From Ruminococcus sp. (lineage in GTDB: Bacteria; Bacillota; Clostridia; Oscillospirales; Ruminococcaceae): a stretch of 41,001 nucleotides of DNA. Shown here piece after piece: positions 1 through 41,001 of this stretch (positions are counted from its first letter, which is position 1; each line of letters begins with the position of its first letter). A model generated the notes under the pieces. The model was not told the DNA's origin. It did not search any database and was given only the letters and a program-made list of their open reading frames with translations. Location: contig JAFZRF010000069.1 in assembly GCA_017620025.1 (NCBI GenBank), forward strand, positions 1 to 41,001. Direction: 5' to 3'. The translations under genes and the position numbers were made by a program.

Positions 1-17
1 GGCAAGGAAGGGGGAGT

Positions 18-287
18 CCAGAGGGGGAAACCTTGGGACGGGGGAGGATGTCAGCTTTTACTGCGGTTTTCTTTTCCTCACCCGGGTCCCATGGTTTCCC
101 CCTCTGGCTTTGTGAGTACAAGTAAGAGGTTATGATGAATTGAAGAAGAGAACGATGATTAATAATTCTCGGTATCCTCTTTCAGAGATTTGCTAAATCT
201 CACACAAGGCCAAAGAGGAACACCTCCCGGGGAAAGGAGGGAGGGAAAAAGAAAACCGCAGCAAAAAACGGCATTTCCCTCCCTCCT
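18..287. repeat. Nested inverted repeats in gene-free leader
   Basis: Three inverted pairs are visible. Bases 18-39 pair with 86-107 (21 of 22 positions). Bases 61-75 (ctgcggttttctttt) are the exact reverse complement of 247-261. Bases 235-246 (aggagggaggga) are the exact reverse complement of 276-287. There is no credible ORF with a ribosome binding site. The arms are interleaved, so one RNA could not form all of them at once without a pseudoknot. This looks like a composite of dispersed hairpin repeats, but the rest of the element lies left of the window. Confidence 0.6.
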
Positions 288-305
288 CGCCTAACAGGCG
301 CCCGT

Positions 306-350
306 CCCCTCTGTCCTGCGGACATCTCCCCACACCGTGGGGAGTCACCC
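306..350. repeat. Dispersed stem-loop repeat, copy 1
   Basis: A 45-nt unit with a small hairpin (gtcctgcggac) and a larger one (ctccccac/gtggggag). A related unit occurs at 23631-23675, where both strands of the larger stem change together (ctccctgc/gcagggag), so the pairing is kept although the bases differ. Copy 2 follows at 383-409. Confidence 0.65.
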
Positions 351-382
351 ATCTGATATTAGTACTCAGTTCATCGGAAGTA

Positions 383-409
383 ACATCTCCCCACCCCGTG
401 GGGAGTCAC
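383..409. repeat. Dispersed stem-loop repeat, copy 2 (partial)
   Basis: Repeats the core of copy 1 (acatctccccac, then gtggggagtcac) with one loop change. From about 410 to 690 I see only AT-rich sequence without genes or clear repeats. Confidence 0.6.
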
Positions 410-693
410 ACCTTACGGTTTTCCTCTCTGGACTCTCTTTTTCCTCGCCCCTTTCTTTCCACCCATTGCCGGTTTTTGCTTTCATTTGAGACCAGCAGGC
501 TAAAACGGGCTATCGCACGTGCAACATTATATTTGCTGTTATCTTATAATTAGTTTGCCGTTAATGAGTGACATATCATCAGCAAAGAACAAAAATTTGT
601 CATAAATTGATAAGTCTGCACAAGATGTATCGTTTTCAACAGACAATGACCGGACATCTTTAAAACTAATATTTTCGTGCTATCAGACAATTA

Positions 694-736
694 TTTGACG
701 AAATATACAAAAACTTTGACCAATAGTTGTGTCAAA
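694..736. promoter_or_regulatory. TTTGAC/GTCAAA boxes upstream of the GH operon
   Basis: TTTGAC occurs at 694-699 and 715-720, and the inverse GTCAAA at 731-736; the last two form an inverted repeat with a 10-nt spacer. A TATAAT at 825-830 lies downstream without a well-spaced -35 box, so the promoter may depend on an activator. The operator role is inference from position and symmetry. Confidence 0.3.
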
Positions 737-883
737 ACGTCGAAATATGGGCGTTTTCTGCATTTTAGTGACCTATTCTTCATTTTGTAGGTTGAAAGTT
801 GAACATTCTTTGTATAAAATAGTATATAATATAAATATAATAGAGAAAAATTTGGCATGTCTAATTTTAGAAGGAGGAATATT

Positions 884-3742
884 ATGCAGTGTGTGAAGAA
901 AGTTGTAAGGTCGGGGATATCCGTTGTCCTCGGAGCAGCTCTGACGCTCCAGCCGCTCGTACCGCTCACCGGTACTCTCTCGGCTGCTGACGGCAGTATC
1001 GAATTCTATGTATCGCCTGACGGAAGCGATACAAACGACGGTTCGCTCGCATCTCCCTTCCGTACTCTCACGGCAGCCCGGGACGCTGTCAGAGCGTACA
1101 GCGGGAATATGTCAGGCGATATCAACGTATACCTCAGGGGCGGCGATTACCGCATCACCGAGCCCGTGGTATTCGACACCCGTGATTCGGGATCAAACGG
1201 CTTCCATATCAACTATCAGGCTTACCGTGACGAGGTGCCCGTCATCAACGGCGCACAGCAGGTAACCGGCTGGACTAAGTACAATGACAAGCTGTGGTCT
1301 GCGCCGCTTGACCGGGACATCAAGCTCCGCAACCTCTATGTCAACGACAGCCGTGCCCATATGGGAAGCGTCAGCGCCGGCGGAAAGGGCGGCTACGGCG
1401 ATTACTACATACAGGCCGGACAGGCTGACTGGGCATGGGATTCAGGCAAAAAGAGCGACGGTATAGTCTATAACGCATCTGACATCCCTGAGATAAAATC
1501 AAACTTTGACGACCTCGAGATCGTGAACGGCACAACGTGGAATGAGAATATCGTATGCAGCCGTGATATCAAGAGAGACGGAAATTCACTTATAGTACTG
1601 CTCCAGCAGCCATACGGCTCGATAGCACAGACTCCCGGCTGGGGCGCAGGCTTCTCCACCAACAGCTGGCATACGATCTACAATGCCTTCTCGTTCGTGG
1701 ATGAACCCGGAGAATTCTACTTCGACAAGACAGAAAAGGTGCTCTACTACTATCCCCGCCAGAACGAGGATATGAATGTAGTTGACGTTGAAGCTCCCAT
1801 AGCGGATCAGCTCATCGTCATCGAGGGCAAGTCCACATCCGAGCGTGTATCGAACCTCACATTCAGCGGCATCACCTTTGCCAACACCGATTACCAGCTG
1901 ACCGAGGTTGACGGCTCGCACGGCAAGACCACCTGCCAGGCAGCGCAGACCTACACCGCATTTGCCGATTCCAACTGGCACAGCAAGAACTACGAAATGG
2001 TAGATACCCTTCCGGCAGCTATACATATCACCAACAGTGAGTCGATAAGCCTTACCGGAAATACCGTAAAGCATACCGGCGCCGACGGCATCTCCATGAC
2101 GAACGACGTTGTTGATTCGCAGATAACAGGAAACTTCATCACCGATATCACCTCGAGCGGCATCACCATAGGCCATCCGCAGCACATCTACATCGGCGAT
2201 GCTTCTCCCTCTAACCGCGAGAAGTTCCCGAAGGGAGTAGAGGGCGTCTGCAAGAACGATGTCATCTCACAGAATATGCTCTATGATATAAGCGTTATCC
2301 ACGGCTTCGGCGGCTGTGCAGCTATCACTGCCTACTTCGTTGACAGTGTGAAGATACTCAGCAACACCATAGAGAAGACCGCATATAACGGCATCCACCT
2401 CGGCTGGGGCTGGTGCAACTTCAAGGACAGCACCACCTGCCGCAACAACGAGATATGCTATAACCGTGTCATCAACAGCCTCAACCGTCTCCACGACAGC
2501 GGCGGTATCTATACCATAGGCCAGATGGAAGGCACGAAGATAAACGAGAACTACATACAGGGCATCCCCGCAGGCGGCCCCGGCGCACCTACCTACGGTC
2601 TGCACAACGACGAGGGAACTGCATGGATAGAGGAGCTTGACAACATCCTTGAGATAAGCCCCGATGTAACCTATACGATCAACTGTGAGGAATACGGCGA
2701 CAAGCACCACCTCACCATCAAGCGCACCTACGCAACAGTAAAGAAGATGGGCAAGAACCCGCCCGACAGCGATATCGACGATCCTATCGTAGTATCCGAC
2801 AATGTATGGCCGTTCGCCCAGTACAAGATATGCCTCAACTCCGGCGTATCCGGCGAGTACAGCAGCCTTGTTCCGCTCTGGCTGACATCTGCTGCAGACC
2901 AGGCATTCCCGGCAAGCTGTCAGACCACCTGCCAGAGCACTCTCCCTGTACGCAAGGTTTCCGGTACGGTATGGATCGCTCCCGACGGAACGGATTCCTT
3001 CAAGGCAGGCACTAATATGACAAAGGCCTCCGGCACAGCCGGCAAGATACGCACTCCCGCCGAGGAGGGCAACTACCGCATCTACGTTGTCGATGCAGCC
3101 GGCAATGTGAGCAAGTCCTCACATATCCTCCGTCTCAGCGGCACAGGCGAGACAAGCTCCGAGGGCGCTGTAGAAGCAGAGAGCTATGATGTACAGTCCG
3201 GCATCGAGACCGAGAACTGTTCTGAGGGCGGCAGTGATGTTGCTTTCATCGAGAACGGCGATTATATCGGCTTCAGGGACGTTGATCTCACAGGCGCTGA
3301 TTCCATCGATTTCCGCATCGGCTCCAACGGTGCAGAGGCAAGCCTCGAGGTACGTCTCGGTTCACCCGACGGAAAGCTTATCGGAAGCATGGATGTAAAG
3401 GGCACAGGCGGCTGGCAGACATGGTCAACACAGAAGTGTGCCATTGACGCTGTGAACGGCAAGAATGATGTCTATTTCGTATTCAAGGGAGGAGACGGAT
3501 ACCTCTTCAACATCAACTGGTGGAGAGCCAATACACCGGCAGCAGCTGTTATCTTAGGTGACCTCAACGGCGACGGCGTCGTTGATACCTTCGATCTCGT
3601 GCTCCTCCGTCAGGCAGTTACCGACGGCGATTGTGAGCGCTTCACGGCAGCCGACCTCGATCAGGACGGCGAGCTCACAGAGGAAGATCTGAAGCTCCAC
3701 AGCGATTTCTTAATGGGAAAGATATCCGGGTTCCGGGTATAA
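884..3742 (+). CDS. Secreted beta-helix glycoside hydrolase (GH141-like) with CBM6 and dockerin
   Basis: 952-residue exported enzyme. I chose the ATG at 884 over the in-frame ATG at 857 because AAGGAGG (871-877) sits 6 nt before it and residues 1-37 then make a good signal peptide ending in an Ala-rich cleavage site. From about residue 40 the protein opens with YVSPDGSDTNDGS and continues as a right-handed parallel beta-helix (residues 40-690) with an insert, resembling GH141 xylanase/fucosidase-type enzymes; the family call is from memory of the fold and architecture. A CBM6 module follows (about 763-885), then a type I dockerin (892-952) with two calcium loops (DLNGDGVVDTFD and DLDQDGELTEED). 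It is the first gene of an operon, with 26 nt to the GH2 gene. Probable role: hydrolysis of hemicellulose or pectin side chains while docked on a cellulosome. Confidence 0.85.
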   Translation: MQCVKKVVRSGISVVLGAALTLQPLVPLTGTLSAADGSIEFYVSPDGSDTNDGSLASPFRTLTAARDAVRAYSGNMSGDINVYLRGGDYRITEPVVFDTRDSGSNGFHINYQAYRDEVPVINGAQQVTGWTKYNDKLWSAPLDRDIKLRNLYVNDSRAHMGSVSAGGKGGYGDYYIQAGQADWAWDSGKKSDGIVYNASDIPEIKSNFDDLEIVNGTTWNENIVCSRDIKRDGNSLIVLLQQPYGSIAQTPGWGAGFSTNSWHTIYNAFSFVDEPGEFYFDKTEKVLYYYPRQNEDMNVVDVEAPIADQLIVIEGKSTSERVSNLTFSGITFANTDYQLTEVDGSHGKTTCQAAQTYTAFADSNWHSKNYEMVDTLPAAIHITNSESISLTGNTVKHTGADGISMTNDVVDSQITGNFITDITSSGITIGHPQHIYIGDASPSNREKFPKGVEGVCKNDVISQNMLYDISVIHGFGGCAAITAYFVDSVKILSNTIEKTAYNGIHLGWGWCNFKDSTTCRNNEICYNRVINSLNRLHDSGGIYTIGQMEGTKINENYIQGIPAGGPGAPTYGLHNDEGTAWIEELDNILEISPDVTYTINCEEYGDKHHLTIKRTYATVKKMGKNPPDSDIDDPIVVSDNVWPFAQYKICLNSGVSGEYSSLVPLWLTSAADQAFPASCQTTCQSTLPVRKVSGTVWIAPDGTDSFKAGTNMTKASGTAGKIRTPAEEGNYRIYVVDAAGNVSKSSHILRLSGTGETSSEGAVEAESYDVQSGIETENCSEGGSDVAFIENGDYIGFRDVDLTGADSIDFRIGSNGAEASLEVRLGSPDGKLIGSMDVKGTGGWQTWSTQKCAIDAVNGKNDVYFVFKGGDGYLFNINWWRANTPAAAVILGDLNGDGVVDTFDLVLLRQAVTDGDCERFTAADLDQDGELTEEDLKLHSDFLMGKISGFRV

Positions 3743-3768
3743 AGAATATAGAATAAAGGGGAATAATT

Positions 3769-6700
3769 ATGAAGAAGGTTTTATCAGTCATACTGGCTGC
3801 GGCACTGTCCGCAACGTCAGTGATCGCAGTGCCGCAGCTGTCCGCAAAGGCTGCGCCTGCCGAATTCACACACAACGAATGGACGGGAAAAAACGGCGCA
3901 GAGGATATATTTGCAGTCAACCGTGAGCCCGCCTCCGTCAATCCCGTGCCCTATCAGGACGCAGCATCCGCAGCGGCAGCGGTATGGGAGTACAACGACC
4001 GTGAGAAGTCCGATTACCTGCAGATGCTCACAGGCTCCGGCGGCGACTGGGATCTAAAGGTCGTACAGAACGCCGAGCAGGCTCAGGGCATATTCTCGGC
4101 AGGCTTTGTCAATGCCGATTTCAACCCCTCTCCCGCTGACGGCTGGAAGACGGTTCAGCTCCCGTGCAGCTGGACGAGACAGGGCTTTGACTTCTCGATC
4201 TATGACAATATCTCGGAGCCCTGGCAGGCAAAATACGATCAGTACGTCACCTGTCCGAATGCAGCTACCAACTATAACCCTGTAGGTCTCTACAGAAAGA
4301 AGTTCACCCCGGACAGCTCTATCCTCTCCTCAGGCAGAAGGGTATATATCCAGTTTGACGGCGTTGAGTCCGCTTACTATGTATACCTCAACGGCAAGGC
4401 AGTCGGCTACAGCGAGGACTCATTCAGCCCCCACCGCTTCGATATCACGGACTATCTCGTTGACGGCGAGAATACCCTTGCGGTAGAGGTACACAAGTTC
4501 TGTGACGGCACCTGGTTCGAGGATCAGGATATGATCTATGACGGCGGTATCTTCCGTGACGTATTCATTGTAAGTGCTCCCGAGGTGCAGATACGTGACT
4601 ATACGGTACGCACCGATCTCAATGACACATTCACCTCCGGCGAGCTCCAGATAAGCGCAGATATCTTCAACTGCACCGGCAATGACAAGAGCGGCTGGAC
4701 ACTCACGGCAGATGTTGTCGACGAGGCAGGCGATACGCTTATCACAGGCGTATCCTCGGATATCGACAGCATCGGCGGCTGGAAGCAGAGCACAGTAGGC
4801 ATCAAGGCAAATGCCCTTGCCCCGAAGCTCTGGTCTGCCGAGCATCCGAACCTCTACGCCCTGATACTCACCCTGAAGGATGACAAGGGCAATGTGCAGG
4901 AGGTAGTCTCAACCCAGCTCGGATTCCGTGAGATAAACTTCACCTCCACCGAGGTGGACTGGAACTACGGCGTTACTACAAAGAGCTGGCAGCCTATAAC
5001 TATCAACGGCAAGCGCCTTCTCCTGAAGGGCGTAAACCGCCACGACACCGATCCCTTCTACGGCAAGGCAGTGCCGCAGGAGACCATGCGTGAGGATATC
5101 CTTCTCATGCAGAAGAACAACGTCAATGCGATAAGAACATCGCACTACAGCAATGACTCCTATCTCTACTGGCTCGCCAACAAGTACGGTATGTACGTAA
5201 TGGGCGAGACCAATATGGAGTGCCACGCACTCATGGACAACAATGACGCCAAGGCACTGTTCTACGAACTGGCAATGGACAGAACCGAGACAGCCTATAA
5301 GCGCCTGAAAAACAACCCCTCCATCATAGCATGGTCCATCGGTAACGAGATGGCATATACCGGCGACCCAAATGCAGCCGGCGGTATGTTCCGCGACATG
5401 ATATGGTACTTCAAGAAGAACGACCCCACCCGCCCCGTACACAGTGAAGGACAGGGCAGCGGCATGGGCGTTGATATGGGAAGCAATATGTATCCCGGTT
5501 CCGACTGGGTAGGCGGAAACGGCGGACGCGGCAAGATCCCCTACGTCATGTGCGAATATGACCACGCAATGGGCAACTCCCTCGGCGCACTCAAGGAGTA
5601 CTGGGACGCAATAAGAGCCAATGACAATATGCTCGGCGGCTTCATCTGGGACTGGGTAGACCAGTCAAGAGCAGTGAGCCTTGACAGTGTAGGCGGCGGC
5701 TGGGATTACTACGCCGAGTCCTACGCACACAAGAACCTCTACGCCGACAAGAGCCCCGGAAACTTCTTCGGTTACGGCGGCGACTGGGGTGACTGGCCGA
5801 ACGACAACAGCTTCTGCGAGAACGGCATCATCAGCCCCGACAGAACCGAGCAGCCCGAGGCAGCAGAGGTAAGATACCAGTATCAGAGCTTCTGGTTCTC
5901 AGCATCTCAGGAGCAGATAGCCAAGCATGAGATAAGCGTATACAACGAGAACAACTTCACCGACCTCAACGAATGCGAGCTCAGGTGGAGCCTCCTCAAG
6001 AACGGCGTATCGATAGACAGCGGCACAGTGAACGGCGCAGCCGCACCTCCTCTGACAAGAGTGCAGATAGAGATACCCTTCAAGCTCCCGGAGAAGTATC
6101 TTGCAGGCGACGAGTTCATCCTCGATCTCTCCGTAGTAAAGAAGAGCACAGACCGCATGATACCCGCAGGCACCGAGATAGCCTACGGACAGATACCGAT
6201 AACCACAGGCGGACGTGCCGTAAAGGTGGATACCGGCAGCACATCGCTCGAGATAACCGAGCAGGAGAACTGCTTCGTACCTGTAGGCAAGGATTTCAAC
6301 TTCCGTATAGACAAGTCCACCGGACTTATGTCAATGTACTCCTACAAGGGCGAGCTCCTCATCGAGAAAGGTCCCGAGCTCAACTTCTGGAGAGGCAATG
6401 TAGAGAACGACGGCGGAAACGCACGTCAGAACATCTTCGACAGGAACTGGGAAGGCGCACTCGGTGAGGTAAAGGCCACGGGCATCGACGTTACCGACGG
6501 CGCAGACGGACAGAAGATAGTTACCTCACATATTGTTCTCCCGAAGGCAGGCGATACAAGAGCAGACATCGTGTATACCATATCACCTGACGGCAGCGTG
6601 AACGTAGCTATCAACGTAGACGCAACACGCTCCAGAATGGGCAATTTCTTACGTGTCGGCTCGACTATGGTGCTCCCCGCAGGTGCAGAGCGTCTCAAGT

Positions 6701-8055
6701 GGTACGGCAACGGACCCGTTGAGACCTACAACGACAGAAAGACCGGCGGCAGACAGGGCGTATGGACAAGCACAGTATCCGAGCAGTTCTATCCCTATAT
6801 GAAGGGCGACGACTGCGGAAACCTCACAGACGTCAAGTGGATATCCGTTGCTGACGGACAGAGCGAGAACTGCCTCCTCATCGCGGCAGACGGCACAGTG
6901 GAAGCAAGTGCTCTCCACTTCACACCCAATGACTTCGACAAGGTAGATCACCCGTATAAGCTCCGTCCCCGCAATGAGACATATCTCAACGTGGATTACG
7001 GCCAGCTCGGCGTAGGAAGCGCTACCTGCGGACAGGCAACACTCGAGAAGTACCGTCTGCCCTCAAGCAGATCGTACAGCTGGAGCTACACTATCATACC
7101 CGCACCCGCAACCTCCACAGACGAGCAGCTCAGCACCATAGCAGCAAAGCGCCGCTCAAACGGTGTGACTATACAGGACAAGAGCCCCAACAAGCTCAGC
7201 ATACCGTTAGGCACATCCGCAAAGCTCAAGTCAACAGACACAGGCAATGCAATGACAGGCTCCCTGACAGTACCTCAGTGCTCAAAGCTCAAAGACTCGC
7301 TCGGCGGACACAGCTCCTTCACTGTTGAAGTGAACGTAGTGCCCACAGGCAATCCCGAATACAATATGTTCCTCGGCGACGGCGACTACGGCTTCGCACT
7401 GAGAACGACAAACAACTCTGTTGATTTCTTCGTACATTCAGACGGCAGATGGCGTGAGTGCTACATTGAGCACGGCACAGACTGGAACTCCGGCTGGATA
7501 GGCAAGAAGCACCAGATAGCGGGAGTATACGACGACGCCAACAACACCATCAGCCTCTTCGTTGACGGCAAGTTCATAGGCGTAAAGCCGGTCGGAACAA
7601 CAGCCGGCGTAGACGTAACTCCGTATGACCTTACCATAGGCGCCTGCCCGGATACCGGCAGAGGCTCTGAGGCTGAGTTCTACGAGGTAAGAGTATACAG
7701 CAAGGCGCTCACCGAGGCCGAGCTCGCTTCACAGAACACCGCTTCACCTGCTTACGGTCCCGACAGCGAATACGTACAGCTCTGGCTCGACTTTGACAAT
7801 GTAGCTGAGGCAGAGGAGGAAGAGGAGCCCAAGGCTTCAATGTACGGCGACGCAAACTGTGACGGCAAGGTAAACGTAGCCGATGCGGTAGCTATACTCC
7901 AGTACATCGCAAACAATACCAAGTATCCTCTCGGCGAGACAGGCGAGCTCAACGCAGACGTTGACGGCCAGCCCGGCATCACCGGAACAGACGCAGTAGT
8001 GATACAGAAGGTAGACGCAAGCGTACTGAAGCAGAGCGAACTGCCACTGAAATAA
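3769..8055 (+). CDS. Secreted GH2 beta-galactosidase with LamG and dockerin
   Basis: 1428 residues. Residues 1-29 are a signal peptide. The sugar-binding, Ig-like and TIM-barrel domains of a large LacZ-type GH2 follow. The acid/base Glu is E527 (AWSIGNEMAY) and the nucleophile E596 (VMCEYDHAMGNSLG); the NRHDTDPFYGK motif and a C-terminal Bgal small-chain domain are present. A LamG/concanavalin-like module lies at about 1165-1345, followed by a short Glu-rich linker and a type I dockerin (1360-1428, GDANCDGKVNVADAV). The start has aaagggga upstream and a 26-nt gap after the GH141-like gene, so they are probably co-transcribed. It likely removes beta-galactosyl units from pectic galactan or xyloglucan outside the cell. 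Unlike cytoplasmic LacZ it is exported and dockerin-tagged. Confidence 0.93.
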   Translation: MKKVLSVILAAALSATSVIAVPQLSAKAAPAEFTHNEWTGKNGAEDIFAVNREPASVNPVPYQDAASAAAAVWEYNDREKSDYLQMLTGSGGDWDLKVVQNAEQAQGIFSAGFVNADFNPSPADGWKTVQLPCSWTRQGFDFSIYDNISEPWQAKYDQYVTCPNAATNYNPVGLYRKKFTPDSSILSSGRRVYIQFDGVESAYYVYLNGKAVGYSEDSFSPHRFDITDYLVDGENTLAVEVHKFCDGTWFEDQDMIYDGGIFRDVFIVSAPEVQIRDYTVRTDLNDTFTSGELQISADIFNCTGNDKSGWTLTADVVDEAGDTLITGVSSDIDSIGGWKQSTVGIKANALAPKLWSAEHPNLYALILTLKDDKGNVQEVVSTQLGFREINFTSTEVDWNYGVTTKSWQPITINGKRLLLKGVNRHDTDPFYGKAVPQETMREDILLMQKNNVNAIRTSHYSNDSYLYWLANKYGMYVMGETNMECHALMDNNDAKALFYELAMDRTETAYKRLKNNPSIIAWSIGNEMAYTGDPNAAGGMFRDMIWYFKKNDPTRPVHSEGQGSGMGVDMGSNMYPGSDWVGGNGGRGKIPYVMCEYDHAMGNSLGALKEYWDAIRANDNMLGGFIWDWVDQSRAVSLDSVGGGWDYYAESYAHKNLYADKSPGNFFGYGGDWGDWPNDNSFCENGIISPDRTEQPEAAEVRYQYQSFWFSASQEQIAKHEISVYNENNFTDLNECELRWSLLKNGVSIDSGTVNGAAAPPLTRVQIEIPFKLPEKYLAGDEFILDLSVVKKSTDRMIPAGTEIAYGQIPITTGGRAVKVDTGSTSLEITEQENCFVPVGKDFNFRIDKSTGLMSMYSYKGELLIEKGPELNFWRGNVENDGGNARQNIFDRNWEGALGEVKATGIDVTDGADGQKIVTSHIVLPKAGDTRADIVYTISPDGSVNVAINVDATRSRMGNFLRVGSTMVLPAGAERLKWYGNGPVETYNDRKTGGRQGVWTSTVSEQFYPYMKGDDCGNLTDVKWISVADGQSENCLLIAADGTVEASALHFTPNDFDKVDHPYKLRPRNETYLNVDYGQLGVGSATCGQATLEKYRLPSSRSYSWSYTIIPAPATSTDEQLSTIAAKRRSNGVTIQDKSPNKLSIPLGTSAKLKSTDTGNAMTGSLTVPQCSKLKDSLGGHSSFTVEVNVVPTGNPEYNMFLGDGDYGFALRTTNNSVDFFVHSDGRWRECYIEHGTDWNSGWIGKKHQIAGVYDDANNTISLFVDGKFIGVKPVGTTAGVDVTPYDLTIGACPDTGRGSEAEFYEVRVYSKALTEAELASQNTASPAYGPDSEYVQLWLDFDNVAEAEEEEEPKASMYGDANCDGKVNVADAVAILQYIANNTKYPLGETGELNADVDGQPGITGTDAVVIQKVDASVLKQSELPLK

Positions 8056-8059
8056 CATC

Positions 8060-8085
8060 AAAGGGACGTCTCCGGACGTCCCTTT
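8060..8085 (+). terminator. Hairpin after the GH operon
   Basis: A perfect 11-bp stem (aaagggacgtc/gacgtcccttt) with a tccg loop starts 5 nt after the GH2 stop codon. The following run is weak in T, so it may act partly as a 3'-end stabiliser. Confidence 0.65.
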
Positions 8086-8146
8086 CAATTCTGGAAATGA
8101 TGTATGGATGCACAGTGTGCGTCCGCCGCAGCGAACACAGCATTTG

Positions 8147-8319
8147 CAGGGGACGCCTTCACTTGCAAGGCGTCCCCTCTTCCAAAACAGTCCCCCGGAC
8201 TGTTTTGGAATCCACCCCTTGCGAAGCGCCCTGCGGATAAATGCGGGACTCTGTCCCGCACCCTGGCAGAGGCGCTGCCTCTGGACTCCGCTAAAGGGGC
8301 GCAGCCCCTTTAGAATCCC
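8147..8319. repeat. 173-bp dispersed repeat, copy A
   Basis: Gene-free element made of successive hairpins (ggggacgcctt/aaggcgtcccc; ccaaaacagtcc/ggactgttttgg; ctaaaggggc/gccccttt). A second copy lies inverted at 16243-16392 with very high identity, except for a block of about 23-24 nt (around 8246-8270) missing from that copy. Both copies sit directly downstream of secreted-protein operons. No transposase or target duplication is visible. The 8086-8146 and 8320-8383 flanks hold nothing I recognise. Confidence 0.85.
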
Positions 8320-8382
8320 AGACTGATTGAAAAATGACTGTTTCGGCAAGCTGACAGACTGCCATTTGCTGTTTCTGAAATG

Positions 8383-8404
8383 AAAAAGGCGCACATCGTG
8401 CGCC
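8383..8404 (-). terminator. Terminator of the two-component operon
   Basis: The minus strand reads GGCGCAC-GAT-GTGCGCC followed by TTTTT, ending just beyond the histidine kinase stop codon. Confidence 0.85.
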
Positions 8405-8409
8405 TTGAT

Positions 8410-9789
8410 TCATATATGCCTGAGCTGCTTGAGATCAAATCCTTCATCTTCCTGTACGTCGGGATTTTCCGGTACAGGAACAGCCTTTTCCGGTATCATC
8501 AGCTCTATCTGTAGAATGAATTCCGGTGAAGTTGAAGGTATGTTTACTCTTCCGTTGAGCGCCTTTACGGTGCGGCGGATATTGTAAAGACCGAAGCCGT
8601 GATTTTCCTTGTCAGCCTTTGAGGTCTTGTGGTTTGAGTCCTCCGATACCGACGGATTCTTTACCTGTATCAGCTGGATGCAGCCGTCAACGGAGCAGTC
8701 AACGCTTATAATGCGTACCTCCTCGCTCTCCGGCAGTCTCTGACAGGCCTCTATCGAGTTATCGAGCGCATTGGAGAGGATAGTACAGATATCAAAGGCG
8801 GAGATCCTGTCGGATATCACTCCGTTGAACTGGATATCGCAGTTATGTGCCCTTGCATTTCCGCACTTGTCGTTGAGTATCGCATCTGCTACGGAGTTTC
8901 CGCTGCGGAACGATCTCAGACTCCTTATGGTATGATCGGTGATGGAGCAGAGGTAATCCATCGCCTTGCTTGTCTCGTTGTTCTTGAGGAGGGTGTGCAG
9001 GCATATCATATGATTGCGGTAATCGTGCCTGAATTCCCTTACATCACGGTTGATCTGCTCGATCTTCTCGTAATGCTCGAGCTGGATGTTTACCTGCTTG
9101 TTGAGGAGCTGTGAGGTACTTTCAAAGTAGAATTTGGAGATGCAGTTCATCAGCATGAAGATCATTACTACAAGGGATGAAAGCACGGTCAGTGCGATCA
9201 GTACGCTCATTACCCTGTCTGATATCTCAACAGGGATCTCATTCTTTTTCTCCTCTATCTTTGTCTCAACTACGCACAGCGTACCGAGCAGTGCAAGAGA
9301 AACAATGAGAAGACTGTATATCTTTTTCGGGAGCAGCTTTACGCTGTATCGGATGCCGCTCTTGTGGTGCTTCCTCAGGTAGAGGACAACGCACAGGGTT
9401 ATGAGATTGAGTACGAGAGAGATGCTCTTGAGCAAAAGCTCTGTATTCGATATCGGGAAGGGCATCGCTTTAATGAGAAGGGTAAGAAGAGGGGATATCA
9501 CCGAATCTGTCAGCAGATAGATAAGAGTGATATACAGAGTCATGAATTTGCTGTCCCTGTGAACTGATAGCATTATTGCGAATAGTAGTAGGTAGAGGGT
9601 GAAAACGTTGAAGATGATGTTAGGATAGTAGGTGTATGCAATTGCGGTCGTTAAATAAAGCGCCGTAAGCATCCATGACAGCCTTGTGAACTTCCTTGTC
9701 TTGACAATTACATTTGTCAGCAAATGTATATTGACAATAAACAGGAAATAAACCGCCACACTGGGCAGTTTGGAAAGAAAGTGTTGCAT
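8410..9789 (-). CDS. AgrC-like GHKL sensor histidine kinase
   Basis: 459 residues. About the first 200 residues contain six or so hydrophobic segments (from MQHFLSKLPSVAVYFLFIV), the layout of peptide-sensing AgrC/ComD/FsrC-type kinases (HPK10). A dimerisation/phosphoacceptor region follows, with REFRHDYRNH and phospho-acceptor His255. The C-terminal GHKL ATPase shows the N box (NALDNSIEAC) and a GFGLYNIRR glycine motif. It lies 7 nt after the LytTR regulator and is surely co-transcribed with it. There is no agrB or agrD in the window; the only peptide gene nearby is the 11-residue ORF at 10760. Likely role: membrane sensor of an extracellular peptide. The ligand is unproven. Confidence 0.92.
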   Translation of the reverse strand: MQHFLSKLPSVAVYFLFIVNIHLLTNVIVKTRKFTRLSWMLTALYLTTAIAYTYYPNIIFNVFTLYLLLFAIMLSVHRDSKFMTLYITLIYLLTDSVISPLLTLLIKAMPFPISNTELLLKSISLVLNLITLCVVLYLRKHHKSGIRYSVKLLPKKIYSLLIVSLALLGTLCVVETKIEEKKNEIPVEISDRVMSVLIALTVLSSLVVMIFMLMNCISKFYFESTSQLLNKQVNIQLEHYEKIEQINRDVREFRHDYRNHMICLHTLLKNNETSKAMDYLCSITDHTIRSLRSFRSGNSVADAILNDKCGNARAHNCDIQFNGVISDRISAFDICTILSNALDNSIEACQRLPESEEVRIISVDCSVDGCIQLIQVKNPSVSEDSNHKTSKADKENHGFGLYNIRRTVKALNGRVNIPSTSPEFILQIELMIPEKAVPVPENPDVQEDEGFDLKQLRHI

Positions 9790-9796
9790 TTAGCCA

Positions 9797-10507
9797 TCAT
9801 CCTGTTCTGTTATTACGAATGTAATCATAGTATGTATTTTTGAAATCCTTGTACTTGAGCTTTGAGAGGAGGGCTTTCTGCCCGTTGCTCAAGGTTATCT
9901 CGCTCTTGCTGAATGAGCTTACATGACCGAGATTGATCAGGTATGAACGGTTGCTTCTGAAAAACAGACCGTCCGTGAGTTCCTGCTGGAGGGCGGAGAT
10001 ACTGTTCATGTATCTGAAGGTGCCTTCCTCTGTTATAACAAGTGCATAGATGTTTTCTGCCTGTACGTAGATGATATCTTTTTCCGGTATTACTATGCTG
10101 TTGCCGAATTCAGTGTCCTTTGCTATGATCTTGCGGGAAGAGCTGTCTTCACGCATAGCCGAATCGAGAGCCTCAAAGAGATCGTCCTTGTCTACCGGTT
10201 TCACAAGGAAACGGTAGGCGCTGTATTTCATTGTCTCAAATACGATCTCGGAATAACTGCTGACAAATACTATCCTTGTACCTATGCTGCGTGAACGCAG
10301 CTCCCTGATAGTGTCTATGCCGCTGACCTGGCTCATCTGCTGATCAAGGAAGATCATATCGAAGCTTTCCTTTGATGCGAGCAGCTCCGAGCCGTCAGAG
10401 AATTCGGTTATCTCTATTTCAGCGGAACGCAGCTTTGAGTATTCATTCAGCTTTTCAGTGAGTGCTTCTCTGAAGATCTTTTCGTCGTCACAAACTGCTA
10501 TTTTCAT
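9797..10507 (-). CDS. LytTR-family response regulator (AgrA-like)
   Basis: 236 residues starting MKIAVCDDE. The longer upstream frame (to 10660) was rejected because GGAGG lies about 5 nt before the 10507 ATG and the receiver domain begins there. The receiver (1-120) carries the acidic pair DD and phospho-acceptor D55 (MIFLDQQMS). The C-terminal LytTR DNA-binding domain (about 130-236) contains FFRSNRSYLINLGHV, typical of the family. It is the first gene of the kinase operon. LytTR regulators bind direct repeats about 21-22 bp apart, and such an array is found nearby at 10868-10955. Confidence 0.93.
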   Translation of the reverse strand: MKIAVCDDEKIFREALTEKLNEYSKLRSAEIEITEFSDGSELLASKESFDMIFLDQQMSQVSGIDTIRELRSRSIGTRIVFVSSYSEIVFETMKYSAYRFLVKPVDKDDLFEALDSAMREDSSSRKIIAKDTEFGNSIVIPEKDIIYVQAENIYALVITEEGTFRYMNSISALQQELTDGLFFRSNRSYLINLGHVSSFSKSEITLSNGQKALLSKLKYKDFKNTYYDYIRNNRTG

Positions 10508-10528
10508 ATATCCTCCGCAGTGATTGCA

Positions 10529-10569
10529 TTTCATCCGCAGACAGGCCGGTGATGTCCTGCCGGATGAAA
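10529..10569 (-). promoter_or_regulatory. 5' UTR hairpin of the two-component operon
   Basis: On the minus strand TTTCATCCG pairs with CGGATGAAA, with an inner GCAGG/CCTGT stem, about 20 nt upstream of the response-regulator start. It could affect translation or RNA stability. No known riboswitch is recognised. Confidence 0.45.
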
Positions 10570-10601
10570 AAATAAATAAAACATAAAAAGAGTCCAATAT
10601 A

Positions 10602-10630
10602 ATTATACTACATCTGAAGTCAAATTGCAA
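10602..10630 (-). promoter_or_regulatory. Promoter of the two-component operon
   Basis: TTGCAA, 17 nt, TATAAT on the minus strand, giving a leader of about 90 nt. The spacer carries tgacttcagatgt, which resembles the 22-bp repeat unit at 10868 read on the minus strand, so autoregulation is possible. Confidence 0.75.
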
Positions 10631-10678
10631 CAGTTTTTTGACTTTACAAGTTTTTTGCATATGCTGTCAAGAATAGAC

Positions 10679-10706
10679 TTGATTTTTCCGTATAATGGTA
10701 TATAAT
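10679..10706 (+). promoter_or_regulatory. Promoter of the 11-residue peptide gene
   Basis: TTGATT, 16 nt, TATAAT, with a second TATAAT-like box (10691-10696) inside the spacer. It is divergent from the two-component promoter, with about 50 bp between the -35 boxes. Confidence 0.75.
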
Positions 10707-10759
10707 ATTGATATAGGGTTTTTTATTGAGCAACAATAATCTGATGGAGGGTCAAAATT

Positions 10760-10795
10760 ATGATTTGGGATATTTTAAGCTGGTTCATGCCTTGA
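10760..10795 (+). CDS. 11-residue peptide MIWDILSWFMP, candidate signal
   Basis: Encodes MIWDILSWFMP and a TGA stop. GGAGGG lies 8 nt before the ATG, a sigma-A promoter lies upstream and an intrinsic terminator downstream, so it is the only translatable unit of a ~160-nt transcript. The peptide is hydrophobic and amphipathic, with two Trp spaced W-I/D-I-L-S-W, one acidic residue and a C-terminal Pro. There is no leader, no Cys or Ser-based thiolactone motif and no AgrB nearby, so it would not be a classical AgrD. Its divergent position beside an AgrC/LytTR pair makes it a good candidate pheromone or leaderless secreted peptide. No homologue is recalled. Confidence 0.7.
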   Translation: MIWDILSWFMP

Positions 10796-10838
10796 CAGCA
10801 AACGATTAGCTCTGCAATACAACAAACGATATAGCAAG

Positions 10839-10868
10839 AGATCCGGGTCGAACGATCCGGATCTTTTT
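10839..10868 (+). terminator. Terminator of the peptide gene
   Basis: AGATCCGG and CCGGATCT close a 10-nt loop and are followed by TTTTT. Confidence 0.88.
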
Positions 10869-10955
10869 GGTATAACATCTGTCATAAGTTGATATTACAT
10901 CTATCACGAAATGATATTAAATCTATCACAGGCTGTAATAACATTTATTTCATCA
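10868..10955 (+). repeat. Four tandem 22-bp repeats, candidate LytTR sites
   Basis: Four imperfect units of exactly 22 nt start at 10868, 10890, 10912 and 10934, with the core ataacatctgtcat, atattacatctatcac, atattaaatctatcac and aataacatttatttca. A 22-bp period places the cores on the same helix face, the spacing used by LytTR dimers. The array lies about 50 bp upstream of the promoter at 11003-11031 and downstream of the peptide terminator. Activation of the downstream RNA by the adjacent regulator is inferred. Confidence 0.7.
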
Positions 10956-11002
10956 GGGCTATGCAATTTACAAGAAAAAAACGGCCGTTGACAAGAATTC
11001 TA

Positions 11003-11031
11003 TTGACTCAGAGGCATATATACGCTAAAAT
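11003..11031 (+). promoter_or_regulatory. Promoter of the structured RNA
   Basis: TTGACT, 17 nt, TAAAAT. A further TTGACA lies at 10988-10993. The predicted start is near 11037, exactly where the first RNA hairpin begins. Confidence 0.75.
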
Positions 11032-11036
11032 GTAAT

Positions 11037-11538
11037 TGTCACCGGAGATAAGTCTCCGGGACAACTGCTCCGGCAAAACGGAGCGGTATCCTGATCTGAC
11101 ACGGGAGTCTTAGTACTACCCTTCACGATCCTACCAATACTTAACGGCAGACGTCCTTTATATTCCTGTTTCTGTTCATCCACCGGAAGCAGGTGCCCGT
11201 CACTGTGTAAGCTGTATCAACAACCCCGATATAGTGTCTGCCGTATGCCAGTAATCCAACTCTTACATCGCACCAATGACCGCTGCACATCTGATATAAG
11301 AGACCCGGTAATCAACCCACCAAACCCGTGATCAGGACAGGTACACCACTATACGCCGGACTACAACCGGACGATCATACTCCGCAACAGTCACACTACT
11401 ACGTCACACCAAGAGCTTTTTTCAATTCTTACTATACTTTCATTAAACTCTCCGTTTTTTGGCCGTTTTCAGTGTTTCGTCACAAACATCTGATACTGCG
11501 GCATCGCACTCTGCTCCGGAAGGCAGGGTGCTTTTTTT
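11037..11538 (+). ncRNA. ~500-nt structured RNA of unknown class
   Basis: About 590 nt (11037-11630) lack a credible gene. The segment contains H1 11036-11064 (ttgtc-ccggaga/tctccgg-gacaa), H2 11067-11084 (gctccg/cggagc), and a long-range 13-bp helix joining 11089-11095 plus 11100-11105 with 11325-11337. Inside this lie 11145-11152/11236-11243 (cggcagac/gtctgccg), 11165-11172/11186-11193, and 11260-11269/11293-11302 (9 of 10). It has its own promoter and an intrinsic terminator at 11506-11538. I see no tmRNA, RNase P, SRP or 6S signature. Position beside an Agr-like system recalls staphylococcal RNAIII, but no sequence likeness is claimed. It may instead belong to a large ornate RNA class. 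Confidence 0.7.
11506..11538 (+). terminator. Intrinsic terminator of the structured RNA
   Basis: GCACTCTGC pairs with GCAGGGTGC (one G-U pair) around an 8-nt loop and is followed by seven T. Confidence 0.9.
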
Positions 11539-11570
11539 GTGCCCCGAAAAGTGAAAAATATACTAAATAG

Positions 11571-11599
11571 TTGACCTGTTTGTGAAAAAGTGGTATAAT
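11571..11599 (+). promoter_or_regulatory. Promoter of the LRR-transglutaminase operon
   Basis: TTGACC, 17 nt, TATAAT, about 30 nt before the start codon. This separates the structured RNA from the next gene, so the RNA is not simply a leader. Confidence 0.85.
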
Positions 11600-11630
11600 A
11601 TTAACATCATCAAACGGGAGGGACATAACC

Positions 11631-14159
11631 ATGAAAATCATTAAAAGAACACTGTCAGCGGCAGTGTCTGCCGTGATGACCCTTACTTCAGCAGCTGGGA
11701 GCGGTATTTTCATATCATCCGCTACAGAACAGTTCCCGGCAGGCGTTTATAAGGACGAATACGGATTATGGGATTATTATACGATAACAGAAGGAGATTT
11801 TTTATTCGGTCTCCGTACTAATATGGGAGTACCTGCTTCATTGGCTGATGACCGTTATAAATACGATGATATAGGTGACTGCCCGAGACGTGACGACGAG
11901 CTTGTGCTGCTCGAATACAACGGCAGTGACAAGGATGTAGTTGTTCCGGATACGGTCGACGGAAGAAAGGTAACAGCGCTCGGAGCAAATGCCTTTTCCG
12001 AGAAGAAAAAAATAGATTCCGTAACGCTTCCGGATCAGATAGACTTTATAGCCGGAAAAGCCTTCTTTATGTCAACGGTGAAAAAGATCAATATCCCGGA
12101 GGCTGTGAAGATCATCCCTGAGGATATGTGTTACGGGTGCATTCTTCTGGAGGAAGCAGAAGGCCTTGATCATGTCTGGCTGTGCTCCGACAACGCCTTT
12201 TACGGAACGGATGTCACGCTGCCGGAGGGTGTTCTGACGTGCGAGGATATAAACACCTTCTCCGGTTATATTGACAGCTCACTTCCTTCGTTTGTGAGCG
12301 GAAGTTATGAAGACTGGGATTTTCATATTGAGTGGAACGGCGGGAATTTCGACGTAATCATAACGGAACTGCCGATGAGTACAGGAGCCGGTATCACTGC
12401 AGACGGCAAAAAAAGAACGGTAGTGTTCCCGGAAAAGTTCGGCAGGATCCCCGTGAACGGATGCCGTGCCTACAGGAATATTTCAGGCGAAGAGATAACC
12501 TATATCTTCCCTGAGAGCTATGATGACATATATATGGACTTCAGCACTTACCGGATAGCAGCCGTTGAGTTCAGAAACAAGGACGCCAGATTCGAGGGCT
12601 CCTTTGCAGGCTCCTCGATATCGGAGATAACTCTTCCCTCAAATACTGTGTACACTGCAAAGATGTTTGATGGCTGCAAGAAGCTGAAAAGCTTTGAGGC
12701 GGCCGAAGGCACAGAGAAAGCAGAGCTGTCTTACCGCTTCTTTGCTGACTGCGGCGCTCTTGAGACAGTGACCGTTCCGGAAAGCTGCGGGAAGATCAGT
12801 ATAGGCTCCGAGGCTTTTTCCGGAGATACGGCGCTGAAAACGGTCAATATCCCGGATACCGTCTGCGTTACCGGAATTGATGATAAAGCATTCTCCGGCT
12901 GCTCATCGCTTGAAAGCCTTTCTGTACCGAAGAGCGGCGTGGAACAGTTTTCCATAGGCAGGGAGGCATTCAAGGACTGCGAAAAGCTCAGCTCTGTAGT
13001 ATTTCCTGACGACTGCAAAAGACTGATAATAAGCGGCAGCGCATTCAAGGACTGCACCGCCCTTGCCAGGGCGGAACTGCCTGATGTTGCCGAGGTGCAT
13101 ATAGATAACTACGCCTTTTCCGGTACTCCCATAACCTCACTTAAAGCTGAGAGCGGCTGGAGCATCGGTTCAAATGCTTTCATGGACTGCGATCAGCTCA
13201 GCGAGGTCAGTATCAACGGCGCAGATGTAGGCATAAGTGCTTTCATGCGCTGCGATGCACTCAAAAAGCTCACAGTCAGCGGTGCGGCAAAGCTGAACAA
13301 GGATGCCTTCAAAGGATGCACCTCTCTTGAAGATATAAAGCTCATCGGAAGCGGATACAGCATCAGCAACTCTTTCGATGACTGCCGGAACCTTATGAAG
13401 ATAAACGGCAAGACCGTATTTGACAGCAAGACGGGCGATCTCACACCGGATCTGAAACCCATTGTAATGGAGAGCTTTGCCTCCGACGACAATATAGGTT
13501 TCCTCAACGAGTACGTGCTGTATCATGTGAAGAAGACCATATCGGAGATAATTGAGCCTGACATGACCGATATGGAAAAGATCAGAACGATACACGACTG
13601 GGTATGTGCCAACGCCAAGTATACCGATAAGGATGACAGCGGCCTCACCGATCATAATGACGCTTCGCTGTTCCTTCTGCCGACAACAGTATGCGACGGC
13701 TACTCAAGGGCGTTCAATCTCCTTGCACATGAAGCAGGTATAGAGACCTGTGTAGTTGACAGCATAGACCACTCATGGAACATCGTAAAGATAGGCGGAC
13801 TGTATTTCCATATCGATACCACATGGGATGACGGCGATACGATCGGCCGCAGCTGGTTCTTAAGGAGCGACCGGGAAATGAAGGATGCCGGCGGTTCTCA
13901 TGCAAGATGGACTCTTGACTGTCCGTCCGCCCTGCACAGCTTCCAGAAGGATACGCTCCCGGAGTGCAGCCGTTCAATGGGCGATGCAAACAGCGACGGA
14001 GCAATAAACACCGCCGATCTTGTCCTGTTCAGCAAATACCTCCTCGGAGGCAGCAAGCTGACCGGTGACGATCAGACGGTATGCGATCTCAACTTTGACG
14101 GCTGTGCGGATACATTCGATATCGTCATGTTCCGCAGACAGCTCACATCCGACACATGA
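11631..14159 (+). CDS. Secreted LRR (BspA-type) transglutaminase-like dockerin protein
   Basis: 842 residues with GGGAGGG before the ATG and a signal peptide (about 1-33). Residues about 95-600 are LRR_5/BspA-type repeats (units such as VTLPDQIDFIAGKAF, then INIPEAVKII). A transglutaminase-like domain follows (about 630-745), with the full triad C688 (VCDGYSRAF), H714 (DHSWNIVK) and D729 (DTTWDD). The dockerin is at 784-842 (GDANSDGAINTADLV, DLNFDGCADTFD). The domain could act as a cysteine protease, crosslinker or amidase on cell-surface or plant proteins. It is first in an operon with a close paralogue 27 nt downstream. Confidence 0.9.
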   Translation: MKIIKRTLSAAVSAVMTLTSAAGSGIFISSATEQFPAGVYKDEYGLWDYYTITEGDFLFGLRTNMGVPASLADDRYKYDDIGDCPRRDDELVLLEYNGSDKDVVVPDTVDGRKVTALGANAFSEKKKIDSVTLPDQIDFIAGKAFFMSTVKKINIPEAVKIIPEDMCYGCILLEEAEGLDHVWLCSDNAFYGTDVTLPEGVLTCEDINTFSGYIDSSLPSFVSGSYEDWDFHIEWNGGNFDVIITELPMSTGAGITADGKKRTVVFPEKFGRIPVNGCRAYRNISGEEITYIFPESYDDIYMDFSTYRIAAVEFRNKDARFEGSFAGSSISEITLPSNTVYTAKMFDGCKKLKSFEAAEGTEKAELSYRFFADCGALETVTVPESCGKISIGSEAFSGDTALKTVNIPDTVCVTGIDDKAFSGCSSLESLSVPKSGVEQFSIGREAFKDCEKLSSVVFPDDCKRLIISGSAFKDCTALARAELPDVAEVHIDNYAFSGTPITSLKAESGWSIGSNAFMDCDQLSEVSINGADVGISAFMRCDALKKLTVSGAAKLNKDAFKGCTSLEDIKLIGSGYSISNSFDDCRNLMKINGKTVFDSKTGDLTPDLKPIVMESFASDDNIGFLNEYVLYHVKKTISEIIEPDMTDMEKIRTIHDWVCANAKYTDKDDSGLTDHNDASLFLLPTTVCDGYSRAFNLLAHEAGIETCVVDSIDHSWNIVKIGGLYFHIDTTWDDGDTIGRSWFLRSDREMKDAGGSHARWTLDCPSALHSFQKDTLPECSRSMGDANSDGAINTADLVLFSKYLLGGSKLTGDDQTVCDLNFDGCADTFDIVMFRRQLTSDT

Positions 14160-14186
14160 TAAATACATAATGAGAGGGACCTGGAT

Positions 14187-16202
14187 ATGAAAAAGTTAAG
14201 AAAAGGAACAACAGCGGCAGTCTCTGCCGTGCTGGCGGTTACCGCCTCCGGCAGCAGCCTGTCTGCTTCTGCTGTACTGAGTCCGTCTGAGCCTGAAGGC
14301 TATATAGACGGCTGGGGATATGCTGAGGAGACTCTATACATTGATGACGGCTATAATTATTACGAGAGCGGAAAGATTTATGAGATCGTTTCTGTGCCGG
14401 AGGAACTGGTAAACAAGGACGAAGAGGTAACACTCGTTCTGCCGGAGAAGCTCGGGGATATGGATATCGAAGGCTGTGAGATAGAACTGTGCTATATGAA
14501 AGGCCAGGTAAATATCGTTTTCCCGGAAAGCTATAAAAGAATCATCGCCGGACTGTCAAACAAGGGCATAAAAAGCGTGGAGTTCCGCAATAAGGATGTG
14601 TTTATAAATTTTCTTGATTTAGCAGGCTCCTCCATTGCTGAGATAACTCTTCCGTCAAATACAGAATTTGGCGACAGTATGTTCCGTAGCTGCAGGCAGC
14701 TGAAAAGCTTTACATATCCGGATAAAGCTGAATACTGTGCATTGCCTTACCGGTGTTTTGAAAACTGCGAAAAGCTTGAGAAGGTCGTGCTTCCGGAAGA
14801 TGCTGCCATCGGATATATAGGTGAGTATGCATTTATGAATGACAGGATGCTGAAGGAACTTATCCTGCCGTCTGACGTTTACCATTATGAAGATGATGAT
14901 GGTAACATAGTATTTAACATAGGAGATAGCGCATTTCAGAATTGTTCATCGCTCGGCAGTCTGATCATACCCGCAGATTCTGAAACAGACATCATCGTAG
15001 AAAATGAAGCCTTTTCAGGCTGCGAGAGCCTGAAAAATATTGCTTTCAGCCGGAGCGCAAAGAGCCTTAAATTCGGCAGCAGAGTATTCGCCGGCTGCGG
15101 CAGCTTTGACACTCTTGATATCCCCGACGGCACCGGCAGTATCACGTTAGGCGAAAAAGCGCTAAGCGGAACGGCTGTGACCTCCCTCAACGCAGATTCA
15201 AGGTGGGACATAGGAGACTCTGCCTTCGCTGAATGCAATGCACTGAAGGATATCACCCTTGACGGCGCAAAGGCCGGCGAGAATGCCTTCCGTGGCTGTG
15301 AAGCACTTGAGAACGTAACAGTTGACAGCGGCGCAGTACTCAGTGAGTCAGCCGTAAGCCTGTGCCCCGCACTGAAAAATATTGATATCAGGGACTCCGG
15401 CGTCGTGATGAACGGCGCATTCAATGACTGCCCCGCACTTATGACAATAAACGGTAAACCGGTTTTCGACAGCAGTACCGGAGAGCTTGCCCCCGGCATG
15501 AAGGATATCATCAGAGCAAACTTCGCCGCCTCTGATAATATCGGTTTCCTCAACGAGTATGTCAGTCAGCAGGTGAAGAAGACGGTATCGGAGATAATAA
15601 CGCCGGACATGAACGATATGCAGAAGACGAGGGCCGTGCATGACTGGCTGTGCGAGAATACCGTCTATGCCACAGAGGAGGAGCAGGGCTTCAGAGACCT
15701 CAGCGATGCTTCTGTATTCCTGCTGGATTCCACGACCGGTGAAGGCTATGCAAGAGTATTCAATCTCCTTGCACACGAAGCCGGACTCGAGACCTGTATC
15801 GTCAGCAGCGAGACACACAGCTGGAATATTGTAAAGATAGGCGGTCTTTACTTCCATGTCGATACCACATGGGACGATCTTCTCGACAGCCATAAATGGT
15901 TCCTTAAGACCGACAGCGAAACCTACGACGCAGGCGGCCGCCACAAGAACTGGAAGCTGTGCCGTCCGTCGGTCTTCCATGAATTCCAGAGCGAAGAGCT
16001 CCCGGAGTGCAGACGTTCAATGGGCGATGCCAATAACGACGGCAGGATCAATACCGCCGACCTTGTGGCATTCAGCAGATATCTCCTCGGCAGCGGTGAG
16101 CTTGAAGAGGATGATGTCACCGTATGTGACCTGAATTTCGACGGCTCCGCTGATACCTTCGATACAGTCGCTTTCCGTAATAAACTGACGTCGGCGCTGT
16201 GA
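14187..16202 (+). CDS. Secreted LRR dockerin protein with inactive transglutaminase-like domain
   Basis: 671 residues, paralogue of the preceding gene: signal peptide (about 1-30), LRR_5 repeats, a transglutaminase-like fold (about 470-575) and a dockerin (613-671, GDANNDGRINTADLV). In the aligned active-site segment TTVCDGYSRAF becomes STTGEGYARVF, so the catalytic Cys is Gly518, whereas H544 (ETHSWNIV) and D559 (DTTWDD) remain. It should lack thiol catalysis and may serve as a binding or regulatory partner. It also has a shorter N-terminal part than its neighbour. The pair probably arose by tandem duplication. Confidence 0.88.
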   Translation: MKKLRKGTTAAVSAVLAVTASGSSLSASAVLSPSEPEGYIDGWGYAEETLYIDDGYNYYESGKIYEIVSVPEELVNKDEEVTLVLPEKLGDMDIEGCEIELCYMKGQVNIVFPESYKRIIAGLSNKGIKSVEFRNKDVFINFLDLAGSSIAEITLPSNTEFGDSMFRSCRQLKSFTYPDKAEYCALPYRCFENCEKLEKVVLPEDAAIGYIGEYAFMNDRMLKELILPSDVYHYEDDDGNIVFNIGDSAFQNCSSLGSLIIPADSETDIIVENEAFSGCESLKNIAFSRSAKSLKFGSRVFAGCGSFDTLDIPDGTGSITLGEKALSGTAVTSLNADSRWDIGDSAFAECNALKDITLDGAKAGENAFRGCEALENVTVDSGAVLSESAVSLCPALKNIDIRDSGVVMNGAFNDCPALMTINGKPVFDSSTGELAPGMKDIIRANFAASDNIGFLNEYVSQQVKKTVSEIITPDMNDMQKTRAVHDWLCENTVYATEEEQGFRDLSDASVFLLDSTTGEGYARVFNLLAHEAGLETCIVSSETHSWNIVKIGGLYFHVDTTWDDLLDSHKWFLKTDSETYDAGGRHKNWKLCRPSVFHEFQSEELPECRRSMGDANNDGRINTADLVAFSRYLLGSGELEEDDVTVCDLNFDGSADTFDTVAFRNKLTSAL

Positions 16203-16242
16203 TACGGTGTTATGATAACGGTGGATAAACTATTAAACAGTT

Positions 16243-16392
16243 TGGGATTCTAAAGTGGCTGCGCCCCTTTAGCGGAGTCCAGAGGCAGCGCCCCGCATAT
16301 TTCCGCAGGGCGCTTCGCAAGGGGTGAATTCCAAAACAGTCCGGGGGACTGTTTTGGAAGAGGGGACGCCTTGCAAGTGAAGGCGTCCCCTG
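16243..16392. repeat. 150-bp dispersed repeat, copy B (inverted)
   Basis: Reverse complement of the element at 8147-8319, lacking an internal block of about 23-24 nt. It starts 40 nt after the LRR operon stop codon. All the larger hairpins of copy A are preserved. Confidence 0.85.
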
Positions 16393-16404
16393 ATAAAACG
16401 ATTG

Positions 16405-16431
16405 AAAGGCAGCCTTAGAAGCTGCCTTTTT
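16405..16431 (+). terminator. Terminator of the LRR operon
   Basis: AAAGGCAGC/GCTGCCTTT stem, 7-nt loop, ending in TTTTT. It lies beyond repeat copy B, so the repeat would be transcribed as 3' UTR. Confidence 0.85.
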
Positions 16432-16444
16432 ACATGATATACCA

Positions 16445-16521
16445 TGTAGGGACCGCCTTTGGCGGTCCGCTTGACAACGAATCGTTGAATGATATGCGGG
16501 CTGCCCGAGGCAGCCCCTACA
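16445..16521. repeat. TGTAGGG-bounded MITE-like element
   Basis: A 77-bp gene-free element bounded by TGTAGGG and CCCTACA, with inner hairpins accgcc-ttt-ggcggt and gggctgcc-cgag-ggcagccc. Related units occur at 23601-23678 and 23707-23732. The rest of the gap to 16595 shows only a short cggc/gccg-rich stretch. Confidence 0.6.
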
Positions 16522-16595
16522 ATCAAGAATGCTATGGCGGGCTCACACCGTTCGCCCGCGGATAATACTGATCATTCCGTCTTTTATGATAAATC

Positions 16596-16635
16596 AAATC
16601 CCGGAAACGGTAAGCCTTTACCGTCTCCGGGATTT
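16596..16635. terminator. Bidirectional terminator between convergent genes
   Basis: aaatcccgga..acggtaa pairs with tttaccgt..tccgggattt around a 2-3 nt loop. T-rich tails follow on both strands. It ends 2 nt before the HAD gene's stop codon. Confidence 0.85.
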
Positions 16636-16637
16636 TG

Positions 16638-17273
16638 TCATACTATTATCGCTCTGAGCAGCTCCGGCAGCTTATTGAAGCACGGAAGCTCCGGTACTGC
16701 CTCTTTAATCTTTCCGAAGCCGTAGGCAGCGTGTATAAAGCCGCAGCCTGCCTTCATGGCTGAGTCGTAGTCGCCCTGTATATCGCCGACGTAGTAGGCC
16801 CTGTCAAGACCGTTGCGCTCTGCGATGAGAGCAATGTTGCTGCCCTTGTCGAGCAGGTTGTTGCCGTAGCATTCGATATCACGGAAGTACTTCCCGAAGC
16901 CGTAGTGCTCGAGAAAGGCCTCTATATATCCGCTCTGACAGTTGCTCACGATGTAGAGCTCGTATTTCTCACCGAGTATCTGAAGAGTCTCCTCAAGGTC
17001 GGGATAGAGCACTCCGCCGTGTTCAAGGAGATAAGCATTCTCATATTCACAGCACCTGTCGAGCAGCTCCATACGTTCATCCTTCAGCAGGTCGCTGAAT
17101 ATGATATCGGCTATCCTGTCCATGGTAAGGCCCATGATCCCCATGATGTCCTCCTGTGTTATCTCCGGTCTGTCATAGCCGAGCTCACGCACCTTCTCTG
17201 TCCATGAGTGTGCGACATTCTCTGAGGAATCCCAGAGCGTGCCGTCCATATCGAATATAAGTCCTGTTCTCAC
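16638..17273 (-). CDS. HAD-superfamily phosphatase (phosphoglycolate phosphatase-like)
   Basis: 211 residues. Motif I FDMDGT carries the nucleophile D8 and acid D10. The cap is helical (about 18-80), motif II is IVSNCQSG, motif III lies near LLDKGSN, and motif IV is YYVGDIQGD. The size and C1-type cap match the Gph/YqaB group of small-molecule phosphatases. Its ATG overlaps the stop of the upstream glycerol-1-phosphate dehydrogenase by 4 nt, so the two are translationally coupled. A phosphorylated glycerol derivative is therefore a reasonable but unproven substrate. Cytoplasmic, with no signal peptide. Confidence 0.9.
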   Translation of the reverse strand: MRTGLIFDMDGTLWDSSENVAHSWTEKVRELGYDRPEITQEDIMGIMGLTMDRIADIIFSDLLKDERMELLDRCCEYENAYLLEHGGVLYPDLEETLQILGEKYELYIVSNCQSGYIEAFLEHYGFGKYFRDIECYGNNLLDKGSNIALIAERNGLDRAYYVGDIQGDYDSAMKAGCGFIHAAYGFGKIKEAVPELPCFNKLPELLRAIIV

Positions 17274-18334
17274 CTTGTCTCCTCCATCATTCTGTATATC
17301 TCTATGAGCTGCATCCTGTCGTAGGGCGTGTCATCGAGTATGGTTATCCTGCCGGGACGTACTGTCCTTGCCTTCTCCCACATATCAGTGAACATTTCCT
17401 CTGTAATGCCGTATGCGGAGGGAGCTGTACACAGCCTGTAGGTCTTGCAGAACTGCACAAGTCCTTCCGGATCCTGCTTCTGGAAGATGCAGGCGGGTAT
17501 CGAACCGAGTGCTGTTGCAAGACCGTGGGATATCCTTATCTGCGGGTAGTATTCCTCTATCGCATGAGCAAAGAGATGCTCGCTTCCGCTGCACGGACGT
17601 GAAGAGCCTGCTATCTCCATAGCAAGTCCGCCCATGACGAGCGCACGGGAGAGTATGCGGATGAACACCCTGCTCTTCATATTCTTTTCATCGCAGTGGT
17701 ATACAGAATCGTAGCTCATCCGGCTGAGCGCATAGGCAAAATCCTCGGTCCTTGAATTGGTCTTTTTCGCAGCGAGCTTCCAGTCGTAGAGGGCGGTGTG
17801 CTTGGCTATGGTGTCGCCGATGCCGGAGAGAGTCTGTACCTCCGGAGCGCTGATTATCATATTTGTGTCTACGATTATTGCCGCAGGTATCTTGCACTCA
17901 AGAGTGCGGCGTGCGCCGTTCTCCGTCTCGAGCACCGAGAACGGTGAGGCGAGGGAATCGTTGCTGAGGGAGGTCGGCATACAGATGTAGGCAGCCTTGC
18001 TGATGTGTGCGGCATACTTGGCCGTATCGAGCACTCTGCCGCCGCCGAAACCGATGATTATGCGTATCTCCTCCATGCAGACCTTCTTGGCAATGTATAC
18101 TGCCTCATCGAAGCTTGCACTCTTCATGGCGATTATCTCGGCGCCGCCGAAATCATCGCTTATATCGTTAACCTTTTCCCTGTAGATATCGATAAGGTTC
18201 TGCTCGGATATTATTACAGCCTTCTGACCGATAAGATCGGGGATATAGCGCTTTATTATCTCATCTGAGTGGAAGAAGGCATCCTCTTCGACCGCAAGGC
18301 ATAACGGAAGATCAAATCTTGAATGCTGATTCAT
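17270..18334 (-). CDS. egsA: sn-Glycerol-1-phosphate dehydrogenase (AraM/EgsA family)
   Basis: 354 residues of the iron-containing-alcohol-dehydrogenase superfamily, glycerol-1-phosphate branch. The NAD(P)-binding motif is GFGGGRVLDTAKYAA. PTSLSNDSLASP, the metal-site segment SGSEHLFAHAIEEY and a second His in SHGLATALG match AraM/EgsA. The expected reaction is dihydroxyacetone phosphate + NAD(P)H to sn-glycerol-1-phosphate. In bacilli the partner is a prenylglyceryl-phosphate synthase. None is here, but a HAD phosphatase overlaps its end. A use in a surface polymer is possible. The ribosome binding site is an AGAGG-type sequence upstream of the ATG. Confidence 0.9.
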   Translation of the reverse strand: MNQHSRFDLPLCLAVEEDAFFHSDEIIKRYIPDLIGQKAVIISEQNLIDIYREKVNDISDDFGGAEIIAMKSASFDEAVYIAKKVCMEEIRIIIGFGGGRVLDTAKYAAHISKAAYICMPTSLSNDSLASPFSVLETENGARRTLECKIPAAIIVDTNMIISAPEVQTLSGIGDTIAKHTALYDWKLAAKKTNSRTEDFAYALSRMSYDSVYHCDEKNMKSRVFIRILSRALVMGGLAMEIAGSSRPCSGSEHLFAHAIEEYYPQIRISHGLATALGSIPACIFQKQDPEGLVQFCKTYRLCTAPSAYGITEEMFTDMWEKARTVRPGRITILDDTPYDRMQLIEIYRMMEETR

Positions 18335-18507
18335 AGCTCTACCTCTTCTTTCATATCATTTTCTTCGGCTGAACGCACATGACCGCATAAGCGCAGACGG
18401 CGTTTTGTCCGGTTATGATTATTATACTATTTTACCCCGGATTTTGCAATAAGCAGCGCTGAGTATAAAGGTATATAAAATACATATCAGGTTCTTCTTG
18501 CTGCATA

Positions 18508-18536
18508 TTGACAAAATGTTTTTAACTATGTATAAT
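18508..18536 (+). promoter_or_regulatory. Strong sigma-A promoter of the mosaic secreted protein
   Basis: Consensus TTGACA, 17 nt, TATAAT. The leader of about 85 nt contains a GC-rich imperfect hairpin (about 18556-18592) before the AAAGGAGG site. Confidence 0.9.
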
Positions 18537-18631
18537 AAAACTATCATATAGCACAGCGACGGGCCGGCCGTATCCGGGAGGGCGTTGTCATACAGCACAT
18601 TCCGGAGGCAGGAAATAAAGGAGGAATGACC

Positions 18632-20428
18632 ATGAATGCAAAAGCAGCGATAAGGCGGACAGCTGCCGGGATAGCAGCGGCTTTCATATCCGCAGCAGCA
18701 GTCCTGACACCCTTGCCGGAATACAGTTCCCCGCCGCTTACAGCAGAGGCGGCAAAGCTGTTTGAAGAAAATGGATTTATTATTGATTACCAAACAATTA
18801 CTATTAGTGGAGCCATTATCGACGAATATGAGTATGATGATAATGATCCATCTAATGAAAGACTTAAACTTCATAAAGATAATACTCATACAGTAAGTTT
18901 GAATGGGTTACACAACTTCATTATAACTGGTTCAACAACGTTTCCTAAAAACTGTAAAAGGTTATTTTATGATTTGGGTGATATGGAAACAATATCATTT
19001 AATGAGGGTATTGATACATCTGAAGTAATTAATATGAGAGAAATGTTCTATAATTGTACAAATCTTGAAGTAGTTGATATGTCGAGCATTGTTGAAGTAG
19101 AAAATCTAAAAGACTATAAGAATATGTTTAAAACTTGCTCAAAACTTAAAACACTCAGTATTTCCAATGAGTTCCTTGATCATTGTGTAAAACAATCTGG
19201 TAAGACTATCGACAGTGTTCTTGAGACTATGGCGATTAAAGATACCGGTACAGCTCAACTAAAAACAAATCTTGTAAATCAATACAACGAGTATTTAAAA
19301 ACCCCCATAACCGACTGCACAATAACCGCCCCTGATAAAGACTACGACGGCAATCCGCCGAGCATAACCGTAACATCGGGCGACACGGTTCTCGAAGAAA
19401 ACACCGACTATACCGTGACCTTCAAGCAGGGCGATACAGTAATAGATCCTCCCGTAGACCCCGGAACATATGAATGCACGATAACCGGAAAAGGAAACTA
19501 CCGGGGCAGCACAACGCTGGAATTCACCATATCCCCGAAAAATACCGGCGCCTCCCTTCTGAAAAAGAATACCGTTTCATTCAAGGACAGCATAAGCCTT
19601 AATTTCCTTGCCGAGATAGACGATGACAAGGCCGACGGCGCATATGTGAAGTTTACCTATGATCACTACGGACAAACCAAAGTAAAGAATGTATCTCTCA
19701 GAAGAGACGACAAGAACGGAAAGTATTTCAGATTCCGCTGCCCGCTTACTGCCTCCGAGATGACGGTCGATGTTACGGCGGAGCTCTTCCTTGCTTCTTC
19801 TGGAAGCCCTGTTGATACATGGACGAGGAACATACGTGATTACTGCTTGACAGGACTTGATCAGTCCTCGAATGACCTTGAGAAGACTCTCTTCCGTGCG
19901 GCTCTGAACTACGGCGGCTATACGCAGGAATACTTCAAACACAACAAAGGTACAATAGCCAACACAGGCATAACGGATGATATGACGGATGTGACCGTCA
20001 GCAGCGGTATTACCTCCGCATACCCGACCGGCGTTCATAACGGTATAAGGTACATCGGTTCAAGTCTTCTTCTGAGAGACGCTCCGTATGTCCGCTACTA
20101 TTTCGAGCCTGATACAGGCAGCGATATAGGCGACTACACTTTCACGCTTCGTCAGAACGGATCAGATACAACGCCGAACGTGGCACATAATAAGGACGGT
20201 TACTACATCGAATCTGTTTCAGAGCTTGCATATCAGCTCGATAACGCCCAGACCGTGACTGTCACAAAGGGCGAAGACGAAGTGTTCAGCTTTGATTACA
20301 GCGTGATAAAATGGGCAGAGAGTGCTTCGGCGGATACAGATGCGGACGATGAAGAATTGAACATGGCAAGGGCACTTTACAGATACTATATTGCCGCAAA
20401 GGCATTTGTTGATAGCAATAAGACCTGA
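18632..20428 (+). CDS. Secreted BspA/DUF285-like mosaic surface protein
   Basis: 598 residues. The ATG at 18632 lies 7 nt after AAAGGAGG (18617-18624), while the in-frame ATG at 18626 is too close. The signal peptide spans about 1-38. Residues about 45-224 resemble BspA/DUF285 repeats (NMREMFYNCTNLEVVDMSS). An Ig-like YDG domain follows (about 225-310, DKDYDGNPPSITVTSG). A 290-residue C-terminal region of unknown function contains DYCLTGLDQSSNDLEKTLFR. There is no dockerin or LPXTG motif. DNA from about 18768 to 19303 is clearly AT-richer and uses different codons from its flanks, so that domain looks imported. Confidence 0.82.
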   Translation: MNAKAAIRRTAAGIAAAFISAAAVLTPLPEYSSPPLTAEAAKLFEENGFIIDYQTITISGAIIDEYEYDDNDPSNERLKLHKDNTHTVSLNGLHNFIITGSTTFPKNCKRLFYDLGDMETISFNEGIDTSEVINMREMFYNCTNLEVVDMSSIVEVENLKDYKNMFKTCSKLKTLSISNEFLDHCVKQSGKTIDSVLETMAIKDTGTAQLKTNLVNQYNEYLKTPITDCTITAPDKDYDGNPPSITVTSGDTVLEENTDYTVTFKQGDTVIDPPVDPGTYECTITGKGNYRGSTTLEFTISPKNTGASLLKKNTVSFKDSISLNFLAEIDDDKADGAYVKFTYDHYGQTKVKNVSLRRDDKNGKYFRFRCPLTASEMTVDVTAELFLASSGSPVDTWTRNIRDYCLTGLDQSSNDLEKTLFRAALNYGGYTQEYFKHNKGTIANTGITDDMTDVTVSSGITSAYPTGVHNGIRYIGSSLLLRDAPYVRYYFEPDTGSDIGDYTFTLRQNGSDTTPNVAHNKDGYYIESVSELAYQLDNAQTVTVTKGEDEVFSFDYSVIKWAESASADTDADDEELNMARALYRYYIAAKAFVDSNKT

Positions 20429-20444
20429 AAGGAGAGAAGAAATA

Positions 20445-20543
20445 ATGAACAGCTATGTTGCTCCGGAAATTGAGATAACCGTATTTACCGAGGAGGATGT
20501 CATAGAAGCTTCCGATCCCGATGAGACAAGGATAAGAGTATAA
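20445..20543 (+). CDS. 32-residue acidic small protein
   Basis: Starts MNSYVAPEIEITVF and ends DPDETRIRV, with AAAGGAGAG before the ATG, 16 nt after the previous gene, and a terminator 5 nt after its stop. It is strongly acidic and has no signal peptide. The pattern Y-x-x-P-x-x-E followed by E-D-V-I-x-A-S resembles, from memory, unannotated small peptides common in Ruminococcus-type genomes. Function is unknown. It could be a precursor-like peptide or a cytoplasmic partner of the secreted neighbour. Confidence 0.7.
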   Translation: MNSYVAPEIEITVFTEEDVIEASDPDETRIRV

Positions 20544-20548
20544 AGAGC

Positions 20549-20583
20549 GCTCCCCGTAAGCTTGCTGCTTCCGGGGAGCTTTA
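20549..20583 (+). terminator. Terminator after the small acidic protein
   Basis: GCTCCCCG/CGGGGAGC stem with a 15-nt loop, followed by TTTAT. Confidence 0.75.
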
Positions 20584-20748
20584 TGTTATTGAAAACGATG
20601 CGTCACATTATATAGACGCACATCAATTATCTTAGTATTTCATCATGTAATTACCAACAAAGTTTTTATGCTGTTTTAATATCATGTGACGAAATTATGT
20701 TTAAAACGCCGGAAATACATAGAATATTCACATTTCAGGGTGGAAACA

Positions 20749-20805
20749 TGATATAATTATCTTATAGACAGTCCGGCTGCGGATGCACTGTACTGCTGCC
20801 GGGAC
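20749..20805 (+). promoter_or_regulatory. Extended -10 promoter and 5'-terminal hairpin of the GH9 gene
   Basis: TGATATAAT (20749-20757) has no good -35. Right after the expected start, gtccggc (20771-20777) pairs with gccgg(g)ac (20798-20805), just upstream of the ribosome binding site. The segment gatataattatc is identical to that before the pectin acetylesterase gene (23795-23806). Confidence 0.65.
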
Positions 20806-20825
20806 AGATGAAAGGAATGAAAATT

Positions 20826-23462
20826 ATGACAAAAAGAATCAGAGGGAAAATTGCAGCAGCTGTCACAACAGCGGCTGTAGCAGCTTCAGCGGTCACACCG
20901 TTCGTCTCCGTGCCTATGGCCTCAGCGGCAGGAGACAAGAACTATCTTGAGGCTCTTGCGATGTCGTTGTATTTCTTCGACTCCAATGCCTGCGGCTCCG
21001 GTATCACCGGCGGCCCGCTCACATGGCGCGGCGACTGCCACACCTATGATGCAGAGGCGTCAGTAGGCACGCTCGGAAGCGAGAAGCAGTATGTCGATCC
21101 TGACGGAGACGGCAAGGTCGATGTATCAGGCGGCTTCCACGACGCAGGCGACCACATCAAGTTCAATCTTACCATCGGCTTCGGCATGAATGCCCTTGCT
21201 CTCTCGGAGTATATGAACCCCGGCGTCTACAAGAAAGCCGGCGCATACGATCATCTGCTCTATGAGCTGAAGTGGGGCAGCGATTATATGATGAAGACCA
21301 CCTTCCTTGACGGCTCGGGCAATGTTGCGGCAGTAGCAAGCGTAGTTGCCGACGGCGGCCAGGATCATGCCATATGGTCTTCTCCCGAGGTACAGACCTA
21401 TGCAAGACCTATCTACTGGCTGACTGCCGGCGACAACAACTCTGCCGTATGCTGCAGTATGGCTGGCGGACTTGCCGGAACTGCATGGGTATACAAGGAT
21501 GTCGATCCGGATTATTCCGCACAGTGTGCGAAGTATGCAAAGGCTCTTGTAGATTTCGCACAGAAGCACGTCGGCAACAACAACAGCGGTGAGGGCGGAT
21601 TCTATGACGCCTCCGCACAGTACCAGGACGAGGAGGCATGGGCACAGGCATGGCTCTGGGTGCTCGGTGAGGGCGAGAAGCCTTCAAGAGTTCCTCAGAG
21701 AGGCGATTACGGCGGACAGCAGTATGACGGCTATGTACTCAGCTGGGATAAGGTATGGCAGGGATATGCAGCCCTGATGTACAAGGCATCCGGCGATCAG
21801 GCCTTCTACGACGAGATAGAGTATGAGTACCCCAACGAGGGCGGCATCAGCGAGACGACATATAATGCCAGCGGCTGGGGCGCAGCAAGATATAACTGTG
21901 CAAAGCAGTTCAGAGGCCTTGTCCTTGCAAAGGGCGATAAGGACTCAAGCTACGCAAAGGCAGCAAAGTTCCAGATGGATCATATCCTCGGCGACAACAG
22001 CCTCGGATACAGCTTCCTTATCGGCTACGGCGACAAGTGGCCGACACACATACACCACAGAGCCGCTAACCCCGGCGAGAACGGTGAGACCTCCGCAGCA
22101 AATCCCTCCGCCAAGTATACCAACTACGGTATGCTCGTAGGCGGCGACGACAACAGCGGTTATCAGGATCACGCCGACAAGTATCAGTATACAGAGGGCG
22201 CTCTTGACTACAACGGCTGCTTCGCACTTGCCTGTGCAGGCCTTGCAGACCTCTACGGCGGCGATGCAACAGCTATGGCTGCTATCGCATCAAGCGCTTC
22301 AGAGATAAACGAAAACTTTGTATTCGGCGGCAGCCCCTCTTCAACTCCTGAGGAGAAGGACGCCACTCTCACAGTCAGCTTCACAGATCTTGACGGCAAC
22401 GGTATCGAGGGCGTAAGTGCACGCCTGATGATACGTCCCGCGCCCGGTTCTCCCGATCCTACAGTCATTATCGAAGAGTGGGTGAGCGACGGCACACCGA
22501 AGCAGTTCAAGCTTTCATCGAAGGAAGGTCCCTACGTTGTTGAAGCCAGCACCCCCGAGGGATATATCGCTTATAATGACGGCGGTACGAATGAAGTATT
22601 CTTCAGCGATGACAAGAAGGAAGTAACAAGAACCTACAAGTATGCAAAGACCGTGGAGGACGAGAGCACGATAAGAGTCAGCTTCGTGGATCAGGACGGC
22701 AATCCTGTAACAGGTATCTTAGCAGAGCTCACCAAGATCCTCGATCCTATCAACGAGACGGTCGCTATGTGGAAGAGCGGAGAGACTCCTCAGGAGATCA
22801 AGGTAACAAAGAACACCGAAGCAGATCCCTACGTTTTAAAGTTCACTGTTCCCTACGGCTATACCGATGAAAACAGCAGCCGTGAGCCTATCGTTATCAC
22901 AGAGGGCGGTATTGTCCGTGATGTGAAGATCGTTCTCAAGAAGGATGCAGAGACACCCACAGGCGAAGCTCCCGATTTCACAGCAGAAGTGGGAGGAGCA
23001 GGCAAGGAAATGAAGGTCGGCGATGTGTCAACAGTAACTGTCACCGGGAAGGGCTACTCAGTAGGCGGCAACGGAGAAAAGGGCGTTATGGACTGGAGAC
23101 TCAAGAGCGGCGACCAGACCACAAAGGTTTATGAGCTTACTGCAAAGTCTGCCGGAACATATGAATTCATTATTGAGATAGCAGGCGGCAAGAAGGAGAC
23201 TCTGACATTCACAGTCACCGAAGAGCCTGTCAGCAACCAGCCTTACTACGGCGACGCAAACTGCGACGGTACGATAAACGTAGCAGATGCAGTTGCAGTT
23301 CTCCAGTACGTAGCAAACCAGACCAAGTACCCGCTCACCGATGACGGACGTGTAAACGCCGATATCGACGGTGCAGCCGGTATAACCGGTACAGACGCTA
23401 TCGTTATCCAGAAGCTGGATGCAGGCGTTGTAAAGCAGACAGACCTCCCCCTCGGCAAATAA
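20826..23462 (+). CDS. GH9 endoglucanase with surface Ig-like modules and dockerin
   Basis: 878 residues from the ATG at 20826 (MTKRIRGK, AAAGGA 9 nt upstream); ATGs at 20808 and 20817 are in frame but worse placed. The signal peptide covers about 1-35. The GH9 catalytic domain (about 40-490) has GGFHDAGDHIKF with catalytic D106/D109, the HHRAANPG motif and acid E457 (YTEGALDYNG). Two Cna-B/prealbumin-like modules follow (about 515-605 and 610-710), then another Ig-like domain and a dockerin (809-878, GDANCDGTINVADAV). No CBM3c or CBM4 is attached, unlike many GH9 cellulases. It is predicted to cut beta-1,4-glucan while bound to a scaffoldin. The gene is monocistronic. Confidence 0.94.
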   Translation: MTKRIRGKIAAAVTTAAVAASAVTPFVSVPMASAAGDKNYLEALAMSLYFFDSNACGSGITGGPLTWRGDCHTYDAEASVGTLGSEKQYVDPDGDGKVDVSGGFHDAGDHIKFNLTIGFGMNALALSEYMNPGVYKKAGAYDHLLYELKWGSDYMMKTTFLDGSGNVAAVASVVADGGQDHAIWSSPEVQTYARPIYWLTAGDNNSAVCCSMAGGLAGTAWVYKDVDPDYSAQCAKYAKALVDFAQKHVGNNNSGEGGFYDASAQYQDEEAWAQAWLWVLGEGEKPSRVPQRGDYGGQQYDGYVLSWDKVWQGYAALMYKASGDQAFYDEIEYEYPNEGGISETTYNASGWGAARYNCAKQFRGLVLAKGDKDSSYAKAAKFQMDHILGDNSLGYSFLIGYGDKWPTHIHHRAANPGENGETSAANPSAKYTNYGMLVGGDDNSGYQDHADKYQYTEGALDYNGCFALACAGLADLYGGDATAMAAIASSASEINENFVFGGSPSSTPEEKDATLTVSFTDLDGNGIEGVSARLMIRPAPGSPDPTVIIEEWVSDGTPKQFKLSSKEGPYVVEASTPEGYIAYNDGGTNEVFFSDDKKEVTRTYKYAKTVEDESTIRVSFVDQDGNPVTGILAELTKILDPINETVAMWKSGETPQEIKVTKNTEADPYVLKFTVPYGYTDENSSREPIVITEGGIVRDVKIVLKKDAETPTGEAPDFTAEVGGAGKEMKVGDVSTVTVTGKGYSVGGNGEKGVMDWRLKSGDQTTKVYELTAKSAGTYEFIIEIAGGKKETLTFTVTEEPVSNQPYYGDANCDGTINVADAVAVLQYVANQTKYPLTDDGRVNADIDGAAGITGTDAIVIQKLDAGVVKQTDLPLGK

Positions 23463-23470
23463 ATAACTCT

Positions 23471-23500
23471 GAACAGGGCTGCCTTCGGGCAGCCTTGTTC
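23471..23500 (+). terminator. Terminator of the GH9 gene
   Basis: GAACAGGGCTGCC-TTCG-GGCAGCCTTGTTC, a UUCG-capped stem 9 nt after the stop. The following 23501-23580 is an AT-rich run of attcataat/aattcggaatt short repeats. Confidence 0.85.
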
Positions 23501-23600
23501 AATTCATAATTTATAATGCATAATTCATAATTACCCTGAGCCATTAGTTTTAATTCGGAATTCGGAATTTGCGGTATCGCCTGCGGCGATAGATTATTAC

Positions 23601-23678
23601 TGTAGGGGGCGACTCCTGACAGGAGACTGTACCCTCTGTCCTTCGGACATCTCCCTGCCCCGCAGGGAGTCACCTACA
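23601..23678. repeat. TGTAGGG-bounded repeat carrying stem-loop copy 3
   Basis: Bounded by TGTAGGG and ACCTACA. Bases 23631-23675 match the unit at 306-350, with paired base changes in the main stem (ctccctgc/gcagggag). It therefore joins the two repeat families seen in the window. Confidence 0.65.
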
Positions 23679-23706
23679 TCGCTCCGCCGCTTTGATTATA
23701 TGCGTA

Positions 23707-23732
23707 TGTAGGGGCTGCCTTTGGCAGCCCGT
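23707..23732. repeat. Short TGTAGGGG hairpin repeat
   Basis: tgtaggggctgcc-ttt-ggcagcccg. It matches the left end of 16445-16521 in layout (tgtagggaccgcc-ttt-ggcggtccg) with compensated stem bases. Confidence 0.6.
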
Positions 23733-23792
23733 TGTCTCTCCTTACTGTTTGACAAGCAGAGCAGAAAAAGTCGGGCCCGGATTTCCCTGATG

Positions 23793-23849
23793 TGATATAA
23801 TTATCATACAGCAGAACGAGGCATCCGTTTATTCCGGATCGCTCTGCTG
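23793..23849 (+). promoter_or_regulatory. Extended -10 promoter and 5'-terminal hairpin of the pectin acetylesterase gene
   Basis: TGATATAAT without a -35. A long leader hairpin follows: cagcaga (23809-23815) pairs with tctgctg (23843-23849) and atccg (23823-23827) with cggat (23835-23839). The layout parallels the GH9 leader. Confidence 0.65.
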
Positions 23850-23895
23850 ATAAGTGGTTCTACAGGATCAGAGAACGGATATGGAGTTATGTCAT

Positions 23896-25041
23896 ATGAA
23901 AATTGCATTGAAAATCATCGGTATTGTTCTGGCAGCGGGACTGGTAAGCCTGCTGTGTGTATATCTGTTTGTGCTTCAGTATCCCAAGCTGAAGCAGAAC
24001 CCGAAGGATGGAAAATGGTACAGGATAACAGGCGATGATATGCTGTGTTCGGACGGCAGCCGTTATAAAGCATTCTTCAGAAAAGGCTCGGAAAACAAGG
24101 TGCTCATATACTTTGCAGGCGGCGGTATCAGTATCAATGAAGAGACCGCAAGGGAGGATATGTACATCAGGAGGGTAGCACCCATCGACAGGTTCGCCAA
24201 TAACATGATGAACAGCGGTGGCCTTGCGACTGCGACAGAAGACAATCCGTTCAGGGACTGGACTGTTATCGTCCTGCCTTACGCAACAGGCGATTTCCAC
24301 TCAGGCACGAACGATTTTGAATACACCGACAAGGAAGGCAAGAAAAAGATACTGTATCATCACGGCTACACGAACTACACGGCTGTGATGCAGAAGGCTG
24401 TGGAGCTTGGCGGCATCAGCGATCCCGAGGCTGTTATGGTGACCGGATACAGTGCAGGTGCCGGAGGGGCTTCGCTGCTTGCAAGCGATGTGTTCACAAA
24501 CTATTTTCCGGATGCAAAGAGCAAGACCGTGCTGGTCGATGCAATGCTCATGTTCATTGATAACTGGCACGGCATATCGGCTGATGTCTGGAAGAGCCCA
24601 CAGGCGATCTCAGACAGGATCAGAACAAACAATATCGTGCTCGACAGCCTGACTGCACTTCATGAGGACTTCGGAGATGACGTAAAGATACTGTTTGTAT
24701 GCTCTTCCCGTGACGGCGAGCTTGCAAAGGCACAGAACCTCTTTGACAACGGCAAGCCGGAAGTCAACGAGACCGTCGCAGACAAATTCCAGCAGGATCT
24801 GAAAAAGACGATGCCGCAGTTCAAGGATATCGGCGCATATCTTTACATCTGGGACGGCCTTCCGCTGTATGACGATCCGCGCAACATGACCATGCACACC
24901 ATTATTGTAACACCTGCAGTGTATTCAGATCCGGCGCATTTGGGCATCTCTGTTGCAGACTGGGCGTACAATGCAACGAACGGCAAGGCAGAGGATTACG
25001 GACTCGACCTTGTGGATAAGGTGTATGAGAAAACAGAATGA
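23896..25041 (+). CDS. Pectin acetylesterase-family alpha/beta hydrolase, membrane-anchored
   Basis: 381 residues from ATG 23896, GGAG 9 nt upstream. Residues 1-28 form one hydrophobic segment without an obvious signal-peptidase I site, so it is likely an anchored exported protein. The pectinacetylesterase/Notum-type fold shows the oxyanion loop IYFAGGG, VIVLPYATGDFHSGT, the nucleophile S186 in TGYSAGAGG, and a C-terminal PAHLGISVADWAYN. The likely reaction is removal of O-acetyl groups from pectin or other glycans. It has no dockerin, so it acts at the cell surface rather than in the cellulosome. Monocistronic. Confidence 0.88.
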   Translation: MKIALKIIGIVLAAGLVSLLCVYLFVLQYPKLKQNPKDGKWYRITGDDMLCSDGSRYKAFFRKGSENKVLIYFAGGGISINEETAREDMYIRRVAPIDRFANNMMNSGGLATATEDNPFRDWTVIVLPYATGDFHSGTNDFEYTDKEGKKKILYHHGYTNYTAVMQKAVELGGISDPEAVMVTGYSAGAGGASLLASDVFTNYFPDAKSKTVLVDAMLMFIDNWHGISADVWKSPQAISDRIRTNNIVLDSLTALHEDFGDDVKILFVCSSRDGELAKAQNLFDNGKPEVNETVADKFQQDLKKTMPQFKDIGAYLYIWDGLPLYDDPRNMTMHTIIVTPAVYSDPAHLGISVADWAYNATNGKAEDYGLDLVDKVYEKTE

Positions 25042-25072
25042 AAAAGGGGACAAACCGCACTATTTTTCTTGT

Positions 25073-25154
25073 ATCAGGGAGGGCGAAGACGAGAAACTGT
25101 GTCAGTCAAATCGCCTGCGCAACAGCTGTATACAACATACAAAACCTCCCTGAT
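25073..25154. other. Widely spaced inverted repeat downstream of the esterase gene
   Basis: atcagggagg (25073-25082) is the exact reverse complement of cctccctgat (25145-25154), framing 62 nt that contain no gene. Could be a 3' RNA structure. No T tract follows. Confidence 0.4.
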
Positions 25155-25185
25155 TATACATCATTTCCAAGCCTTCTGACAAGCT

Positions 25186-25518
<333 letters not shown>

Positions 25519-25536
25519 GGAATAGCTTATAGCAAC

Positions 25537-25570
25537 AAAACTGCTGCATTGATTTGCAGCAGTTTTTCAT
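25537..25570 (+). terminator. Ferredoxin terminator
   Basis: AAAACTGCTGCA/TGCAGCAGTTTT with a 6-nt loop and a short T run. Confidence 0.9.
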
Positions 25571-25664
25571 TTTATGCACATTTTATCGCTATGGCAACAG
25601 TGTACAAACGCATAGTAGATTGCAAATGAATATTGTGCGTTTTGATGTTTTTGTGATCCGGCAC

Positions 25665-25693
25665 TTGACTTTTATTCCTGTTTGCAGTATAAT
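25665..25693 (+). promoter_or_regulatory. Promoter of the forward tRNA pair
   Basis: TTGACT, 17 nt, TATAAT, about 40 nt before tRNA-Met. Confidence 0.85.
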
Positions 25694-25735
25694 ATATTAG
25701 TCACAGGTGATTACCCGTGATTCTGCATTTAATAT

Positions 25736-25812
25736 GGCGGCATAGCTCAGTTGGCTAGAGTACTCGGTTCATACCCGATTGGTCGTTGGTTCGAATCCTA
25801 CTGCCGCTACCA
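25736..25812 (+). tRNA. tRNA with CAT anticodon (tRNA-Met or Ile2)
   Basis: 77 nt with encoded CCA. Acceptor GGCGGCA/TGCCGCT, anticodon CAT at 25770-25772, T loop ttcgaat. Two mismatches are seen: C-T at the top of the anticodon stem and T-T in the T stem (gttgg/cctac). They are unusual for a housekeeping tRNA. Confidence 0.88.
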
Positions 25813-25815
25813 GAT

Positions 25816-25890
25816 GGCCCGTTGGTCAAGAGGTTAAGACATCGCCCTTTCACGGCGGAATCATGGGTTCAATTCCCGTACGGGTCACCA
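25816..25890 (+). tRNA. tRNA-Glu (TTC)
   Basis: 75 nt with encoded CCA, acceptor GGCCCGT/ACGGGTC, anticodon loop ctttcac. Only 3 nt after the CAT tRNA. The body matches ordinary Firmicutes tRNA-Glu. Confidence 0.95.
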
Positions 25891-25896
25891 TTACGC

Positions 25897-25942
25897 AATC
25901 CCACAGATGGCTAAAAATAGCCGTTTGTGGGTTTCCTTTTTT
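25897..25942 (+). terminator. Terminator of the forward tRNA pair
   Basis: aatcccaca/tgtgggtt with an inner ggcta/tagcc stem, followed by a T-rich run. Confidence 0.85.
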
Positions 25943-25955
25943 CCTAAAAAATGAG

Positions 25956-25999
25956 TTTGTACGCTATTTGTACGCTACTCATATTTTTTCTGCGTACAA
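25956..25999. repeat. Tandem TTTGTACGCTA repeats with an inverted copy
   Basis: tttgtacgcta occurs twice in tandem (25956-25966, 25967-25977), and gcgtacaa lies inverted about 15 nt on. Such arm/core-like sites just past a tRNA recall an integrase attachment region, but no integrase or second att copy is in view. Confidence 0.4.
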
Positions 26000-26065
26000 G
26001 CATCGCTTTTTCACAGTATCACTTATGCATATTAATGAATAATATTCATTTAGCTTTTATTATGC

Positions 26066-26099
26066 AAAAAGCTCCGCCTGACACATTATCAGACGGAGC
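26066..26099 (-). terminator. Terminator of the reverse tRNA cluster
   Basis: On the minus strand GCTCCGTCTGA pairs with TCAGGCGGAGC and is followed by TTTTT. Confidence 0.88.
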
Positions 26100-26107
26100 A
26101 TTCTTTT

Positions 26108-26202
26108 TGGCGGTCGTACTGAGACTTGAACTCAGACATCGGAATATCCCGATTACTCACAGTTTAGCAAACTGCTGCCTTACCAGTTAGGCTTATGCGA
26201 CC
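26108..26202 (-). tRNA. tRNA-Ser (GCT)
   Basis: Type II tRNA with anticodon loop ttgctaa, a long variable arm (atcggg/tccgat) and encoded CCA. The acceptor has one C-A mismatch. Confidence 0.88.
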
Positions 26203-26204
26203 AT

Positions 26205-26281
26205 TGGTGACGGATGCGGGGTTCGAACCCGGCATTTAGAGATTGAAAGCCTCTCGTCCTGACCTGTTAGACGAATCCGCC
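26205..26281 (-). tRNA. Second tRNA-Glu (TTC), divergent
   Basis: Acceptor GGCGGAT/ATCCGTC, anticodon loop ctttcaa, encoded CCA. The sequence differs throughout from the tRNA-Glu at 25816, and the T stem has a C-C mismatch. Confidence 0.88.
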
Positions 26282-26288
26282 ATATTTT

Positions 26289-26375
26289 TGGTGGGTAAGG
26301 TAGGACTTGAACCTACAACGTTTCTATGTCACGGATTTACAGTCCGCTGCCTTCACCAATTCGGCGCACTTACCC
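26289..26375 (-). tRNA. tRNA-Tyr (GTA)
   Basis: Acceptor GGGTAAG/CTTACCC, anticodon GTA (ggactgtaaatccg), long variable arm and encoded CCA. Confidence 0.92.
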
Positions 26376-26387
26376 ATGTATCGTCAC

Positions 26388-26612
26388 TCATATTCTGGTG
26401 ACGATTATTATTTTATCTATCGGAATATCAAACATATCCGCCAGTATTATCAGATTATCGATAGTGGGAACAGCGTCCCCACGCATCCACTTGAATATCG
26501 CCTGCGGAGTATTGAAACCGCATCGGGCCTGCACATCGGATATCTTGAAGCCCTTGGATTTTATGATATTCTTTATGTTAGTGCCTGTTGCTTTCACATC
26601 AATGATAGGCAT
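26388..26612 (-). CDS. XRE-family helix-turn-helix regulator
   Basis: 74 residues from the ATG at 26612 (AAGGAG 9 nt upstream; the longer TTG start at 26621 lies inside that site). Nearly the whole protein is one HTH_3 domain: IKNIIKSKGFKISDVQARCG, then NTPQAIFKWMRGDAVPTIDN, a usual helix 2/3 plus LxxLADMFDI ending. It lacks a sensor domain, as in phage or plasmid repressors. It sits inside the tRNA cluster, 12 nt past tRNA-Tyr on the same strand, which suggests accessory or mobile DNA. Confidence 0.9.
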   Translation of the reverse strand: MPIIDVKATGTNIKNIIKSKGFKISDVQARCGFNTPQAIFKWMRGDAVPTIDNLIILADMFDIPIDKIIIVTRI

Positions 26613-26651
26613 TTTCAGCAACTCCTTTCAGTATATGATCCTTGATAAAGT

Positions 26652-26727
26652 TGGTGCTCCCGATGAGATTCGAACTCATACTGTGCGGCTTCTGAGACCG
26701 CTGCCTCTGCCGTTGGGCTACAAGAGC
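26652..26727 (-). tRNA. Short (type I) tRNA with CAG (Leu) anticodon
   Basis: 76 nt with CCA, acceptor GCTCTTG/CGGGAGC, anticodon loop ctcagaa in a 5-bp stem, perfect T stem atgag/ctcat. The anticodon reads CAG, a leucine anticodon, yet there is no long variable arm as bacterial tRNA-Leu requires. Identity is therefore uncertain. Confidence 0.75.
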
Positions 26728-26730
26728 ATC

Positions 26731-26809
26731 TGGTACCCGCAGCGAGATTCGAACTCGCAAAAACCTGCTTCTTAGGCAGGGATGTATGCCAAAATTCCAT
26801 CATGCGGGC
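26731..26809 (-). tRNA. Short tRNA with AAG (Leu) anticodon
   Basis: 79 nt with CCA, acceptor GCCCGCA/TGCGGGT, large D loop (gatggaattttggcatac), anticodon loop ctaagaa, perfect T stem gcgag/ctcgc and a five-T variable loop. A34 with a Leu anticodon and a type I variable loop is unusual in bacteria. Only 3 nt separate it from the previous tRNA. Confidence 0.75.
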
Positions 26810-26811
26810 AT

Positions 26812-26845
26812 GAAAAAAACACCGCCTGTTGCATACAGACGGTGC
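26812..26845 (-). terminator. Terminator of the 41-residue peptide gene
   Basis: The minus strand forms CACCGTCTGT/ACAGGCGGTG followed by TTTTTTT, just before the tRNA cluster. Confidence 0.85.
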
Positions 26846-26884
26846 TATATCTGGCTATTCAAGGATCTATACTGAATCAAGTCC

Positions 26885-27010
26885 CTAAATGACCGTATCA
26901 TTTGCACTATGTTCTGTATGCAGCACAATAAGAGTCTCTTCCAGTTCGAGGCTGAGACCAAGGCTAAGTATTGTTCCGCTATACAGATAAGACATAGCAA
27001 ATGCGTTCAT
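26885..27010 (-). CDS. 41-residue small peptide, unknown
   Basis: Starts MNAFAMSYLYSGTILSLGLS and ends HSANDTVI. AAGGAG lies 10 nt before the ATG, a near-perfect promoter (27086-27114) and its own terminator flank it, and the ~75-nt leader has a cggcc/ggccg hairpin. The N-terminal half is hydrophobic enough for a membrane or export segment; the C-terminal half is acidic and polar. I recognise no family. A small toxin, a signal peptide precursor or a membrane microprotein are all possible. Confidence 0.65.
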   Translation of the reverse strand: MNAFAMSYLYSGTILSLGLSLELEETLIVLHTEHSANDTVI

Positions 27011-27085
27011 TTCGGGTTACTCCTTTCAAAATAATTCTTGTTACAGCGGCCATCCTGCGGCCGTTTCTGTTCTGACTTTACCTGT

Positions 27086-27114
27086 ATTATAGCACAGCTG
27101 TTTAGGAAAGTCAA
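27086..27114 (-). promoter_or_regulatory. Promoter of the 41-residue peptide gene
   Basis: TTGACT, 17 nt, TATAAT on the minus strand. Confidence 0.85.
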
Positions 27115-27133
27115 GTAAACCGTGGGTATATCA

Positions 27134-27162
27134 TTGAAAAACATCTTCAAATATGGTATAAT
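27134..27162 (+). promoter_or_regulatory. Promoter of the kinase-methyltransferase operon
   Basis: TTGAAA, 17 nt, TATAAT, divergent from the peptide promoter with 19 bp between the -35 boxes. Confidence 0.8.
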
Positions 27163-27197
27163 TATGGAAATTACAAAAAAGCGGTGCGGTCTGAACT

Positions 27198-27710
27198 ATG
27201 ATAATACTGATAACAGGAGCTTCTCACACCGGAAAGACGTTTCTCGCACAGAAGCTGCTCGAAAAATACAAATACCCCTACCTGTCCATAGACCACCTGA
27301 AAATGGGACTGATAAGAAGCGGTCAGACCGAGCTCACGCCCTACGATGACGACAAGCTGACGACGTACCTCTGGAACATTCTGAAAGAGATGATAAAGAC
27401 CGCCGTTGAGAACGGTCAGAACCTCATTATCGAAGGCTGTTATATCCCATTTGACTGGCAGAACAGCTTTGACGCCGACTACCTGACGCAGATAAAATAC
27501 ATCTGTCTTGTTATGAGCGAAAGCTACATAAACCGCCATTTCAGCGATATTGTGGACTTCGGGAACGTTATCGAAAATCGGATCTCAAACGATATCGACA
27601 TCGAAGAGATAAAACAGGACAACCAGGAGTATCTCCGCGGCTGTATCAGTCACGGGCTTGACTATTTCCTGATAGACGGCGAGTACGATCTGGAGAGGTG
27701 CGGCATATGA
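27198..27710 (+). CDS. Small P-loop nucleotide kinase-like protein
   Basis: 170 residues. The Walker A motif GASHTGKT (residues 7-14) opens the protein, followed by an LSIDHLKMG segment and a Walker B-like NLIIEGCYIP. It resembles the AAA_33/adenylate-kinase/zeta-toxin group of small kinases. Substrate not recognised. The ribosome binding site is weak (gcggtctgaact). Its TGA overlaps the ATG of the methyltransferase, so the two are coupled. Confidence 0.85.
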   Translation: MIILITGASHTGKTFLAQKLLEKYKYPYLSIDHLKMGLIRSGQTELTPYDDDKLTTYLWNILKEMIKTAVENGQNLIIEGCYIPFDWQNSFDADYLTQIKYICLVMSESYINRHFSDIVDFGNVIENRISNDIDIEEIKQDNQEYLRGCISHGLDYFLIDGEYDLERCGI

Positions 27711-28351
27711 GCAATCCATGGGAAGAAATAAGTCTTGACGACTACGAAAAGCATATGAGCCTTGATTCTGTTCGGCAGCTTCAGGCGCTTGATTCCATAA
27801 TGAAGAAGCAGTTCTCCGCCTACCCTGTGGAGACTTCCGCAGTTCTGGGAGTTGCAGGCGGAAACGGACTTGAACACATCAGCACTGACAAGTTCCGCAC
27901 GGTCTACGGAATCGACATCAATGCGGACTACCTCCGTGCGGTATCTCAGCGATATACTCAGCTTTCGGGAGTTCTGGAGTGCCTGCACATCGACCTTATA
28001 AACGAGGCAGAGAAGCTCCCGCAGGCACAGCTTCTGATAGCGAATCTGCTTATTGAGTACATCGGCTATGAAGCGTTTCAGCGAGCCGTTTTGCAGACCG
28101 CTCCCGAGTACATTTCCTGCGTGATACAGATAAATACGGACGAGGAGCAATGGGTGTCGGAGTTGCCGTACCTGCGAGCTTTCGACAGGCTTGACGAGGT
28201 ACATCACCAAATGGAGGAAAAGGCACTCACGGCTGCTATGGAGGAGATTGGCTACTCGCTGATATTGCAGGAGTCCTGCCCCCTGCCGAATGGCAAGGCA
28301 ATGGTGAGGGTGGATTTTGAGAGGAATGAGGTAATCGTGCATGGGAGATAA
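27707..28351 (+). CDS. Class I SAM-dependent methyltransferase-like protein
   Basis: 214 residues from the ATG at 27707 (GAGAGG upstream), overlapping the kinase by 4 nt. The Rossmann SAM motif is VLGVAGGNGLEHI followed by VYGIDINADYL (acidic residue at the end of strand 2) and a motif IV-like QLLIANLLIEY. The substrate is unknown. The last 20 codons (PNGKAMVRVDFERNEV region) have a diverged second copy at 28814-28873. Confidence 0.85.
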   Translation: MSNPWEEISLDDYEKHMSLDSVRQLQALDSIMKKQFSAYPVETSAVLGVAGGNGLEHISTDKFRTVYGIDINADYLRAVSQRYTQLSGVLECLHIDLINEAEKLPQAQLLIANLLIEYIGYEAFQRAVLQTAPEYISCVIQINTDEEQWVSELPYLRAFDRLDEVHHQMEEKALTAAMEEIGYSLILQESCPLPNGKAMVRVDFERNEVIVHGR

Positions 28352-28775
28352 AATACTTGCAATACTCTCTATCGCTTCGGGAATATCTCTGATTTTGATA
28401 TGGATCATTCCCAATATATTGAATTATCTGAAAGGGAGAAAAGTATTAAACGGCAAAGTGATCGGTATCGACCACGAGAAACGATCTCTGATAATACGCT
28501 ACATGATCGACAAAGAAACATATAATGAGATCGAATATCGTAAGTCAAGCTGTTTCCTTTCAAACAAGATACCAAAAATCGGGCTGAAGGTGAGTGTAAT
28601 AGCAGACAAAGACGACTTATTTCAGCCTTTATCAGTAGTGCTTGCAACAAAAATGATGATCGGTTCAGAACCCGGCTATACTCATACAAGCAGACTTCTC
28701 GCAGCTCTGAGGCTTGCAGGACTTGGCTCAATTCTTATTATTGGTGGAATCTTAATACTTACCGGAGTCTTCTGA
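28341..28775 (+). CDS. Small membrane protein with two transmembrane segments
   Basis: 144 residues overlapping the methyltransferase by 11 nt. A transmembrane helix lies at about 5-30 (ILAILSIASGISLILIWII) and another at about 120-143, with a beta-rich domain between (GKVIGIDHEKRSLIIRY), a layout like DUF3592 proteins. Function unknown. AT-rich compared with the secreted enzymes. Confidence 0.75.
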   Translation: MGDKILAILSIASGISLILIWIIPNILNYLKGRKVLNGKVIGIDHEKRSLIIRYMIDKETYNEIEYRKSSCFLSNKIPKIGLKVSVIADKDDLFQPLSVVLATKMMIGSEPGYTHTSRLLAALRLAGLGSILIIGGILILTGVF

Positions 28776-28784
28776 CAGAAGCCA

Positions 28785-28812
28785 CCTGACACCAAAAGCC
28801 ACAAAATATCAG
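28785..28812. repeat. 28-bp direct repeat, copy 1
   Basis: cctgacaccaaaagccac then aaaatatcag, identical at 27 of 28 positions to 29394-29421. The two copies bracket the DUF2262-like gene. Confidence 0.8.
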
Positions 28813-28813
28813 C

Positions 28814-28873
28814 ATGTTCCTCTCCAATGGCAAGGCACTGGTGAGGCAGGATTTTAAGAAAAACGAGGTGTAA
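28814..28873 (+). pseudogene. Orphan 3' tail of a methyltransferase paralogue
   Basis: Reads FLSNGKALVRQDFKKNEV then stop, clearly homologous to the intact gene's PLPNGKAMVRVDFERNEV. Only about 20 codons remain, directly after direct-repeat copy 1. Confidence 0.75.
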
Positions 28874-28874
28874 T

Positions 28875-29378
28875 ATGTCATTTTTATCGAAATTATTCGG
28901 CAGTAAAAAGCCTGAAAGAGAGCTCAAAGTCATTCACGACAAATACTGTGATTTTACCGATGCAGACGGCGTTTCAGAGTACAAAGGCACAGTGAAATGG
29001 CACAATTATGATTGTGACATTTTGCTTGATATTGATGAATACCCAAGCGAGAACCCAACCATTGAAAAATCACTCGCCGTGTTCCATATGCTTTACGAAA
29101 ATATGGAGGAATGGGACAGAAAGGTCAAGGAGTGTGCCGCGGCTGAATTTATGGACGAAAACGGTATGGTCGAGATATGGGGCGACGGCAAAGAGGACAA
29201 TGTTCCGCCAATGCCAAAAGAAGAATTCATAAAAGAGATTGCTGTTTTTGAAATACTCATTACAAACAATGGCGAGATAACATTCAGGATACCTGCTGAC
29301 GGCTTGTTCACTGACCATGAGATCGTGATTGAAGCCAAAAGCACCGGTGAGATACTGTCCTGTTCACTTGCGGGATAA
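28875..29378 (+). CDS. DUF2262-like small protein
   Basis: 167 residues starting MSFLSKLFGSKKPE. The weak ribosome binding site overlaps the preceding remnant (gaggtgtaat). Acidic and soluble; the segment VKWHNYDCDILLDIDEY and the overall layout resemble DUF2262/DUF2004-type proteins, often found among immunity genes of polymorphic toxin loci. That assignment is from memory and tentative. It lies between two 28-bp direct repeats, so it may be an exchangeable cassette. Confidence 0.7.
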   Translation: MSFLSKLFGSKKPERELKVIHDKYCDFTDADGVSEYKGTVKWHNYDCDILLDIDEYPSENPTIEKSLAVFHMLYENMEEWDRKVKECAAAEFMDENGMVEIWGDGKEDNVPPMPKEEFIKEIAVFEILITNNGEITFRIPADGLFTDHEIVIEAKSTGEILSCSLAG

Positions 29379-29393
29379 ACCACTATAAATCCG

Positions 29394-29421
29394 CCTGACA
29401 CCACAAGCCACAAAATATCAG
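29394..29421. repeat. 28-bp direct repeat, copy 2
   Basis: Second copy of the repeat at 28785-28812 (one C for A), 16 nt after the DUF2262-like stop codon. Confidence 0.8.
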
Positions 29422-29422
29422 G

Positions 29423-29524
29423 ACACCTCACGCCTACAAAATGGAAATCGAGGCTTATCCTGACGGAGATATGACGTCTCCCGACTACAAGGGCCGAATA
29501 TGGATGCCTTTTGTAAGTGAATAA
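29423..29524 (+). pseudogene. Second orphan gene tail after the direct repeat
   Basis: An open frame AYKMEIEAYPDGDMTSPDYK and RIWMPFVSE then stop follows repeat copy 2 in the same reading phase as the first tail. There is no start or ribosome binding site, so it is a 3' fragment of another gene. Confidence 0.6.
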
Positions 29525-29530
29525 AACAAT

Positions 29531-29567
29531 ACCGCCGTTCAGTTTTAATCCTGAGCGGCGGTGTTTC
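29531..29567 (+). terminator. Terminator after the cassette
   Basis: ACCGCCGTTCAG/CTGAGCGGCGGT, 8-nt loop, then GTTTCGTT. The 29568-29640 stretch holds nothing I recognise. Confidence 0.7.
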
Positions 29568-29643
29568 GTTATAAACAAATTGTCATAAAATTTCGTTTCA
29601 GTATCATACCTTCATAATATTATTCTGAGTCCTTATTTTCCTC

Positions 29644-31037
29644 CTCATACATAAATTCAGATATGATAAGAGCAAGAAGTACCCCATACTCTCTACAAGA
29701 GACGATATCATTGTAATGGTAGATGAGGCTCACAGAACGCAGTACAAGGGACTTGCTGAGAATATGCGTACAGGACTGCCTAATGCGAACTATGTGGCCT
29801 TTACCGGCACGCCTTTATTAGGCTCTAAGAAGCTGACATATAACTGGTTCGGCGACAGAGTATCGGAATATAACTTCTCTCAGTCCGTAGACGACGGTTC
29901 AACTGTCCCGCTCTTTTATTCGAGACGTGTTCCAGAAGTGTGGCTGAATAATGATTACCTCGATGATGACGTTCTGGATATTATTGAAGAAGAGAACCTC
30001 AATGAAGAGGAAACAAGGCTTATTGAGAACTCCTCCTCAAGAATACTGGAGGTTATCAAGCGTGATGACCGCCTCGATAAGGTTGCAAGGGATATAGCTC
30101 ATCATTTCCCCCGTAGAGGATTCCTTGGAAAGGCGATGGTTGTTTCCGTAGACAAGTATACTGCTGTAACGATGTATGATAAAGTACAGCATTACTGGAA
30201 GCTCGAAAAGCAGGCTATCATTAAAGAGCGTAATCAGGCTAAAGATAAGGATGAGCGCGATAAACTCAAGGAAATGCTCAACTATATGGACAAGGTTGAG
30301 ATGGCTGTAATTATCTCTGAAGAGGATGATGAGGTCAAGAAATTCAGCGACAAAGGCCTTGATATTTCCGAGCATCGTCGTAAAATGAATCAGATTACCG
30401 CTGAAGGATATGATATCGAAGATCGTTTCAAAGATCCCAATGATCCGTTACAGCTTGTATTTGTATGCGCTATGTGGCTGACAGGCTTTGATGTAAAGAG
30501 TATGTCAACACTATACCTGGATAAACCTATGAAGAGCCATACACTTATGCAGGCTATAGCTCGCGCCAATAGAGTATATCCGAACAAGCCCTGCGGTATT
30601 ATTGTTGACTATGTCAACGTCTTCAAGTATATGAAGAAGGCGCTTGCTGATTATGCTAACGGAGATAATGAGTCTGAGTTACCGGCTAAAAACATCGATC
30701 AGCTTATAGTTTATATTGACCAGACTATCACCGAGGCTGACGACTTCCTGCGGTCAATTAACATCAACCTTGATAGTATAATTGCGGATTCATCGACTTT
30801 TGATAAGCTTGATAAACTCAGAGATGCTTATAATACTATTATCTCTAACGATGATAACAAGGAAAAGTGCAAGGTAATTCTTAATACGCTGATCAATTTA
30901 TATGATGCTTCAAAGCCTGAAATATTCGAGAATAATTGGTCAAATGAAAAGTTCTCACCATTGGCTTATCTACACGGATTATTCAACAATACTATTGATG
31001 ATGATAAAATCAAAAGAGCCAAGGATGGTCATACTCA
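29644..31037 (+). pseudogene. Truncated type I restriction subunit R (hsdR remnant)
   Basis: Homology begins in frame near IHKFRYDKSKKYPILS, after an in-frame stop at 29626, and includes motif II VMVDEAHRTQY, the VAFTGTP motif III, and the C-terminal helicase lobe (VFVCAMWLTGFDVKSM, LMQAIARANRVY). The N-terminal nuclease and Walker A region (roughly half of a ~1000-residue HsdR) is missing, and the 3' end runs out near 31037 into unrelated sequence and a terminator. There is no hsdM or hsdS in view. It must be inactive, as the ATP-binding P-loop is absent. Confidence 0.9.
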
Positions 31038-31043
31038 CATAGC

Positions 31044-31078
31044 AAGCCCCGCTCCGTTTTTACGGAGACGGGGCTTTT
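31044..31078 (+). terminator. Terminator after the hsdR remnant
   Basis: aagccccg-ctccg/cggag-a-cggggctt followed by ttcc. Confidence 0.8.
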
Positions 31079-31097
31079 CCATGCTTTGCAAAAACGA

Positions 31098-31136
31098 AAA
31101 CCGCTGCCCGGTAACCAAACCGGACAGCGGCTTTTT
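31098..31136. terminator. Bidirectional terminator between hsdR remnant and LRR gene
   Basis: ccgctgcccggt/accggacagcgg with T runs on the plus strand (ttttt) and interrupted T runs on the minus strand. Confidence 0.85.
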
Positions 31137-31167
31137 ATCCTCATGTTTTCTGTCTGTCGTCTATGCC

Positions 31168-33930
31168 TCAATCAATACTGAGTACGCCTGCATCCACCTT
31201 CTGGATAGCTGTAGCGTCGCCGCCGGTGAGACCCTTTGAGCCATCCACATCTGCAAGCTCCTGCTCCTTTTCCGTCATGGAGTATTTGCCCTGATTTGCG
31301 ATGAACTGGAGTACCTTAACAGCGTCGGCTACAGTCACCTTGCCATCACTGTTGGCATCGCCCTTCTTACCGGTTACAGGTGTTTCGCCGGCTTCGGTGA
31401 TGGTGATATAGGAGTTTGTAAGCTCTGTGTATTTTTCTTCCGGCACTTTGAAAGCTATCTCCGCCGTGCATGGCTTTTTGGCTGTTACCCTGTATTCGGT
31501 ATACGTCTCATAATAGTGACAGGGATTTCCGGTAATTCTCTGTTCAGTTCCTATTTCTTCAATACTTATGTACTCTCCTGCATCGTCAAAAGTACACACC
31601 CCTTCGTCTCCGTTTATCCTGAATACCGGTTCATAGCCGTCTCCGGAAACTATCATAGTCGCATACTCCCCAACTGAAAGCCTGTTTTTGTCAATCTCTT
31701 CGATACGGCCTCCATGAACATATGCAGCTGTAGAACCATCGATCCATATCTCCAGGGTCGCATACTCTGGCTCATCATTTGTACTGATATACAGTTCCGG
31801 ATATCCGTAGGAATCAGCTGTTATAGCATAGACCGCCTTTTCACTGTCACTTCTCAGAAAGCTGCAGACTACACCACTGTTACCGGGGTTATTAATATAA
31901 CAGCCAACCGGTACGCTGACCACCTTTGTCTGGCCATGGACAAAGCCGATTGAAAAAAATCCTCCCTGTTCTACCTTGATCGGGATGATATCATAGTTTC
32001 CCACAGTGCAGGTCAGGTTACAGTTGAGCTCTCCGTCAGCGAAGGATACGGAATTATCGTTATCGCTGTAGACTATGCAGCGTGAAGCGGCATTATGCTC
32101 AAAGCTGTACTCGCCGTCCTTCGTATCCATCGGGACAACAAAGCTGGCAGGTTCATTCCCGGTCTCCCACTCGCATACAACAACGGGCTCGGGAGTATTA
32201 TGTATAAGCTTGCAGTTGTAGCCTCTTAATGGCCATCCCGCAACGCCTGTGACTGCAAAACTGATGCTCCGGCAGGTGTAGTACTCACCTGTCTCAGCGT
32301 CCTTGCAGTGGAGCGTTGTTTTTTCAGACAGCAGAGGTCTTTCGTAGAGCTTGTTCCAGTCATCCGCAGAACCTTCATACCAGATATCCGTCAGTGAGGG
32401 GCAGTTTCCGAATGCCTGTGCATGGATGGACTCCACACCGGCGGGAAGATGTACCTCCTTAAGATTACGGCAGTCATAAAAGGCCGCATCCATCAGGCTC
32501 TCCAGACCCTCGGCAAATGTGAGTGAGGTTATTTTATCGTTTCCGAAGAAATCATAATCCCATTCCACCTTTTTGATCTCGCTGCCGAAATAGATGTCAC
32601 CGCGGCATCCATTATCATGGATCACCCCGTCTTCGTCCGGCTGAATAAAGGGATCTGTCATTTCACCCTCCACCCAGTGAAGGGTAACGCCATCGGGTAT
32701 AGTTATCTCTCCCGGCATATTCTTCCAGTCTCTCTCTGTGCCCTTGTAGTAGATATCGGTAAGAGCAGAGCAGCCTGTAAAGGCAGTGCTGCCTATGGAA
32801 GCAACTGTTCTCGGAATAGTGACGGAGGTTATCTTATCGCAGCCGCTGAAAGCCTTATCAGCTATCTCTATGACATCAGCATCAGGCACTTCGACTGTTA
32901 TATCTCCCTCAGCCTCTGATGAGCATTTTGTTACGGCAAAACCAACGGAGTTCTTTGTTCCGCTGAAAAGATCAGCTTTTTCCAGAAGAGGATATGACTG
33001 ATTATAAACGAACTTCTTCGGAAGTACCGTTTCGGAAACTGAATCACTTTCCAGCACTACTTTGCTCCACTCTTCCTCCGTACCGGCATAGTATGCACAG
33101 CAGTCCTTGCCTGTATTGTGGTCAACGCAATAGAAAGCATCATCACCTATAGCTTTAAGTGTTGATGGGAAGAATACCTGCTCCAGATACCCGCAGAATC
33201 CAAAGGCACTCTCTCCGATGTACTCAACGCCCTCCGGTATCACAAGGGTAATTATTTTTGTCTCGTCATACCAGTTAGATGTAATATACGGTGCGATACG
33301 TACAGCGCCCTCGGGTATCCTGACTACCTGCTGGTTTCTAATCTCCACAACCGTGCCGTTTATAACTATGGCGTCTTTGCCGTCATAGAACTCTTCTTCT
33401 GCCGCAGTATCCTCAAGGATATATGCGCCTATATCGGTTATACTCTTGTCTATTGATACATTCTCAAGTGATGTGCAGCCGGCAAAGAGACGACTGCCTA
33501 TGGTCTTTACGCCCTCCGGTATAACCGCCTCCTTCAGTGAAGTGCAGTTTTCAAAGGTCTTCTCTTCAAGGACAGATACGGTTGACGGGATAACCACCTT
33601 TGTTATCCTGGTATTATTTTCAAACGCCCCACCACATATTTCCGTTACAGGCAGTTTTTCCGGTATGTTGTATTCAGTATCACCGATTTTAGTGTCGATC
33701 ATTTCGGGGATAACAACTTCTCCGCTTGCCTGACATCCGTCCAGCAAGGTTACAGATTTACTGCCGACTGAGTAACGTATCCCGTCGATAGTGACCTCCC
33801 CGATATAATAATTGATGTCCTCTGCCGATGCTGTGATCGTCACTTTTGTCAGGTTTACCGCATTCACCGGCATTGCTGTGATGGTGAGTGCTGCTGCCAT
33901 TGCGGCAGCAAGTATTCTGTTTGTTCTCAT
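31168..33930 (-). CDS. Secreted BspA-type LRR protein with dockerin
   Basis: 920 residues from the ATG at 33930 (GGGAGGG 8 nt upstream; the frame is open to 33960). The signal peptide is about 1-35 (MRTNRILAAAMAAALTITAM). LRR_5/BspA repeats occur in two blocks (about 80-300 and 355-555; units such as LEEKTFENCTSLKEAVIPEG and AFGNCPSLTDIWY). A beta-rich region of unknown fold follows (about 565-850), then a dockerin (857-920, GDANSDGKVTVADAV) of the same class as the GH2 and GH9 genes. Likely a non-catalytic adhesion or binding component of the cellulosome or surface. Monocistronic. Confidence 0.9.
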   Translation of the reverse strand: MRTNRILAAAMAAALTITAMPVNAVNLTKVTITASAEDINYYIGEVTIDGIRYSVGSKSVTLLDGCQASGEVVIPEMIDTKIGDTEYNIPEKLPVTEICGGAFENNTRITKVVIPSTVSVLEEKTFENCTSLKEAVIPEGVKTIGSRLFAGCTSLENVSIDKSITDIGAYILEDTAAEEEFYDGKDAIVINGTVVEIRNQQVVRIPEGAVRIAPYITSNWYDETKIITLVIPEGVEYIGESAFGFCGYLEQVFFPSTLKAIGDDAFYCVDHNTGKDCCAYYAGTEEEWSKVVLESDSVSETVLPKKFVYNQSYPLLEKADLFSGTKNSVGFAVTKCSSEAEGDITVEVPDADVIEIADKAFSGCDKITSVTIPRTVASIGSTAFTGCSALTDIYYKGTERDWKNMPGEITIPDGVTLHWVEGEMTDPFIQPDEDGVIHDNGCRGDIYFGSEIKKVEWDYDFFGNDKITSLTFAEGLESLMDAAFYDCRNLKEVHLPAGVESIHAQAFGNCPSLTDIWYEGSADDWNKLYERPLLSEKTTLHCKDAETGEYYTCRSISFAVTGVAGWPLRGYNCKLIHNTPEPVVVCEWETGNEPASFVVPMDTKDGEYSFEHNAASRCIVYSDNDNSVSFADGELNCNLTCTVGNYDIIPIKVEQGGFFSIGFVHGQTKVVSVPVGCYINNPGNSGVVCSFLRSDSEKAVYAITADSYGYPELYISTNDEPEYATLEIWIDGSTAAYVHGGRIEEIDKNRLSVGEYATMIVSGDGYEPVFRINGDEGVCTFDDAGEYISIEEIGTEQRITGNPCHYYETYTEYRVTAKKPCTAEIAFKVPEEKYTELTNSYITITEAGETPVTGKKGDANSDGKVTVADAVKVLQFIANQGKYSMTEKEQELADVDGSKGLTGGDATAIQKVDAGVLSID

Positions 33931-33962
33931 AATTGATTCCCTCCCAAATAATATTACCATGG

Positions 33963-33990
33963 CGGGACAGCTGTCCCGTCATCTATTATA
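33963..33990 (-). promoter_or_regulatory. -10 box and perfect 16-bp palindrome before the LRR gene
   Basis: TATAAT (minus strand, 33985-33990) is followed within a few nt by the perfect palindrome CGGGACAGCTGTCCCG (33963-33978). It lies at or just after the predicted start, so it is either an operator or a 5'-terminal RNA hairpin. Confidence 0.65.
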
Positions 33991-34130
33991 ACTCTTTTCG
34001 GGATAGGTATGTGCGGAATGCGGGAACTATTTACAATTCTTTGTATGATTGTACAAAACAGAATACAGTTATTTGTGCATTCGGACAAAGGCCTCAGCTT
34101 CATCGGAACAGGCTACAGGTTCACCCGCTC

Positions 34131-35438
34131 TCAGTCCGCGTCCTCCCAGTAATCCTTTGCGATATCGGAAAGATAGTCGTCTCCGTAGACCACAAAATCA
34201 ATGAACAGCTTTTCCGTCTCCTCGTCCTTCATATTCATCATGCAGCGGAGAGCAGATGCGATTATCTGCTTTGTATCCCCGGAAAAGGGAAGGCGGGCGA
34301 ATTTCGTGAGGAGCTCCCTTGTGCGGCTGTCGTTCGTTCTCACAAACCGGCTCATGAGCGTCCGTGCATAGAATACAGGGTCCTCCTGCTCAAAGACATA
34401 TGAGTATATCTCCTCAACCGTCATCCCCCCGATATCACCGAAGCCGCAGGCCGATTCCGCCGCAAGCTGATATGCCGTCGGGTAGCAGTCCACGCTCTCC
34501 GTATAGCATTTCTCCCACTCGCGCACCGTGAACCTGCTTTCTGCCGTCACTCCCTTATACAGTTCCGGCGGCGGATTTTTCTTCCGTGCAAAGGCTCTTG
34601 CCAGCTGCTCCGCAAACTGCTTATACAGCTTTGACGGGATGCCGCTTTCCTTATTCATGGGCACATCATATTCGGTCTCCGTATCACAGGTAAATCCGAT
34701 ATGTATGTTGTTCCTTGCGCCGCAGAGATGCCCCTTTGTGATGACTATGGTATCAAGAGGGGCATGAAGCCTTGCGGCAGCACAGGCCTTGTGATGTCCG
34801 TCAAGCAGGGCGCTCAGCCCCTTCATGGCATTGAATGCAACGGCGCGTGGCTTAGGCCTGCCGCTGCTGAACAGGTCGATGTAATGCTGAACACGGCTCT
34901 CATCGTACCTGTCACGGGACTGTGTCGGATAGATAAAAGCGCTCTCCGAATCAGCACATTTCCAGAGCTCGGAAAAATAGAACTCGTCAGAGAAGGCCGT
35001 GTAATATGTAAGTTCATCAGGTACATCCCAGAAGAAATGCCTGTCCCCGTCAACGGGAAAGGTCTGAGTGTCCCTGATAAGGTAGATTCCGTCCTCAAGG
35101 AGACCTATAAGCGGCCGCAGTACCTCAAACTCCTCCCCTATGCCCTCAAAGCCGCTGTTCAGTTTTTCCGATATCGCCGCCAGCTCCGGACACTTAACAC
35201 TGTCAAGGCCGTATCCCGTAGCAAGCAGGCCGCAGCAGGTAGGACAGTAGCTCGGGTGCATCTGTACAAGGGGCACTCCGTTAAGTGTCATGACCATAGG
35301 ATAGGTCATGTTTTTCTCGTCCTCCTCCATGCTGATAAGCTCGCATTTCAGTGCCGCCTTTCCGCCTGTAACTGCAACCACTATGCCGTCAGATCTTTGT
35401 TTTATGATATCGGTTTTTGCGCTGCCGAACAATCCCAT
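34131..35438 (-). CDS. ParB/sulfiredoxin-fold-like protein with Cys cluster, function unknown
   Basis: 435 residues, AGGAGG before the ATG and its own promoter. An N-terminal domain has a possible zinc site SYCPTCCG (C65, C68, C69). Around residue 210 the segment MKGLSALLDGHHKACAAARL carries the DGHHKA signature seen in ParB-like/Srx-fold nuclease or ATPase domains. The C-terminal 120 residues look like HEAT-type helical repeats (DDSRTRELLTKFARLPF style pairs). No signal peptide. I cannot name a family. It may work with the PurA-like/VWA operon upstream, from which it is separated by a hairpin. Confidence 0.75.
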   Translation of the reverse strand: MGLFGSAKTDIIKQRSDGIVVAVTGGKAALKCELISMEEDEKNMTYPMVMTLNGVPLVQMHPSYCPTCCGLLATGYGLDSVKCPELAAISEKLNSGFEGIGEEFEVLRPLIGLLEDGIYLIRDTQTFPVDGDRHFFWDVPDELTYYTAFSDEFYFSELWKCADSESAFIYPTQSRDRYDESRVQHYIDLFSSGRPKPRAVAFNAMKGLSALLDGHHKACAAARLHAPLDTIVITKGHLCGARNNIHIGFTCDTETEYDVPMNKESGIPSKLYKQFAEQLARAFARKKNPPPELYKGVTAESRFTVREWEKCYTESVDCYPTAYQLAAESACGFGDIGGMTVEEIYSYVFEQEDPVFYARTLMSRFVRTNDSRTRELLTKFARLPFSGDTKQIIASALRCMMNMKDEETEKLFIDFVVYGDDYLSDIAKDYWEDAD

Positions 35439-35468
35439 TACTGAACCTCCTGTAAGTTATTTTATTTT

Positions 35469-35497
35469 ATCATATCATGAGAGGGCAGGATTGTCAA
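35469..35497 (-). promoter_or_regulatory. Promoter of the ParB-fold-like gene
   Basis: TTGACA, 17 nt, TATGAT on the minus strand. Confidence 0.85.
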
Positions 35498-35524
35498 TAA
35501 CGGGAATCCGTGAACAAACGAAGG

Positions 35525-35547
35525 GGCACCCGCATTACACAGGTGCC
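35525..35547 (-). terminator. Hairpin at the end of the J/VWA/PurA-like operon
   Basis: GGCACC/GGTGCC stem with an 11-nt loop, extended by gc/gc pairs. The tail on the minus strand is only moderately T-rich (ccttcgtttgttc). Confidence 0.5.
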
Positions 35548-35555
35548 TGCTTTCA

Positions 35556-35921
35556 CTATATCATGACAATTACCTTGCCTTTTTCATATCCCCTGCCGCA
35601 TTCGCCGTATACCGTCAGCGCCTCCCTCAGGAGCTCATAGACCTCTTCTTTTCCTTCGTCTATTGTCCGTGCCCCGTGCATCTTCCATACAAGATCATCT
35701 CCCTTGTGTTCATCATACATTCCAAAATAGTATTCCTCACCCTTTATGATAAGTCTGACAGAACACAGGAAATGGAATTCCTCATTGCAGGGCACTGTTA
35801 TAATCAACACCGCTTTTCTTTCCCTGTCGATAGTCCAGTGGTACGGGCGGAACAGGAAATAGTTCTCAAGTCCCAGAGCAGCTATATCTTCATCACAGAC
35901 TTCAGCATTTACAAAAGCCAT
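35556..35921 (-). CDS. Small conserved-looking hypothetical protein
   Basis: 121 residues starting MAFVNAEVCDEDIAAL, 8 nt after the PurA-like gene, with AGGAAG upstream. It is beta-rich (LIITVPCNEEFHFLCSVRLI, IIKGEEYYFGMYDEH), without membrane segments or known motifs. Last gene of the operon, so its role is probably tied to that pathway. Confidence 0.75.
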   Translation of the reverse strand: MAFVNAEVCDEDIAALGLENYFLFRPYHWTIDRERKAVLIITVPCNEEFHFLCSVRLIIKGEEYYFGMYDEHKGDDLVWKMHGARTIDEGKEEVYELLREALTVYGECGRGYEKGKVIVMI

Positions 35922-35929
35922 AGATCTTC

Positions 35930-37126
35930 CTATCTCTTCAGCGCAGCCCCTGCTGCGACCTTTTCGGCCGTAACGTCATCAGCAGTCTCTCCGCTCACCT
36001 TGTACAGCATTTCCGCACCTGTCATCTCAGCGATATCCTCAGGTCTCAGCTTTTCAGCCGGACACAGCACCATGCCGTCTGTCATATCAAGATGCGTCAC
36101 GGCAACTGCTATCCTTTCGCCCTCCCTGATGTACTTTCTGTCAAGCTCCAGTGATGTCATGAATGCGGGGATATCGAACCAGCCGTATCTGAAAACACCC
36201 TGATACTCGTTGGGAGCGTTGGTCTTGTCATAGAGACCGTATTCCTCCGCAATGTCCTTTGATTCCGTATCGAACCTGCCAGCGCCGTGACGTGTGAAGA
36301 AAGACCTTGTAACGTAGCATACTTCAGTATCCCGCTTTTCCAGCCTGTCCAGAATGGCACGGATATTCTTCATGCCCGTATCGGAGGGAGTGAGGTGCGG
36401 GAAGTATTCCTCCCTGTTCCTGTCAAGCATAAGTCCCTGTGCCCCCTCGAATACAGCCGTATCGTACTCCTCGATTATCTGCTCGTCCGCTTCACGGCAC
36501 ATGGCCGCCATAGCGTAGAGGTCGTCAAGGTAGTTCTCCGTCAGCATATCATTTGCCAGTATATCCCGAAGCTCCTCCAATGCGCTGCCCCCGATGCCCA
36601 GCTCCGCGGCACGCTGCGGGCAGTACACTTCATTGATTCCCTTTATCATTTTCCTGACAGATTCTCTGCCTGCTCTCAGTACATAACCGTAGTCGATGGC
36701 AAATCTCCTGCTGCGGACGATAGTCTCGAATATACCCACACCGCAGCTGCCGTGACGGCTGTTTCCCCTTGCCGTCTCAACGAACTGATTCATCAGCATA
36801 TCGCAGGGGAGAGTTACCCGTGCGCGCCTGTCGATGAAGATGTTTCCCCTGTCCTTTCCGAGGATGCCCAGCTCCTTTGAAAAAAGCATAGGGTTAAGGA
36901 TGAAATACTCAGAAAGGTAGGTATCCGCACCGGCAAAGCTGCCGGCGCCCAGGTGTGAGAAAATATGTCTTTTTCCGTCAGCCGTGCAGACAGTGTGACC
37001 TGCCTGTGCGCCGCCGTTGCTCCTGATGTTTATGACCCTGCCATCTGTGCGGCAGAAAAGGTCTGTCATCAGTCCCTTGCCCTCGTCACCGAAATTTGCT
37101 CCTATAACCGCATATGCTTTTTTCAT
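35930..37126 (-). CDS. Divergent adenylosuccinate synthetase-like enzyme (PurA paralogue)
   Basis: 398 residues. The GTP/IMP loop ANFGDEGKG contains catalytic Asp14, and GAQAGHTV supplies the catalytic His44 equivalent. The aspartate-loop region is recognisable (TRHGAGRFDTESKD, then NEYQGVFRYGWFD), as is HLTPSDTGMKNI. Canonical PurA has a TTGRGIGPAY segment; here it reads RHGSCGVGIFETI, so substrate specificity probably differs. Phage PurZ usually lacks the catalytic Asp; this protein keeps it. It may ligate aspartate (or a related amine) to a purine nucleotide. It is third in an operon behind VWA and J-domain genes, not beside purine genes. Confidence 0.85.
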   Translation of the reverse strand: MKKAYAVIGANFGDEGKGLMTDLFCRTDGRVINIRSNGGAQAGHTVCTADGKRHIFSHLGAGSFAGADTYLSEYFILNPMLFSKELGILGKDRGNIFIDRRARVTLPCDMLMNQFVETARGNSRHGSCGVGIFETIVRSRRFAIDYGYVLRAGRESVRKMIKGINEVYCPQRAAELGIGGSALEELRDILANDMLTENYLDDLYAMAAMCREADEQIIEEYDTAVFEGAQGLMLDRNREEYFPHLTPSDTGMKNIRAILDRLEKRDTEVCYVTRSFFTRHGAGRFDTESKDIAEEYGLYDKTNAPNEYQGVFRYGWFDIPAFMTSLELDRKYIREGERIAVAVTHLDMTDGMVLCPAEKLRPEDIAEMTGAEMLYKVSGETADDVTAEKVAAGAALKR

Positions 37127-37138
37127 GAAATCACCTTC

Positions 37139-38047
37139 TCAGAATCTGATTATTCCCTTCAGCATTCCCCTTTTCTTTGCGGGAAGCCCACCGAGGGCAT
37201 TCCTTACGGCAAGCTGTGTATCGCCGTCCCAGGAATTGATTATATACTCTGTATCTCTTCCGGCAACGCTTTCAAGCAGTGATACGATTATCTCGGGGAT
37301 GGCCTCCACACTTGTCACGGAGATAGCTCTCTCGCCCATCAGCTCCCTCCATTTCGGCAGCTTGACTGTGCTTTCGCTTCTTCTATCCATGACCATGAGG
37401 TGGAAGACCTCGTACCTTCTGCTGACCTGTGCAAGGAGTGCCTCTGTGCTGACATCCTCCCTCACGTAATCGCCGAATACCTTCTCTATCTCCTTTGCGA
37501 GCAGCTTTTCTGGATAGCCGTCATCGCCGAGGGTGAAGATAACGCCCTTTTTCTGTCTCTTGTCCCATGCGTCAGTCTTTGTCTTGTTTGCCGCAAGATA
37601 CCATACCAGCGGATAGCTCTCGAAATTGTTTCCGCCGCCGCCTCTCTCGAACCACAGGTCTGTCAGCTGACTTGCGATGCGTATGTCGGATTCAAACTGT
37701 GTGGCCTGAAGCGGTGCTCTGTCGCATCTTGAATCGCCTACCGCGCAGAACATTATCTGCGGTCCCTCAACGGGCTGACGCTCGATTATGTCCTTTACCA
37801 TAGTGCCGAGGCGCTTTGCTGTCACATCCAGCAGGTCGCCCATTGAACCTGTAACGTCAAGTCCAATGATGACAGGTGTTGTTACCGGATGGTCTGCTGA
37901 GTCAAGGCTTTCCCTAATCTTGATATTCTTCGGGTCGTACTTCGCATCGATAGAAGTCGCCTTGTAGATGTCGCTTACCTGCTTTCCGCTGATTTTTGCA
38001 GATGAATATTTTTTCCAGTCTGCTGAACTCCATGAACCGTATCCCAT
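37139..38047 (-). CDS. VWA-domain (TerY-like) protein
   Basis: 302 residues, GGAGGG before the ATG. A von Willebrand A domain begins near residue 58 with the MIDAS motif LDVTGSMGD (D64, T66, S68), continues through GGGGNNFESYPL and ends with SVEAIPEIIVSLLESVAG. No signal peptide or membrane helix, so it is a cytoplasmic metal-dependent interaction protein resembling TerY-type VWA proteins of stress and conflict systems. It lies 28 nt after the J-domain gene and 12 nt before the PurA-like gene. Confidence 0.88.
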   Translation of the reverse strand: MGYGSWSSADWKKYSSAKISGKQVSDIYKATSIDAKYDPKNIKIRESLDSADHPVTTPVIIGLDVTGSMGDLLDVTAKRLGTMVKDIIERQPVEGPQIMFCAVGDSRCDRAPLQATQFESDIRIASQLTDLWFERGGGGNNFESYPLVWYLAANKTKTDAWDKRQKKGVIFTLGDDGYPEKLLAKEIEKVFGDYVREDVSTEALLAQVSRRYEVFHLMVMDRRSESTVKLPKWRELMGERAISVTSVEAIPEIIVSLLESVAGRDTEYIINSWDGDTQLAVRNALGGLPAKKRGMLKGIIRF

Positions 38048-38075
38048 AATAGTCCCTCCTGTAATGATTTTATTT

Positions 38076-39038
38076 TCAGCCTGCTATATCAGGCAGTCTG
38101 ACGTTCATTTGTGTGAATCTTCTTCCGCCGAATCCGGCGATGATAGTGTCTTCCCATTTTTCCATTTCTTCGGTGGCCGAGCCGCTGCAGATGCCGTCGG
38201 CGTACCTCTTTACTGCATCAGGGGCATCGTCCGGAAGTATGCGCCTTGCCAGTGCCTTTACGCATTCAAGGTCGTTGATATGCTGTGCAGTGCCGTCTGT
38301 ACCCGGCATTGAATCGAATACGCTCGACTGCACTCCGGTCATCCTGCCGCCTTCTCTTGCAGCGAACCACCATCCTCCCCCGACTCTCACCGTATGCTCT
38401 GTGGGATTGATAAATAGGTTTTCCTCAGCGAGACAGTTCCAGACTATCCCTTTTGCCTCAGCGTAGCAGCATATCCCCAGCAGCCTTGAGATTATCCATG
38501 CAGCGTGGCGGCTGTCGATGTGTCCGCCGTAGAAATCCAGTATCCTTGTGAGCGGCAGCTCTTCCGGCCTCTTGCAGGTCTCCACAAGCATTCCTTCCTC
38601 AGTGTTGATGGCGTTTGTGACGAAGGGCAGGAATACATCAGCCTGCGCAAGTATCTGATGCGGAAGATACTCTCTGAAAAAGAAGTCCGACTTTGCTTCC
38701 GAGCGGATGAAGCAGTCTGCGAAATCGTTTTCGATAAGGAAGTAAACGTTGCTTTCGCCCACATACTCCATACCGTATTCCTGCTTCAGGGCCATGAGGT
38801 ACTTTATACCTATCGCCCTGTCCCGGCAGCGGAATATCTTTTCCTGAAAGCTGTGCGCCTTTTTCAGCTTGCCGTACAGCTCGTTTATGACGGCTGAGGC
38901 CTCCGCCGCTCCCGGTTCGCTGCACCTGTCCGGATGGTATTTCAGCATCAGCGCCATGTAGAGCGGCTGAGCCAGCGAAATGTCCTCCGGGAAGATATCC
39001 ATGCAGCACCTGCATTTCAGAATATCGGCTATTTCCAT
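38076..39038 (-). CDS. J-domain-like and kinase-like protein
   Basis: 320 residues, AAGGAGGGG before the ATG. The N-terminal 75 residues resemble a DnaJ J domain with the HPD motif (KYHPDR, H35-P36-D37) preceded by CRCC. The rest (about 100-300) looks like a protein-kinase fold: GIVWNCLAEENLFINP resembles the catalytic loop and VRVGGGWWFA occupies the DFG region, but the catalytic Asp and DFG Asp are absent, so it is probably a pseudokinase. First gene of the operon. It may recruit Hsp70 or partner proteins. The kinase call is tentative. Confidence 0.75.
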   Translation of the reverse strand: MEIADILKCRCCMDIFPEDISLAQPLYMALMLKYHPDRCSEPGAAEASAVINELYGKLKKAHSFQEKIFRCRDRAIGIKYLMALKQEYGMEYVGESNVYFLIENDFADCFIRSEAKSDFFFREYLPHQILAQADVFLPFVTNAINTEEGMLVETCKRPEELPLTRILDFYGGHIDSRHAAWIISRLLGICCYAEAKGIVWNCLAEENLFINPTEHTVRVGGGWWFAAREGGRMTGVQSSVFDSMPGTDGTAQHINDLECVKALARRILPDDAPDAVKRYADGICSGSATEEMEKWEDTIIAGFGGRRFTQMNVRLPDIAG

Positions 39039-39120
39039 ATCAACGCCCCTCCTTTTCTGATAGAATCAAAATGATATTAACAACAGGTAAAAATTAAAGG
39101 TGTTTTATTAACATCCTTTT

Positions 39121-39158
39121 GTTATTATCATAATAACATTATCAGAGTGATTTGTCAA
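39121..39158 (-). promoter_or_regulatory. Operon promoter overlapped by a perfect palindrome
   Basis: TTGACA, 17 nt, TATTAT on the minus strand (-35 at 39153-39158, -10 at 39130-39135). The -10 lies inside the perfect 17-bp palindrome GTTATTATCATAATAAC (39121-39137), a placement typical of a repressor site. Confidence 0.8.
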
Positions 39159-39191
39159 TAGTCGTGTGAACGATTCTATGTTTTGCACAAT

Positions 39192-39218
39192 CAGATACTA
39201 TCACGATGATATTATCTG
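39192..39218. promoter_or_regulatory. 27-bp near-perfect palindrome between divergent promoters
   Basis: CAGATA-c-TATCA-cga-TGATA-t-TATCTG, one mismatch per arm. Its GATAnTATC core recurs at 39284-39292, so it is probably bound by the same regulator. Confidence 0.65.
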
Positions 39219-39248
39219 TATACACAGTCAACAAAAAGCACCAATGTA

Positions 39249-39296
39249 TTGACACCTCCCGCAGAAGTATGTTATTATTAATCAGATATTATCACC
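39249..39296 (+). promoter_or_regulatory. Promoter of the Nudix regulator with operator-like box
   Basis: TTGACA (39249-39254), 17 nt, TTATTA. The -10 falls in gttattattaatcagatatta (39271-39291), a variant of the palindromes at 39121 and 39192, suggesting autoregulation. Confidence 0.65.
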
Positions 39297-39306
39297 GGAG
39301 GTTCCT

Positions 39307-40116
39307 ATGGATTACGATATAACGAAATACGACAGGCCCTCAGTTGCCGCCGATATTGTGGTGTTTACCGTCCGCAAGGGCGACAGCGAGAGCTACCGGC
39401 ATCTTTCAAAGCCCGTGCTTTCAGTCCTTCTTGTAAGGCGTACAGAAGAGCCCTTTGAGGGTATGCCTGCCCTCCCCGGAGGCTTCTGCTGCCGGGAGGA
39501 GACCATCGAGGAGACCGCCTTCCGCAAACTGAAGGAGAAGACAGGCGTTGACTCTCCCCCCATCTCCCTGCTGTGCAATCTTTCACGGCTTGGCAGAGAC
39601 CCCCGCGGCTGGATAATCTCCTGCTGCTACTGGACAGTCATAGAATCCACAAGAGCAACTATCGACAAAACTGCAGAGTGGTATGAGGTATCTCTGAAGG
39701 AGGAGGGCGGCCGCCATACTCTTGTGCTTACCGATGACAGAGGCAGGGAGTATGTCTCCCGGGTCAGGATGAACAATCCCAACGAGCTGTATAATCAGTC
39801 TGCTGAGGCAGAGATACCGGAGAACAGCCTTGCCTTTGACCACGCCGAAATGATAGTGAATGCACTGCTGAAGCTGAGAAGCAGCCTTGAGAAGCCCTAT
39901 GCCGCATTCCGTCTGCTGCCTGAAAGCTTCACCCTCACCGAGCTGCAGCAGGTCTATGAGGCCATCCTTGACAGGAAGCTGATAATGGCCAATTTCCGCC
40001 GTAAGATAGCACCATACGTCGAGGAGACAGGTGCCATAGAGGGCGGTGCCGGACATCGTCCGTCAAAGCTGTTTACAAGGAAGGCGGCGGAGACTGATGA
40101 CAATACAGGGATATGA
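39307..40116 (+). CDS. NrtR-like Nudix-domain transcriptional regulator
   Basis: 269 residues, GGAGG before the ATG. The N-terminal Nudix domain (about 10-165) has its box at 58-81 (GGFCCREETIEETAFRKLKE), but the catalytic REUxEE is RKLKEK: the metal-binding Glu residues at 74 and 78 are Lys. It should bind rather than hydrolyse a nucleoside-diphosphate ligand, as in NrtR regulators (ADP-ribose or NAD metabolites). A winged-helix region follows (about 205-260: FTLTELQQVYEAILDRKLIM, ANFRRKI). It is divergent from the J/VWA/PurA-like operon across a 268-nt region with palindromes over both promoters. Confidence 0.9.
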   Translation: MDYDITKYDRPSVAADIVVFTVRKGDSESYRHLSKPVLSVLLVRRTEEPFEGMPALPGGFCCREETIEETAFRKLKEKTGVDSPPISLLCNLSRLGRDPRGWIISCCYWTVIESTRATIDKTAEWYEVSLKEEGGRHTLVLTDDRGREYVSRVRMNNPNELYNQSAEAEIPENSLAFDHAEMIVNALLKLRSSLEKPYAAFRLLPESFTLTELQQVYEAILDRKLIMANFRRKIAPYVEETGAIEGGAGHRPSKLFTRKAAETDDNTGI

Positions 40117-40139
40117 TGCCGAAGGAAGGGAAACGATAA

Positions 40140-40307
40140 ATGAAAAACCGCAAAAAGCTGAGACAGATGACTGTCAACGGCGATACCTATCTGTGGGCTT
40201 ATTATTATGACCCTCACGACATTGTAAACTACCCTTCCTCATACTATCTGTTCGTCCCGAAAGAGAATGAACGCCTTAAAGTACGGGTTCACTGTATGTG
40301 CGGTTGA
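40140..40307 (+). pseudogene. Gene fragment truncated by an IS21 remnant
   Basis: Opens MKNRKKLRQMTVNGDTYLWA behind GGAAGGG, 23 nt after the Nudix gene, and runs 55 codons to a stop. From about 40281 the DNA is istA sequence in the opposite direction, so the last ~8 codons are not original and the C-terminus is lost. Family not recognised. Confidence 0.7.
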
Positions 40308-40974
40308 GCTTTATTTCATTTCTGCTGTGCTTATCTACGCCTGTTTTCAGATTATCGCACTGAATTATCTTGGCAACGCCGCCGAAATATCTGAAAGCAT
40401 TTACATGAGCTGTGGTCCAGCATTCCTGATCCATAGAGAAGAATCCTTCAACGTAGGAATATCCGCTGTATGGGAGCGTAGCAACAAAGACATATACCGG
40501 AATAGGTTCGCCTGTATCTGTATCAATAATGTGCGCTGTATCTCCTGCCCAGTCCACCTGCATTATCTCCCCGGGCTTATGCTCAAGGTGCATAGTTGCG
40601 TTGTTTTTGGCAGTGTAGTCACGATAATACTTTTTGAACTGCGTCAGTTGATATGGCAATTCACCGTTATTGCGACACTGCTCACAGTATTCAAGCCATA
40701 GCAGATTAAGTGTAACTCCGCTTTTCTGCATTTCATGTGCCACATACTCATAGTCGGGCATCTTGTACTCCGGTTTTGCTGCATTTGTAGGAAAGAGAGT
40801 ATCCGCAAGCTGCTTGTCTGACATTCCATCAGGCAGTGGATAACTCAATCCTTGTGCAGCAGCAATGTTCAGAACCTTGATCACTGTAGTTCTTGAACAT
40901 CCGCAGGCACCTGCGATCTGTGCTTTGTTAAGCCCGAGACAGCTGAGCCTCAGAATCTCACGATAATTGGTCAT
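40276..40974 (-). pseudogene. istA: IS21-family transposase IstA, 3'-truncated
   Basis: 232 residues from the ATG at 40974 (AAGGAGG 8 nt upstream). N-terminal helix-turn-helix (LNKAQIAGACGCSRTTVIKV), then the DDE integrase core with first Asp in MQVDWAGD and second in IIQCDNLKTGV. Homology stops at KLNRTYSE; the third catalytic residue and the C-terminal half, and istB, are missing. The reading frame then ends in a few junction codons. Inactive remnant. Confidence 0.88.
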
Positions 40975-41001
40975 TTCTATGACCTCCTTCAATAGTATTC
41001 A

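Follow-up and report, generated by a model that had tools for sequence, protein, structure and literature searches.

Peptide signals sensed by membrane kinases are usually thought to need a leader and a dedicated processing exporter, for example AgrB, or a double-glycine transporter. AgrD carries a leader, a ring-forming Cys or Ser and a charged tail, and the output of staphylococcal agr is a large structured RNA, RNAIII. RaS-RiPPs such as streptide have a WGK motif. Excerpts of the agr literature describe a LytTR regulator and paired direct repeats that occur at the signal promoter P2 as well as at the RNA promoter P3 (PMC4227749). According to parts of another article, the VirR-type regulator RgaR of C. 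difficile activates the small RNA SpoZ and agrB1D1 via direct repeats, and the key RgaR G residues of spoZ lie at -51 and -72, 21 bp apart (PMC10602386). The same source states that RgaS is of AgrC/VirS type, that the RgaS and RgaR genes are orphans, that AgrD1 is not read by RgaS, and that the targets of RgaR include a small ORF, CD15111; no paired micropeptide for RgaS-RgaR appears in these parts of the article. Meanwhile, the leaderless communication peptides (LCP/SIP) of Firmicutes are described, in sections of PMC10518010, as mature peptides rich in aromatic and aliphatic residues, encoded by an ultrasmall ORF divergent from the receptor gene RopB, with the S. salivarius LCP adjoining a biosynthetic cluster. 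The terms histidine kinase, two-component, Ruminococc and Clostridia each have zero occurrences in PMC10518010. In the literature covered, mostly non-subscription papers outside bioRxiv and in part excerpts, we found no earlier description that pairs a micropeptide of these bacteria with a histidine kinase.

We analysed a 41,001-nt stretch of DNA from Ruminococcus sp. (the window) in which a GHKL kinase and a LytTR regulator are encoded divergently from an 11-codon gene, a 22-bp-periodic array, a promoter and an RNA of about 500 nt. The GHKL sensor kinase, putatively of AgrC type (459 aa, 8410..9789, minus strand), matched HATPase_c_5 (2.1e-22) and SPOB_a (2e-4, below the SPOB_a cut-off), and six hydrophobic peaks at its N-terminus suggest about six membrane segments. 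It scored 25.6 bits against the NCBIfam staphylococcal AgrC model, the cut-off of which is 500, and had no match in a viral collection. The LytTR response regulator (236 aa, 9797..10507, minus strand) matched Response_reg (1.6e-18) and LytTR (3e-17). One close relative was found, genome G133, which keeps the peptide, leader, terminator and RNA; its kinase and regulator are 80% and 91% identical to those of our locus. At four-fold sites, the comparison with G133 gave 53.7% for the regulator (80 sites), 54.8% for the kinase (157) and 44.2% for a downstream LRR gene (206). A preliminary description of this DNA, the span of which (9797..11538) excludes the kinase gene (8410-9789), had named the kinase, the LytTR regulator, a divergent tiny gene, the 22-bp array and a promoter with a folded RNA of about 500 nt, and profiles, scans and shuffles bore out all of these elements.

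The tiny gene (10760..10795, plus strand) is preceded by the Shine-Dalgarno (SD) sequence GGAGGG at 10746-10751. Pattern scanning placed a predicted promoter, TTGATT-16-TATAAT, at 10679..10706 on the same strand, with both hexamers retained in G133. The evidence supports translation of these 11 codons as a leaderless, Trp-rich hydrophobic peptide, MIWDILSWFMP, with no Cys, no leader and no tail. The G133 peptide, MFIWDILNWFI, has eight residues in common with it. The ORF DNA is 69% identical between the two genomes (over 10761-10796, an interval reaching one base beyond the actual ORF), below the 98% of its 49-nt leader. A terminator-like hairpin at 10838..10868 (plus strand), recognised by its strong fold and T-run and absent from the terminator pattern scan listing, would end the transcript; its stem is the same in G133 and its loop differs. 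A short Trp-rich ORF followed by such a hairpin, as seen in this species pair, could also be read as a leader peptide (attenuator or uORF) that responds, for example, to Trp starvation and controls transcription past the hairpin. We regard this as very unlikely, as the stretch from the hairpin to the RNA's own promoter showed no cistron, the ORF-to-hairpin distance varies from about 42 nt here to less than 10 nt in G133, quite different genes stand behind the ORF in relatives, and Trp is just one among several recurrent residues (F, W, I, G).

The Pfam family PF04647 (AgrB) had no match in the assembly of this organism (G000, 75.9% complete), while 58 of 125 genomes of the genus contained it above the cut-off. 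G133 has two AgrB matches, both on contigs other than that of the locus. Judged by its sequence, the locus is not an agr system, because no AgrB was found in the assembly and the peptide is without AgrD features. The earlier statement that agrB is missing here is supported as far as this assembly goes.

The pairing of tiny ORFs with such two-component genes recurs in relatives. Divergent, upstream, SD-preceded tiny ORFs were found at 22 of 43 related regulator loci and codirectional ones at three, against a shuffle mean of 2.1 (20 rounds, maximum 5), and 21 of the 22 encode Trp. Under this strict rule the other 21 loci had no divergent ORF; some were later spotted by eye, and others were not (e.g. 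L034 and L037). More distant loci of Ruminococcus type, a label assigned by locus number that also covers a small number of MAGs catalogued under different names, yielded four divergent and one codirectional ORF at 36 loci (shuffle mean 1.9). As a control we used 40 stretches, 15 of which had an AgrB match by coordinates; one of these 15 had a divergent ORF, and it lacked Trp. Micro-ORFs adjoin kinases in other genera and families too: among the best eight genomes outside the genus by score, with one locus each, seven had a Trp micro-ORF and L208 had no convincing one. This tally leaves out further divergent ORFs at L205, L207 and L209, as well as ORFs at stretch ends (L206, codirectional; L207, first row; L213; L224). 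Codirectional ORFs are present at L036 and L146.

A looser rule, which allowed a weaker SD and greater distance and required Trp, added L008, L010, L014, L017, L021 and L023 and swapped the strict-rule ORF of L011 for MIWDILRSLFGRP; the count of 22 of 43 is unchanged by these additions. All 33 distinct peptides contain Trp, partly because the looser rule required it, and the unbiased figure is the 21 of 22 given above. They are 7-24 residues long and consist of 13.9% F, 13.2% W, 12.9% I and 11.4% G, with Cys in four of the 33. Codon changes among related peptides were synonymous in 19 cases and not in nine (10 hand-picked, non-independent pairs). Across 22 loci, peptide similarity tracks the kinship of the kinases (Spearman 0.23, p 0.0014), and no sensor-specific co-evolution is shown by this figure, because the catalytic half of the kinase correlates almost equally (0.20, p 0.008).

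The relatives' module adjoins other cargo, such as a separate thiazolylpeptide precursor gene after the peptide gene of G069 and, in R. albus, two radical-SAM/SPASM genes after a tiny Trp peptide (MWERIWGKGGGH; MKDEKGWPWWF), which suggests that the peptide-kinase module is constant and its output varies. The R. albus arrangement resembles that of RaS-RiPPs. Our peptides differ from these in being very short, in the absence of a radical-SAM gene among the four profiled genes of the window, and in a control that seems to act via predicted LytTR sites and not Rgg. The hydrophobic, aromatic composition of the 33 peptides (30% F/W/Y) would also suit an effector, that is, a leaderless membrane-active or antimicrobial peptide resembling PSMs and placed under two-component control, with the kinase sensing something else. 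The presence of repeats at the peptide promoter and of bacteriocin-type cargo near the G069 peptide gene is in keeping with such a role. We nevertheless hold it to be quite unlikely, since the kinase is the constant partner and the cargo differs, the thiazolylpeptide precursor of G069 is a gene of its own, and the shortest peptide, the 7-residue MWDWLFG, is short for a membrane-active one.

Downstream of the peptide gene, a predicted promoter (TTGACT-17-TAAAAT, 11003..11031, plus strand; pattern scan), both hexamers of which are kept in G133 with an altered spacer, precedes a structured and apparently non-coding RNA at 11037..11538 (plus strand, predicted start). This RNA ends in an intrinsic terminator (stem 11506-11531 followed by T7). 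Its fold has a free energy of -143.9 kcal/mol (z -3.71; 0 of 100 shuffles as stable), and its identity to G133 is 91.0% over 502 nt, against 44-55% at the four-fold sites of the flanking genes. The structure itself is hardly tested by this comparison, because a two-sided change occurs in 1 of 117 pairs between two sequences. No ATG ORF of at least 10 codons is common to the RNA of both species; one TTG frame at the 5' end is shared for about 16 codons, has no Shine-Dalgarno sequence and ends differently. Membership of a known Rfam family was rejected for this RNA: at the gathering score the window matched tRNAs only, and nothing credible appeared over 10600-11640 at E up to 5. Among the matches listed for 125 genus genomes (E up to 1; up to five candidates scored per genome), full-length copies occur in G000 and G133 alone, and the others span 17-41 nt. 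In 297 family genomes (two candidates scored per genome), three short matches of 22-40 nt were found besides G000; G133 is taken as outside this sample because it is absent from the RNA matches there. In 60 relatives the RNA matched G000 alone. As found, the RNA is confined to this species pair, unlike the widely recurring peptide-kinase pairing.

In both species the RNA is followed by a gene of the LRR/transglutaminase/dockerin type, and this constancy would fit an RNA that acts not in trans but in cis, as a leader or control region for that gene. Such a role appears unlikely to us: the intrinsic terminator (11506-11538) and a separate promoter-like sequence (TTGACC-17-TATAAT, 11571-11599) lie before the gene, likewise in G133, and the gene product is 56% identical there, against 91% for the RNA in DNA. 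The adjacency of a small hydrophobic peptide and a structured RNA also recalls a type I toxin-antitoxin system, with the micropeptide as toxin and the RNA as antitoxin. We consider this extremely improbable, since in neither species did the complementarity between the RNA and the peptide mRNA (z -0.33 and -0.87) exceed that of mononucleotide shuffles, no RNA match was found, among the matches listed, in other genus genomes with peptide loci, and one type of site is common to both promoters. An antisense role towards the peptide mRNA or four nearby start regions was likewise rejected (z -1.67 to 0.03 against mononucleotide shuffles).

The preliminary description had proposed that the regulator acts through the 22-bp-periodic array (10868..10955, plus strand). 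This array matches itself at 67% at shift 22, a value that none of 2000 mononucleotide shuffles reached, whichever shift was taken, and has no entry in Tandem Repeats Finder. It is not retained in G133, where 10872-10955 is 33% identical, and is therefore rejected as a conserved control element. The likely sites are instead at 10644-10671 and 10968-10995. They follow a predicted motif, TKWCAAG-N14-TKWCAAG-N7-TTGA, with half-sites 21 bp apart and 7 nt from the -35 box. Predicted site 1 (TTACAAG-N14-TGTCAAG, 10644..10671, plus strand) has no mismatch, and predicted site 2 (TTACAAG-N14-TGACAAG, 10968..10995, plus strand) has none either; they lie 7 nt before the -35 boxes of the peptide and the RNA, respectively. 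Across the 2.7 Mb of the assembly, the extended motif has exactly three exact matches: two at the locus from which the motif was derived, at the promoters of the peptide and of the RNA, and one at a merR-like gene elsewhere in the genome. The equivalent G133 positions carry it with one, zero and two mismatches, respectively, and the merR site of G133 counts by its orthologous place only, because that genome has 18 sites at up to two mismatches (five for a reversed control). Without the -35 part, the pattern has eight exact matches in G000, six of them outside the locus; four of these six are inside ORFs of at least 100 codons, and those on C51 and C57 are outside such ORFs. Repeats that match at 8/9 or better and are spaced 21 apart occur upstream of 14 of the 33 distinct peptides, while other spacings from 12 to 30 gave 0-2; the window's own region reaches only 6/9 in this generic test. 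The preliminary description had also looked to synteny in relatives, and here the peptide and RNA are indeed kept beside the two-component genes of G133, while the array is not.

Based on these findings, we think it likely that the locus is an autoregulated peptide-signalling system with the RNA as its main local output. The leaderless peptide would be made from the 11-codon gene and exported, and the extracellular peptide is probably read as a ligand by the divergently encoded membrane kinase, as the recurrent pairing suggests. From what is known of these families, the kinase would then phosphorylate the LytTR regulator, which may bind the paired TKWCAAG half-sites at the promoters of the peptide, the RNA and the merR-like gene. 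The site at the peptide's own promoter would give positive feedback. The RNA may be regulatory, like RNAIII of S. aureus or SpoZ of C. difficile, because it is strongly conserved, folded and without a conserved ATG ORF.

By analogy, the locus may work like the RopB-LCP systems, with a membrane kinase replacing the cytosolic receptor and with an added RNA arm resembling agr and RgaR-SpoZ, if export, ligand role and RNA function are as we infer. It shares with LCP-RopB a leaderless micro-ORF divergent from the putative receptor gene; the receptor there is the Rgg-related RopB, and here it would be an AgrC-type GHKL kinase with a LytTR regulator. It resembles staphylococcal agr in its GHKL kinase and LytTR regulator, in the paired repeats predicted as regulator sites at the peptide and RNA promoters and in a large structured RNA as putative output, and it differs in that no AgrB was found, the peptide has no AgrD-like leader or ring-forming Cys, the two promoters are in tandem, and the RNA has no Rfam match. 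The putative AgrC/VirS-type kinase and an RNA that would be driven from repeats recall C. difficile RgaS-RgaR/SpoZ and C. perfringens VirSR; the 21-bp spacing is as in the spoZ excerpt, and through the conserved predicted site at the RNA promoter the regulator may activate the RNA as in systems of the VirSR/RgaSR type.

More broadly, we lean towards the view that these loci form an undescribed, Oscillospirales-wide class, in which leaderless Trp-rich micropeptides, AgrC-family kinases and LytTR feedback would operate without AgrB. Its outputs would be interchangeable (bacteriocin-type clusters, radical-SAM-modified peptides, DUF5085-like operons and the RNAIII-like 500-nt RNA), the last having evolved independently in one lineage. 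The RNA would then add one more example, unrelated to the others, of a quorum-type regulator whose output is a large regulatory RNA. If peptides of 7-15 residues made in their final form do pair with AgrC-type kinases, the ligand of a gut kinase with no known signal may be encoded within a few hundred bases of it, in an ORF so short that it was missed. Many receptors of Ruminococcus from rumen and gut, and of related bacteria, would then have ligands that can be tested with synthetic peptides.

The locus is organised around a minus-strand gene pair, in which a LytTR response regulator (9797-10507) comes first and a GHKL kinase with six hydrophobic peaks (8410-9789) lies downstream. Divergently, on the plus strand, a promoter-like site (10679-10706) precedes an 11-codon ORF, MIWDILSWFMP (10760-10795), with the Shine-Dalgarno sequence GGAGGG. 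Downstream of this ORF come a terminator-like hairpin at about 10838-10868 and an array with 22-bp periodicity (10868-10955); a further promoter-like site (11003-11031) then precedes a predicted structured RNA (11037-11538), which ends in an intrinsic terminator (11506-11538). The next gene has its own promoter-like site (11571-11599) and is the first of a tandem ORF pair with like ends (11631-16202; 842 and 671 codons), matching LRR_5, transglutaminase and dockerin in Pfam. Elsewhere in the window, Rfam called a seventh tRNA (26734-26809) that is absent from the ARAGORN list.

The pairing of a micropeptide with such regulators is recurrent. Among 148 distinct regulators, 145 offered 400 nt or more of upstream sequence, and within 450 nt of the regulator start we searched for ORFs that begin with ATG, span 6-20 codons and carry a match to the Shine-Dalgarno sequence. 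The 43 Ruminococcus-type loci whose regulator is at least 33% identical to that of the window yielded 22 divergent and 3 codirectional ORFs, against a shuffled mean of 2.1 (maximum 5 over 20 rounds), and 21 of the 22 divergent ORFs contained tryptophan. Divergent and codirectional ORFs numbered four and one at the 36 more distant Ruminococcus-type loci (shuffles 1.9), and five and three at the 66 other loci (shuffles 2.6). Examples are MFWDIFKKIFG (genome G069), MIWDILRSLFGRP (G095 and G012), MWDWLFG, MIWEWIFG, MGDFLDWLFGGRR, MTWSTIIDFLFG, MGGFWDFIFGR and MWRYIWQIIFKK. Translation of the micropeptide is supported. In ten hand-picked pairs of related peptides, 19 codon changes were synonymous and 9 were not. 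At one locus (L146, G135:C114), a codirectional 26-codon ORF, MFLCNVVACANFDWVWEWLFGNGSGN, precedes a regulator 57% identical to that of the window, and is perhaps a longer precursor with a tryptophan core.

The preliminary description had called the locus Agr-like. AgrB was not found in the 2.7-Mb assembly (G000, 75.9% complete) to which the window belongs as contig C19 and which is most closely related to Ruminococcus MAGs, and the peptide lacks AgrD features; hence, we do not file the locus as agr. In a control by comparison of coordinates, AgrB matches occurred in 15 of 40 examined stretches, of which one had a divergent ORF, without tryptophan (L162), and AgrB was not listed for eight genomes with a tryptophan micro-ORF locus (G012, G024, G034, G061, G069, G074, G076 and G077).

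A profile built from 26 kinases (A1) was searched against 295 genomes of the order. Seven of the eight best-scoring genomes outside the genus carried a tryptophan micro-ORF (L203-L207, L209 and L210), and at the weaker-scoring loci no micro-ORF was accepted. In the kinase tree, the window groups with G133, a sister species (100/100), then with G069 (96/93), after which R. albus and its kin join less firmly (81/58). Over 22 loci, peptide similarity tracks kinase kinship in the sensor half (Spearman 0.23, p 0.0014) and in the catalytic half (0.20, p 0.008).

Two direct repeats mark predicted sites to which the regulator would bind: TTACAAG-N14-TGTCAAG upstream of the peptide promoter and TTACAAG-N14-TGACAAG upstream of the RNA promoter, each 7 nt from the -35 box. 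The pattern TKWCAAG-N14-TKWCAAG-N7-TTGA had three exact matches in the window's assembly, where we estimate about 0.001 by chance under equal base frequencies; since it was derived from the two local sites, the third match alone is independent. Behind this third site (L252; C51:28372-28410, minus strand) come TTGACA and TATAAT and, after a leader of about 200 nt with no evident ORF, a gene that we take, from its first residues, to be merR-like. The orthologous region in the sister (contig C55, 73% identical) keeps the promoter and has a two-mismatch site at the same place; at the locus itself, the RNA promoter of G133 matches without mismatch and its peptide promoter with one. At up to two mismatches, 14 matches were found in the window's assembly (reversed control 3) and 18 in the sister (reversed control 5).

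Among related peptide loci, repeats of at least 8/9 at spacing 21 precede 14 of 33 distinct peptides (shuffles 0.7, maximum 3), against 0-2 at any other spacing between 12 and 30; this cut excludes the more divergent pair of the window itself. By eye, the prevailing half-site is GTTYACTCC, and ATTCACAAA-N12-CTTTACAAG, with the same 21-bp spacing, lies upstream of the tiny-peptide ORF in R. albus (L033, L035). Two loci (L013, L015) carry the MGGFWDFIFGR ORF twice, with more half-site repeats past the first copy. The 22-bp array, through which the regulator had been proposed to activate the RNA, has ACATCTRTCAC-like units that are not kept in the sister; their period is near that of LytTR sites and their letters are unlike the conserved site.

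We found a single close relative of the entire locus, on contig C3 of G133, a MAG of an uncultured Ruminococcus (L032; presumed CAMKMD010000003.1). Its kinase is 80% and its regulator 91% identical to those of the window, its peptide, MFIWDILNWFI, shares eight residues with one gap, and over 49 nt the peptide-gene leader matches at 98%. For the RNA, identity is 91.0% over 502 nt (76% in a variable part, 11241-11345, and about 95% in the remainder), for the spacer 3' of it 70% and for the array 33%. Four-fold degenerate sites are 53.7% identical in the regulator, 54.8% in the kinase and 44.2% in the LRR gene, so the RNA is under strong constraint. The two RNAs have no ATG ORF of at least 10 codons in common; at the 5' end, a TTG frame is common for about 16 codons, with no Shine-Dalgarno sequence and different ends. 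The fold beats 100 of 100 shuffles (z -3.71); it is plausible but hardly proven, given two sequences and a two-sided change in 1 of 117 predicted pairs. A function for this RNA is presumed, and the closest known parallel to the RNA arm is C. difficile RgaSR, which activates the SpoZ RNA; the small ORF CD15111 is also among RgaR targets (PMC10602386). For the leaderless peptide, the nearest idea is the leaderless communication peptide of RopB, whose receptor is of another type than the one proposed here (PMC10518010). The portions available of two further papers, on two-component quorum sensing (review, PMC8895600) and on rumen bacteriocins (survey, PMC13289728), contain no such peptides, and the micropeptide-kinase pairing was not described in the literature searched, which covered few subscription papers.

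The genes adjoining the module differ between loci. Directly 3' of the MFWDIFKKIFG gene, G069 encodes a 65-aa thiazolylpeptide precursor (L259:3536-3733; NF033400, 5.5e-15), followed by two ORFs that by eye resemble an ABC transporter and permease. The module of R. albus adjoins two radical-SAM/SPASM genes, and a tiny tryptophan ORF lies between them and the kinase (MKDEKGWPWWF, L033:4822-4857; MWERIWGKGGGH, with WGK, L035:7260-7298), possibly a very short RaS-RiPP that doubles as signal. A 428-codon gene accompanied by two weakly kinase-like genes occurs in G095, and its counterpart in G012 matches DUF6271. At six loci (L014, L018, L039, L043, L045 and L048), a gene of about 150 codons begins within about 20 bases 3' of the micropeptide ORF, as if in one operon; in L043 this gene is DUF5085-like (6.6e-5, below cut-off).

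In the window, the cargo is the RNA, which is rare (two genomes), while the peptide-kinase pairing is not. Peptide, kinase and regulator are constant across loci and the cargo varies; we rely chiefly on this constancy in reading the peptide as the signal of the kinase rather than merely its product. We consider it probable that the locus is a signalling system, in which the peptide would be exported and act as ligand, with phosphotransfer ensuing.
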